Both the position numbers and the translations under genes were made by a program. Source: Patescibacteria group bacterium (GTDB taxonomy: Bacteria > Patescibacteriota > Microgenomatia > UBA1400 > PJMF01). Taken from it: a stretch of 56,483 nucleotides of DNA. The stretch is taken from positions 1-56,483 of the forward strand of contig JAHDXH010000005.1 in assembly GCA_023382875.1 (NCBI GenBank), read 5' to 3'. Shown here in pieces: positions 1 to 56,483 of the stretch. The notes beneath the pieces were generated by a model. It was not told where the DNA came from, ran no database searches, and was given only the letters and a program-made list of their open reading frames with translations. Within the stretch, counting starts at the first letter, position 1; every line of letters begins with the position of its first letter.

Positions 1-181
1 CACTTTCAGAAATAATTTCGACCGCATCGAAACTGTCACCCAATACTGATTTAAGCTCTTCAATCAAATCTCTGAAATATTGACTCGATGGAATTGTCAG
101 ACCATTTTCGACGGACCAGTTTTTTAATAATAAATTAGTATCAGCAGATACTAAATAAGGTTTAATAAATTGTTCTTTCAT
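1..181 (-). CDS. hypothetical protein, partial (C-terminus beyond window)
   Basis: Open frame from ATG at 181 to the window edge: MKEQFIKPYLVSADTNLLLKNWSVENGLTIPSSQYFRDLIEELKSVLGDSFDAVEIISES... Confidence 0.55.
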   Translation of the reverse strand, partial: MKEQFIKPYLVSADTNLLLKNWSVENGLTIPSSQYFRDLIEELKSVLGDSFDAVEIISES

Positions 182-224
182 TTTATTTTTTATGTCGCGA
201 AATCAGCCATTTTTGGTACAGGTA

Positions 225-249
225 CAAAAAACCCGCTTCTTCAGCGGGG
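225..249 (-). terminator. Rho-independent terminator (attenuator candidate)
   Basis: CCCCGCTGAAGAAGCGGGTTTTTT on the minus strand; stem CCCGCT/AGCGGG plus T-run. Confidence 0.75.
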
Positions 250-278
250 TGTGACTGTCTTCGCTATAAAAAATAAAG

Positions 279-350
279 TTAAATCACCCCGCTGTCTGCG
301 TGGGTGTGATGAACAAAAGATAGTGATTTTTTTATTAAGTTAACTAACAT
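279..350 (-). CDS. putative 23-aa leader peptide MLVNLIKKSLSFVHHTHADSGVI
   Basis: ATG..TAA on the minus strand immediately upstream of, and overlapping, mutually exclusive hairpin arms; three His codons within VHHTH. Confidence 0.4.
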   Translation of the reverse strand: MLVNLIKKSLSFVHHTHADSGVI

Positions 351-359
351 AAATTGGGG

Positions 360-433
<74 letters not shown>

Positions 434-464
434 ATGTTTTGCCACCGTTCTCGACAAAGAATTC

Positions 465-548
465 TGGTGCCCAGGAGAGGACTTGAACCTCCACAGCTTG
501 CGCTATACGCACCTCAAGCGTACGTGTATACCATTTCACCACCTGGGC
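465..548 (-). tRNA. tRNA-Leu(GAG)
   Basis: Long variable arm; anticodon loop TTGAGGT; encoded CCA. Confidence 0.93.
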
Positions 549-595
549 TTAGAACTAATATTTTACCACGCTCGGGGAAAATCGTCTTTGGGATT

Positions 596-1522
596 TTATT
601 TATAGTTGGCAGTAAAGGCTTGCAAGGTCTTAGCCGAATTATAAAGCTTTACCACTTCTTCTTCGGAAAGTTTGGCCATTAAAATTCTCTCAACACCTTC
701 TCGACCCAAAACACAGGGTACTGATAAAGCAACATTACTCAAACCATAATAATCATTCAAAGGAACTGACAATGGCAAAACCGTTTCTTCATCGCGCAAA
801 ACCCCATTCATAATTTCAACAATCGCAGCGGCGATGGCGTAATAGGTAGCACCTTTGGCATCAATAATTTTATAGGCAGCATTTTTAGCTTGAGAATAAG
901 CTTCATTAGCAAACTCCATCGAGAAATTTTTGAGCTCAGTAATATTTTGACCACCCACAGATGCAGAGGAGATAACTGGGAATGAACTATCGCCATGCTC
1001 ACCTAAAATGTAGGCGTGAATACTGCCAGGATTAACTTTAAGCTTCTCTGACAAATGACTTCTAAAACGAGCTGTATCAAGAATTGTGCCCGAACCAAAA
1101 ATCTGGCCAGGGGTAACTTTGACCACTTGGTTTGCTCTATAAGTCAAAATATCAACCGGATTGGAAACAATACACACCACTGCGTCTGGAGCAGCTTTCA
1201 TGATCTTGGGCATGGCGTCTTCAATAATATCAACGTTTTTCTTGACCAACTCCAGTCGGGTTTCACCAGGCTTTTGCGCCACACCGGCGGTCATCACAAT
1301 AAACTGACAACCCTCGAGGTCTTTATAACTATCTGTTGGAATTATTCTGGCTGACTGTAAAAAGGGGAGAGCGTGCTCGAGGTCAAGAGCTTCACCTTCG
1401 GCTCGCTTTTTATCCCTCGAAAACAAAACTAATTCGTTCGGAGTTCCATCAATCAGCATCGCAAACGCTGCCGTCACACCAACGTGACCACAACCAATAA
1501 CACCGACTTTAATAGAACTCAT
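596..1522 (-). CDS. ldh: L-lactate/malate dehydrogenase family protein
   Basis: VGVIGCGHVGVTAAFAM NAD site, IVSNPVDILTY, HAYILGEHGDSSFPV active-site motif; ATG at 1522 preceded by AAGGA. Confidence 0.88.
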   Translation of the reverse strand: MSSIKVGVIGCGHVGVTAAFAMLIDGTPNELVLFSRDKKRAEGEALDLEHALPFLQSARIIPTDSYKDLEGCQFIVMTAGVAQKPGETRLELVKKNVDIIEDAMPKIMKAAPDAVVCIVSNPVDILTYRANQVVKVTPGQIFGSGTILDTARFRSHLSEKLKVNPGSIHAYILGEHGDSSFPVISSASVGGQNITELKNFSMEFANEAYSQAKNAAYKIIDAKGATYYAIAAAIVEIMNGVLRDEETVLPLSVPLNDYYGLSNVALSVPCVLGREGVERILMAKLSEEEVVKLYNSAKTLQAFTANYK

Positions 1523-1620
1523 ACTTTCCTTACTTAGTTTGTACAAGTCAAATATAGCAATTTTTCGGGATGATTGTCGATTGGAAAGCCGAGTAAAGGA
1601 TGTTATAATTTCTCTCTCAA

Positions 1621-1696
1621 GCCAAGCTAGCCAAGTTGGTCACGGCGCATGTCTGAAGAACATGAAATTGAGGTTCGATTCCTCAGCTTGGCACCA
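1621..1696 (+). tRNA. tRNA-Phe(GAA)
   Basis: Acceptor GCCAAGC/GCTTGGC, anticodon loop CTGAAGA, encoded CCA. Confidence 0.93.
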
Positions 1697-1709
1697 ACAA
1701 AGAAAAAGG

Positions 1710-1868
1710 TTATTTACCAATAAAGGTCATAATCAGGTGTTTAATAAGCTGAGCAATCGCTTTAACACCTTCTGACCCGTAAATAACAACTTGTTTTAAA
1801 ATCGCTTCAATACCTTTACCGGTACTGGAATTAAAATCTGTTTGTTTGATCGAATACGGATTTGACAT
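1710..1868 (-). CDS. small hypothetical protein (52 aa)
   Basis: Intergenic ORF MSNPYSIKQTDFNSSTGKGIEAILKQVVIYGSEGVKAIAQLIKHLIMTFIGK, below the ORF-track size cutoff, with an amphipathic/hydrophobic C-terminal half. Confidence 0.4.
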   Translation of the reverse strand: MSNPYSIKQTDFNSSTGKGIEAILKQVVIYGSEGVKAIAQLIKHLIMTFIGK

Positions 1869-1920
1869 AATTAGGAGTGATTATAAAATATAAGAGTCAA
1901 TTAACATAGTATAGATAAAT

Positions 1921-1993
1921 GCGAGAATAGCTCAGTTGGTAGAGCGCCTCCTTGCCAAGGAGGAGGTCGCGGGTTCGAGCCCCGTTTCTCGCT
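1921..1993 (+). tRNA. tRNA-Gly(GCC)
   Basis: Anticodon stem-loop CCTCC-TTGCCAA-GGAGG. Confidence 0.95.
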
Positions 1994-2001
1994 CATTTTT
2001 T

Positions 2002-2613
2002 TTATCTATTATCTAAGCTATACCACAATGCCAGGCAAGCATAAGAACGGTATGGCGACCAAGTTTCCACTTTTTTAGCTAAAGTTTCTTTTTCCAAGAT
2101 TTCTGGACCATAAATTTTGATCATGGCGTTTTTCAAACCGAGATCACCAGGAGAGAAAACGTCATTTCTGCCCATGGTAAAAATCAAAAACATCTCAGCA
2201 GTCCAGCGACCAATACCTTTAACCTTGACCAAATCAGCCACAATTTCTTCATCGCTCAAAGTTGGAAAAGCTTCAAAATTAACCTCGCGATTCATCACCG
2301 CTGCAGCCAAAGCTCGAATATAGCGAGCTTTAGCCCAGGAAGTGCCGATTTCACGATAAACCGATTCTTCTTTAGCCAAAACCAAGTTGGGAGTAGGGGA
2401 GCGCTCGGGAAATAAATCAAGGAATCGACCAATGATCGCATCAGCAGCTTTCATACCTAGCTGTTGAGCGACGATATCTTGGCAAAGTTTGGCGAAATAA
2501 GTTTGCGGATCGGTATTGGCAACTAAAATTCGCTCCGGCATTTTTTCCAAAAAAGGAAATAAAACCGGATCGGCTTGGCGAAAATGAGTCAGGATATCAG
2601 CGTATTTGGTCAT
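2002..2613 (-). CDS. DNA-3-methyladenine glycosylase II / HhH-GPD family
   Basis: [15 protein letters not shown] HhH-GPD motif and downstream Asp (SPGDLGL). Confidence 0.85.
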
Positions 2614-2633
2614 TACGGCCCATTATCGCACAC

Positions 2634-3356
2634 CTATTTTCCAAAAATACCGCGGTAACGATCGACGAGGGAAAACTTTTTATAAAAGGCCTCGACCACT
2701 AAATCCGTTGCGTCTTCAATGCTATAAAAAGCGGTATTCAAAACCATGTCGTAATAACTAGATTTTTTGATGTCGCGTTTGAAGTACTTTTTGACAAATT
2801 CAGCTCGGTCTTGTTCCACCTTCATCACTCTTTCTCTGGCTTCACTCGCGCTCAAACCTTCATACTTAACAGCCCGAATCTGGCGAATAGCCTTTGGAGC
2901 AGTGATGCGAACATGCAAACCTTTAGCTTTAGGGGTAATAAAGTTGGCTCCACGGCCTAAAATCACCACATGGCCTTTATAGGCATAAGCCAAAATTACT
3001 TTGCACAACTCAGAAATATATTTGTAATCACTTACATAATCCTTGTTGAGGTGGGAGTGGACCAAATCTTCAATCGAAGTACGGGCTTTTTCATCGATGG
3101 TTTCGATAATTTTGTTGCGCATTTTGGTCGACTGAGCAATTTCTTCGATAATCTGATGATCGACATATTCATAATTCAATTTTTTGGCGACTCTTTGGCC
3201 GATCAAAGCCCCACCACTTCCCGGCTCACGAGCCAAAGTGATAAATGGAGCAGTAAACAAACCTTCGGGAACAGACGAATTAGCAAATGTTGCACTCTTA
3301 CGAATACCAGCCAAATTGATCATTTTATTGATAAAGGGGTAGTAATGGAGTGACAT
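2634..3356 (-). CDS. cytidylate kinase-like family protein
   Basis: FITLAREPGSGGALIGQRVAKKLNYEYVD P-loop-like motif, VVILGRGANFI. Confidence 0.75.
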   Translation of the reverse strand: MSLHYYPFINKMINLAGIRKSATFANSSVPEGLFTAPFITLAREPGSGGALIGQRVAKKLNYEYVDHQIIEEIAQSTKMRNKIIETIDEKARTSIEDLVHSHLNKDYVSDYKYISELCKVILAYAYKGHVVILGRGANFITPKAKGLHVRITAPKAIRQIRAVKYEGLSASEARERVMKVEQDRAEFVKKYFKRDIKKSSYYDMVLNTAFYSIEDATDLVVEAFYKKFSLVDRYRGIFGK

Positions 3357-3421
3357 ACTTTACTATAGCTTGATCAAGATAAAATGACCATGCTTATGCA
3401 ATATGTATGATGAAGTATGAC

Positions 3422-3504
3422 AAATAATAGCCATCATCTTTCTCAAATGATTGGTGATTCATTCCTTCATCAACATCATTTTCGAAAAACGATGGCTATT
3501 ATTT
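3422..3504 (-). repeat. intergenic hairpin repeat, copy A (core GATGAAGGAATGAATC)
   Basis: Outer inverted repeat AAATAATAGCCATC/GATGGCTATTATTT; inner stem AAATGAT/ATCATTT enclosing a 23-nt loop. Confidence 0.7.
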
Positions 3505-3529
3505 ACTAAATTAATCTCCAAATTCTGCC

Positions 3530-4138
3530 TTATCCCTGTTCAAACTTTTCTGGATATAGCTGTCTTAGTGAAACAGAATTGGCATCTCTTTCGGAGATTA
3601 TAAGTTGTTCGTGACTAATTGGCCACTCGATATTCAAGTCAGTATCAAAAAGATTAATCGCTTTATCGCCAGCTTTATCACGATTAGCATAAAGTTCATC
3701 AACCAAATAAACATAATCAGCTGGACCTTCCAAAACCACAAAGCCGTTAGCGATACCCTGAGAAACAAATAAAGCGCCAGCCAAAGCCCCTTCACCACTG
3801 CCCAGCAAAAATTTGACGTGCTGACCAAAAGTGGGTGACTCGGGACGAATATCCACTAAAACACTCATCACTTTACCAGTTACCACCGTTATTAGCTTAT
3901 CCCAAGCTTCAGCGTGGAAACCACGAATGACATTAGTTTCTGAATGAGATAAGTTGACCTGCTTTGCCACAAAAGCTCGACCAGTTATTGCCTCCACCTC
4001 TGGAATTCTAGCGATTTCGGCATAAAAACCCCGGTGGTCAGCAAAAGCGTGGTGTGGCAAAAAATATAAACCCTCAAGCGGTGTTTTATAAACATCTTCA
4101 GCAATTTTAAGCTCTGGGGTGGGTTGGTAGGTCTGCAT
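3530..4138 (-). CDS. rfbC: dTDP-4-dehydrorhamnose 3,5-epimerase family protein
   Basis: DHRGFYAEI, NVIRGFHAE, VTGKVMSVLVDIRPESPTFG, GIANGFVVLE motifs. Confidence 0.8.
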   Translation of the reverse strand: MQTYQPTPELKIAEDVYKTPLEGLYFLPHHAFADHRGFYAEIARIPEVEAITGRAFVAKQVNLSHSETNVIRGFHAEAWDKLITVVTGKVMSVLVDIRPESPTFGQHVKFLLGSGEGALAGALFVSQGIANGFVVLEGPADYVYLVDELYANRDKAGDKAINLFDTDLNIEWPISHEQLIISERDANSVSLRQLYPEKFEQG

Positions 4139-4165
4139 ATATACGAGTATTCTATAATATAGGCA

Positions 4166-4948
4166 ATGATTATCAAAAACTCAAATCAAAGACATCAATA
4201 TTTTGAAGCTTGTCGCATCTCAGTTGAGATTTTAAAACAACTTTACGACCAAGTAGCTATTGGCGTTGTACCGATCGAAATCGACCAATTAGCAGGGAAA
4301 CTTTGTGAAAAATATGGTGTCAAACCAGCCTTTTATGCCGTCCAAGGCAAAAAGGGTATTTATGGTTATAACACCTGCATTCAGGTTAATGATGTGGCGG
4401 TGCACGGCATTCCTGATTCTGTTAATCCCATCAAGTCTGGCGACTTGGTTAGCATCGACTTTGGCATTATTTATGAGGGTCTTTATACCGACCACTGCGT
4501 AACGGTTGGTGTGGGTGAAGTTAGTGAGGCAGATAAAAAACTTTTGCGAGTGGGTCGAGAATCTGTTTTAAACGCTACCAAACAAGCTGTTACTGGCAAT
4601 CACACTGGCGATTTGGGCTATGTCATGGAATCACAAGCTCGCCAAGCAGGCTTTGATACGCTCAAGGAGTACATTGGCCATGGTATTGGCACTGGACTTC
4701 ATGATGAACCAGAAATCCCAGCCTACGGCCAACCACACACTGGCGATCCACTACACAGAGGTGAAGTCATTTGCGTTGAATCCCAAGTGGTAGCTGGTCA
4801 ACCAAAGGTTAAAACTGACGCCGATGGTTGGACAACTAGAACCAGAGATGGCGAAAATGCGGTGATGTTTGAGTTTATGGTCATGGTCGACAATACCAAA
4901 GGTATTATCATGACTCCCACCCAAGATTGGCCACTAATTAAAAAATAA
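4166..4948 (+). CDS. map: methionine aminopeptidase type I
   Basis: YNTCIQVNDVAVHGIP, SIDFGIIYEGLYTDHCVT, GHGIGTGLHDEPEI, metal-ligand pattern. Confidence 0.93.
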   Translation: MIIKNSNQRHQYFEACRISVEILKQLYDQVAIGVVPIEIDQLAGKLCEKYGVKPAFYAVQGKKGIYGYNTCIQVNDVAVHGIPDSVNPIKSGDLVSIDFGIIYEGLYTDHCVTVGVGEVSEADKKLLRVGRESVLNATKQAVTGNHTGDLGYVMESQARQAGFDTLKEYIGHGIGTGLHDEPEIPAYGQPHTGDPLHRGEVICVESQVVAGQPKVKTDADGWTTRTRDGENAVMFEFMVMVDNTKGIIMTPTQDWPLIKK

Positions 4949-4961
4949 GTTCAAAAGCAAG

Positions 4962-5288
4962 TTAACTTTTATCTGCTTTTTCCTCTTCAACTTCCAATTT
5001 TTGGAATTGACCACGGCGGTAGAGCACACCGATCACGCCATAAACAGCCAAATCGATAAATGTCTCTTCAATAGTTTCATTAGCAGGTTCGCCGCCAGTC
5101 ATTAAAAGGTTTTTAAGACGTTCAGCTTTTTCACTAATACGAAAGGCCATGCCTAACTCTTTGCCAGACAAAATGTTGCCTTTACCGTAATCTTTATGCT
5201 TTTTAAGAAACATTTCCAAAAGCTCAGCATTAACGTTTTCAAATGCTTGGTCTAATGTTTTTGGGGTAACGATCTTTGTTTTTGACAT
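4962..5288 (-). CDS. DUF1599 / nucleotide-modification-associated (Nmad1)-like protein
   Basis: HKDYGKGNI...FRISEKAERLKNL...ETFIDLAVYGVIGVLYRRG pattern. Confidence 0.5.
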   Translation of the reverse strand: MSKTKIVTPKTLDQAFENVNAELLEMFLKKHKDYGKGNILSGKELGMAFRISEKAERLKNLLMTGGEPANETIEETFIDLAVYGVIGVLYRRGQFQKLEVEEEKADKS

Positions 5289-5316
5289 AAATATATATAA
5301 ACCGATCAGAATAAAG

Positions 5317-5344
5317 TTGACAAGTACAAAGTCCTTCGTAAAAT
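5317..5344 (+). promoter_or_regulatory. sigma70-like promoter TTGACA-16-TAAAAT
   Basis: TTGACA at 5317, TAAAAT at 5339, ATG 6 nt later. Confidence 0.65.
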
Positions 5345-5350
5345 ACTTCC

Positions 5351-5587
5351 ATGGTCGAAAAAAGAGAACGTAGATCGCCAGAATTTTATGTCTTAATTGA
5401 GTACGAAGCTCGATGTGAGTGCTGTGGTTTTGAGATTGCTGACGATCTTCAAGATGCCAATGAAAGAGATGGTATGGCCAATGTGCGCGCTATTTGTGAG
5501 GGCTGGCATTTCACCACCAACCGCATTGCTAATCACAACTGTAATGGCACCTTAACCATCATGACCAAAACTACTTATTGGGTTTAA
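5351..5587 (+). CDS. hypothetical protein with CxCC cysteine cluster
   Basis: 78-aa ORF with a strong promoter directly upstream; CECCGFEI and downstream C residues. Confidence 0.6.
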   Translation: MVEKRERRSPEFYVLIEYEARCECCGFEIADDLQDANERDGMANVRAICEGWHFTTNRIANHNCNGTLTIMTKTTYWV

Positions 5588-5600
5588 CTTTTTGAAAATG

Positions 5601-7106
5601 TTACTGGCCGCACTGATTTTTGAATTCCACCACAAATAAAGTGTAATCGACAATATTTACTTGGCCATCATCATTAAGGTCACTAACTTTTTGATTATTA
5701 TTTGCTGATCCAGCCAAAAGCTCAGAAACTAAGATTGTATAGTCAGCCAGATTGACTTTGCCGTCTTGATTGAAATCAGCTCGGCAAGCTGGCGCTGGCG
5801 TGGTAGAAGGTGTTGCTGACGGAGTTACTGATGGGGTTGCGTTAACAACGTTAGAAGATTTTTCCAAAGTAAAAACCTGCACTCCTGATTTTGCCACCAC
5901 ACCGCTCATATAATTATCGTTTCCAACTTTTTCCACCACTAAACTCTGACCGTAACGATCATCGTTGGCAAACAAAGGCTTAAAAGTACTCATGTCAAAG
6001 CCACTCGGCAATTTAATCTGATTTTTAGTTTCAAGATCAGATTGTGAGTTGGTATTTAGCACAATAATGAAAGCTTTGTCGCCATGAACAAAAGTGGCTA
6101 CATGCAAACGTGGTTTACCAAACACACCAGGAGTGGTGTCTTGATATGTATACTCACCATTCAAAATTGCCTCCACCAATTCACCATTAATGTCCTGTCT
6201 CAACTTTTTCCATTCAGTCCATAATTCTGTCTTGGTAGATAGATCGCCACTTTCCTCCCAGTATGAATAAGCCAAAATACCTTCCAATCTTGTAACTACT
6301 GCCGCCCAAGTCATGTTGCGAGTTTCCACTGGGTTTGGATAACGTTCACCACCCCAAGCAAATGCCTGCAAATTAGCAAAGACAGCTTTATTGGCTGGCG
6401 CTTGCTCGCGGGCATATTTTAAGTAGGCAAAATTTTCTTCCAATGGGGCATTAGCAAATGATTCATCATTGTTACCAATCGGATATGTTTGAGTGCCCAT
6501 AATATCCATTGCCTCATGATATTCGCCGAAAAGATATTTAGCCGACTGGCCAGATTTAAAAGGATAACCGCCCCCAGACCCATAAATAATTTGGGTGGCA
6601 CCATTGGCTTTGGCTGAATTTCTAACCACATCTGCTTCTTGCTTGGCTTGATCAGGATTAATGCGTGGATTAGAGTAGGGGACATTAAAATCATCCAACA
6701 CATTCCAGCCGATTAAGGTGAGCTCATCTTTGAACACCTGTGTCCATTTATCCAAACTAGGTTTGTAATAAGACGCAATAATGGTCATACCATATTTTTG
6801 CGCCTCCGCTCTGGCTTCCTGTGTACTTTTTTCTGCATCTGGACCAGTAATCACCAACTGCAAAATATTAAAGCCGGCTTCACCCATTTTTTTAACATCT
6901 TCAACCATACCTGCCCCGTAACGATTCTTAACATCAGAAACATGATAAAAACCAAAGGGATAAAAAGCCTGCCCATCTTTTTGCACCACGCCATCGTTTC
7001 TGATGGTGATAATCGGATTTGCAGCTCGAATTGATTTAGTGGAAACAAAAAAACCAGTTACTAAAAGAAGCAACAGCAGTGATTTAAAAAAGACTGCCTG
7101 TTTCAT
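5601..7106 (-). CDS. secreted glycoside-hydrolase-like protein with C-terminal type I dockerin
   Basis: Signal peptide; TPSVTPSATPSTTP linker; duplicated Ca-binding DFNQDGKVNLADYTILVSEL / DLNDDGQVNIVDYTLFVVEF. Confidence 0.75.
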   Translation of the reverse strand: MKQAVFFKSLLLLLLVTGFFVSTKSIRAANPIITIRNDGVVQKDGQAFYPFGFYHVSDVKNRYGAGMVEDVKKMGEAGFNILQLVITGPDAEKSTQEARAEAQKYGMTIIASYYKPSLDKWTQVFKDELTLIGWNVLDDFNVPYSNPRINPDQAKQEADVVRNSAKANGATQIIYGSGGGYPFKSGQSAKYLFGEYHEAMDIMGTQTYPIGNNDESFANAPLEENFAYLKYAREQAPANKAVFANLQAFAWGGERYPNPVETRNMTWAAVVTRLEGILAYSYWEESGDLSTKTELWTEWKKLRQDINGELVEAILNGEYTYQDTTPGVFGKPRLHVATFVHGDKAFIIVLNTNSQSDLETKNQIKLPSGFDMSTFKPLFANDDRYGQSLVVEKVGNDNYMSGVVAKSGVQVFTLEKSSNVVNATPSVTPSATPSTTPAPACRADFNQDGKVNLADYTILVSELLAGSANNNQKVSDLNDDGQVNIVDYTLFVVEFKNQCGQ

Positions 7107-7123
7107 AGAACAAGTAAATTTAA

Positions 7124-7558
7124 TTAACTAGCCAAAATTCCTTCAGCCCAAGTGGCGGCCTCGTTGACTCGGTCATCATCAATAAAACCATCGACTTTAT
7201 GTGGAGTACCAATCAAAGTAGCACCAAGTTCACGCAATTTAGCTTCAACTTTTTCTACAGCACCACAATAATGGATGTAACTAGTATCGCCAAGACCAAT
7301 CAAAGCAAAACGTCGACCCTCCACACCACTCAATTGATCCAAAAATTCTTCACATACCAAATTCATATTACCCTCATCCCAAGTTGAGGTAACAAAAATT
7401 ACCAAATCAAAATCTGCAAAATTTTCTCCTTTAGAGTTATCTGCATCTTTGACTTCAAATTGATGATCTGGATGAGCGGCAGCCATTTTTTCACTGAGTT
7501 GTTCGGATAACATGGCTGAGTTGCCACTCAAAGTTGCATAAAGGAATAAAATTTTCAT
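7124..7558 (-). CDS. flavodoxin
   Basis: MKILFLYATLSGNSAMLSEQL phosphate loop; VTSTWDEGNM; LIGLGDTSYIHYCGA. Confidence 0.85.
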   Translation of the reverse strand: MKILFLYATLSGNSAMLSEQLSEKMAAAHPDHQFEVKDADNSKGENFADFDLVIFVTSTWDEGNMNLVCEEFLDQLSGVEGRRFALIGLGDTSYIHYCGAVEKVEAKLRELGATLIGTPHKVDGFIDDDRVNEAATWAEGILAS

Positions 7559-7698
7559 AATCCTATGGTACTGGAAACAGGACTTTTTGCAACTTATTAA
7601 CTTAAATAAGTAACTAATACATATTATGTGCTTGTTAAGCTTAATACGTAAAGATATGATTACCGACGTTGTTCGCTCTTACTAGGAGATCATTGAAA

Positions 7699-7890
7699 AT
7701 GCACTACGTAACTTACGGCGAGAAAACTGGTTTTGAAAATCGCACTCGAGGTTTTATTGGTGGCAATGGAGCCGACTCGAAAGCGAAATCCCTAATCGCG
7801 CAGGGTCATAAAATAGTCAGAGTGATGATGGGAAACCAGCTAGCTTGGGCTTACAACAATGGTGAGATTCACTACTATTCCAGACGGTGA
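7699..7890 (+). CDS. hypothetical protein (63 aa)
   Basis: AGGAG upstream of ATG at 7699. Confidence 0.5.
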   Translation: MHYVTYGEKTGFENRTRGFIGGNGADSKAKSLIAQGHKIVRVMMGNQLAWAYNNGEIHYYSRR

Positions 7891-7994
7891 CTCACTAGCA
7901 AACCACTAACAGCGGCATCGCTCACCAGCATGTCCGCTGTTTTTATAACTTCTTTTGGAGTCAATTTAGCCTTGGGGTATAATATAGCAGTCAG

Positions 7995-8068
7995 GCACCA
8001 GTAGCTCAGCGGATTAGAGCGCCAGTCTTCGGAACTGGGCGTCGGGGGTTCGAGTCCCTCCTGGTGCA
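7995..8068 (+). tRNA. tRNA-Arg(TCG)
   Basis: Anticodon stem-loop CCAGT-CTTCGGA-ACTGG; acceptor GCACCAG/CTGGTGC; TATAAT just upstream. Confidence 0.94.
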
Positions 8069-8115
8069 CTTTTTTGTCTGGCCATGATAAAATTGCTCCT
8101 TCTAAAGACACAAAT

Positions 8116-8189
8116 GGGTCAGTAGCTCAGTCGGTTAGAGCACCTGCCTCTTAAGCAGGGTGTCGAGGGTTCGAGTCCCTCCTGACCCA
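8116..8189 (+). tRNA. tRNA-Lys(CTT)
   Basis: Anticodon stem-loop CCTGC-CTCTTAA-GCAGG; acceptor GGGTCAG/CTGACCC. Confidence 0.94.
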
Positions 8190-8258
8190 CATTTAATCTC
8201 AATCTCCCTCCTTCACCAATATTTTTTCAGCTGTTAAGATGTTTATGAGGTAAAAAAC

Positions 8259-8915
8259 ATGACCAACTACGATCACGGCTATAAACCTAGTTACATCGAA
8301 GGACCGAAAGGCCAGCTTCAAGAAACTCACTTTGACACTAGAGAAATGCTTGATGCGGTTCGCGACCATTTTGATATGCCCATGGCCAAATTTTTCACCT
8401 CTGGTTTACCAGAGAGGGGAGTACCAGCGCTTTCAGAATTAATTTTTGCCGCTTTTTCCAGAGAACCTGAGCGCTATATTGTCGAAGGCCACTTGGATGC
8501 CATAACTTTAATTGGTGACGTTTTACCAGATACTTTTAGAGTTGCTGCAGAAAATGAAGTTTTTGACCCAAAACTGGCCAAACGGATTTTTGATATCGCC
8601 GGTAGTGAAGGCATTGATACTGCTATTAGCTACGTCTTTAATGCTAAACCTTTTGGACCAGACACCACTAACGAAGGTGGCAAACTCAATGTCGACAATG
8701 ATCGTTTTAAAAACGATGGCTTAAACCACCCTGACACTGGCGAAAAGCTTTATAAAATCTGTCCCGGCTTTAGAGTTGCACAAGCCATCGAAAGACAGCT
8801 CGTCACTGCTTTTAGAAAAATTTTAATCCATCCAGAAGTTCAGGATTTAGATGTCACCTTACCCCCAGGTGTTTCCGTGGGCGACAGATGCAAAGACATC
8901 GTCCAATCTCTCTAA
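8259..8915 (+). CDS. hypothetical protein
   Basis: 218-aa ORF with GAGG upstream; no family recognised. Confidence 0.7.
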   Translation: MTNYDHGYKPSYIEGPKGQLQETHFDTREMLDAVRDHFDMPMAKFFTSGLPERGVPALSELIFAAFSREPERYIVEGHLDAITLIGDVLPDTFRVAAENEVFDPKLAKRIFDIAGSEGIDTAISYVFNAKPFGPDTTNEGGKLNVDNDRFKNDGLNHPDTGEKLYKICPGFRVAQAIERQLVTAFRKILIHPEVQDLDVTLPPGVSVGDRCKDIVQSL

Positions 8916-8934
8916 ACTGAAGCTGTTTTTGAGC

Positions 8935-9735
8935 TTAGTTGAGCAAGTATCCGCCATCAACCACTATCTGAACACCAGTCATATAACTAGACATATCAGA
9001 GGCAAGGAACAAAACTACTTTACCAATATCGTCGGGAACACCCATTCTACCCATTGGGACATCCATTTTTTGATACTCTGGGAAACGCTCGGTAGTATTT
9101 TGTTTACCACCACTTTGCATCGATACCACTCCTGGAGTTAAAATTCCACCTGGAGCAACACTAGTGACAGTAATATTATCCTTGGCTAGTTCCAAAGCAA
9201 CATTCTTCATAAAGCCAAAAACTCCGTGTTTTGAAGCATCATAATGGGCCAAACCAACACTGGATGGATGCAGTGAGTCAATGGAAGTAATATTGATAAT
9301 TTTTCCTCCCTGACCACGCTTTTTCATTTCTTCTGAGACGTATTTGGTCATCAAAAAGACACCACGCAAGTTGGTAGCAATCACTTTGTCGAAATCAGCG
9401 CTTGTCATTGAAGCCAGAGGGTTGAAGGGGAAAATACCAGCGTTATTAACCAAAATATCAATATGTCCGTATTGATCCAAAACATCTTTAACTAACTCTT
9501 GAACTTCATCTTCTTTAGACACATCAGTCGAGGCACCAGTAGCCTCCCAACCCTTGGCGATTAATTCTTCGGCAGTTTTTTGAGCTTCTTCCAATCTACG
9601 ACCAGCAATCACAACCCTTGCACCAGCCTCAGCCAAACGATAAGCAATTCCAAAACCAATACCCGCCGCCCCACCAGTCACAATCGCTACTTTACCTGAT
9701 AAATCGAGGAGCCCGGCATGGGATGTAATTTGCAT
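8935..9735 (-). CDS. SDR family oxidoreductase
   Basis: VTGGAAGIGFGIA, LVNNAGIFP, YDASKHGVFGF, C-terminal VVDGGYLLN. Confidence 0.92.
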   Translation of the reverse strand: MQITSHAGLLDLSGKVAIVTGGAAGIGFGIAYRLAEAGARVVIAGRRLEEAQKTAEELIAKGWEATGASTDVSKEDEVQELVKDVLDQYGHIDILVNNAGIFPFNPLASMTSADFDKVIATNLRGVFLMTKYVSEEMKKRGQGGKIINITSIDSLHPSSVGLAHYDASKHGVFGFMKNVALELAKDNITVTSVAPGGILTPGVVSMQSGGKQNTTERFPEYQKMDVPMGRMGVPDDIGKVVLFLASDMSSYMTGVQIVVDGGYLLN

Positions 9736-9777
9736 ATTAACCTAAGGATAAACCTTTTTGGATCTTTGTGCCAATTA

Positions 9778-11028
9778 TTAGGACTTAAAAGGAGGTGTTT
9801 GACTACGATTTAAAAGTTTTGCCCATTTTTGCACCATAAAATTATCTCGCTGATGACCAGCGCTCACTGTAAATTGAAGTCTCTTGCCATCACCTCTCAC
9901 AAAAGGCTTGTCTTGACCATGCCACCAATTTTTTAGTTTTGTACTAACAAGACTAATCACATCACCAAAAGTTGAAGTGGTGACATCACTTATGCCTTTG
10001 CGGACAAAAACGCGTTCATCAACAGAGGAGGGAGAAGCCTGAGCAATTTTTAATGCCTCGCTTAGAGCAACTTGTTTTTTAAGAGCCAATTGCTCAAAGT
10101 CTTCGCTGGGAACCGATTGGTCGAATTTTTTACTTAAAAAAGGATTAAGTTTGGCCAAAAAACCACTTTCACCACCATAAAGCTGCCTATAAGATGGATT
10201 AGTCAAATAAATTCTAGCTGCATCCAAACCAAACCCTAGTGGTAATTGCAGCGCTCTTATCACCCTCAACAACCGATTCTTATATTGATGATCGGCGGGG
10301 TTGTCCAATAAAACTTGCATTTTAGCTCTCTCGTCATCACTTAAACAATCGAGCGTTTCCATCGCAACTAAAGCCCCCATCGAAATTCCATCCAAACGCA
10401 AATAATCTACCTCCGGTAAAATTTCCCCAATATAGTCAGCCACTTGCTCACCATGTGCCTTAAAACCATCGTTTTTAACTCGTTCATGCCATTCTGGAGT
10501 AACGTGACCCCAATCCGAGTTAGCTGAACCAAAAACTCGAACTTCAATTTCTGGCAAAGTTTCACCTCTTCTCCAAGCTCCGACTAAGCGTGGCAAGTCA
10601 GCATAAGCTTGTTGGTAAACGTAGTCCCATAAAGTAAAAGGGTGACCAACGGGTGGAGGAGAAATGCCTGGTAAAAATAAAGTGGTGCGTCGCTCTGGTT
10701 TTGTCGCCAGCTCAGCAAGGTCGGAGCCCACGGCAACCTCTCGGCGCGGCACTTTCCCAGCTAAAATTTTCTCAAACAGTCTAGTCACATTTACAACAGT
10801 GACGGGAAAATCGGCTTCAGGTGTCCTTCTAACTTCAAAGTTTTCAATACCTTGACGGTCGATTTCAGAGGCGATTTCGACTATTAATTCAGCTGATTCT
10901 GGAGCCTCCAACCTAGCTTTCTTTTCCACTATTTCACGAAAATGACTAAAAAAACTAGATTTTAGTGGCTCTGTTTCTTTAGCCTCCAAAACACCACGAT
11001 GGGAAAAGTTACGCTCTATTCCAGGCAT
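9778..11028 (-). CDS. hypothetical protein, alpha/beta-hydrolase-like
   Basis: TLFLPGI and nucleophile-elbow-like DGISMGALVAME. Confidence 0.5.
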   Translation of the reverse strand: MPGIERNFSHRGVLEAKETEPLKSSFFSHFREIVEKKARLEAPESAELIVEIASEIDRQGIENFEVRRTPEADFPVTVVNVTRLFEKILAGKVPRREVAVGSDLAELATKPERRTTLFLPGISPPPVGHPFTLWDYVYQQAYADLPRLVGAWRRGETLPEIEVRVFGSANSDWGHVTPEWHERVKNDGFKAHGEQVADYIGEILPEVDYLRLDGISMGALVAMETLDCLSDDERAKMQVLLDNPADHQYKNRLLRVIRALQLPLGFGLDAARIYLTNPSYRQLYGGESGFLAKLNPFLSKKFDQSVPSEDFEQLALKKQVALSEALKIAQASPSSVDERVFVRKGISDVTTSTFGDVISLVSTKLKNWWHGQDKPFVRGDGKRLQFTVSAGHQRDNFMVQKWAKLLNRSQTPPFKS

Positions 11029-11304
11029 TTATTCCTGCGTCTCTTGTTTTTTACTATTCAAATAAGCCTGACGATATTCTTTGGGAGTAGTGGGGTAAAA
11101 AATTCCATGCTCAGCCAAATGTTTGAGCTCAATGTCTGTGGCTCGACCCGCTCTAGCGTGACGAATCATCCGGGTAAATTGAAACTTTTTCCACCAACCA
11201 ACTTCTTGGGCTGTTGCCTGAGTTTCTTCATCTTTTGGTAGGTCATCTTTGGCTCGGCCCTCAACTTGATTGATGAATTTTGCGTACTCTGGATTTCTAG
11301 CCAT
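11029..11304 (-). CDS. hypothetical protein
   Basis: ORF adjacent to the 9778 gene, likely same operon; start at MARNPEY. Confidence 0.55.
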   Translation of the reverse strand: MARNPEYAKFINQVEGRAKDDLPKDEETQATAQEVGWWKKFQFTRMIRHARAGRATDIELKHLAEHGIFYPTTPKEYRQAYLNSKKQETQE

Positions 11305-11386
11305 ATGACAGAGATTATAGCAAAACAAAAAGCCCAGTGATTTCTCACTGGGCCCAAAATATTGCTATTTTAAGTGACTAAATAAA

Positions 11387-11773
11387 TTAGTCGCGGTAGC
11401 CACCACGGCCACCACCACGGTTGTAACCACCTCGGTCACCACCACGGTTATTGTCGAAGCGACGTGGTTTAAAACCACCTCTGTCTTCTCTTGGCACTCT
11501 TGGCTTAGCTACGTTAACCACCATGTCGCGACCATTGAGGTCACTACCATGAAGGGCTTCGATAGCGGCTTGAGCTGCTTCTTCAGTAGTATATTCAACA
11601 AAACCAAAACCTTTTGATCTTCCTGAAAACTTGTCAGTTAACAAACTGACATTCACTAATTCACCATATTGAGAGAACATCTCGCGGAGATCTTCTTCAG
11701 TGGTGCTGAATGGCAAATTACCAACAAAGAGTTTTTTGTTATTCACCTCTTCTGGTTGAAAATTGTCGTTCAT
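11387..11773 (-). CDS. RRM-domain RNA-binding protein with RGG-rich tail
   Basis: KLFVGNLPFSTTEEDL (RNP2), SKGFGFVEY (RNP1), C-terminal RGG/GGY repeats. Confidence 0.93.
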   Translation of the reverse strand: MNDNFQPEEVNNKKLFVGNLPFSTTEEDLREMFSQYGELVNVSLLTDKFSGRSKGFGFVEYTTEEAAQAAIEALHGSDLNGRDMVVNVAKPRVPREDRGGFKPRRFDNNRGGDRGGYNRGGGRGGYRD

Positions 11774-12005
11774 AAATTTGGCTTCTTTTTAAGTAAAGAA
11801 GCGTCCTACTTCCGGCGCCGAACACTAACTCGAGCGATGTGCGCCTAATTAATACTACAATCTCTATTAATTTCTTAATCTGAAAAAGTGGAAAAATTCG
11901 ACTATTCGATAGGTGAAATATAACTTAGATTGAGCCTTCATTATACACCTCACTTGGGAAAATTGATAGTGGCAAAGCCAATTATCAAGGCTAAAATTAA
12001 CCGTC

Positions 12006-12362
12006 ATGATTTACACCTCCACCGTCCAAAAAGGCCAACAATTGGGCAGACAGATCAGTTTCCCAACACTCAATTTGGACCCTAATATTTTGCCCAGCAC
12101 ACAAAAACTTGGTGTTTACCAAGCCACAGTCATAGTGAATAAAAAAGAATATAAAGGTGTGTTATTTTTTGGACCCAAAAAAACCTTTGCGGAAATAACC
12201 AATGTTCTAGAAATCAACTTATTAGATTTTGATCAAGAGATTTATGGTCAAAGTGTATCTTTTACTTTAGGCAAATTTATTAGACCTGTTATCAAGTTTT
12301 CTTCTCTTGATGAACTTAAAAAACAAATCGCTAGAGACGTAAAGCTGGCTTGGCCAAATTAA
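12006..12362 (+). CDS. stand-alone riboflavin kinase domain protein
   Basis: GQQLGRQISFPTLNL, GVYQATVIV, E/I..L..FD.EIYGQ..SF flavokinase motifs; no FMN adenylyltransferase domain. Confidence 0.8.
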   Translation: MIYTSTVQKGQQLGRQISFPTLNLDPNILPSTQKLGVYQATVIVNKKEYKGVLFFGPKKTFAEITNVLEINLLDFDQEIYGQSVSFTLGKFIRPVIKFSSLDELKKQIARDVKLAWPN

Positions 12363-12374
12363 TTTTTTTCCTGA

Positions 12375-13280
12375 TTAAATCTTATCTTGGTTAAGCTGCG
12401 ACATTCTCCAAATTGAAAACAGCAAAGCACCTGCGGCTAAATATTGACTAGTAGCCAAGGTAGTTTTGTACAAAACCAAATCAATAATCACAGCGGTCAA
12501 AGGGAAAACTAATTCTAAAATGGTGGCGACCCCGACCTTAGTTTTTTTCAAACCTTTGTAATAAATCCACAACGCCAACATTCCAGTAGAAAGAGCAATT
12601 GTGATCAAGCGGCCAAACTGAGAAAGAGTCGGCAAGACCAAGCTCGCACTCTGACCCAAAACGAAAACTCCGATCAAGGACATCAAAGTAGTAAAGAAAA
12701 ATCTCAAACCAGTAATATAAGTATCAGAGTTATCCTTGAGGGCAAAACGAGAAACTGCAGTTGATGAACCCCAGGCAAAAGCTGCACCAACAGCGAATAA
12801 AGCCGCGATACCTGTCTGAGCGCCTGTCGCAAAGTTAACATCACCATCTGGGAAAGTGACAAAATAAGCTGCCACCAAGGCAAAACCAGCCCATACAAAG
12901 TGCTCTTTGCTAATTTTTTCTTTGAGCAAAACTACTCCGGCCAAAGTCGCAAAAATGGGCTGCAACTTTTGGAGCAAGAACACAACAGAAAAAGGAATAA
13001 ATTGCACTTTGAGCAAAGCAGTCGTAAACCATAACGTACCCAGCATTCCAGACAACATACTGACCCACAAAATAGCCAACCAACCAGAACGACTCAAAGT
13101 TTCTTTTTTAGCTGCGGCAAAAAGAGCCGGCAAAATTAAAATCAACCCAATTAAGTGCTCATAAAAAACAATGGTAATCGGAGGCAAAGAAAAAAGACTA
13201 CGTCTTAAGACACCATCTAGTCCCCACAGTACCGCTGCGATAACAATTAAAGTCGGGCCGTAGGAGAGAATTTTTTTCAT
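12375..13280 (-). CDS. EamA/DMT family transporter
   Basis: ~10 TM segments, two EamA-like halves; ATG at 13280 8 nt after TATACT. Confidence 0.85.
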   Translation of the reverse strand: MKKILSYGPTLIVIAAVLWGLDGVLRRSLFSLPPITIVFYEHLIGLILILPALFAAAKKETLSRSGWLAILWVSMLSGMLGTLWFTTALLKVQFIPFSVVFLLQKLQPIFATLAGVVLLKEKISKEHFVWAGFALVAAYFVTFPDGDVNFATGAQTGIAALFAVGAAFAWGSSTAVSRFALKDNSDTYITGLRFFFTTLMSLIGVFVLGQSASLVLPTLSQFGRLITIALSTGMLALWIYYKGLKKTKVGVATILELVFPLTAVIIDLVLYKTTLATSQYLAAGALLFSIWRMSQLNQDKI

Positions 13281-13343
13281 CGGCGCCAAGTATAACAAAT
13301 CAGGCACTCGATAAAATAGCCATTTTTTGATATAACCTCAAAC

Positions 13344-16271
13344 ATGCTTAAATTTCTAACCGACTTATTTGATGATAATAAGAAAACGCTTGATAAATAC
13401 AGCAAAATTGTTGAACAAATCAATAATTTAGAGCCAACTCTCAAAAAACTTTCCGACGAAAAATTGGCTGCTCAAACCAAAAAATTCAAAACTCAAATTG
13501 CCCAAAATCTTAAAAACGGCAAATCTGAAGCAGAAGCTTTGGATGAAATTTTGGTCGAAGCTTTTGCCACCGTTCGTGAAGCCTCAAGACGTGTCTTGGG
13601 CATGCGCCACTTTGACGTCCAACTTTTGGCTGGTATTGCTCTTCATAAGAAAAACATCACCGAACAAAAAACTGGTGAAGGCAAAACTTTGACTGTGACT
13701 GCACCTCTCTATCTCAATGCTTTGTTGGGCAAAGGTGCTCACCTAATTACCGTCAACGATTACCTGGCCGAAATTGGTGCGGGCTGGATGGGTGCACTTT
13801 ATAACTTCTTAGGTCTAAGTACTGCTGTCATCATTCACGATCAATCCAAGATGTTTGACCCAAACATTGTGTCTGAAGATCGCGGTGACGAAAGACTGGA
13901 GCACTTCGCCAATATCACTCGCCAAGAAGCTTATTTAGCTGACATTACCTACGGTACTAACAATGAATTTGGCTTTGACTATCTACGCGACAACATGGTG
14001 CAAACCCTATCCCAAATGACTCAGCGCCAAGATTATCCCCATCACTATGCGATTGTGGACGAAGCTGACTCAATTTTGATCGATGAAGCTAGAACTCCTT
14101 TGATTATTTCCGCTCCTGATTCCGAGCCAACTGCCAAATATTATGAATACGCCAAATTAGTTCAAACTTTGGTCAAAGATATTGACTACAAAGTCGATGA
14201 AAAAGCCAAGACTGCCAATTTGACCGACTTAGGTGTCAAAAGAATTGAACAAAAATTAGGTGTTAACAATCTTTATGAAGAAAGTTTCGATACCATTCAT
14301 TTGGTCGAATCTTCTCTCAAAGCCAAAACTCTATACTCCCGCGACAAAGAATATATCGTTCGTGAAAACCAGGTCGTGATTGTGGATGAACACACTGGTC
14401 GTTTGATGTTTGGTCGCCGCTATTCTGATGGCTTACATCAAAGTATCGAAGCCAAAGAAGGTGTTCCAATCCAACAAGAATCTAGAACTTTAGCTACTAT
14501 TTCCATTCAAAACTACTTCAGAATGTACCACAAGCTTTCTGGTATGACTGGTACAGCTGCTACCGAAGCTGAAGAGTTTAAAAAAATCTACAACACTGAA
14601 GTTTTGGTTATTCCTACCAACCAATCAGTCGTCAGAGTTGATCGTCCTGACGTGGTCTATAAAACCACCGCTGCCAAATATTCTGCCATCGTCAAAGAAA
14701 TTGAAGAAATTCATGCTCAAGGTCGGCCAATTTTGGTGGGTACTAAATCCATTGAACACAACCAAATCATTTCCAACTTCCTGAAGAGAAAGAAAATTGA
14801 ACATCAACTTTTGAACGCCAAAAATAATGAAAAAGAAGCTTTTATTATCGCTGATGCGGGTAAGAAAAATTCCATTACTGTCGCTACCAACATCGCTGGT
14901 CGTGGTGTCGACATTGTCTTAGGTGGAGCTAAACCAGAAATCAAAGACTTCAAAAAAGAAAAAGCTGGCGGCAAAGTTGATGAAGACTTAGTCAAATCAC
15001 TAAACCTACCTCCAGCTATTGATCCAAGTAAATACAAACTCAAGGAGTACGCCAAAGCTTTGGCCGATTGGAAAAAAGCCCACGAGGAAGTTGTGTCCTT
15101 AGGTGGTCTTCACATCATTGGTACTGAACGTCATGAATCCAGACGTATCGACAATCAGCTCCGTGGTCGCTCCGGCCGTCAGGGTGACGCCGGTTCATCT
15201 CAATTCTTCTTATCACTAGAAGATGACATCATGAGAATTTTTGGCGGAGAACAGATTTCCAAAGTCATGGACTTCTTAAAGATCGAAGAAAATCAACCCA
15301 TCGAACACAGCATGATTGGCAAGGCTATTGAATCAGCTCAAGTCAAAGTCGAAGGTTTCTTCTTTGACCAACGCAAGCGCTTGGTCGACTTTGACGACGT
15401 CATGAATAAGCATCGCGAAATTATTTATAAACGTCGCCGCCGTTTGCTCGAACTAGGCAGTGATGAAAACAAAAACGCCAAATACCAAGATGACAATTTG
15501 CGTGATGAAATTTTGACCTACCTCCATAACGAAGTAGAGGAGATGGTCACCCTTCGAGCTCCACAAAGTTTCACTCCTGACGAATACGAAGCCATCGTCA
15601 AAGAATTCACCAAACTTATTCCTTTTGATTCAGCCTCACAAAGAGAGTTACAAAAAAACCTCTCCCAAAAAACCAGAGCTGAGGAAATCATTGGCGATCT
15701 CAATGACATCATTGACCAAACTTATGAAGCTCGTGAAAAAACCATGGGCAAAGAAATGGTGAGACAAATTGAAAATTATGTTGTTTTGGCTTCTGTGGAT
15801 GAAAAATGGATGGAACATCTTGAAAACATGGACTCGCTCAAAGAAGGTATTTGGCTTCGTGGCGATAAAAACATGGTCTTAAGTGAATACAAAAAAGAAG
15901 CTTTCACTATGTTTGAAGGTTTGATTGGAAGCATTGAGTCGACTATTGCTAGCCGTATTTTCCGCGTCCAACCAGCTAAACAACAACCAATCAGAGTCAT
16001 GCCTAAGCAAGTCATTGAAAGCAAACCTTCAATCGCTGACAGCTTGGAAGCCGAAGTTGAACAAGCTCAAGCAGCTAGTATGGGCACCAGCAACAACGGT
16101 AGCACTCAAGGCTCTATTTCTGATTTAGCAGCCGCTCTCAAAACTGCCAAAGCGCCTAAAAAAGTTTCGCCTGGTGTGAAATACGAAAAAATCGGCCGCA
16201 ATGACCCCTGTCCTTGTGGATCTGGAAAGAAATACAAGAAGTGTCACATGCTGATTGATGGACAAGGTTAA
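13344..16271 (+). CDS. secA: preprotein translocase subunit SecA
   Basis: GEGKTLTVTAPLYLNAL, VDEADSILIDEARTPLIIS, GRGVDIVLGG, RGRSGRQGDAGSSQFFLSLEDD, C-terminal CPCGSGKKYKKCH. Confidence 0.98.
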   Translation: MLKFLTDLFDDNKKTLDKYSKIVEQINNLEPTLKKLSDEKLAAQTKKFKTQIAQNLKNGKSEAEALDEILVEAFATVREASRRVLGMRHFDVQLLAGIALHKKNITEQKTGEGKTLTVTAPLYLNALLGKGAHLITVNDYLAEIGAGWMGALYNFLGLSTAVIIHDQSKMFDPNIVSEDRGDERLEHFANITRQEAYLADITYGTNNEFGFDYLRDNMVQTLSQMTQRQDYPHHYAIVDEADSILIDEARTPLIISAPDSEPTAKYYEYAKLVQTLVKDIDYKVDEKAKTANLTDLGVKRIEQKLGVNNLYEESFDTIHLVESSLKAKTLYSRDKEYIVRENQVVIVDEHTGRLMFGRRYSDGLHQSIEAKEGVPIQQESRTLATISIQNYFRMYHKLSGMTGTAATEAEEFKKIYNTEVLVIPTNQSVVRVDRPDVVYKTTAAKYSAIVKEIEEIHAQGRPILVGTKSIEHNQIISNFLKRKKIEHQLLNAKNNEKEAFIIADAGKKNSITVATNIAGRGVDIVLGGAKPEIKDFKKEKAGGKVDEDLVKSLNLPPAIDPSKYKLKEYAKALADWKKAHEEVVSLGGLHIIGTERHESRRIDNQLRGRSGRQGDAGSSQFFLSLEDDIMRIFGGEQISKVMDFLKIEENQPIEHSMIGKAIESAQVKVEGFFFDQRKRLVDFDDVMNKHREIIYKRRRRLLELGSDENKNAKYQDDNLRDEILTYLHNEVEEMVTLRAPQSFTPDEYEAIVKEFTKLIPFDSASQRELQKNLSQKTRAEEIIGDLNDIIDQTYEAREKTMGKEMVRQIENYVVLASVDEKWMEHLENMDSLKEGIWLRGDKNMVLSEYKKEAFTMFEGLIGSIESTIASRIFRVQPAKQQPIRVMPKQVIESKPSIADSLEAEVEQAQAASMGTSNNGSTQGSISDLAAALKTAKAPKKVSPGVKYEKIGRNDPCPCGSGKKYKKCHMLIDGQG

Positions 16272-16277
16272 ACAAAA

Positions 16278-16304
16278 GAAGCTCGCCATTGTAATGCGAG
16301 CTTC
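16278..16304. terminator. hairpin between convergent genes
   Basis: GAAGCTCGC-cattgtaat-GCGAGCTTC, perfect 9-bp stem. Confidence 0.5.
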
Positions 16305-16325
16305 CAGTTGTTGTGTTTTCCTTCA

Positions 16326-16943
16326 TTATCTAGGCTGACGATAAAGATAGGGCGTTCCGTTCAGATTTGCCTTGAGACATTGCGCGAAGTGCCAATAATC
16401 CCATGGCCCAGCAAATACTGTGTCATATTTACCTTGCCTGCAACTTGGTAGATGAAAAGCAAAGTGGTCAAGTTTTCGATTCAAGGCGCTTTCAATATCA
16501 ACCGCCGAGTATTCGACTACAGTACCAACGCTGAAAATATGCTCATGAGAGTAACGAAGCATTGTCATCTGCCTTGAAAACTCCGACCTTTGCCACTCTG
16601 GAACACCACCGGCAGAAACCTTCCACCAACTAGAGCCATAACAAGTAGGAAGACTTCCTAAATCAGAACTGACGATATTAAACAACCACTTCTTATGTGG
16701 GTAATTTTCTTCCCACCAGCGCGGACCAATCGTCTGCAGAGCATGTTGACCTGATTCGATGGCTTGACCAAGACTAAAACGATGCACCATTTGTCTGGCA
16801 ATTTGAAAGAGCTGAGTGCTTTTGACATCTGCCACACAAGTGCGGTCAGGATGCCAGCGCTCACTTTCGTGAGCCTGCAACTGTGCTTGCCATTCGTCAA
16901 TGCAAGCTTGCTTAATAACCCTTTGCGGGTCAATACTTACCAT
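16326..16943 (-). CDS. hypothetical protein
   Basis: ~205-aa ORF; no recognised family. Confidence 0.6.
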   Translation of the reverse strand: MVSIDPQRVIKQACIDEWQAQLQAHESERWHPDRTCVADVKSTQLFQIARQMVHRFSLGQAIESGQHALQTIGPRWWEENYPHKKWLFNIVSSDLGSLPTCYGSSWWKVSAGGVPEWQRSEFSRQMTMLRYSHEHIFSVGTVVEYSAVDIESALNRKLDHFAFHLPSCRQGKYDTVFAGPWDYWHFAQCLKANLNGTPYLYRQPR

Positions 16944-17045
16944 GACACACCTCATTTGAATTAGAAAATCAGAACGACCGGGAATTATACCATTTTTGCC
17001 AAAAATGCCCGTTCCTTCTGTCTAAAGGAGTGATAAAATACTCCG

Positions 17046-17669
17046 ATGTCTGCAATCACCAAACACCTCCAAGCAGTCAAAGCCATTTTCACCAATGATC
17101 ATTTTGTTTATACTTCCGGCAAGCACGGTAGTGTTTACATCAATAAAGATTCCCTTTATCCGCACACCAAAACGACAGCTAAAATCTGTCAGATTTTAGC
17201 CAAGAAGTGTGCTCACTTAGAAATTGACACTGTTGTTGCTCCCGCCCTCGGCGGGATTATTTTATCCCAATGGATTTCTTATCATCTGACTAAGCTCAAA
17301 AATAAAGAAATTTTCGGAGTTTACGCTGAAAAAGATCCAGAAAAAACTTTTATTTTCACCAGAGGTTATGACCAATTTGTAAAAGGAAAAAAGGTTTTGG
17401 TTGTGGAAGATCTAACCAACACCGGTGGATCGGTCAAAAAAGTTGTTGATGTGGTTCGTGAATATGGTGGGGAAGTGGTGGGCGTATGTGTCATGGCCAA
17501 TCGCGACCCGCACTTGGCTGAAAAAAATCTTTTTAATGCTCCTTTAATCGTTGGCACTCAAATCCCAGCAGAAGCTTGGGAAGAGAAAGATTGCCAGCTT
17601 TGTAAGAACAATGTTCCCATTAACACCAAAATGGGCCATGGCAAAAAATATGTTCAGTCAAAAGCTTAA
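17046..17669 (+). CDS. pyrE: orotate phosphoribosyltransferase
   Basis: VLVVEDLTNTGGSVKKVVDVVRE PRPP motif; KHGSVYINKD. Confidence 0.88.
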   Translation: MSAITKHLQAVKAIFTNDHFVYTSGKHGSVYINKDSLYPHTKTTAKICQILAKKCAHLEIDTVVAPALGGIILSQWISYHLTKLKNKEIFGVYAEKDPEKTFIFTRGYDQFVKGKKVLVVEDLTNTGGSVKKVVDVVREYGGEVVGVCVMANRDPHLAEKNLFNAPLIVGTQIPAEAWEEKDCQLCKNNVPINTKMGHGKKYVQSKA

Positions 17670-18549
17670 TCAAGCAATTTTAGACAAAAACTCCCGACTC
17701 TGCGTCGGCCTCGACCCTCGACTCAACCTTATTCCTTCTTCCATTCTCAATAAGTCCATCCAACAATTCGGCAAGACCAACCAGGCCGCCGCTACAGCCA
17801 TCTTTATCTTCAATAAACAAGTCATTGATGCGGTCTTACCTCACGCTGCTTGTGTCAAACTACAAAGCGCCTTTTATGAACAATTTGGTAGCGAAGGCGT
17901 GAAAGCATTTTGGAACACTGCTGAATACGCGAAAAAACTAAATCTGCCAGTCATCGCGGACATTAAAAGAGGCGATATTGACTCAACCGCTACCGCCTAC
18001 GCTGAAGCTTATTTAGGCGGTGGTGATTTATTTGGCGAAAAACAAACCACCCCCATCGACTCAATCACCATCAACCCATTTTTAGGCGAAGATTCGCTCG
18101 AGCCATTTGTCAAAATCGCTCATGAGACCAACAAAGGTCTATTTATCTTGGTCAAAACCTCCAATCCCGGCAGCAAAGATTTACAAGATTTGGAAATAAA
18201 TGGCCAAACCGTTTCTCAAAGAATCGCCACTTACCTCTCCAAGCAAAACACCAAATTAGACGAATTTGGCTACGGATTAATTGGCGCCGTTGTCGGAGCC
18301 ACTTATCCAGAACATGCCAAACAACTGCGCCAGCAAATGCCAACTTCAATTTTCTTAGTCCCAGGCATTGGTGCTCAAGGTGGCGATCCGACTTTACTCA
18401 AAAATTTCTTTGATAAAAATGGCCTCGGAGCCGTCGTCAACTCTTCTCGGGGCGTAGTCTTTTCCTTCGAAGAAAATGACAAAAGATATCTTAAAAAAAT
18501 TGCTCAAGCTGCCCAAGATACAAAAGAATTAATTAATAAAAACCTATGA
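17650..18549 (+). CDS. pyrF: orotidine 5'-phosphate decarboxylase
   Basis: LCVGLDPRL, VIADIKRGDIDSTATAYA, FLVPGIGAQGGD; start 17638 or 17650. Confidence 0.92.
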   Translation: MFSQKLNQAILDKNSRLCVGLDPRLNLIPSSILNKSIQQFGKTNQAAATAIFIFNKQVIDAVLPHAACVKLQSAFYEQFGSEGVKAFWNTAEYAKKLNLPVIADIKRGDIDSTATAYAEAYLGGGDLFGEKQTTPIDSITINPFLGEDSLEPFVKIAHETNKGLFILVKTSNPGSKDLQDLEINGQTVSQRIATYLSKQNTKLDEFGYGLIGAVVGATYPEHAKQLRQQMPTSIFLVPGIGAQGGDPTLLKNFFDKNGLGAVVNSSRGVVFSFEENDKRYLKKIAQAAQDTKELINKNL

Positions 18550-18866
18550 TCTCACCAGACAATCCATGCTTTGGCTGCACCGCTCACCGCGGTGGGCGAG
18601 AAATTAAAGCACCTTGTTGTCATGACTCAGTACTTAGAGTTGATAGCGAAGAATATACTCGACTTTTTCTACAGCCATACCTGAACAAAGAAGTGAATGT
18701 TGAAGAATCCTTTGTCGATGGTCAGATGTATTTTTATGTTTATTTGTTAGGCAAATGTCCGCATCTCACAGATGAGGGTTTGTGTGGGGTGGAGGAAGCC
18801 AAACCCAAAGGCTGTCGGGCAGCCGTTCCCAAACATTTCCGCTTCTGTGTTAAGTCAGAAACATAA
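18546..18866 (+). CDS. YkgJ-like cysteine-cluster protein
   Basis: CFGCTAHRGG, CC, CPHLTDEGLCGVEEAKPKGCR; ATGA overlap with pyrF. Confidence 0.6.
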   Translation: MISPDNPCFGCTAHRGGREIKAPCCHDSVLRVDSEEYTRLFLQPYLNKEVNVEESFVDGQMYFYVYLLGKCPHLTDEGLCGVEEAKPKGCRAAVPKHFRFCVKSET

Positions 18867-18886
18867 CAATATACTATAATCATTTT

Positions 18887-19783
18887 ATGAAACTCATTTC
18901 CGGTACATCCAATCTTCCTTTAGCTCAAAAAATTGCCGACCAATTGGGCTCACCACTCCTTGATGTGGAAATCACTAAGTTTGCTAATGGTGAAAAAAGA
19001 GTTTGGGTCAAAGATAAAATTGCCGGCGAAAATGTTAGCTTGGTCCAATCTTTTAATAATCCTGTAGATGAAAATATTGTCGAAACTTTACTCATCATCG
19101 ATGCCCTAGAGCGCGCTGGAGCGCGCCACATCAACTTGATCATTCCTTGGATGGGTTATTCACTTCAGGATAAAGTCTTTAGAGAGGGTGAACCAATCGC
19201 CGCTAGAGTTATCGCTGACTTGCTTTCCAACTCACATGCCAAACGAGCGGTTTTACTCGACTTACACAACTCAAGTATTCCTGGATTTTTCTCGATTCCC
19301 ACTCAACACTTACTGGCTCTCAATCCTTTCGCCGAATACATCAGAGAAAATTTCAACCAAAATGAAACTATCATTGTCAGTCCTGACTTTGGTGGCTTGA
19401 AAAGAGCTCGCACCTTTGCCGAGCTACTAGGACTTGAGCTCGAAAATATCGACAAACATCGTGACCTTACGACCGGCAAAGTTACCCCCAAAGGCGTCAC
19501 TGGTGATGTCGAAGGCAAAATTTGTATTATCTACGATGATGTCATCAACACCGGCGGAACAGTGGTCGAAGTCGCCAAATTCCTCAAAGAAAAAGGTGCT
19601 AAAGAAGTGCACTTCTTAGTGACACACGGACTTTTTGCTGGCGATGGACTGATGAAAATGGAAGATCCAAGCATTGATAGTGTCGTCATCACCAACTCTA
19701 TTCATCACCTTAATCTGCCGCCAAAAATTAGAGTGATTGATGTGTCAAAATTATTGGCTGATTCAGTCAAAACTTGGGTCTAA
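18887..19783 (+). CDS. prs: ribose-phosphate pyrophosphokinase
   Basis: FANGEKRVWV, VSPDFGGLKRA, IIYDDVINTGGTVVE. Confidence 0.92.
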   Translation: MKLISGTSNLPLAQKIADQLGSPLLDVEITKFANGEKRVWVKDKIAGENVSLVQSFNNPVDENIVETLLIIDALERAGARHINLIIPWMGYSLQDKVFREGEPIAARVIADLLSNSHAKRAVLLDLHNSSIPGFFSIPTQHLLALNPFAEYIRENFNQNETIIVSPDFGGLKRARTFAELLGLELENIDKHRDLTTGKVTPKGVTGDVEGKICIIYDDVINTGGTVVEVAKFLKEKGAKEVHFLVTHGLFAGDGLMKMEDPSIDSVVITNSIHHLNLPPKIRVIDVSKLLADSVKTWV

Positions 19784-19819
19784 TTTTTTTAGCCAAAAAG
19801 CTCGTGTTATAATTTCGAC

Positions 19820-20052
19820 AGAAATATTTTTTGATCGCCAAAAAAAATGTGATCAAAAGCCCTGGCTCCTAACCAAGGTTCGAAACTCTGTTTCGAAATA
19901 GATGAGGACAAGTCTCGACCCTAACTCATCCGGCTCTGACCGTCACCAGCAATGAAGCTTAGAAATTCTAAGAAACCAAGGTGGTACCGCGGGTCAACAA
20001 CTCGCCCTTGCACACTAAATTAATACATTAGTGGTTGAGGGCGAGTTTTTTG
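19820..20052 (+). promoter_or_regulatory. T-box leader (tRNA-sensing) upstream of proS
   Basis: AAGGTGGTACCGCG antiterminator box at 19978-19991 followed by a terminator CTCGCCC...GGGCGAGTTTTTTG; structured leader after TATAAT at 19807. Confidence 0.88.
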
Positions 20053-20074
20053 TTATCTCAACCAGAAAAAATAT

Positions 20075-21751
20075 ATGAAATACTCAAAACTTTTTGGCAA
20101 AACCTCATACGGCGACCAAAGCGGTTCAGGCATGATAAGCCACCAGCTATTAACTAAAGGCGGTTTTATTCGCGAGTCAGTTGCAGGACGTTACTTCTTT
20201 TTACCACTGGGGTGGAGGGTTCAAGAAAAAATTAAAGCTGTAATTAAAGATGAGATGGACAAAGCAGGGGCACAAGAAATGATTTCACCTGTTCTGCATC
20301 CTCTCGAACTGTGGAAAGAAACCAACCGCACCAACACGGCTGGTTTTGAGCTGATGCAAGTCACCGACCGTCGTGGTGGCGAATTTGCCCTTGGTGGTAC
20401 TGCAGAAGAAATGTTTGTCGATGTAGTTAGAAAATTCAATCTTTCTTACAAAGATTTACCTTTCAATATTTATCAATTCTCAACCAAATTTAGAGATGAA
20501 TTAAGAGCTCGAGGCGGCTTATTACGCGTCCGCGAATTTGTCATGAAGGATGCTTATTCTTTCCATACTGATGCTGAAGATTTCAAAAAAGAGTACGACA
20601 AAATGGCAGAGACCTATACCAAAATTTATCAACGCCTCGGATTGGAAACTCGCGTCGTCAAAGCTGATAACGGCTATATCGGCGGAGAATATTGTCATGA
20701 ATTTCAAGTTGAGCATCCTGAAGGAGAAGGCCGTTTCTTTGTTTCTGAAGATGGTTCTTATTGTGCACATGAAGATATTGCTGAATTTGCCAGAGATGAA
20801 AAAAACATTGGCGAAACTGAAGACGAATACCAGGTTGTCGATGCAGTTCGCGGTAAAACCATGAATGATGGCGTCGAACTTCATGGCAAACCTTTATGGC
20901 AACAAATAAAAAATGTCATGTTCGCTGACGAAAAAGGTAATTTGATTTTGGCTGTTATTAGAGGTGACTTAGATGTCAATGAAACCAAACTCAAAAATTT
21001 ATTAAAAGCTGCTCAACTGAGAGCTGCCGAAGACAATGAAATTTATGCCCTGGGCAGTGAGCCAGGCTTCATTTCTCCCGTAGGCATGAAGGGTAAAGTA
21101 AAAATTGTGGGTGATATTTCACTAAGAACAATCAAAAATGGCTACACCGGTGCCAATCAAAAAAATAAGGATGCCCTCAATGTCAACCTTGGTCGTGACT
21201 TCGATTTAGATTTGGAAGGTGATATTGCTATGGCAGAAGCCGGCTTTTTGAGCCCTGATGGTCAGAGTAAATTAGAGGAAAAAAGAGGCATTGAAGTAGG
21301 TAACATTTTCCAACTTGGATACCATTACTCCAATCTGATGAAGGATGCCAACTTTGTTGATAAAGATGGCCAGAAAAAACCCTACTACATGGGTTGTTAT
21401 GGCATTGGCCTTGGTCGCACTTTGGCCACAATAGTTGAGAAGCATCACGATGAAAAAGGCATTATTTGGCCAGAAAACATTGCTCCATATCAAGTTCATT
21501 TGATTGATATTAATGAAAATGAAAAAGCTCAAATGATTTATCAAACATTGATTGAGGCTGGCGTTGAAGTTTTGTGGGATGACCGCAGTGAAAATGCGGG
21601 TCGCAAATTCAACGACTCTGATTTACTAGGACTACCCATCAGATTAGTGGTATCTAAAAAAACTGGTGATCAAATTGAGTGGAAAAAACGCAGCGAAACT
21701 CAAGCCGAATTAATCAACCTTGACCAAGTGTTGGAAAGACTGAAACAATAA
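20075..21751 (+). CDS. proS: prolyl-tRNA synthetase
   Basis: GFIRESVAGRYFFLPLGWRVQEKI, FRDELRARGGLLRVREFVMKDAYSFH, GCYGIGLGRTLA. Confidence 0.95.
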   Translation: MKYSKLFGKTSYGDQSGSGMISHQLLTKGGFIRESVAGRYFFLPLGWRVQEKIKAVIKDEMDKAGAQEMISPVLHPLELWKETNRTNTAGFELMQVTDRRGGEFALGGTAEEMFVDVVRKFNLSYKDLPFNIYQFSTKFRDELRARGGLLRVREFVMKDAYSFHTDAEDFKKEYDKMAETYTKIYQRLGLETRVVKADNGYIGGEYCHEFQVEHPEGEGRFFVSEDGSYCAHEDIAEFARDEKNIGETEDEYQVVDAVRGKTMNDGVELHGKPLWQQIKNVMFADEKGNLILAVIRGDLDVNETKLKNLLKAAQLRAAEDNEIYALGSEPGFISPVGMKGKVKIVGDISLRTIKNGYTGANQKNKDALNVNLGRDFDLDLEGDIAMAEAGFLSPDGQSKLEEKRGIEVGNIFQLGYHYSNLMKDANFVDKDGQKKPYYMGCYGIGLGRTLATIVEKHHDEKGIIWPENIAPYQVHLIDINENEKAQMIYQTLIEAGVEVLWDDRSENAGRKFNDSDLLGLPIRLVVSKKTGDQIEWKKRSETQAELINLDQVLERLKQ

Positions 21752-21763
21752 TCCTAATTAACT

Positions 21764-22102
21764 ATGGATCAAAATTACAAAAATTTAGTTTTTACCAAAC
21801 ACGCTTTGGAAAGATTGGGCGACAGAAGCATCTCAATGGATGCTATTTGGCAGACCGTTAGCCATCCGGATAAAAAGTTCAAAAACGATGGCAATAGCAC
21901 CAAATTTATTCGCAGAGTAAATGGCCGGAAAATTCATGCTGTAGCCACCTTTCTAAATAAAGAAAATAAATGGTTGGTTGTTTCTGTCTGGGTGAGGGGA
22001 GAAGATGACAAGCAACCTTTAGTCTGGCAAATTATTACCTTACCATTTAAAATCCTGTGGTGGCTTGTAAAAGCGATCTTTAAAACCCTGAGCAAAAATT
22101 AA
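21764..22102 (+). CDS. DUF4258-like protein with C-terminal hydrophobic tail
   Basis: FTKHALERLGDRSIS...; C-terminal ITLPFKILWWLVKAIF. Confidence 0.5.
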   Translation: MDQNYKNLVFTKHALERLGDRSISMDAIWQTVSHPDKKFKNDGNSTKFIRRVNGRKIHAVATFLNKENKWLVVSVWVRGEDDKQPLVWQIITLPFKILWWLVKAIFKTLSKN

Positions 22103-22208
22103 AAACTCAACCTATAACAGTTTTTTTCATAGCCAATAAATTTGTTATACGTTCTCTTTTCAACCCTTTTTGGGGCTGGGTTTTTTCTGCGTCAATGTAT
22201 ATATTACT

Positions 22209-22276
22209 ATCAATATCCCGGTGAGGAGCCCGCTGCGATCAACTAATTTTAAGTTGACTGCGGCGGGTAATTTTTT
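22209..22276 (+). terminator. strong hairpin terminator
   Basis: CCCGCTGCGATCAACTAATTTTAAGTTGACTGCGGCGGGTAATTTTTT. Confidence 0.65.
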
Positions 22277-22311
22277 ATCCATTTTCCAAAAAAAACAAAA
22301 GACAAACTCGT

Positions 22312-22388
22312 AATTAGTAATATTATTTTTGAGTTGATCTTGATGAAGGATTGAGTCACACATCAATGAAAAAATAATATTACTAATT
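22312..22388 (+). repeat. intergenic hairpin repeat, copy B (core GATGAAGGATTGAGTC)
   Basis: AATTAGTAATATTATTTTT/AAAAATAATATTACTAATT outer stem; inner TTGAT/ATCAA; 23-nt loop. Confidence 0.75.
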
Positions 22389-22418
22389 CTCGATGTTAGT
22401 CTGGTGTATACTACCTTC

Positions 22419-23291
22419 ATGGACAGAAAACTCATTGTTACCCACCACGCACCAGATTTAGACGCCGTCGGCTCAGTTTGGATGCTAAAACGCTTTGACG
22501 CTCAAGATTTTGCCGATAGTCATTTAGCTTTTGTTAACCCAGGTGAACAAATCAGCCTCGCCGAAGCTGAAGAACAAGGTTTTCAACTTCATGAAGTTAC
22601 CCACGTCGATACCGGACTTGGTGAATTTGATCACCACCAGCCAGAACAAGCTGGACCTAACATTTGTGCCACTTCATTAGTTTACGACCACGCTTGTCAA
22701 ATTCATCCCGAATTAAGTGAAGACAAAGCTCTAAAAATTATTGTCAAATATATTACAGAAATCGACCACTTTGGTGAAATTTTTTGGCCCAATGCCAACG
22801 ACACCAAATATCACTTCATGATCCATGAATTAATTCGTGGTTTAGAGTACCTAGAGCCCCATAACGACGAGTCGCAGATGCAATTTGGGCTAACATGCCT
22901 TGATAGCGTTTATGCCGTTTTAACCCAGCACCTAAAAGCTGAAGAAATCATTGAAGAAAAGGGCGAGAAATTTAAGTTAAGTTTTGGGGAAGCGCTGGCG
23001 CTCGACACTAGAAACGACGACACTCTCAAAGTCGCTCAAAAAATGGGCTATGTCCTAGTTGTCAGAAAAGATACAAAGCTTGGCAATATTCGTATTAAAG
23101 TTCGTCCTGATGCCCCAATTGATTTGAAGCCCCTTTATGAGAAAGTTTTGAAAAATGATAAAACCGGTACCTGGTTTTACCATGCTAGCGGCAAGATGCT
23201 TATCAATGGCTCGGTCAAGCATAGAAGTCAAACTCCCAGTCCATTATCATTAACTCAAATAGTTGATTTAATCAAAGAAGTTTATGAATGA
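22419..23291 (+). CDS. DHH-like phosphoesterase family protein
   Basis: VTHHAPDLDAVGSVWML and GEFDHHQ motifs; TATACT 6 nt upstream of ATG 22419. Confidence 0.6.
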   Translation: MDRKLIVTHHAPDLDAVGSVWMLKRFDAQDFADSHLAFVNPGEQISLAEAEEQGFQLHEVTHVDTGLGEFDHHQPEQAGPNICATSLVYDHACQIHPELSEDKALKIIVKYITEIDHFGEIFWPNANDTKYHFMIHELIRGLEYLEPHNDESQMQFGLTCLDSVYAVLTQHLKAEEIIEEKGEKFKLSFGEALALDTRNDDTLKVAQKMGYVLVVRKDTKLGNIRIKVRPDAPIDLKPLYEKVLKNDKTGTWFYHASGKMLINGSVKHRSQTPSPLSLTQIVDLIKEVYE

Positions 23292-23661
23292 AACTAATTG
23301 CCTTTTTTGCAAAATTATCGCTAAACAAATCCCCAGCACTATTCGCTATGAAGATGAAAATTGGCTAGCCTTCGACGACATCCATAAATCAGCTCCAGAA
23401 CATGTTTTACTTATCCCAAAAATCCACTACAAATCTCTAGAAGAGGTAGAAGCTAACGACAGCCAATTTCATAACGATCTACTTAAGACAGCTAGAAAAA
23501 TCGCTAGCCAAATTGGTATTAACGATAACTATAAGCTTTTTATGAATGTGGGCGACAAAGTTCAAATGATCCACCACCTTCACCTCCACCTCATGGGCGG
23601 TTGGTCAAAAGACATTACTACCGAGGAATTGGACAATCAATCTAATCAGGTTTTAAATTAA
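23284..23661 (+). CDS. HIT family (HinT-like) nucleotide hydrolase
   Basis: CLFCKIIAKQIPS, AFDDIHKSAPEHVLLIPK, IHHLHLHLMGG His triad. Confidence 0.93.
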   Translation: MNETNCLFCKIIAKQIPSTIRYEDENWLAFDDIHKSAPEHVLLIPKIHYKSLEEVEANDSQFHNDLLKTARKIASQIGINDNYKLFMNVGDKVQMIHHLHLHLMGGWSKDITTEELDNQSNQVLN

Positions 23662-25721
23662 TTTTTAAAAACTGAAATCAAAAAGCCAATATGCTCATCA
23701 GCGGTTTTACCGATTAAGTCCAAGCCTTCATTAATATCGTCTCTTGAAACGTTGGCGGCAAAAGATTTGTCTTTGAGTTTTTTCTTGACTGATTTTGCTT
23801 CCATATCAACGAAGCCATTTGGTCTCATCAAAGAAATTGCATGCATCAAACCAGATAGTTCATCGCAAGCAAATAAATATCTTTCAATCAAAGTTTCTGG
23901 ATTTTTGCCAGTTCTACCTGGCGCATGAGCTTTAATCGCTTCAATCAAAACACTTGGATAATCGGTCAAAATTTCGGTGACAGCTTTATTAGGATGTTCA
24001 TCTGGGAACATTTCCCAGTCCAAATCATGAAGTAAACCAGCTTGATACCAAAGTTCACTATCTTCACCAAGTTCTTGGGCGTAAGCCTCCATCGCTCTTG
24101 CTACCATTTGGCAATGGTGACGCAATGCTTCACTTTTAATATATTCATCCAATAAAGCTTCAGCTTGAGAGCGAGGCGGTAATCCAGCAGTTGCCTCAGC
24201 TTTTGGCTTGGAAGCTGGAGCTGACTTAACAGCCGGCTCTGTGGATTTTTGAGCTTGGCCATTTTCCTGAGAAACTGGTCTGATTGGTCTTAGAGTAGGG
24301 AAGGCAATGACTTCTTTAATACTCCAAGTATTAGTTAAGAACATCACCAAACGATCAATACCCATACCAATACCTCCGAGTGGTGGCATACCATATTCCA
24401 TTGCTTCCAAATAATCTTCATCCATTGGATGAGCTTCGGCATCGCCGGCTCTCATTCTTTTTTGTTCACCAGCAAAAATATTTCTTTGGTCGATCGAATC
24501 GGTAATCTCACTCCAGCCATCAGCTAATTCTTTACCACCAATGTAACACTCAAATCTTTCAGCAAGCTTATCATTGTGACGATGTTTTTTAGCCAAAGGA
24601 CTAACGTCACGTGGATAATCTCTAACCCAAGTTGGAGCAATTAAATGACCCGTCACTAATTTATCAAACAAACTAAACATTGCTTTGCCTCTGGTATATT
24701 CACCAATCAATTCAATGTTGTTTTGGCGCATTTTGGTTTGAATCTGCTCATCACTCATCTCCTCAAACTGGATGTCTGCATATTTGGCCAGAGCCTCAAC
24801 CATGGTAATTCTTTCCCATTTTCCACCCAGATCAACTTCTTGGTCGTAAACTTGAAGCATAGTGGAGCCATTAAGTTTTTGCACCAAGTGTTTGATCAAA
24901 GCTTCTGCGGTATTCATCATGACGTCGTAGTCAGCATAGGCGTGATACCACTCAATCATAGTGAATTCTGGTTGGTGAGTCTGGTCAATGCCTTCATTTC
25001 TAAAGTTGCGAGCAATTTCAAAAATTCTTTCATAACCACCAACAACCAATCTTTTCAAATAAAGTTCAGGAGCTAAACGCAAATAAAAATCAGTATCCAA
25101 AGCATTCATGTGGGTAGTGAATGGAGTAGCATTAGTACCACCATAAAGTGGTTGCAAAATTGGAGTTTCGACTTCGATAAAGTTGTATTCGTCTTGCAGG
25201 AAGCGACGCACTTCGCGAAGAATCAGCCAACGAGCGTCGAGAATTTTTTTGGTTTGAGGATTAACCAATAAATCTAAATATCTTTTTCTAAAACGAACTT
25301 CTTTGTCATCAGAGGCATTCCAAGCTGATGGCAGTGGTCTCAAGGCTTTGCCGTGGAATTCAAAATCAGAGGCAGTAATTGTAATTTCACCGGTGCGAGT
25401 TGGTGCAACTTCGCCTTCAACACCCAAAAAGTCACCAGCATCAATAAAGGTCAGTTGAGCAAATTTTTCACCCAAGTTTTTGGCATGAAGTAAAACCTGA
25501 ATTTTGCCAGTAGTGTCCTGTAAATCTAAAAAGACAACCTGGCCATGAGCTCTAATACTCATGATACGACCAGCAGTTTTAACACTTTTGCCATCGCTAG
25601 CCAAAGCTTCAGCAACAGAGTGAGTTTTGTTGTAAAAATATGGATGAATAGTTACACCCATATTTTCTAAGCTTTGTCTTTTTTCTTTTTTCGCCTGAAT
25701 TGTGTCGTCAATTCTTGACAT
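23658..25721 (-). CDS. lysS: lysyl-tRNA synthetase (class II) fused to C-terminal HD hydrolase domain
   Basis: LysRS motifs FRNEGIDQTHQPEFTMIEWY, GGIGMGIDRLVMFLT; Ala/Lys-rich linker then HHCQMVARAM...LLHDLDWEMFPDEHP...IKAHAPG...ACDELSG HD signature. Confidence 0.94.
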   Translation of the reverse strand: MSRIDDTIQAKKEKRQSLENMGVTIHPYFYNKTHSVAEALASDGKSVKTAGRIMSIRAHGQVVFLDLQDTTGKIQVLLHAKNLGEKFAQLTFIDAGDFLGVEGEVAPTRTGEITITASDFEFHGKALRPLPSAWNASDDKEVRFRKRYLDLLVNPQTKKILDARWLILREVRRFLQDEYNFIEVETPILQPLYGGTNATPFTTHMNALDTDFYLRLAPELYLKRLVVGGYERIFEIARNFRNEGIDQTHQPEFTMIEWYHAYADYDVMMNTAEALIKHLVQKLNGSTMLQVYDQEVDLGGKWERITMVEALAKYADIQFEEMSDEQIQTKMRQNNIELIGEYTRGKAMFSLFDKLVTGHLIAPTWVRDYPRDVSPLAKKHRHNDKLAERFECYIGGKELADGWSEITDSIDQRNIFAGEQKRMRAGDAEAHPMDEDYLEAMEYGMPPLGGIGMGIDRLVMFLTNTWSIKEVIAFPTLRPIRPVSQENGQAQKSTEPAVKSAPASKPKAEATAGLPPRSQAEALLDEYIKSEALRHHCQMVARAMEAYAQELGEDSELWYQAGLLHDLDWEMFPDEHPNKAVTEILTDYPSVLIEAIKAHAPGRTGKNPETLIERYLFACDELSGLMHAISLMRPNGFVDMEAKSVKKKLKDKSFAANVSRDDINEGLDLIGKTADEHIGFLISVFKN

Positions 25722-25772
25722 ATTAATTTTCTTTCTTCTCTAGTATGTATATTATAACCTGATAAATTAACA

Positions 25773-25803
25773 AAAAACCCCGCCTTTTAAGTGCGGGGTT
25801 TTG
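25773..25803 (-). terminator. Rho-independent terminator after greA
   Basis: ACCCCGCACTTAAAAGGCGGGGTTTTTTG on the minus strand. Confidence 0.85.
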
Positions 25804-25817
25804 GATTTTCTTAACGT

Positions 25818-26303
25818 TTATTTGATTTCATCTATTACGTAAGTCACCATCCCCGCAGGGGCCTTAACCTGAGCCTTGTCATCCTTGCTCTTACCAAGTA
25901 ATGCTTTGCCGATAGGTGATTCACTAGAAACTTTGCCTTCAAGTGGGTTAGATTCGAATTCACCCACAATATGGAAAGTGAATTTTTTATTTGGTTTGCC
26001 ATCAATGTGAACAATGACAGTGGTACCCATACCAACTTTTGATTTGCTGGTAGTAGCTTTGACAATTTGAGCTGTGTTCAAAACATCTTCGATTTCACTA
26101 ATTCGTGATTCAAGGAAGTTTTGCTCTTCTTTGGCATTGGTATATTCAGCATTTTCACTCAAGTCGCCATGAGCGCGAGCTGCAGCCACTCTTTGCACCA
26201 CGTGAGGCAATTTAACCTCTTTGAGCTCTTTGAGCTCTTGGCCTAATTCGTCAAATCCTTGTTGCGTCAACTGAACAGTTTTTTTGTATTGTTTTGCTGG
26301 CAT
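25818..26303 (-). CDS. greA: transcription elongation factor GreA
   Basis: ARAHGDLSENAEYTNAKEEQNFLESRI; SPIGKALLGKSKDD; start MPAKQ at 26303. Confidence 0.95.
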   Translation of the reverse strand: MPAKQYKKTVQLTQQGFDELGQELKELKEVKLPHVVQRVAAARAHGDLSENAEYTNAKEEQNFLESRISEIEDVLNTAQIVKATTSKSKVGMGTTVIVHIDGKPNKKFTFHIVGEFESNPLEGKVSSESPIGKALLGKSKDDKAQVKAPAGMVTYVIDEIK

Positions 26304-26452
26304 AATTGCCTTTCTAATAATCGTCCCGACACTACTTGAGGGTCGGGAGCGTTTCATCAATTTTTTTGTCCCCACAAGTTTATAATCAACCAACAGTTAT
26401 GTACAGGCTTTATCTACTCGAGATAAATAACCCATAGTTTATGAACAAAAGC

Positions 26453-28213
26453 CTACTTAACTGTAACTGACTTGGCTAAATTTCTTGGTTTATCAGGATC
26501 TAAATTTTTAGCTTTAGCCAAATATAAACCCAGCAATTGTACCAGAACCGCTTCCAGTAAAACGTTAGCATTTGGAACTGATTCAAAAGATAACCATTCA
26601 TCAAAAACCTGATGAAAATAGGGTGAAATACCAAGTATTTTACCCCCACGTGCTTTAATTTCTTCAGCATTGGCCAGAATATTAGCATCTTCCTCATCTC
26701 CACCCACAATCACAATTGTCCAAGTTCCTGGTTCAATTAAGGCAATGACTCCGTGTTTGAGCTCACCACCAGCAAAAGCTTCAAAGTGCAAATAAGCAGC
26801 TTCTTTTGCTTTGAGAGCGCACTCCAGAGCAATGGGGTAGTGAACACCACGTCCCAAAACAAAAACATGATTTTGTATACTCAAAAGATTTGCTATTTTT
26901 GCAACTTTGTCTAAATTTTCCGCTAAAAATAGCTTTCTAATATTTTTACTAGCCAAAGCCAAATTCTTAGTGGTTGCTTTGAGTTGTTTATTTAAACTAG
27001 AACAAATCAACAGCCAAGCGGTTATTTTTGCCACAAATGCTTTGGTAGAAACCACGCTGATTTCGGGACCAGCTTGCAGATGAAAACTTAAAGTTGATTC
27101 TCGGTCCAATGTCGAACTAATCCGATTAACTAATGCCAACAACTTTCTTTTCTTTTTCTTCAAAAATCCAACCTGCTCAATTAAATCAATAGTTTCACCA
27201 CTTTGTGACAAAAAAATTGGCAAAGTACTTTTTTTTATATTTTTCAAAAACAAACTCGCTTCACCCCCAGAGTAGGCTGTAGCAATGCGACTAACTTGGG
27301 CCAATAAATATTGACCAATCAAAGCTGCATAATAAGCTGTGCCGCAGCCGATCAAAAAAAACTCATCGTGTTGGTTTAGCAAAGATAAAAGCGATTTTTC
27401 TTGATTTTTGTAAGTGGAAATTAGCTTTTCAATGACAGTTGGAATTTCATTGATTTCCTTTTCAATAAAAAAATCGAAACCATCTTTTTGTAAATCTGAT
27501 ACTTCAAGATCTAGCATCTGCCAAGTAATTTTTTTACTTTTTTTAGTCTTAGCCGAGAAAAGCCGATCGCCAATGAAAACTTCACCTTCCTTAATGAAAT
27601 AAACTTTTTTTGTGTATGGAAGAAGGGCAATAGCATCACTGGCAAAATAATACCCGCCATCATTTTGACTAAAAACTAGTGGTGAACCATGACGATATGC
27701 CAAAACATTGTTGTTTTTCTTATCCAAAACAACAAATGCATTCAGTCCTTTAACTTTGGCCAGTGATTTGAAAAATGCCTCCTCAACTGACAGACTTTGG
27801 GCATTAAATGCCAAAAGATGAGCAAAGACTTCTGAGTCTGTCTCTGATTTGAAAACTAAATTAGGAATTTGTTTTTGTAACTCATCTTTAAGCTGTAAGT
27901 AGTTTTCAATAATTCCATTGTGAACAATTGCAAACCGACCATCAAAACTAAGATGCGGGTGAGCATTCTGCTTTGTCACGCCACCATGTGTAGCCCAACG
28001 CGTATGACCAATGCCGGCCAAAGAATCTGAGGTATTGGCAAGAACCGTACTGCCAATTTTTCCCGTGTCTTTTTCAACCAAAATTGTGTCATTTTCTATT
28101 GTCGCCACACCCCATGAATCATAACCACGATATTCAAGAGTTTTAAGTTCAGTCAATATTTCCCTATTTATAGCTCTTTTTTCTTTTACCACCATCCCAA
28201 AAATTCCACACAT
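26453..28213 (-). CDS. glmS: glutamine--fructose-6-phosphate aminotransferase
   Basis: MCGIFGMVV N-terminal Cys nucleophile, GIGHTRWATHGGVTKQNAHPH, SQSGETIDLI, LGRGVHYPIALECALKAKEAAYLHFEAFAGGELKHG; real start 28213. Confidence 0.95.
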   Translation of the reverse strand: MCGIFGMVVKEKRAINREILTELKTLEYRGYDSWGVATIENDTILVEKDTGKIGSTVLANTSDSLAGIGHTRWATHGGVTKQNAHPHLSFDGRFAIVHNGIIENYLQLKDELQKQIPNLVFKSETDSEVFAHLLAFNAQSLSVEEAFFKSLAKVKGLNAFVVLDKKNNNVLAYRHGSPLVFSQNDGGYYFASDAIALLPYTKKVYFIKEGEVFIGDRLFSAKTKKSKKITWQMLDLEVSDLQKDGFDFFIEKEINEIPTVIEKLISTYKNQEKSLLSLLNQHDEFFLIGCGTAYYAALIGQYLLAQVSRIATAYSGGEASLFLKNIKKSTLPIFLSQSGETIDLIEQVGFLKKKKRKLLALVNRISSTLDRESTLSFHLQAGPEISVVSTKAFVAKITAWLLICSSLNKQLKATTKNLALASKNIRKLFLAENLDKVAKIANLLSIQNHVFVLGRGVHYPIALECALKAKEAAYLHFEAFAGGELKHGVIALIEPGTWTIVIVGGDEEDANILANAEEIKARGGKILGISPYFHQVFDEWLSFESVPNANVLLEAVLVQLLGLYLAKAKNLDPDKPRNLAKSVTVK

Positions 28214-28434
28214 AAATGTGCCTTTCACAAAAGACCAAAAGGGAGAGTTGGTTGTGCAAAATGCCTCTTTATTTTTGATCTCACGATCAACTTTTGAAGA
28301 CAAATTTAACGATGACACCACACCGAAGGGTTTCCGCAGATACTCAGCTCAAATTAGTTGAGCTGGTCCGATTGTGCTTCAAAGCACCCCTTTCCTCGTT
28401 TCCTAGTTTTCATCCTAGGCCACACGCCATAATA
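28214..28434 (-). promoter_or_regulatory. long structured 5' leader of glmS (candidate riboswitch/ribozyme, class unknown)
   Basis: CCTAG/CTAGG hairpin, GTGC/GCAC hairpin, CAGCTCAA/TTTGAGCTG hairpin, closing AAGGG/CCCTT pairing giving a three-way-junction-like fold. Confidence 0.4.
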
Positions 28435-28493
28435 ATAATGAACTCATCTGCCATTTTGGCAAATAAATAACAATCACATCATAACACGGCGGA

Positions 28494-28922
28494 TTAAATA
28501 CCAGCTTTTTTGGTTTTTTGAGCAACTTTAAGCTCGAGCATAGCCAGCTTAAGAGAAGCCTCTGCCATCATCAATTCGCGTTGATCTTCAGATTTGGCCA
28601 TAGTTTCTTGAGCTTCTTCAATAGCTTTTTGGACTTTTTCCATAGAAATGTCGCGAGCATAAATCGCCGAGTCAACCAAAACTGTCACTAAACCAGAAGG
28701 ATTAACGTCAACGAAACCCTTAGCAATAACCACATCTTGCTCATGACCATCTTGAGTAAAGCGTAAACTACCAGTCTCTACTTGAGAGAGGAGAGCAGCG
28801 TGATGAGGCAGAATAGTAATCTCACCCTCAGTGCTGGGCAAGGAAACCTTATCCACCACTTCTTCTAGGAGCTTTTTTTCCTGAGAAATAATGCGGAGAG
28901 TGAGTTTACTTTTTTCTGACAT
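28494..28922 (-). CDS. atpC: F1 ATP synthase epsilon subunit
   Basis: LPSTEGEITILPHHAALLSQVETGSL. Confidence 0.93.
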   Translation of the reverse strand: MSEKSKLTLRIISQEKKLLEEVVDKVSLPSTEGEITILPHHAALLSQVETGSLRFTQDGHEQDVVIAKGFVDVNPSGLVTVLVDSAIYARDISMEKVQKAIEEAQETMAKSEDQRELMMAEASLKLAMLELKVAQKTKKAGI

Positions 28923-28938
28923 TAATTAAATTTCGAGT

Positions 28939-30342
<1,404 letters not shown>

Positions 30343-30362
30343 TTAATTCCTTAAAATTTCCT

Positions 30363-31232
30363 TTACACAGTTAAAGTTGCAGTCGCAATATCGAGAAGTT
30401 CACTAGTAATTGCAGACTGACGAGATTTATTAAAGACTAACTTCAATTCATCGACTAATTCATGAGCGTTTTCACTTGCATTCTTCATGGTCACCATACG
30501 AGCAGAGTGTTCACTAGCTCTTGATTCTAAGAAAGCTTGATAAATTGAGTTTTCAATATAAAAAGGCAACAAATTGGTCAAAATTTCTTTAGCACTAGGC
30601 TCAAATAAATAGTCAGCCTTTACCACCTTTTTTTGACCATCAGTCACTTCACCAACCACTTCTTCTTTGGCCATTGGCAAAAGTTCTGCCACTCTTGGTT
30701 TTTGCGACAAAGTGTTAATGAAATCCATATAAACTAGACCAACAGAGCGGAAATCTTGCTTTAAATAACCATCGATCACCATCTCACTAATCGCCACTAA
30801 GTCTGAAGTTGTAACTTTTTCGGCTATATCAGTAAATTGAGAATGAATTTTAAATCCACCTAAACGGCAAAAGTGCACAATCTTTTTTCCGACTGCCACA
30901 ATTTCACCATCGGGATGCAATTTTCTCCAGGCATCCATTTTTTTGAATAGTTGGGTGTTCAAACTACCGCACAAACCTTTGTTGGTACCAACGACCAACA
31001 AGATATCTTTACCTGTGAAATTACGAGAGAGCAGAGGATGCAATGATGGGTCAGCTTGTGCAGCGAGTTTCTGCAAAGAGTCCTGCAAAGCCAAAGCATA
31101 GTGACGAGCTAAAATAGCTTGATCCTGAGCTTTTTTCATTTTGCTGGCAGCTACCATTTCCATTGCCTTAGTGATCTTGGAAATGTTAGAAGCAGCGCTG
31201 ATGCGGCGTTTGATTTGTCTAGCGTTAGCCAT
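30363..31232 (-). CDS. atpG: F1 ATP synthase gamma subunit
   Basis: N-terminal [27 protein letters not shown]-terminal [18 protein letters not shown]. Confidence 0.96.
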
Positions 31233-32886
31233 TATTGTCTGAGTTTACTAAAGCACTGTTATTATTAAATTCCTTAACTGCAGCTTCAAGTTCGGCTTCA
31301 GTGGTTTCGATAATTTTAGCTTCCTTAGTGATACTCTCCAAAATAGCCGCATGCTCATCGCGCATGAAATCTAGATAAGCAACTTCCCATTCTTTAATAT
31401 TATTTGTATCAATTTTGTCTAAGTGGCCTCTGACGGCTGCAAAAATGATCACCACTTGTTCTGCAACAGATAAAGGAGTATCCCAACCTTGTTTCAAGAT
31501 GGCATTAACTCTTTCACCTCTTTCAAGTTGAGCTTTGGTTTTATCATCAAGATCAGAAGAAAATTGAGCGAAAGCTTCAAGCTCTCTAAATTGAGCCAAC
31601 TCCAATTTCATCGTACCAGCCACTTGCTTCATAGCTTTGAGCTGAGCAGCAGAACCGACACGAGACACTGATAAACCAACGTTAATAGCTGGTCTCATAC
31701 CTTTGTTGAACAAATCAGCTTCAAGATAAATCTGACCATCAGTGATAGAAATCACGTTGGTTGGAATATAAGCAGAAACGTCATTAGCTTGGGTTTCAAT
31801 GATTGGCAAAGCAGTAATAGAACCACCACCATGCTTTTCATTCAAACGACAGGCTCTTTCGAGTAAACGAGAGTGCAAGTAAAAAACGTCACCTGGATAA
31901 GCCTCACGACCAGAAGGTCTTCTCAGTAAAAGTGAAATTTCGCGGTAAGCTTGAGCATGTTTTGATAAGTCATCATAGACCACCAAAACGTCTTTGCCTT
32001 TACCCAAGAAATATTCAGCGATAGCGACACCAGCATAAGGTGCCAAAAATTGTTGAGCAGCAGTAGATGAAGCAGTAGCGGAAACGATCACAGTGTAATC
32101 CATAGCACCACGCTCTTCCAAGATACCTCTAGTTTGCGCCAAAGAAGAACCTTTTTGACCGATACAAACGTAAACACAAATTACGTCCTGACCTTTTTGG
32201 TTCAAAATTGTACCAAGCGCCACTGATGTTTTACCAGTTTGGCGGTCACCGATAATTAGCTCTCTTTGACCACGGCCGATTGGAATCATAGCGTCAATAG
32301 CTTTGATACCAGTTTGCATTGGTTGAGTCACTGATTGACGAGACATAACACCAGGCGCAACTCTCTCGAGAAGCATCATTTTGTCAGCCTTAATAGGTTC
32401 ACCACCATCGAGTGGAACACCTAAAGAGTCAACGGTACGACCAATAATTTTATCGGAAACTGGCAAAGATAAAATTGTGCCGGTTCTTCTGACAATAGAA
32501 CCAGCGTGAAGATGTTCAGCGCTATCTAATGCCACAATACCAATGTCTTTTTTATCTAGGTTTAAAGCTAAACCCTTTTTGCCATTACCTAAGTCAATTA
32601 ATTCTCCAGCTTGAACATCATCAAGACCTTCAACTTTGGCAATACCATCACCAAAGGTAGTGACAAAACCGACTGATTCTTTGGTCAAGTCTTTACCTTC
32701 AATTTTTGCTCTCAAAGTAGCGTCAAGCATTTCTGAACCAACTTGAATGGATAAACCACCTAAAACTGATTCATCAATCTTTTCTACAAATTGCAGATCA
32801 GAACCATATTTTTTAATGGCAGCTTTTTTGATTTTTTCCAGTTGACCACTTGAAAGTTGGCTGGCTGAAGTAATTTTGACTAACAT
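31225..32886 (-). CDS. atpA: F1 ATP synthase alpha subunit with N-terminal delta-subunit C-terminal-domain fusion
   Basis: Residues ~1-60 [60 protein letters not shown] resemble the AtpH C-terminus; then AtpA from [35 protein letters not shown]. Confidence 0.95.
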
Positions 32887-32893
32887 AGGTTAT

Positions 32894-33379
32894 TTAAATT
32901 GCCTTAAGCAATGATTCCAATTCAGTATCAATTAAGGCAGCGTGCTTCTTAGCATCGAGTGACTTACCGATAACTTTTTCTGCGGTAGCCAAAACTCGAG
33001 ATTCGAATTCTGCTTTAATTTGAGCTTCTTGTTTCTTTTGAGTTTTTTGCCAATCAGAAACCATTTTTTCGATTTCTGCTTGAGCTTTTTCGCGAGCTTC
33101 AGCTAACAATTCTTTTTCTTTGTCTTTTGCTTTTTGTTTAGCTTCTTCGATTAAATCAGCTGCTTTTTGGTCAGTAGCTTTTTTAACTTTTGCTTTGTAA
33201 GCTTCGATTTGTTCTTTTTCTAACAAAGTTTCACCAGCAGCTTTCTGAGCATCGGCGATTCTTTGTGCTCTTTGATCAAGAATTTTAGTAATTGGTTTAA
33301 TTAACAAGAAGGTTAATGCACCAAAAACAACGAAAAAGTTGATTGCCTGAAAAAGGATTTGTGCGATTTGGATTTCCAT
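32894..33379 (-). CDS. atpF: Fo ATP synthase b subunit
   Basis: N-terminal TM then long charged coiled coil; between atpE and atpA. Confidence 0.93.
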   Translation of the reverse strand: MEIQIAQILFQAINFFVVFGALTFLLIKPITKILDQRAQRIADAQKAAGETLLEKEQIEAYKAKVKKATDQKAADLIEEAKQKAKDKEKELLAEAREKAQAEIEKMVSDWQKTQKKQEAQIKAEFESRVLATAEKVIGKSLDAKKHAALIDTELESLLKAI

Positions 33380-33401
33380 ATATCCCTCCTTCTTTTAGGT
33401 A

Positions 33402-33617
33402 TTAAACGAACTTGATAATTAAAGCCACGACCAATGAGTAAATAGCGATAGCTTCAGCGAAAGCCATACCCAAAATCATATTGGTTTGGATGGTACTAGC
33501 AGCTTCTGGGTTACGACCGATTGCTTTCAAAGCAGCGGCAACGATGACACCAATTGCTAAAGCTGGGACTGCACCACCTAAGGCCATTGTTAAACCGACA
33601 CTAAGTGAATCTGACAT
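33402..33617 (-). CDS. atpE: Fo ATP synthase c subunit
   Basis: Two TM hairpin, KAIGRNPEAAS polar loop, MAFAEAIAIYSLV carboxylate. Confidence 0.96.
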   Translation of the reverse strand: MSDSLSVGLTMALGGAVPALAIGVIVAAALKAIGRNPEAASTIQTNMILGMAFAEAIAIYSLVVALIIKFV

Positions 33618-33659
33618 AATTCTCCTTTTTTATTATTTTTTTCTACTAATTTTTACTAA

Positions 33660-34604
33660 TTAATGCTCGTCATGGCTAATGGTAGCCATATTGAAAAATA
33701 CTAAACTGAGCATCGAGAAAACGAGAGCTTGAATAAAGCCAACAAAGATTTCCAAGCCGTAAAATGGCATTGGAGCGATAACTGGCACTAAGAATAAGAT
33801 AACAGCCAACAAAACTTCGCCTGCAAAAACGTTGCCAAATAAACGGAAAGCGAAAGACATAATCTTAGCCAATTCCAAAACCAATTCTAAAATTCCCACA
33901 AAGAACATAATTGGACTAGAGAAATTAAAGAATTTTTTCAAATAACCAAATTTCAAATATTTGAAACCAAAGAGTTGGGTAACAAAAACGGAAATAGCAG
34001 CTAAAGCAATAGCAGTATTAAGGTCGGCGGTACCAGCTCTGAATAATGGAATAAAGGTTTTACCATGAGCTTTTTCACCAGTGGCAGCTTCCTCTGAGTG
34101 AGTTTCTCCTGCAGTTGCAGCTTCCTCAACATGTGTTTCATCACCAACAACTTCTAGGGTCTCAACATGATCAGTAGTTTCAATCACTTCGACAGTTGGT
34201 TCAACTTCACTTGCCTTGACTTCAATTGAAGGTAAGCGAGCTTCTTTTGGTTCATGGGTTAAACCAATGGTACCAACGCCAGGTAATAAGCCCAACCAAT
34301 TATTAAGTAAAATCCATAAGAAAAAACTAGCGATGAACGGCAAGAAAACTTTGGTTTTTTTGCTATTGTGAGTCACAGAGTTAGTGAACTCATAAAGCAT
34401 CTCCACAATCATCTCTGAAAAATTTTGGAAGGCACCTGGCCTTCCAAAAACATCGCGAGTATTGAGTTTCTTCTTTGCAATAAGTGCAAAAAGAATAAGA
34501 ATAGCGCTGACAATAAGAGAAGTTAAAATTGAGTTCGAAATCGGGATGTTAGCAAAATAGGAAATAGTTTCTGCTGAAATTGAGATGTGTGGTCCTGAGG
34601 ACAT
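33660..34604 (-). CDS. atpB: Fo ATP synthase a subunit with acidic/His-rich insertion
   Basis: NNWLGLLPGVGTIG...FIPLFRAGTADLNTAIALA; FRLFGNVFAGEVLLAVI; ~67-aa insert at residues ~117-183. Confidence 0.95.
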   Translation of the reverse strand: MSSGPHISISAETISYFANIPISNSILTSLIVSAILILFALIAKKKLNTRDVFGRPGAFQNFSEMIVEMLYEFTNSVTHNSKKTKVFLPFIASFFLWILLNNWLGLLPGVGTIGLTHEPKEARLPSIEVKASEVEPTVEVIETTDHVETLEVVGDETHVEEAATAGETHSEEAATGEKAHGKTFIPLFRAGTADLNTAIALAAISVFVTQLFGFKYLKFGYLKKFFNFSSPIMFFVGILELVLELAKIMSFAFRLFGNVFAGEVLLAVILFLVPVIAPMPFYGLEIFVGFIQALVFSMLSLVFFNMATISHDEH

Positions 34605-34702
34605 AATTCGTGCCTACTACTAGTTATTTTATTAATAGGATTCTCTTGAACAACGACGATTTTACACATAGTTTACCCATTGACAAGTGTTAAATCAAGA
34701 AA

Positions 34703-36544
34703 TTATTTGTTGAGAACCAAAACAGCATCATAGCTGCCTTTTAAATCTTCGGTTTTAATCTCGCTTGAGTAGGTAAAAGCGAGATCGGTGGCCTCTTCCA
34801 CCAAGGTTAGTAATTGTGAGTTTTCCTCAGCCATTAGTAAGTAATTGCCCGCTTCGTAATCACCGCGAGCGTTTCCAGTATCTACGTCAACAAAATCAGC
34901 ATCAGTCAACATTTTTTTAATCGAGCTAGCGTAACCAGCTTTTGAGGTAGCATTGACAACCAAAACACTTAATTCACTAACTTTTAATTGAGCTGCTGGT
35001 GAAGCAGTGGGAGCTGGATTTTCCACCACTGGGCTTGGCGAGACAGTAGTCGTAGCCACTGGAGTAGGGGAAGGTGCACTTTGTTCAGAAACGGTCAAAT
35101 AACTAATTCCCAAACCAACGCCAATACCTACAGTCAAGAAAAAGACCGCCACTGACACAAAAATCATTTTCAACATGGAATTAACTCCGGTTTTATTCTT
35201 AATCACCGGCTTATCATTTTTGACGGTTTTACTAACAATTGGTTCAGCAGTTTTTGGTTCGTTCACAATTGGTTTTTCATCAGCTTCCTTTACAGCAAAG
35301 CGACTTAAAGCTTCATTAGGATCTGATTTTTCACTATCTTCGTTTTTCTCAACTGGTGCTGCAGCTTTTTCTGCAACGTTTTTGGGCGGAAAAAGGTTGT
35401 CATCCTGCATATTTTCTAATATATCATCAGCTGGCTCTTCTGTCTTGTTTGTATCGTTTACATCGTTTGACTCTTCTGGAAGTTGAGCTAGATTGATTTT
35501 TCTCTCTACATCCTCTTGTGCAATGGGCACAAGCTCTACCTCTGTACCAATAACTCTAGGGGTACTAGGAGCTGGCAAAGGTTCATTTACTTCATCCTCC
35601 CCAACCTCATCCTTGGCTGGTGCTGGTTTTTTTATCTCATCTTGGTCTTCTTCATCCCCATCTTTGGTCAACGGCTCAACTGCCACCAGTAAATCCTCAT
35701 CAACTTTTTCGATATTAAAGGCTGGAACATTAAATTCTGGTACCGCTAAGGTCTTAGCTCCTGCTTCAATAATCTGCCTGACGTAGGGAGGTACTTCTGG
35801 ATTTTCTTCACTAAAATTGGTCAATTGTTGAGTGGGTAAAGTTTTGTTGAGTAGTTCTTCAATTTTTTTCTCAACTAATTCATTAGTGAGAAGATACATG
35901 GTCTGAATGCTTGGCTCAGCACCACGCAAAGTTTTGACCGTTTCGGCAATTTTCTCCACATCAACAACCTCTGCACTTGTAGCCTGATCAACACCAATGT
36001 AATGCTGAACTAAGTACAAGTTTTCTCCCATTTGAACCAAACTTAGCGATGGTTCAAGAGAAATCAAAGCCTTAATAGTCCAACTTAAAGAAACCACTTT
36101 GGAGATTTTGATATCGTTTTTAGTAGCAGCATCGTAAATTGGCGCCAACAATGATCTTTCGATCGCGCTTAGCTGAACATTGGATTTTTCACCATATTGT
36201 GTCAAAACAAAGTGGTGAAGCTGGTGGGTTTTGGGTGTTAAACCCAAAGAAGGGAATAATTCTTCAGTGATTTGTTTATCTATTTTAGTTTTGGCTTTTT
36301 CACCAATTTCCAAAATAGTGTTAGTAAAGAAAAAATCTGGCAAAACCAGAACATATTCTTCTTTATCAAGTTTAGCAAATAGCTTTTGAATGTTTTCTAC
36401 AATAAAAACATCGTTATTTAAATACTCGCCGTTAATTTGTCTGAAGTTTTGTAAAGCAAAATCGCCTTGTTTTTTGGCTGGCAAAAGCTCAGTCACGTAA
36501 GCAACATCAGAGAAAATATAGAGTAGCTTCTTGGAATCGAGCAT
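34703..36544 (-). CDS. PilM-like/actin-like N-terminal region, TM segment, C-terminal LytR_C-like domain
   Basis: TM MLKMIFVSVAVFFLTVGIGVGLGISYLTV; C-terminal LSVLVVNATSKAGYASSIKKMLTDADF...NARGDYEAGNYLL LytR_C-like. Confidence 0.55.
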   Translation of the reverse strand: MLDSKKLLYIFSDVAYVTELLPAKKQGDFALQNFRQINGEYLNNDVFIVENIQKLFAKLDKEEYVLVLPDFFFTNTILEIGEKAKTKIDKQITEELFPSLGLTPKTHQLHHFVLTQYGEKSNVQLSAIERSLLAPIYDAATKNDIKISKVVSLSWTIKALISLEPSLSLVQMGENLYLVQHYIGVDQATSAEVVDVEKIAETVKTLRGAEPSIQTMYLLTNELVEKKIEELLNKTLPTQQLTNFSEENPEVPPYVRQIIEAGAKTLAVPEFNVPAFNIEKVDEDLLVAVEPLTKDGDEEDQDEIKKPAPAKDEVGEDEVNEPLPAPSTPRVIGTEVELVPIAQEDVERKINLAQLPEESNDVNDTNKTEEPADDILENMQDDNLFPPKNVAEKAAAPVEKNEDSEKSDPNEALSRFAVKEADEKPIVNEPKTAEPIVSKTVKNDKPVIKNKTGVNSMLKMIFVSVAVFFLTVGIGVGLGISYLTVSEQSAPSPTPVATTTVSPSPVVENPAPTASPAAQLKVSELSVLVVNATSKAGYASSIKKMLTDADFVDVDTGNARGDYEAGNYLLMAEENSQLLTLVEEATDLAFTYSSEIKTEDLKGSYDAVLVLNK

Positions 36545-36589
36545 GCCTTTAGTATGGGGAAAGTTTGTCTTTTTGGCAAGACCTACAAA

Positions 36590-36615
36590 AACAAAAAAAT
36601 CAGCTTTCGCTGATT
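36590..36615 (-). terminator. Rho-independent terminator of rnpB
   Basis: ATCAGC-GAAA-GCTGATTTTTTT on the minus strand. Confidence 0.85.
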
Positions 36616-36619
36616 CTTT

Positions 36620-36940
36620 TGATGTTTTGCAGTCAATAAGCCAGATTCTGTATTAACTATGATCTATCTATGCCTGAGACACTATCGCCACTAGGGAACA
36701 AAACCATTTCTTTCTCTTTCGAGAAATGAGCGAAATTCGCCAGTTGCAGCAGGGAGGATTGCCACCAATTTCTTGGCACGCGGTCGCTTCGTCGTTTCAC
36801 CCGGCGCCACCCGGTTCGTCACTGTTGCTCTAACTGTCTTAAAACTTAAGTTCTAATCTCTAGCTTTCACTAGACACCCTTTCGTTCGCTGTCCGGACTT
36901 TCCTCTTGAAAAAATCAAGCCATAGTCTAACTGCAACAAT
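36620..36940 (-). ncRNA. rnpB: RNase P RNA
   Basis: GAGGAAAGTCCGGACAGCG near the 5' end, ACAGAATCTGGCTTATTGACTGCAA near the 3' end, P1 TTGCAGT/ACTGCAA; TATAAT just upstream. Confidence 0.93.
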
Positions 36941-36990
36941 AATTATATCCTATAATGATGGAAATATCAAGTTAAAAAAATCAAGAATAT

Positions 36991-38007
36991 CTAGAAGAAC
37001 TTGAGATTATTTTCTTTAACCAAAGTGTAAACGCTTCTTAAAACGATGTAGCAGGGGATAGCGAGCAACGCTCCCACCACTCCACCCAATTTGAAACCAA
37101 TCAAAATAGTCACGATTGCCACCAGCGGGTTAACATCAGCATTTTCTTTCATGATTTTGGGGACAATGATGTTGTTTTCAAGTTGTTGGACCAAAATATA
37201 GAAAATTGTCACAACAACTCCTAAAACTGGACCACCGTGAATACTAGCCAAAATCACCGCTGGAACAGCTGCAACCGTTGGACCAAGATTAGGCAAGATT
37301 TCTAGTAACCCAGCAATAATTGCTAGTGGCAAAGCAAAAGGTACACCTAAAATTCCTAAACCGGCATAAGTCAAAAGTCCGATCACCAACATTAAAATCG
37401 CCTGACCTCGAATCCAACCGCCAAGCTGTGACTCCAAAGATGATAAGAATTTTTCAGCCATCTCTAAATGTTTTTTATCGCGTGTAAACCAACTAATTTT
37501 TTTGTGTAAATGTGGTCTGTCCATCATGATGTAAAAAGACATCACCATCAAAGTAAAGAAAGCAAAGACGCCATTAAAAGTAGAACTAATCAATGAAAAA
37601 ACCATACTCGCACCATTACCAACCTGACCTAAAAGTTGCGAAGCTTCTTGAACAGTCAAACTTAAGTCGCTGATTTCTTGTTGGAAAAAAGGAATTTGAA
37701 CACTCTTCAGGAAGTTATATGCCTCAGCCAAAAGGGGAGGCAAAACAATTGCCACCATCAAACCTAAAGTCAAAATCATCATCAAATAAACAATCAAGAT
37801 ACTTAGTGGGCGAGGAACGTGGAGCTTGCGATGTAGTTTATCAACAGCCGGTCGCAAAGCAGTCATGATAATAAAAGACAAAAATAGGGCAGTTAAAATA
37901 CCACCGATCTGAAACAAGAAATAAACAGTAAACAAAAAAGCAAAAGTGAAAATCACAATGCTAGGAGAAATAGTAACTGCGTGTTTTTGATTAGAAGATA
38001 GCATCAT
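36991..38007 (-). CDS. AI-2E family transporter
   Basis: Multi-TM, PxLGP(T) ILPNLGPTVAAVPA, QLENNIIVPKIM motif. Confidence 0.9.
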   Translation of the reverse strand: MMLSSNQKHAVTISPSIVIFTFAFLFTVYFLFQIGGILTALFLSFIIMTALRPAVDKLHRKLHVPRPLSILIVYLMMILTLGLMVAIVLPPLLAEAYNFLKSVQIPFFQQEISDLSLTVQEASQLLGQVGNGASMVFSLISSTFNGVFAFFTLMVMSFYIMMDRPHLHKKISWFTRDKKHLEMAEKFLSSLESQLGGWIRGQAILMLVIGLLTYAGLGILGVPFALPLAIIAGLLEILPNLGPTVAAVPAVILASIHGGPVLGVVVTIFYILVQQLENNIIVPKIMKENADVNPLVAIVTILIGFKLGGVVGALLAIPCYIVLRSVYTLVKENNLKFF

Positions 38008-38027
38008 ACTCTTTGAGTATAACAGCT

Positions 38028-39047
38028 TTATGAATTGCTGAGCAGAATAAAATTCTTAACCAAATTTATTGCCTCATCACGCCAATTTTCTTTATTTGTT
38101 TCAAACCATTTAACTTCTGGTCGATTCTTCCACCAGGTTAGTTGACGCTTGGCATACTGAAATTCTCTTAAAGTCCATTTTTCCAGCGTTTCAGATTTTT
38201 CAATTTGCCCATCAAGATACGCTTGAATTTCCCTTACCCCAGTGGCAGAGAGTAGTTGTTTATTTCGTCCGTACTGTTCAAACAAATCAGCAAGTCTACT
38301 GACTTCTTTTTTAGCTCCATCAATAAATCTTTCTTCAACTCTAGAAAAAATTTTGGTTTTAATATTATCCAATTCATCTTTTAACCCAATCACTAAATGA
38401 CGATCTGGCTTGAATAAATTTTCTGCTACTTCTTGGTCCACCCCTAATTGGTTTTCTTTTTCCCACATGGCAATTTCAATGGCTCGTGTCAATCTGGTGG
38501 GATTGAAATAGTCAGAGTTATTCAGTTTTTCCAATCTTGCTGGCGAAATTTCCTTAAGTTTGTTTTGCAAATCTTTCAAATTTAGCTGCGATAATTCAGA
38601 TCTTAGCTCAGAATCTGGCTTAATATCTAAAATAGGCGAGGGATTAAACAATTGATCATGATAAAGACCTGTTCCACCCACCAAGATTGGTAGGCGATTG
38701 CTGAGCCAAGACTCCTCAATTACTTGTTTGGCGAAGCTACGAAAATGGCTGACTGACCACTCGGCTTGGTAGGGTAGAATCGATACGCCATAAATTCTGA
38801 GATGATCTTTTTCATAAAAACAATTTGAAATTTCTTCACCAAAACTTTGGACAAAACCTTCTGGGATATCGGCTCCAGAAATAATTTTCAAATCCTTATA
38901 AACCTGACGTGAATCAGCACTAATTAAATTAAAACCTTTATATGGAGTATCTTTCAACGATTCACACAAAGCCAAAGCTAGACTGGTTTTGCCAACGCCA
39001 GTTGGTCCAACAATAGAGAGAAGTCTTTTTTGATCAGAGAAATCCAT
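38028..39047 (-). CDS. miaA: tRNA dimethylallyltransferase
   Basis: SIVGPTGVGKTSLAL, ISADSRQVYKDL, ILVGGTGLYHDQLF, QLTWWKNRPEVKWF. Confidence 0.95.
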   Translation of the reverse strand: MDFSDQKRLLSIVGPTGVGKTSLALALCESLKDTPYKGFNLISADSRQVYKDLKIISGADIPEGFVQSFGEEISNCFYEKDHLRIYGVSILPYQAEWSVSHFRSFAKQVIEESWLSNRLPILVGGTGLYHDQLFNPSPILDIKPDSELRSELSQLNLKDLQNKLKEISPARLEKLNNSDYFNPTRLTRAIEIAMWEKENQLGVDQEVAENLFKPDRHLVIGLKDELDNIKTKIFSRVEERFIDGAKKEVSRLADLFEQYGRNKQLLSATGVREIQAYLDGQIEKSETLEKWTLREFQYAKRQLTWWKNRPEVKWFETNKENWRDEAINLVKNFILLSNS

Positions 39048-39091
39048 GAAGATATTTTATCAAAGAAAATCTGAGCCAATAATGTGTCTAC

Positions 39092-39796
39092 CTAAACAAT
39101 AGGTGGATTAGGAGGAACTACATTGCTGTCAGTTTTAATTTGAACACTTGTTTTAGTTTTTTTATTAAATTTGTTAAGAAAAAATAAAACAATCGTAAGT
39201 AGCAAAATGATTAGAGGTATCGCAATTAAAATAGGACTAAATTGATTCTGACTTTCTCTAATATCTGCAGCGGGTGTACTTGCAACAGGAGTAGATCTGA
39301 TTTCTTTTTCAATTCCAACTTCGCCAAGATTTATAGCCATATCTTTAATCACAGCCACTGATTCAACGTTATAACTTTTTCCCCAAGTAGTTTTGTATAA
39401 GTCAAATGCAACAGGATTAAATATACGCTCACGCAACACTTTGGCAGAAAAATTTGGTCTTGCCGTAATTAATTCTAAACCATTCTCCAACCAGATGTGA
39501 ACAGTTTCTGGATCATTATTTTTACTGTCGTACCGATAAAAAGATTTATCAGGCTGGCCATATTGATTAACGTATGAACTAAAAATCACACTATCTTTGT
39601 TATGAGAAATTGACTTTAAAACCAATTTATCGTTTTCAAAATAATAATAGTCAGCATTGAGATCTAAATTTGCTCCGTATCTAAAAATTTCTCTTCCTTC
39701 TACAATTGATTTTTTTAGAGGCTCACCCAACTGTAAAATCACTTGAGATTTAGACTGTCCTAAAATAATTTTTTGCTGTGTATTTGTTTCTGTCAT
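39092..39796 (-). CDS. hypothetical membrane-anchored protein
   Basis: 234-aa ORF with C-terminal TM ILIAIPLIILLLTIVLFFL. Confidence 0.6.
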   Translation of the reverse strand: MTETNTQQKIILGQSKSQVILQLGEPLKKSIVEGREIFRYGANLDLNADYYYFENDKLVLKSISHNKDSVIFSSYVNQYGQPDKSFYRYDSKNNDPETVHIWLENGLELITARPNFSAKVLRERIFNPVAFDLYKTTWGKSYNVESVAVIKDMAINLGEVGIEKEIRSTPVASTPAADIRESQNQFSPILIAIPLIILLLTIVLFFLNKFNKKTKTSVQIKTDSNVVPPNPPIV

Positions 39797-39799
39797 ATT

Positions 39800-42412
39800 T
39801 TAGTTTTCAAAAAACATTGAGCAAAATTCTTTAACATTGGGCGTATCATCCAACATTTCTGGTCTTGCATTATATTCACTACATTCCCAAGCCAAGGATT
39901 CGACGGTTGAATCACGATAGCTGTCACCAACAGGGTTATCTTCAGTATAAAGAACAATCCCATCTAATTCTGCCACACCAATATACGCTTCCAAAATAGT
40001 GCAACTATTACCAGATGGACAGTATTCAGATTCAATCACCAAGCTATCTGCCGCATGAATCATTTCATGAGTTAAAACTGATTCACCAGAAAAAAGGAGA
40101 GATTCATCAGAAATAGCAATTTGACCCTCACCCCATGCACAACCACCCGTAATTGTGTTAGCTGGATCATCGGCAGTATCACAAATATCTTGTTGAGATG
40201 CAGCTGAATATAAATAGACATCAACATCAATTTGAGAGAATAGATCACTGTTTAGTGTGTTCAATTGTTCTTGAACCAATAAAATTTGAGCACTATTAAC
40301 TCCGCCAGCATAATCAAACTCAATATTAATATTTTGATGATCTTGTTCAATTTCGCTGACCAAAGCTATGTTTTCCAAATCTGCATTGGAACTAACCACA
40401 GGATAATCGTAACTCAAATATACAGTGTTCCAACTTCCAGAAGGCAGACACTCATAATGCAAGCCGTCACTGCCGACAATTACATCTCCACTGTTAACAG
40501 TGATTGAATTACCTTCTGCATTTTTACCGTTACATGTGGAACTTGAACCAGAAAAATCAGGTGCACCACTCACCACATTGTATCCACAGTATTGACCTTC
40601 AATACAAGCCAAAGTTCCCGTAGCCACAGCATTTTGATAAGTATTATTAGCTCCAATTAAGTTTGATAAATAGTCACAAGAAGATCCGCCAGTCATCTGA
40701 GCATTCGGACCCTCGCAATATTCTTGATATATCTCATTAGCTTGTTCGCTATTCGTAAGAATATTTGCAGATGCTTCATTGGTTGTTGTCGTGTTGGTTT
40801 GAACCATATTTTCAATAGTGGTCCACTTTTTTATATAAGCTTGTTCTGCTGCCACGTCATCAATAGCTGCCTGCAAATTTTGACAACTGGAAACAGAAGT
40901 GTAATTAGCACCACCGCCAACACAAAGCCTTTGGTAATTTTCTCTCGCAACCTCAAGCCTTATATTTCCACTATTTAAACCCTCTGTAATTGTATTTACA
41001 GTTGAAGTATTGCTGGCAACTCTTTCGTTCAGGGCATTCCAACCCGCAGCAGATGAAGTTTTTTCCTCGTTAATAGCTGCCTGCAAATTTTGACAAGCAG
41101 AGGAAGAGGTTTTCTGTGCAGCTGCTCCGACGCAGTATTGATCATATGAAATTTGAGCTGCCTCAACATCCATGACACCCGAATTAATCGCATTGACTGC
41201 ATAATTAACGCTATTAGTATTTGTCACTACAGTGTCATTAATTGCTGTCCACTTGGCAGTTTCTGCTTGGTTAACTAAAGCCTCAATCTCGTCCAACTCA
41301 GATTTTAAGGAATTACAAGCCGATGAGGAAGTTTGCTGAGCTTTGGCTCCCTGGCAGTATTCACGATAAACTGAACGAGCTTCGTTGAAATCCATGGTTC
41401 TTTCGTCTAGGCCACCTATGGCATAACTCACTTGCTCAGTATTATTAGTAACAGCGTCATTAATTGCTGTCCACTTGGCAGTTTCTGCTTGGTTAACTAA
41501 AGCCTCAATCTCGTCCAACTCAGATTTTAAGGAATTACAAGCCGATGAGGAAGTTTGCTGAGCTTTGGCTCCCTGGCAGTATTCACGATAAACTGAACGA
41601 GCTTCGTTGAAATCAACGCTTCGATCGTTCAATCCACCAAGTGCTGAATTTACTGCGCCGGTATTACCAACGACAGTGTCATTAAGTGCTGTATAGCGAA
41701 TATCTTGTTCCATGTTGGTTAACTTATTGCTCAAAGATTTACATCGATCAGTGTCAGTTGAATCGACATTGCTTCTACAGTATTGGTCATAAACAGCTCT
41801 AGCATCTTCATATTCAGCGTCACCTTCAGCTACATCTTTTAAGGTTGCGACTAACGCTAATGATGAAGTGTCATTTGGATCTGTAATCCCGTCATCAGGG
41901 TGGCTCCACAAACCATCTACACACTGCTGACGAATACCGCCGCGATTATCATATGCTCCTGCCGCGACCTCGGTCCCATCCCAATTACGACAGCCTCGTT
42001 GTGGCTTGTTGGCATTTTGCTCGGCAATAATTTGACTTGGATCAACATTGCCATCATCAGGAAGCGTCCATAATCCACCAACACACTGCTGACGAATACC
42101 GCCGCGATTATCATAAGAGCCCTCAGTAGCAGCCTCTCCATTCCAATAAGTACAACCTGAAGCTTGTTGGCGTACGTCCTGCTGCATTTGCGATAAAACC
42201 ATTGCCGAAACACCACCAACGAGTAGTAAGGCAAAAATAATCACACTAATCAAAAGTTTTAAGGATAAACGCCTTTTTGGTTTAAGAGTAAAGGAGGAAT
42301 TGCTAACCATAGTAGGGGAGGCTAATTTTGCCTGATTTCGGCTTTGCCACACTTGCTCGTTCTTTTTTTTGAACAAGCTGTTCACATTGGAAAAATGAAC
42401 AAAATTCGCCAT
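39800..42412 (-). CDS. repeat-containing surface protein with HExxH domain (paralog 1)
   Basis: N-terminal MANFVHFSNVNSLFKKKNEQVW + TM; ~six two-Cys repeats; VLTHEMIHAADS near C-terminus. Confidence 0.8.
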   Translation of the reverse strand: MANFVHFSNVNSLFKKKNEQVWQSRNQAKLASPTMVSNSSFTLKPKRRLSLKLLISVIIFALLLVGGVSAMVLSQMQQDVRQQASGCTYWNGEAATEGSYDNRGGIRQQCVGGLWTLPDDGNVDPSQIIAEQNANKPQRGCRNWDGTEVAAGAYDNRGGIRQQCVDGLWSHPDDGITDPNDTSSLALVATLKDVAEGDAEYEDARAVYDQYCRSNVDSTDTDRCKSLSNKLTNMEQDIRYTALNDTVVGNTGAVNSALGGLNDRSVDFNEARSVYREYCQGAKAQQTSSSACNSLKSELDEIEALVNQAETAKWTAINDAVTNNTEQVSYAIGGLDERTMDFNEARSVYREYCQGAKAQQTSSSACNSLKSELDEIEALVNQAETAKWTAINDTVVTNTNSVNYAVNAINSGVMDVEAAQISYDQYCVGAAAQKTSSSACQNLQAAINEEKTSSAAGWNALNERVASNTSTVNTITEGLNSGNIRLEVARENYQRLCVGGGANYTSVSSCQNLQAAIDDVAAEQAYIKKWTTIENMVQTNTTTTNEASANILTNSEQANEIYQEYCEGPNAQMTGGSSCDYLSNLIGANNTYQNAVATGTLACIEGQYCGYNVVSGAPDFSGSSSTCNGKNAEGNSITVNSGDVIVGSDGLHYECLPSGSWNTVYLSYDYPVVSSNADLENIALVSEIEQDHQNINIEFDYAGGVNSAQILLVQEQLNTLNSDLFSQIDVDVYLYSAASQQDICDTADDPANTITGGCAWGEGQIAISDESLLFSGESVLTHEMIHAADSLVIESEYCPSGNSCTILEAYIGVAELDGIVLYTEDNPVGDSYRDSTVESLAWECSEYNARPEMLDDTPNVKEFCSMFFEN
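41234..41392. repeat. 159-bp direct repeat unit, copy 1 (inside surface protein gene)
   Basis: By eye identical to 41456-41614; 222-bp period. Confidence 0.85.
41456..41614. repeat. 159-bp direct repeat unit, copy 2
   Basis: By eye identical to 41234-41392. Confidence 0.85.
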
Positions 42413-42476
42413 AGATACTAATCAGTATAATTCAGATATTGCTTTCAGCACAACAACGGCAAAATAGGAAAAAATA

Positions 42477-45400
42477 TTAAGGACTTACCACCCAAACCAC
42501 CTGATAGCCAGTTTCTGGATTTTCCACCAAATCTGAATTAACTTCAAGAGGAGCGGTGGCTAAAATTACACCTCCAGAACTCTCCATATTTCTAATTTCT
42601 TCATCACTCAAAATGGTTACATTAATGTTTGAATCTGGTGGAACACCCGCTAATGTTGATTGAAGATCGTCATTAACTTCAATATTAAGATTTAGTGAGG
42701 TATCGCTACTAGAATTGGTTGGGTTAGAAATCAGTTGATAAAAGTCCAATCTGTTTGGCAACGGCAGAGTGAAGTTAAAGTCATCTTGCTGTACATTTAT
42801 TCCCATCATCTGACTTTGTGGTAAATCACTCGAATTACCATTCAAAGGTATATTTTCGTTTAATCTCGCTTGCTCGTTTGATAAAGAAACATCAAATGAT
42901 GCATCGGCAAAATTATCATAATCATAACTTCTAACTACCTGCCCGAAACTAACCATGCGATCAGGGGTTAAATTTTCACCACTTTCACTCCTTACTGTAA
43001 TATTGTAATTATAATTACTTGGTTTATAAAAGTTCCCTTCCTGCATGGTGCTCGTAATACCCTGAGCATTAGAAATGGCAACTTCAAAAGCTGACACATT
43101 TGTCAAACCAGCTGATGGATTATTCATAATGTCATCACCCCCAAAATTAGACGAACTCAGATTATTCCAACCAGATAAATATGTTGATGCGGGCACAACA
43201 TCACCACTTGAATTCATAACCACACTATCGTCAGTAATAAACGTTTCGTAATAATCACTTGGACCCAAGACATGAAGTTCTTCATGAATCAAGCCTGTGG
43301 CAACGGGCACGTTGTAAACCGAGTTACCAATATTAACGGGCTGAACTGTTAAGCCATTGACCATGGGGTCATTATCAAAGAAAAGCCAGTTCATATTTGG
43401 AGGCCAAGGGACTTCTTCACCACCAATCACCGCAGTTGGAATATTGGCTATACCAGACTTTGGTTGATGAAGAATTTGCTGATTAATTAGCTTGTCAGGA
43501 ACAACCACAATTCTAAGATTAATCGTAGATGGGACCAAAATTCCCCTTGCTCTAGCATCCTCCAGATTTTGAGTCATTGGATAAACATAAGTTAAATATT
43601 CCAAACCTACCAAAGACATATTTTCCAGACCATCGGAACAGGTACTACATTGTATTTGAACTCCATTTCTGTAGTCACTTTCACTCACCACAATTACACC
43701 ATTAAAATAATTGGCATTCATACCATCTCTTGCTTCGTTATATGCAGCAATAAACTCTGGATCATCAAAGTTATGACCTCCTGCTCTGTAATTTTCCTGC
43801 CATTGAGCATAAAGTTCTGGATTTGATTGCCACAACTCTGCAGCTACTTCTTCCCATGTATCAGCCTCAATTACAGTAGTATTTTCTCTAGCAATTTCAT
43901 CAAATTCCTCCAAACTATCTGCGCTCGCAAATGAATCATTCAAGCTAATTACTGAATCATTATTTCTAAGCTCTTCCACATTACTTGATCCATCAAGTAA
44001 TGGCCTAACCCAATTAGTTGGATTAATCACCAAATTTGTATTGTTATCATTATTTCCAAATAGATCTATACCAAAAGCTGAACCAACCTTGTCCAAAAAA
44101 GTCACCACCAAATTTTCTTTAGGTTGGTGTTTTTCCAATTCAGCATTTAAATTAGCGCACAAAACTGGAGATACTACAGCTCCAGTACAATATTGGTTGT
44201 AAGTATTTTGTGCTTCATCCAGAGTAATATCGCCACGGCTCAATAAAGATTGAGCAATTAAAACATCTCGGTTATTCATTCCAATTACCGTAGTTGGATT
44301 AACAATTTCATTGATTGGCTGAAGGACGTTATTAACAACGGTTTTACCAAGATTAATAATAAGCGCTAGGGGATTATCAGATGGATTTAAGACATATACA
44401 CCATCTTCCATTGAGCAACTATCAACCGCCGAGCTTTGTTGAGAAGCTTTATAGCAGTCAGCTAGTGTTTTATAACCGCCACCTTGACCTGCTGTGCGGT
44501 TGCATATAGATGATGACGCTTGTTCGACCGTTTGATCATCACAAGGATCTTCGAAAACCCTACCTCCATCGCCATCGTTAGCAATCTGCTCCTCTACAAC
44601 TTCGATTCGAGCTGATAAGCGACTACACATGGATGTAGATGTTTGTTGAGCTGTTGAACCAACACAGTAATCATCATAAACCCTTTGCGCATTTTCCAAG
44701 CTGCTAGACTCATCGCTAATTTGTGTAATGGCAGAACTAACCACACTGTTATTAACAGCCACAGCTTCTTCCAAAGCTTGCCAACGAACACGATTAGCTT
44801 CGTCACGCATTGCCTGAGTCAAACTTTCACAAGCACTGGTGGACGTGGTTCCATAATTAGCGCCAGCTGTTTCTGGGTTGCAGTAAGAATTGTAAACATC
44901 ATTGGCTTGAGCGTAGTCAAGATTTGATTGACCTAAAGCCATAGTTGTTTGAGAAACTTCATTAGTATTGGCATTTACCTTATCTTCCAAAGCTTGCCAA
45001 CGAACACGATTAGCTTCGTCACGCATTGCTGATTCCAAAGAATTACAGGCAGATGTAGAAGTATAGTTATAATTTGAACCTGCAGTTGATTGATTACAAA
45101 AACTATTAAAGGTTGCGCTGGCTGCAGCATAATCAATGCTCTGACCCTGCAAGCCGGTGACAGCTGCTGTCACAGCGTTCGTATTACCACTAACCTTTTC
45201 ATCCATAGCTTGCCAACGCATTTCATTTGCTTCCTCACGCAAAGAACTATCTAAAGAGCTACAAACAGATTTGTACTCATCCAACGGATTTTCACGACAG
45301 TGCTCATTGTAAACAGCTGAAGCTTGAGAATAATAATCCTTCCTTCATCCAATCCACCAATGGCTCTAGAAATTTCGTCGCGACCTTCTTGAACTGGATT

Positions 45401-46186
45401 AGACCACAATCCACCTTCGCAATGGCCAGATCCAGATGGACCTTCAACATCGCAAACCCATCGACCTTCATTATTACAATTACTACCCTCAACATATTTT
45501 CCGCACTGTCTGGTGCCGATATTGGCACTACAGGTAGGATCACAGCGACCATTTGTACACATCATTAGCCCTTCGCAACATTTTTCACCCACACCTGGTC
45601 TTGTGCCATTACCACCACAGCCAGTCACAGCGCATTCTTGGTCAATCCAGCGATTGCAAGTTTGAGTTGCTTTGCGGCAACCCGCAATACACCCACCGCA
45701 ATAAATCTCATCGCCCGCGCAGGCAGAGCCACCCCCACCAGAGGATGAGGAATTTTGTGCTCCAATTCCAGTAGTCCCACTATTAGTTAAATTATTAGTT
45801 GAACTATCTGCAGTATTGTTGGTGCCTGGATTTGACCAATAACCATTTTTACAAACTTGAATCACACCACCTCGATTATCTGATGCACCTTCAACCGCAG
45901 GCTCACCATTCCAATAAGTACATCCTGTAGCGCGCTGCCTAACATCTTGCTGAATCTGAGACAAAACCATAGCCGAGGCACCTCCGACCAACAAAAGAAC
46001 AAAAACAATGATGCCCATTAAAACTCTTAATGAGAAACGCTTTTTGGGCTTGATTAATGACAAAGGAACGGAGTTATCGGATAAAGTTGGCGAGGCTAAT
46101 TTTGCCTGATTGCGGCTCTGCCACACTTGCTCGTTCTTTTTTTTGAACAAGCTGTTCACGTTAGAAAAATGAACAAAATTAGCCAT
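42477..46186 (-). pseudogene. repeat-containing surface protein with metzincin-like HExxHxxGxxD motif (paralog 2), frameshifted near 45345
   Basis: ORFs 45251..46186 and 42477..45284 are in different frames; the homologous sequence continues (GGLDEGR|DYYSQASAVYNEHCRENPLDEYK) across the break. Confidence 0.7.
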
Positions 46187-46250
46187 AGATACTAATCAGT
46201 ATAATTCAGATATAATTCACCCTGCAATACTAGTTCCTAAAAAGGGTGAT

Positions 46251-47177
46251 ATGTATAAAGTAATTCTCCGCCACGAGCAAAATGAACCAATCCAACTTTT
46301 GAATGATTTTGTCCCTGATAGTTGGATTCACATGGAGGAACCCTCACTCAAAGAAATTGATACTTTAGTTGATCAATTTGAACTAGACCCATGGATTGTG
46401 GCTGATGCTCTCGACCTTTTTGAACTTCCTAGAATTGAAAAAGACGAAGACAAACTTTATTACTTTGCCCGTTATCCCATTTACACCCCAGAACTTGACC
46501 AAATCGGCACCGCACCGCTTTTGATCGTGATCGGGAAAAATTTCTTCATTACCATTTGTCCCAAGAAATTTGCCAATGTTTCCTTATTTGAAAAAGGAAA
46601 AATTGACTTTCAAACCAGCCAAAAAGCCAATTTGCTTGGCGAAATTCTTTCCACTATCGATGATGAATATGAAAGCTTGATTAAAAAACTCTCCAAGCAA
46701 ATCAAACAACAAGCTTCAAATTTTGAGAAAATCACCAACAAAAAAATTACCCAGTTCGTCAACTTTGAAAACGTCTTAGATGATTTGCTTTTTAGTCTCT
46801 ATCCAACTTCGATTACTTTGGGTCGCTTACTCAAAGGTCGCTTCATGAAATTGGGTGAAGAGGAAGAAGAACTCATTGAAGACTTGATCCAAAACAACGA
46901 ACAGTTAACTAAAATGTGTGAAAGTAATAGCAAAAGAGTGATTAATACGAGAGAAGCTTATGCCAATATTTTGTCCAACAACTTGAACAAAATTATGAAG
47001 CTTTTAACGGCCGTAACAGTTATTTTGACCATTCCTACTATGGTGTCAGGAATCTTTGGCATGAACGTCGCCATTCCTTTGTCTGACCATCCGCTGGGGT
47101 TCTGGATCATTATTGTTTCCACCGCTTTCTCAGCAATTGGGCTCTTCTTCTTCTTTTTACGACAAGATTGGATATAA
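46251..47177 (+). CDS. CorA-like Mg2+/metal transporter
   Basis: C-terminal TM pair with SGIFGMNV (GMN motif). Confidence 0.92.
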   Translation: MYKVILRHEQNEPIQLLNDFVPDSWIHMEEPSLKEIDTLVDQFELDPWIVADALDLFELPRIEKDEDKLYYFARYPIYTPELDQIGTAPLLIVIGKNFFITICPKKFANVSLFEKGKIDFQTSQKANLLGEILSTIDDEYESLIKKLSKQIKQQASNFEKITNKKITQFVNFENVLDDLLFSLYPTSITLGRLLKGRFMKLGEEEEELIEDLIQNNEQLTKMCESNSKRVINTREAYANILSNNLNKIMKLLTAVTVILTIPTMVSGIFGMNVAIPLSDHPLGFWIIIVSTAFSAIGLFFFFLRQDWI

Positions 47178-47188
47178 TCGTTTCACGC

Positions 47189-47265
47189 GCCGCGGTACCA
47201 GAGTGGTCCAATGGACAGGTCTGCAAAACCTCGTTTCGCGGGTTCGAATCCCGCCCGTGGCTCCA
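47189..47265 (+). tRNA. tRNA-Cys(GCA)
   Basis: Anticodon loop CTGCAAA; acceptor GCCGCGG/CCGTGGC; encoded CCA. Confidence 0.9.
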
Positions 47266-47282
47266 TGTTATAATCTCCTCCT

Positions 47283-48266
47283 ATGTCGACAACAAAAGAA
47301 CCCAAAAAAACCTCTAAAAAGGCAGAAGCTCCTGAGCTTCTTATTGCCAACACTGAAATTAAAATTACTATCCCAATCGCTACCGCCAAAGAAGCTTATA
47401 AAAAAGCTTTGGCCAAATTAGCTCCCAAAGTCAAAACCGCTGGTTTTAGACAAGGCAAAGTTCCTACCCACATTGCTGAAGAATCAATTGGCCAAATCAA
47501 TATTATCGACCAAGCTTTGCAAGATTTAGTTCCAGATCTATACATCGAAGAAATCAAAAAATCAGGAAAAACTCCATTAACTAACCCAGACATTAAACCA
47601 ATCAAGCTCAATATGAACGAAGATTGGGAATTAGTGGCTGAGATCGCGGAAAAACCAGTTTTCAAGCTCGGTGATTACCAAAAAATCGTTAAGAGTGCCA
47701 AAAAAGACGCTGTTAAAGAAATCGAAGTAGAAGAAACCAAAGTTCATGATCACTCTCACGAACATGATGGCCACGACCATCCAGTGGAAAAACCAACCAA
47801 AGGTCATGAAGGCAAACACACTCACAAATTAACTGACAAGCAAAAAGAAGATTTGACCTTGAGTGTCATCTTCAAAAAATTGGTTTCAGAAATCAAGCCT
47901 CAAATTCAAGAACTTTTCCTTAGAGAAAAAGTCCGTGCCGAACTTAGAAGACTCGAGCAAGATCTAAAACAAGTTGGCATGACCCTCGATGATTATTTGG
48001 CCAAGCAACAAGTGACTTTCGAACAATTCTCTCAACAACTAGCTGTCATGCACCTTGGACAAGTTCAACTCGAATTCATTCTTCAAGAAATCATTACTGA
48101 AGAAAAATTGAGTGCCACTCCAGAAGAAATCTCAGCTAAAATCAAAGATATCACTGATAAGTTAGACAAAAAAGCTTTGCAAGACTTTGATGAAAAACAA
48201 TATCATCCTTACTTCGTGACTGTAATTGAACGAGATAAGGTAATTGATTTTTTACTCAAGTTGTAA
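47283..48266 (+). CDS. tig: trigger factor lacking PPIase domain, with His-rich insert
   Basis: GFRQGKVPTHIAEE ribosome-binding signature; HDHSHEHDGHDHPVEKPTKGHEGKHTH at the expected PPIase position; helical C-domain. Confidence 0.85.
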   Translation: MSTTKEPKKTSKKAEAPELLIANTEIKITIPIATAKEAYKKALAKLAPKVKTAGFRQGKVPTHIAEESIGQINIIDQALQDLVPDLYIEEIKKSGKTPLTNPDIKPIKLNMNEDWELVAEIAEKPVFKLGDYQKIVKSAKKDAVKEIEVEETKVHDHSHEHDGHDHPVEKPTKGHEGKHTHKLTDKQKEDLTLSVIFKKLVSEIKPQIQELFLREKVRAELRRLEQDLKQVGMTLDDYLAKQQVTFEQFSQQLAVMHLGQVQLEFILQEIITEEKLSATPEEISAKIKDITDKLDKKALQDFDEKQYHPYFVTVIERDKVIDFLLKL

Positions 48267-48320
48267 TTTGACAATCTGGCGCAAATGTCCTATAATTCGC
48301 TAACTTTTAGTGATTAATTT

Positions 48321-49010
48321 ATGGATCCATTTGCTAAAGCACTCCAGTCGCAAAGCAAAGCTCGAACCGGTTACAAAGCTCCCACTCTGTCACCAGAACT
48401 CGAGAAAAATTTTAATTCCCAAAACTTGCCTCAAAACAGTGGTTTAAATCCATTTAGTGAAGCCTTAGCTCGCACTGGTGGTAAATCCGTCGCTGATTTT
48501 GGCAATTTTAATCAAAACATGTCTGAACAAGACATGGAACGCCAGCAAGAAGAACTTCTTAAAAAACAAAAAAAAGAAGCTTTACGCCAAAAACTTCACA
48601 AAGAAATCAACCCCGTTGATCTTTCTGAACTTTATTCAGCAGGGGAGAGACGTACTAAAAAACAACTCGAGGAAGTCAGAAAAGAACTTCGCATGTTTGC
48701 TCTTGAAGTAACCAAACTTTATAAAGAGGTTGATGTAGCTTTGTTCCAAGAAGTGGTTAATCCAGGTCAAACTGGTGTTGGTTTACGCGCTTACTTTGAC
48801 AAATTAAGAGAATTTATTAAACTTTTAAGACAAAAAGTTCATTCCGCTCGAACTTGGCTCAATGTTCAATCGAACAAATCCAAGAAAAAACGTGCCGCCA
48901 AAGGTAACAATCGCACTGGTATTGAAATTAGTGGTCAAAGCCACGAGCAGACTAAAGCTGTTTTTGACCAGATGCACCACGAGCAATCATCGTCTTATAC
49001 AGGTGGCTAA
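48321..49010 (+). CDS. conserved hypothetical protein (DUF5660-like)
   Basis: Charged coiled-coil protein; family name is a low-certainty recollection. Confidence 0.6.
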   Translation: MDPFAKALQSQSKARTGYKAPTLSPELEKNFNSQNLPQNSGLNPFSEALARTGGKSVADFGNFNQNMSEQDMERQQEELLKKQKKEALRQKLHKEINPVDLSELYSAGERRTKKQLEEVRKELRMFALEVTKLYKEVDVALFQEVVNPGQTGVGLRAYFDKLREFIKLLRQKVHSARTWLNVQSNKSKKKRAAKGNNRTGIEISGQSHEQTKAVFDQMHHEQSSSYTGG

Positions 49011-49013
49011 AAT

Positions 49014-49105
49014 AATCAAAAAATATTTAGTCTTTTGAGATTGATCTACGATGAAGGATTGAGTCTGAATCAATCGAAAAAGAGAAAATATTTTATTGTT
49101 TGATT
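49014..49105 (+). repeat. intergenic hairpin repeat, copy C (core GATGAAGGATTGAGTC)
   Basis: Outer imperfect stem AATCAA..AATATTT/AAATATT..TTGATT; inner GATTGAT/ATCAATC; 23-nt loop. Confidence 0.7.
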
Positions 49106-49866
49106 TTACTCAACTTTATAAAACGATTTTGCCCGAATTCATCTCTAAAAAGCTCCATTTGCCAATCTTTTCTATATTGACTGAAGTCTAAAAGAGAGTG
49201 AGTGTGATCGATTTCCAAAAATACATCGCCATCATCGGCAAGGTATTCACTAACCTGATCGAGCAAACGATAAATCAAACTTAACCCCTCTGGACCACCC
49301 TTAAGGGCCAAATGCGGCTCAAAGTCTTTGACACTGGAGTCCAAATGATCAACACGTTCACTAGGAATATAGGGGAGATTGGCAACAATCACATCGAATT
49401 TCTCTTTAGGATAATCATTGAGTAAATCAGAGGTGAGAAAATGAAACTTAGACAAATCTTCCTCCCCAAGCAAGTTTTCACCATTTTGTCGAGCGACTTC
49501 CACCGCTTCCTTTGAATAATCCGACAAATAAAACTCAAAATCTGGTTTTAGCTTGGTCAAAACAAAGCCAAGACTCAAGCCAATTGCACCAGAACCGCAG
49601 CCAACATCAGCCAATTTAAGATTTGATTTGGATAATTTTTTTTCTCTAATTGTTGTCAAAACCAAATCGACCAACTCTTCTGTTTCTACTCGAGGAATTA
49701 AGACATTTTCATTAACGACAAAAACATGACCAAAAAACTCCGCTTTACCGGTCACGTACTCGACAGGTTGTTCACCAATTTCACTCCATTTATCTTGTGG
49801 GTATGAAAAACGTGCCAAGTGAGTTTGTTCGCGTGGTGAGAGTCGACGGCTGGGGTTTTTTGTCAT
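49093..49866 (-). CDS. prmC: release factor glutamine methyltransferase
   Basis: EYVTGKAEFFG, VLIPRVETEELV, DVGCGSGAIGLSL, VANLPYIPS (NPPY variant). Confidence 0.88.
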   Translation of the reverse strand: MTKNPSRRLSPREQTHLARFSYPQDKWSEIGEQPVEYVTGKAEFFGHVFVVNENVLIPRVETEELVDLVLTTIREKKLSKSNLKLADVGCGSGAIGLSLGFVLTKLKPDFEFYLSDYSKEAVEVARQNGENLLGEEDLSKFHFLTSDLLNDYPKEKFDVIVANLPYIPSERVDHLDSSVKDFEPHLALKGGPEGLSLIYRLLDQVSEYLADDGDVFLEIDHTHSLLDFSQYRKDWQMELFRDEFGQNRFIKLSKIKQ

Positions 49867-49891
49867 AAAATCCGTGAAGAACGGAATGTGG

Positions 49892-49965
49892 TGAACCTAA
49901 GAGGACTCGAACCTCTGACCTCTTCAATGTCAATGAAGCGCTCTAACCAACTGAGCTATAGGTTC
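49892..49965 (-). tRNA. tRNA-Val(GAC)
   Basis: Anticodon stem-loop CTTCA-TTGACAT-TGAAG; acceptor GAACCTA/TAGGTTC. Confidence 0.93.
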
Positions 49966-50076
49966 ATGAACAGAAAGCTATTATACTAGGTCAAACTCCT
50001 AAATACAAACTTCAATTTACCTGATATAATAGTCCTTCGTTATTAAAGTATAAATTAGAAAAATAATAACAACTTT

Positions 50077-50628
50077 GTGATAAATAAAAACAACTTTAGA
50101 CATGGACAACCTAAAAAAGAATTCGTCGTAGCGAACCACAATATTCGCTTCCCCGAAGTCAGAGTTTTGTCCGAGTTTGGTGAAATGATCGGAGTAATGT
50201 CCTCAGCAGAAGCCTTGGACAAAGCCCACCAAGCAGAAAAAGACTTAGTTTTAGTCACAGAAACAGCTAAACCACCGATCGTTAAGATCATTGATTTAGC
50301 CAAGTACAAATACCAACTGCAACAAAAAAAAGCAGAAGGTCGTAAAAAAGCAAAGACACAGGATATCAAAGAAGTTCGCTTGACCCCATTCATGGGCGAA
50401 GGAGACTTTGTCGCCAGATTGAATAAGGTTATTCAATTTTTAGAAAAAGGTGATAAAGTAAGACTTTCTTTGCAATTCAAGGGAAGAGCCATTACCAAAA
50501 AAGAATTTGGTTTTGATCTCTTCACTAGAGTCTTTGACGCAACAACAGAAATCGCTACTACCGAAATTGCCCCCAAAATGATGGGCAACAAACTAGTTGC
50601 ACAATTAATGCCGGTTAAGAAAAAATAA
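50077..50628 (+). CDS. infC: translation initiation factor IF-3
   Basis: GTG start; VVANHNIRFPEVRVL, KPPIVKIIDLAKYKY, KEVRLTPFMGEGDF. Confidence 0.93.
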   Translation: MINKNNFRHGQPKKEFVVANHNIRFPEVRVLSEFGEMIGVMSSAEALDKAHQAEKDLVLVTETAKPPIVKIIDLAKYKYQLQQKKAEGRKKAKTQDIKEVRLTPFMGEGDFVARLNKVIQFLEKGDKVRLSLQFKGRAITKKEFGFDLFTRVFDATTEIATTEIAPKMMGNKLVAQLMPVKKK

Positions 50629-50644
50629 ATAATCTTGGAGTAAT

Positions 50645-50848
50645 ATGCAAAAGTACAAGCAAAAAACCAGAAAAGGTGCTGCTAAAAGATTCAAAATTAC
50701 CGCTACTGGTAAAGTTTTGAGAAGAACTCAAAACATGAGACATTTGCGCAGTAACAAAAGTAAAAAAGCTAAGCGCGCTTACCGAGTGCCAATCGAAGTC
50801 ACCGGCAAATGGGCTAAAAAAATCAAACACATGCTTGGTTTGAGATAA
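50645..50848 (+). CDS. rpmI: 50S ribosomal protein L35
   Basis: KTRKGAAKRFKITATGKVLRR. Confidence 0.95.
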   Translation: MQKYKQKTRKGAAKRFKITATGKVLRRTQNMRHLRSNKSKKAKRAYRVPIEVTGKWAKKIKHMLGLR

Positions 50849-50868
50849 ACTGAAGAAAGAAATAAATT

Positions 50869-51222
50869 ATGCCAAGAGTTAAAGCTGGCACAACCAGACA
50901 CAACCGCCACAAAAAAGTCCTCAAACTAACCAAAGGTTTCAGAGGCACTAACAACAGATTATTCAAAAGAGCTCAAGAAGCTTTGCTTCACGCTGGCCAA
51001 TACGCTTATGTTGGTCGCAGACTTCGCAAAAGAGACTTCAGAGCCCTTTGGATTACCAGAATTACTGCTGGATTAGCTATGGCTGAAGCCAAAGTTAGCT
51101 ACTCTAGATTCATCAAAGCCCTCAAGGACAGTAAAGTTGAATTAAACCGCAAGATGTTATCAGAACTTGCTGTTTTTGACTTTAGTGCCTTTAAAAAACT
51201 TGTTGAAAAAGTGCAGGGTTAA
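50869..51222 (+). CDS. rplT: 50S ribosomal protein L20
   Basis: HKKVLKLTKGFRG, YAYVGRRLRKRDFRALWITRI. Confidence 0.97.
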   Translation: MPRVKAGTTRHNRHKKVLKLTKGFRGTNNRLFKRAQEALLHAGQYAYVGRRLRKRDFRALWITRITAGLAMAEAKVSYSRFIKALKDSKVELNRKMLSELAVFDFSAFKKLVEKVQG

Positions 51223-51249
51223 TCTGAAGTAAAAATTAAGAAAAATCTA

Positions 51250-51276
51250 AGCCCCGCACTCAAGCGGGGCTTTTTA
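51250..51276 (+). terminator. Rho-independent terminator after rplT
   Basis: AAGCCCCGCACTCAAGCGGGGCTTTTT. Confidence 0.9.
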
Positions 51277-51297
51277 GATGCTGTTACAATAATGCCT

Positions 51298-52380
51298 ATG
51301 ACTATCGATGAACTAAAACAAAAAATTGAAGCTTTAACTAATGAACTTCAATCACAAAAAGCTTTGACTGAAACTGTCAAAAATCAATATTTAGGAAAAA
51401 AAGGTCATTTTAATATTTTGGCCAAAGTCATTGCTCAAATCGATAATCAAGATAAAAAAGTCGCTGGACAACTGCTCAATGAGTTAAAACTCAAACTCGA
51501 AAATCACTTTTCAAATACAACTTCAAAGAAACAAACCAAACAAATTGACTTCACTTTGCCAGGGCTCCCACAAGACGTTGGCCATTTACACCCCATTTCG
51601 CAGGCCATGGAAGAAATTACCAACATTTTCGAAAAAGTCGGTTTTACTCGCGTTCGCTATCCAGAAGTAGACTGGGATTGGTATGTTTTCGAAAGTCTTA
51701 ATATGCCACCAAGCCATCCTGCGCGCGATGAATGGGAAACTTTCTTTGTCGATGCTCCAGAGCCAGCTCATGATTTGACTTATGATGCCAAAGAACCACG
51801 CAAACGCCACCCCAGCTTAGTTGGCGGCAAAATGGTTTTGACCACTCACACCTCCAATGGCCAAGTGCGGGAAATGGAAAGACTTAAAAACCCTCCAATT
51901 CGCATGATCAACATTGCCAAATGTTATCGTCGCCAACAAGATGCCACTCACACTCAAATGTTCCACCAGTTCGAAGGCTTAGTGGTTGATAAAGGTATTA
52001 ACATTCAACACCTCAAAGGCACTTTAGATTATTTTGCTGAACAATTTTACGGTCCTGGCACCAAGTCCAGAATCAGACCATTCCATTTCCAATTCACTGA
52101 ACCAAGTTTTGAAGTTGATTTTAGTTGCCACATTTGCGGAGGCACTGGCAAGAAAAATGGAGAAAAATGCAAGTTCTGTAAATCTGGCTGGCATGAAGTG
52201 GGTGGAGCGGGTATGGTTCACCCCAACGTATTGAAGGCTGGTGGCATTGATCCAGAAATTTATACTGGCTTTGCTTTTGGTTGGGGAGTGGAAAGAACTT
52301 ACACTCTCAAAGAAGGTCTAAACATCGACGATATTCGCTTGCTTTACAGTGGCGATTTAAGATTTTTACGTCAATTTTAA
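51298..52380 (+). CDS. pheS: phenylalanyl-tRNA synthetase alpha subunit
   Basis: PHPISQAMEEI, HTSNGQVREM, CYRRQQDATHTQMFHQFEG, GAGMVHPNVL, FGWGVERTYTL. Confidence 0.95.
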   Translation: MTIDELKQKIEALTNELQSQKALTETVKNQYLGKKGHFNILAKVIAQIDNQDKKVAGQLLNELKLKLENHFSNTTSKKQTKQIDFTLPGLPQDVGHLHPISQAMEEITNIFEKVGFTRVRYPEVDWDWYVFESLNMPPSHPARDEWETFFVDAPEPAHDLTYDAKEPRKRHPSLVGGKMVLTTHTSNGQVREMERLKNPPIRMINIAKCYRRQQDATHTQMFHQFEGLVVDKGINIQHLKGTLDYFAEQFYGPGTKSRIRPFHFQFTEPSFEVDFSCHICGGTGKKNGEKCKFCKSGWHEVGGAGMVHPNVLKAGGIDPEIYTGFAFGWGVERTYTLKEGLNIDDIRLLYSGDLRFLRQF

Positions 52381-52411
52381 TTTTTTATTTATTTATGAAC
52401 CTAATAAAACT

Positions 52412-54358
52412 ATGAACATCTTAATCCCACACCCTTGGCTACTTGAACATTTAGACACCAAAACTCAACCAGAAAAAATTCGCGAATTGGTTTCATTGTG
52501 CGGACCATCTATCGAAAGAATTTATGAACGAGAAGGGGAGAATGTCTATGACATTGAGGTCACCACCAATCGTGTAGATTCCATGTCTATTCGTGGCATC
52601 GCCAGAGAAGTCGCTGTTATCTTAGATCAATTTGGCGAACAAGCTAAGTTAAAAAAACTTACCTTGCCAAAAATTAGCCAAGACCAAGACGTCAATCTGC
52701 CATTACCAAAAATTACCAATGATCAGACTTTGTGCAAAAGAATCACTTGCGTGGTTTTGGATCAAGTTAAACGCACACCAACTCCCGACTGGATGGCTAA
52801 AAGACTTGTTCAGACAGACATGAATGTTCATGACAGCGTGATTGATATTACCAACTACATCACCCACGAATTAGGACATCCCTGTCACGCTTTTGACTAC
52901 GACAAACTAATGAAAACTGGCGGCGAAATCATCGTCACTACTGCCAAAAAAGGTGAGCATTTTGCCACTTTGGACGGCAATGAATTCAAAACTGTGGGCG
53001 GAGAAGTAGTTTTCAAAAACGGCCAAGGCGAAATTATTGATTTACCTTCAATTAAAGGCACCGCCAATACCTCCATTGATGAATCTACTACTCGAGTTCT
53101 ATTACTTTTAGAATCCATCGTCGCCCAAAAAGTGCGCTTTGCTTCCATGAGTCATGCCATTCGCACCACCGCTGCTCAACTAATGGAAAAAAATGTTGAT
53201 CCAAACTTAATCATGCCAACCCTAGAACTTGGTGTAAAACTTTACCAAGAATTATGCCAAGCCAAAGTGGCCAGTGCTGTTTACGATGATTTTCCCAATC
53301 AAAATCCTACTCAACCTATCGCTACCAAATTAGAGACCATCAACAATTATCTGGGAGTTTCTTTAGAAGAAGATGTGATTGTGACAATTTTGGAAAAATT
53401 AGGCTGTGAAGTTTTGAGAAAAGACAAAGATAAAGTTATTGTGGTCACTCCACCAACATTCCGACCAGACCTAGAAATTGCCGCCGACATTGTCGAAGAA
53501 ATTGCCCGTATTTATGGTTACCACCGTTTGCCCAGCAAACTCATGGACACAGCTATTCCTTTGGATAAACCCAAACACACCAATTTCGAAGTCGAAAATC
53601 GAATCAAACACTTTTTGGTTGATCGCGGTTGGCAAGAAATTTATTCTTACTCATTAGTCAGTGAAGTTTTAGCTGGACAATCTGGTTATCCACTAGAAAA
53701 CCACCTCAAACTGCAAAACCCTTTGACTGAAGACAGGGTTTATTTGCGTCGCTCACTCATCCCATCACTGGTCGAAGTAATCGAGGGCAATCCTTTGGAA
53801 AAACAATTGGCTGTTTTTGAATTGGCCAATGTATATCATCCTGATGCTAAACAAAAACTTCCTACTGAAGAACTCCATTTAACCTTAGTAACTTTGAGAA
53901 ATTACCGGGAGGCAAGGGGAGTGGTAGAAGCTTTACTTAGACAATTTTTCATTGAAAACTTAGAAATTGATGAGACGGGTCAAATCTTAATTGAAGAAAG
54001 TAAAATTGGTGAAGTCAGACAAGAGAGTAACCTGATTGCTATCGACATTGTCATTGCCAAACTTTTACCTTTGATCAAAAAGCACCCAACTTATGAGCCA
54101 ATCACCAAAACCAGTTTCATTGCTGAAGATATTACTTTAACTTTGCTTGAATCAGTAGCGGTGGGCAAAGTCATTAAAACCATCAAAAACCAATCTCCAC
54201 TAATTGAAAAAGTTGAATTAATTGATCAATACCAACAAAACTACACATTTGCCATCAAATACCATGACCCAAGTAAGAATTTGAGCAACACTGACATCGA
54301 GCCCGTGCGCGAAAAGATTCTTACTAGCGTAGCTAACATGGTGGTAAAGAATGTTTAA
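52412..54358 (+). CDS. pheT: phenylalanyl-tRNA synthetase beta subunit (lacks N-terminal EMAP-like tRNA-binding domain)
   Basis: VYDIEVTTNRVDSMSIRGIARE, FRPDLEIAADIVEEIARIYGY; short N-terminus. Confidence 0.93.
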   Translation: MNILIPHPWLLEHLDTKTQPEKIRELVSLCGPSIERIYEREGENVYDIEVTTNRVDSMSIRGIAREVAVILDQFGEQAKLKKLTLPKISQDQDVNLPLPKITNDQTLCKRITCVVLDQVKRTPTPDWMAKRLVQTDMNVHDSVIDITNYITHELGHPCHAFDYDKLMKTGGEIIVTTAKKGEHFATLDGNEFKTVGGEVVFKNGQGEIIDLPSIKGTANTSIDESTTRVLLLLESIVAQKVRFASMSHAIRTTAAQLMEKNVDPNLIMPTLELGVKLYQELCQAKVASAVYDDFPNQNPTQPIATKLETINNYLGVSLEEDVIVTILEKLGCEVLRKDKDKVIVVTPPTFRPDLEIAADIVEEIARIYGYHRLPSKLMDTAIPLDKPKHTNFEVENRIKHFLVDRGWQEIYSYSLVSEVLAGQSGYPLENHLKLQNPLTEDRVYLRRSLIPSLVEVIEGNPLEKQLAVFELANVYHPDAKQKLPTEELHLTLVTLRNYREARGVVEALLRQFFIENLEIDETGQILIEESKIGEVRQESNLIAIDIVIAKLLPLIKKHPTYEPITKTSFIAEDITLTLLESVAVGKVIKTIKNQSPLIEKVELIDQYQQNYTFAIKYHDPSKNLSNTDIEPVREKILTSVANMVVKNV

Positions 54359-55601
54359 TCAAAAAACCAAAAGTTTAATTAATCATCTGTTAATCTCTGC
54401 CTTAATTTTTGCTATTCCGAGCAACCTATTTTTAGTGCTCACAGAAAAAACCGCCTATGTTCATGGACTAAGAATTGATTACCTATTGCCCAAATTTTAC
54501 TTGAGTGACATTATTTTTTTGTTGTTAACTTCCTGGGTCTTTTTTAGCAAGCAAATAAAATTTCCCAAATTTGAGATTAAAAATAATCTATTTTTAATTA
54601 CAGCCACTGGAGCCTTTTTACTTTTTCAGCTCATAACCAAACAACCGATTGTCGTTGGTTGGCAAATTATTAAAATCATTGAAATAGTCTGGTTGATTTT
54701 TTTACTCAAATCGCTTTGGCCAAAATTAAAACCTTCACTAATTTTAATTAGCACTAATGTAGTTTTAATTTTTCAATCCACAATTGGTTTATTGCAATTT
54801 TTCAATCAAAAATCTGTCGCAGGGTATTGGTTACTAGGAGAACCCAATTTAGCTCGACCAATTGACCTAGCCAAACAAATAATCTTTGGCCAAAACTTAA
54901 TTTTGCCTTACGGCACGACTGCTCATCCAAATGTTTTGGCTGGATTTATTGCTGCCATTTTGATTTTAAATATTTTGTTATTTAAGAAAATCAAACCAAA
55001 TAAATTAGCAATTTTTTCCTTAGGTTTTTCCAGTTTCTTAGGTATAGCTGCTCTGCTTTTAACAGGCTCTTGGTCTGCCGGACTATCACTGATTATCGCC
55101 TTAATATTAATCAAGCTAAAGCCAACAAGTAAAAATTTAATAGTAATGATGATTGCGATTTGGGTTGTTTCGACCATCATCATCAGTAAAGCCAATATTT
55201 TTCTTAATACTACCAATCCTTCCATCGTGCGGCGCCAGTATCTCAACCAATCTGCAATCATGATGTTAATAGATCATCCACTAGTTGGGGTTGGACTCAA
55301 TAATTTCACCACTCAGGTAGAAAAATATAGTCCAACTAGGGAAGTGGTTAGGTTCACCCAACCAGCACATAACACATTTCTCTTAATTTTAAGTGAGATA
55401 GGAATTCTAGGCGTAACTTTTGCTATTTTTTGGTTGAAAAAACTTAACAAGCCTTGGATTTGGTCTCTGACCATGACCTGTGCCACCATTTTGCCGATTT
55501 TGACCCTAGATCATTATCTTTATACTCTCCAAACAGGAAACTTGATTTTCGCCACTTTGCTACTAAGTTTTAAAAACTTCTTAGACCCACGCCAGAAATA
55601 A
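54351..55601 (+). CDS. O-antigen ligase-like membrane protein
   Basis: Multi-TM; TAHPNVLAGF, SWSAGLSL, HPLVGVGLNNF...QPAHNTFLLILSEIGILG. Confidence 0.8.
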   Translation: MFNQKTKSLINHLLISALIFAIPSNLFLVLTEKTAYVHGLRIDYLLPKFYLSDIIFLLLTSWVFFSKQIKFPKFEIKNNLFLITATGAFLLFQLITKQPIVVGWQIIKIIEIVWLIFLLKSLWPKLKPSLILISTNVVLIFQSTIGLLQFFNQKSVAGYWLLGEPNLARPIDLAKQIIFGQNLILPYGTTAHPNVLAGFIAAILILNILLFKKIKPNKLAIFSLGFSSFLGIAALLLTGSWSAGLSLIIALILIKLKPTSKNLIVMMIAIWVVSTIIISKANIFLNTTNPSIVRRQYLNQSAIMMLIDHPLVGVGLNNFTTQVEKYSPTREVVRFTQPAHNTFLLILSEIGILGVTFAIFWLKKLNKPWIWSLTMTCATILPILTLDHYLYTLQTGNLIFATLLLSFKNFLDPRQK

Positions 55602-56106
55602 ATTCTTGTTCTAGAATATCTCTTTGCACATCTAAAGTTGGAGTTCCTTTTCTTAAGGTAAACCTGATGTTTACATATTGAGTCAATTTGTCCTGGCTTT
55701 GAGTACAATCAAAATAGGGACCATTTGTAATATCGACATCTCCAGATGTTAAAAATTTAGTAGAGTTTGAAGCAATTTTTGCTTTGCTATCTGATGGATC
55801 AATTGTTTTATTTAACAAGGTTTCGCCGCTATCAATAGAAACAAAAGCAATTGAAGTCATATTTCTTTCGCAGACTTGATTATTGTCGTTAGCAACAAGC
55901 TGAACAGCATTTCTAAGCAAAAATTCCATTTGGGACATAACATACTCACCTTCATGCTTAATCAACTGCATTCTTGTTACCTTAGTATTGCCTAACAAGA
56001 AAGTCATGAATAATGACGAAGCAGATAGCATCAACATCACAGATAAACTAACTACGATTAAAAGTTCGATCAAAGTAAAACCAGATAGTTTAGAGTGTCT
56101 GTTCAT
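55570..56106 (-). CDS. prepilin-like protein (type IV pilin N-methylation motif)
   Basis: LSGFTLIELLIVVSLSVMLML; start MNRHSKLSG. Confidence 0.85.
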   Translation of the reverse strand: MNRHSKLSGFTLIELLIVVSLSVMLMLSASSLFMTFLLGNTKVTRMQLIKHEGEYVMSQMEFLLRNAVQLVANDNNQVCERNMTSIAFVSIDSGETLLNKTIDPSDSKAKIASNSTKFLTSGDVDITNGPYFDCTQSQDKLTQYVNIRFTLRKGTPTLDVQRDILEQEFISGVGLRSF

Positions 56107-56483
56107 ATTTTTTAAATAATTGAATGAGGTTAGTGGAGCGGGGAACATTACCGTCAATCCAATTAACTACAATCTCGACTCTAATTTCTTCAGCTGAAAT
56201 AATGTTAACCAAAGCCTCTCTAACAAAAGATGTACCAGCAATTTTTTGATCATCATCACAAGCTCCAGTATTCATAGCTTTAAACTGCGCACTATCACTA
56301 GCCAAAGAATTAAGACAATATGTTCCTGAACTTAAAACATCATAATATTGACTCCAACCCAACAAAACTTTTTCTCTTCTAAAAACCTCCATTGCTTCTT
56401 GGGCGCGAGTGGATGCCAAAACTTTATATTTACTAACTGAACTATTTTTAACTGACAAAACCAAACTAGAAGCCACAGCGGTC
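56090..56483 (-). CDS. pilin-like protein, partial (N-terminus beyond window)
   Basis: Open to window edge (TAVASSLVLSVKNS...), same orientation as and overlapping the prepilin gene. Confidence 0.55.
   Translation of the reverse strand, partial: TAVASSLVLSVKNSSVSKYKVLASTRAQEAMEVFRREKVLLGWSQYYDVLSSGTYCLNSLASDSAQFKAMNTGACDDDQKIAGTSFVREALVNIISAEEIRVEIVVNWIDGNVPRSTNLIQLFKKYEQTL

Follow-up and report, generated by a model that had tools for sequence, protein, structure and literature searches.

Patescibacteria are thought to live on other bacteria. Type IV secretion genes have been reported to be essential for epibiotic growth in one strain tested (PMC12102498), and the patescibacterial type IV secretion system (T4SS) is one of the described systems with which the locus analysed here can be compared. 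A second is the set of metalloproteases comprising PPEP-1/Zmp1, PPEP-2, PPEP-3 and M34 (lethal factor), where the HExxH motif is combined with a third zinc ligand, a Glu, on a later helix. The zinc site of PPEP-3 consists of His153, His157 and Glu197, with Glu154 as the base, and its catalytic Tyr190 lies seven residues before Glu197 (PMC12828418).

The product of gene A shows the same HExxH and Glu arrangement; it differs from PPEP/M34 in that it appears to be membrane-linked through a long Cys-rich and repeat stalk, has an adjacent partner gene, and is related to these proteases remotely in sequence. Most relatives of this protease-partner pair stand beside virB4 and prgI, near dnaA/dnaN, as in the patescibacterial T4SS (PMC12102498), whereas the copy in our window stands outside such a cluster. 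The account that we consider the probable one, short of firmly so, is that gene A encodes a surface-displayed metalloprotease with P0004 as its dedicated partner, that the pair is an offshoot of the T4SS-cluster pair, and that gene B is a frameshifted companion.

Locus and predicted zinc-site domain of gene A

The window, that is, the whole 56,483-nucleotide stretch that was analysed, is contig C5 of genome G000 (1.0 Mb, 97% complete). Searches described below as covering the family, the class and the phylum comprised 42, 329 and 380 genomes, respectively. The features are as follows.

39092..39796 (-): P0004 (234 aa), the candidate partner gene, with a BamE/SmpA (beta-lactamase-inhibitor)-like domain and a C-terminal TM
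39800..42412 (-): gene A (P0001, 870 aa), with a putative N-terminal export/anchor module, two Cys/W modules, six Cys-pair repeats and a predicted C-terminal gluzincin domain
39803..40339 (-): predicted gluzincin domain of gene A, with the conserved Glu838 (profile A6, E 9e-26, P0001 itself being a row of A6)
about 40055-40069 (-): HExxH of gene A (P0001 782-786)
40628..41863 (-): six Cys-pair helical repeats of gene A (profile A4, E 3e-17 to 1e-30)
42143..42286 (-): N-terminal module of gene A, with a Lys-rich tail, TM and QDVRQQAS (profile A1, E 2.7e-23)
42477..45344 (-): downstream part of gene B (P0003, 955 open codons), with five repeats and the second HExxH domain
42480..44024 (-): C-terminal domain of gene B, with HEELHxxGxxD (P0003 687-697) and DDIM (M740); 36% identity over 515 aa to P0005 of genome G655
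44115..45335 (-): five Cys-pair repeats of gene B, as 44115-44285 and 44580-45335 (profile A4)
45251..46186 (-): upstream part of gene B (P0002, 311 aa), with the start, the N-terminal module and the Cys-rich region, in a frame different from that of P0003
45325..45345 (-): frameshift site of gene B, where repeat homology switches frame
45911..46051 (-): N-terminal module of gene B, with TM and QDVRQRAT (profile A1, E 1.5e-22)

Gene A is a single intact frame, and the start of P0004 lies 3 nt past its stop codon; the next genes among the flanking ORFs are miaA-like and corA-like. The sequence-only reading had described two neighbouring genes forming a new paralogous family. This is accurate for gene A, while gene B, which spans 46186 to 42477, is not one open frame. 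The two genes are indeed paralogous, but only over the N-terminus and the repeats; their C-terminal regions differ and carry one HExxH each, as had been noted, and no similarity was seen between the two HExxH domains. The interval given in that reading, from 39800, covers genes A and B and leaves out P0004, the most informative neighbour. Sequence searches of Pfam, NCBIfam, PHROGs and the PDB with the whole proteins yielded no convincing domain.

For the C-terminal domain of gene A, no close homolog emerged from pairwise searches of the family and the class. P0006 of G655, a genome from another family of the same class, contains the same HExxH and C-x-SG-x-SC-xx-LEAY block as P0001, although the pairwise match between the two is weak (E 5e-5). 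Alignment of 15 relatives (A6) revealed four invariant positions, namely H, E, H and a downstream Glu, and the domain therefore conforms to the gluzincin pattern. This Glu, E838, falls inside predicted helix 239-259 of an AlphaFold model of moderate quality (mean pLDDT 70, core 80-92). Comparison of profile A6 with the PDB returned lethal factor (M34; 2e-6) and PPEP/Zmp1 (2e-4), and the top Foldseek matches of the model were PPEP-2 (prob 0.99), PPEP-3 (0.96) and LF (0.92), within a top-match range of 0.80-0.99, with E-values of about 0.01-0.1 (best 0.014) and TM-scores of about 0.4-0.55. The zinc-site residues match the layout of the PPEP-3 site; P0001 also has a Tyr six residues before E838, which is not constant among its relatives. 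By profile and predicted fold, the C-terminal domain of gene A is a predicted gluzincin, remotely related to the Pro-Pro endopeptidases (M34-like).

The N-terminal module

The near-identical N-terminus that had been noticed for genes A and B is also seen at the DNA level: 129 nt around the start codon, part of the leader included, are 95% identical, and the next matched block of 186 nt is 71% identical, which points to a recent exchange between the two genes. As a mark of this pair, the N-terminus did not hold up. Profile A1 located the module in 38 of the 42 family genomes, at most eight times per genome and six times in that of the host; it heads otherwise different exported proteins. When 52 genomes were searched with P0001, 16 contained matches, and all of those outside G000 were limited to the N-terminal region. 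Common to the aligned N-termini are a Lys-rich tail, a TM in which Gly and Leu are conserved, and, after it, Q-D-x-R-Q-Q-A. Across the phylum, the module profile matched 62 of 380 genomes, many of the matches being weak and covering the TM only, and a contig search with a narrower N-terminal profile recovered MAGs whose labels are Candidatus Paceibacterota, Pacebacteria or Patescibacteria. By these labels, the bacterium, which is tiny and probably host-dependent, belongs to the Candidate Phyla Radiation. No Pfam or NCBIfam model corresponds to the module, which gave weak TM-type matches at most, and no description of the motif was found in the literature, itself weak evidence. The module is probably a lineage-wide, general export/anchor signal.

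The mature parts of the module proteins fall into 15 groups at E 1e-5, the largest of which has 43 members, linked, we think, largely via low-complexity and Cys-rich linkers. Among the module proteins are one that is a cohesin protein and one whose end is dockerin-like. A QDxRQQA-type N-terminus also begins three giant open frames, of 9102 (G024:C30:30995, L089), 7918 (G059:C25, L091) and 5485 codons (G029:C6, L090); the 7918-codon frame (L188) has HExxH sites and is matched weakly by the gluzincin profile. Elsewhere in G000 (C12, L007), two module proteins (450 and 499 aa) are clustered with a third protein that has a similar C-terminal signal, and a nearby 781-aa ATPase-like gene looks, by eye, like a T4SS coupling protein. 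A very uniform C-terminal LPx[ST]G[SP]ED....K...GLG.LG.G.LLLL, without a positive tail, was observed at L014, L016, L024, L025 and other loci.

YSIRK and other lineage-specific signal-peptide motifs occur on surface proteins, and these are likewise short motifs common to many unlike exported proteins; QDxRQQA differs from them in that it stands after the TM, and the tail ahead of the TM is often long. It is quite possible, though we lean against it, that the motif marks a cleaved leader, processed after QQA, so that the proteins are released, a view that departs from ours in the matter of anchoring only. The motif positions Q, D, R, Q, Q and A have an information content of 3.3-4.3 bits, the values for Q and A being inflated by a row-anchoring pattern that requires them (both are also invariant in alignment A1), and the content falls to a background of ~0.8 two residues past the invariant Ala (67 proteins), as cleavage there would predict. 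A cleaved N-terminus would also fit the LPxTG-like signal and TM that end 16 of 43 complete module proteins, and a sortase is present in 42 of 42 family genomes. Type I signal peptidase, however, prefers a small residue at -3, and this is missing for cleavage after QQA; furthermore, neither gene A nor gene B encodes another anchor. Anchoring by the uncleaved module is the reading retained here. The proposal that A and B are modular cell-surface proteins is supported at the sequence level by a single N-terminal TM with a lineage-wide motif in each, Cys residues that are paired throughout, and no other TM.

The proposed partner gene and the type IV secretion cluster

In G655, P0006 is followed, as in the window, by a homolog of P0004 (P0007; 28% identity, E 1e-24). 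Searching the class with a profile built from P0004 and P0007 yielded 13 more loci, and at all 13, the loci inspected first, an HExxH gene adjoins the P0004-like gene upstream. An improved partner profile gave strong matches (E up to 1.4e-15) in 33 of the 329 class genomes. Among 15 new loci found with it, a protease domain is adjacent in 13 (in one case on the opposite strand); of the remaining two, one is cut by a contig end and one lacks the protease domain, which gives 13 of 14 testable loci. Conversely, loci found by the protease profile have the partner in eight of ten cases, and two are without it. Where measured, the gaps between protease and partner are at most 27 nt, and the genes often overlap.

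The BamE/SmpA and BLIP fold is the nearest known likeness of the P0004-like family, and it is weak by profile: three of 21 members matched Pfam BamE (best E 0.034), and the PDB search returned a putative BLIP (E 0.013). Unlike these, P0004 is anchored by a TM, is paired with a protease gene and has no outer-membrane setting. Because of this weak likeness to BLIP/BamE, an inhibitor is our first guess for P0004, about evenly balanced against a role in folding or assembly. The partners in the window, G655, G009 and G053 have a C-terminal TM; those of G009 and G053 also have an N-terminal signal-like stretch, and P0004 has no visible signal peptide, which counts against a firm placing of its domain outside the membrane.

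A VirB4 homolog and PrgI-like genes are present in the same cluster at 17 of 19 T4SS-type loci, the other two being on truncated contigs; TraG/VirB4 and PrgI were confirmed by Pfam in the cases tested. Judged from ORFs, the T4SS-type pair lies near dnaA/dnaN/rnpA, in agreement with the published patescibacterial T4SS (PMC12102498). The host genome itself has a T4SS-type copy of the pair on C22, linked to virB4/prgI. Among the flanking ORFs seen, no such link exists for the window pair, and the copies in the window, G655, G009 and G053 have no T4SS cluster around them; the G009 protease (P0008) starts with QDIRQQAS. No earlier description of a protease-partner pair within the patescibacterial T4SS cluster was found, and neither 'metallo' nor 'BamE' occurs in the main text of PMC12102498.

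This linkage bears on a reading in which P0004-like proteins are VirB8-like channel parts and the HExxH protein is a VirB6/VirB1-like membrane part, with no inhibition involved. Such a role would fit the TM segments that precede the protease domain in most full-length T4SS-type HExxH proteins, the single N-terminal TM of their partners, and a survey in which VirB6 was seldom found in Microgenomatia and VirB8 was almost confined to a single class, ABY1 (PMC12102498). The four loci that keep the pair outside a secretion cluster nevertheless tie the partner to the protease domain and not to the channel, and we regard a channel role as rather unlikely. Our best reading is that gene A would be a derived, surface-displayed version of the T4SS-cluster protease-partner pair.

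Repeats, gene B and proposed mechanism

The six and five repeats counted earlier for genes A and B were recovered by the profile (11 copies, E 1e-10 to 1e-30), each with two Cys. The GCxxW..G..DNRGG..Q.C..G.W modules were confirmed as well, two in gene A and one in gene B. In the 42 family genomes, the repeat profile found nothing else with an E-value below 0.07, so that genes A and B are the only carriers. Pfam likewise holds no fitting family for the repeats, in keeping with the sequence-only reading: Cdc6_C was grazed by one of six repeats, partially and just at the cut-off (25.2 vs 25.1 bits), which we take as a chance or composition effect, and an Occludin_ELL match is also ascribed to composition. 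In a weak AlphaFold model of P0003 (pLDDT 43), each repeat consists of one long helix with short helices after it. Within gene A, two 222-nt repeat units (41199-41642 of the window) are 88% identical in DNA, and the number of repeats has therefore changed recently. The repeats are putative lineage-specific spacers, and the least conserved part of genes A and B. That the two proteins act as adhesins, binding a host cell through their repeats, with accessory or inactive HExxH domains, is distinctly improbable: repeat expansion and restriction to one genome do look like fast-evolving surface parts, yet the G655 relatives of both C-terminal domains lack the repeats and keep the zinc-site residues.

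The 515-residue C-terminal region of gene B was matched in one other genome among the 329 of the class, G655 (36% identity, E 2e-85), which also carries the gene-A-type pair closest to that of the window. The HExxH, an Asp after it and a DDIM block are conserved between the two, and HExxH conservation, on which the sequence-only reading had depended, is thus seen in relatives of both C-terminal domains. The domain resembles metzincins in its motifs: HEELHVLGPSD of P0003 fits HExxHxxGxxH/D, P0005 of G655 has Thr in place of Gly, and the conserved DDIM, 49 residues downstream, is a candidate Met-turn. A PDB profile search with this domain gave no match. In G655, the paralogs L121 and L120 have a common N-terminus (SFDIRQRAQ) and Cys-rich region but differ in their HExxH domains, an arrangement that mirrors the one in the window.

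The break in gene B, located by the change of frame in the repeat homology, lies near 45330-45345. Stop codons are absent from all 955 codons of gene B past the break, and the break is therefore recent or an assembly error; gene B is a frameshifted gene, either a recent pseudogene or the product of such an error. A programmed -1 shift was considered, but no canonical slippery heptamer was seen in phase, and mutation or assembly error is preferred.

In the mechanism that we propose, the N-terminal module (positive tail, TM and QDxRQQA) would route the gene A protein and anchor it, leaving it exposed on the outside of the cell membrane, with the Cys-clamped helical repeats serving as a stalk. 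The protease domain, with its predicted Pro-Pro-endopeptidase (M34-like) fold and complete predicted zinc site (H782, E783, H786 and E838), would then act outside the membrane, where P0004 most likely binds it and either restrains it or aids its folding. Gene B, now frameshifted, would have accompanied gene A, combining the same delivery parts with another HExxH domain.

The export motif, if confirmed, would allow the surface proteins of a whole uncultured lineage to be listed from sequence. The conserved protease-partner pair in the T4SS cluster, in turn, is a testable candidate for how Patescibacteria may open or modify an envelope.
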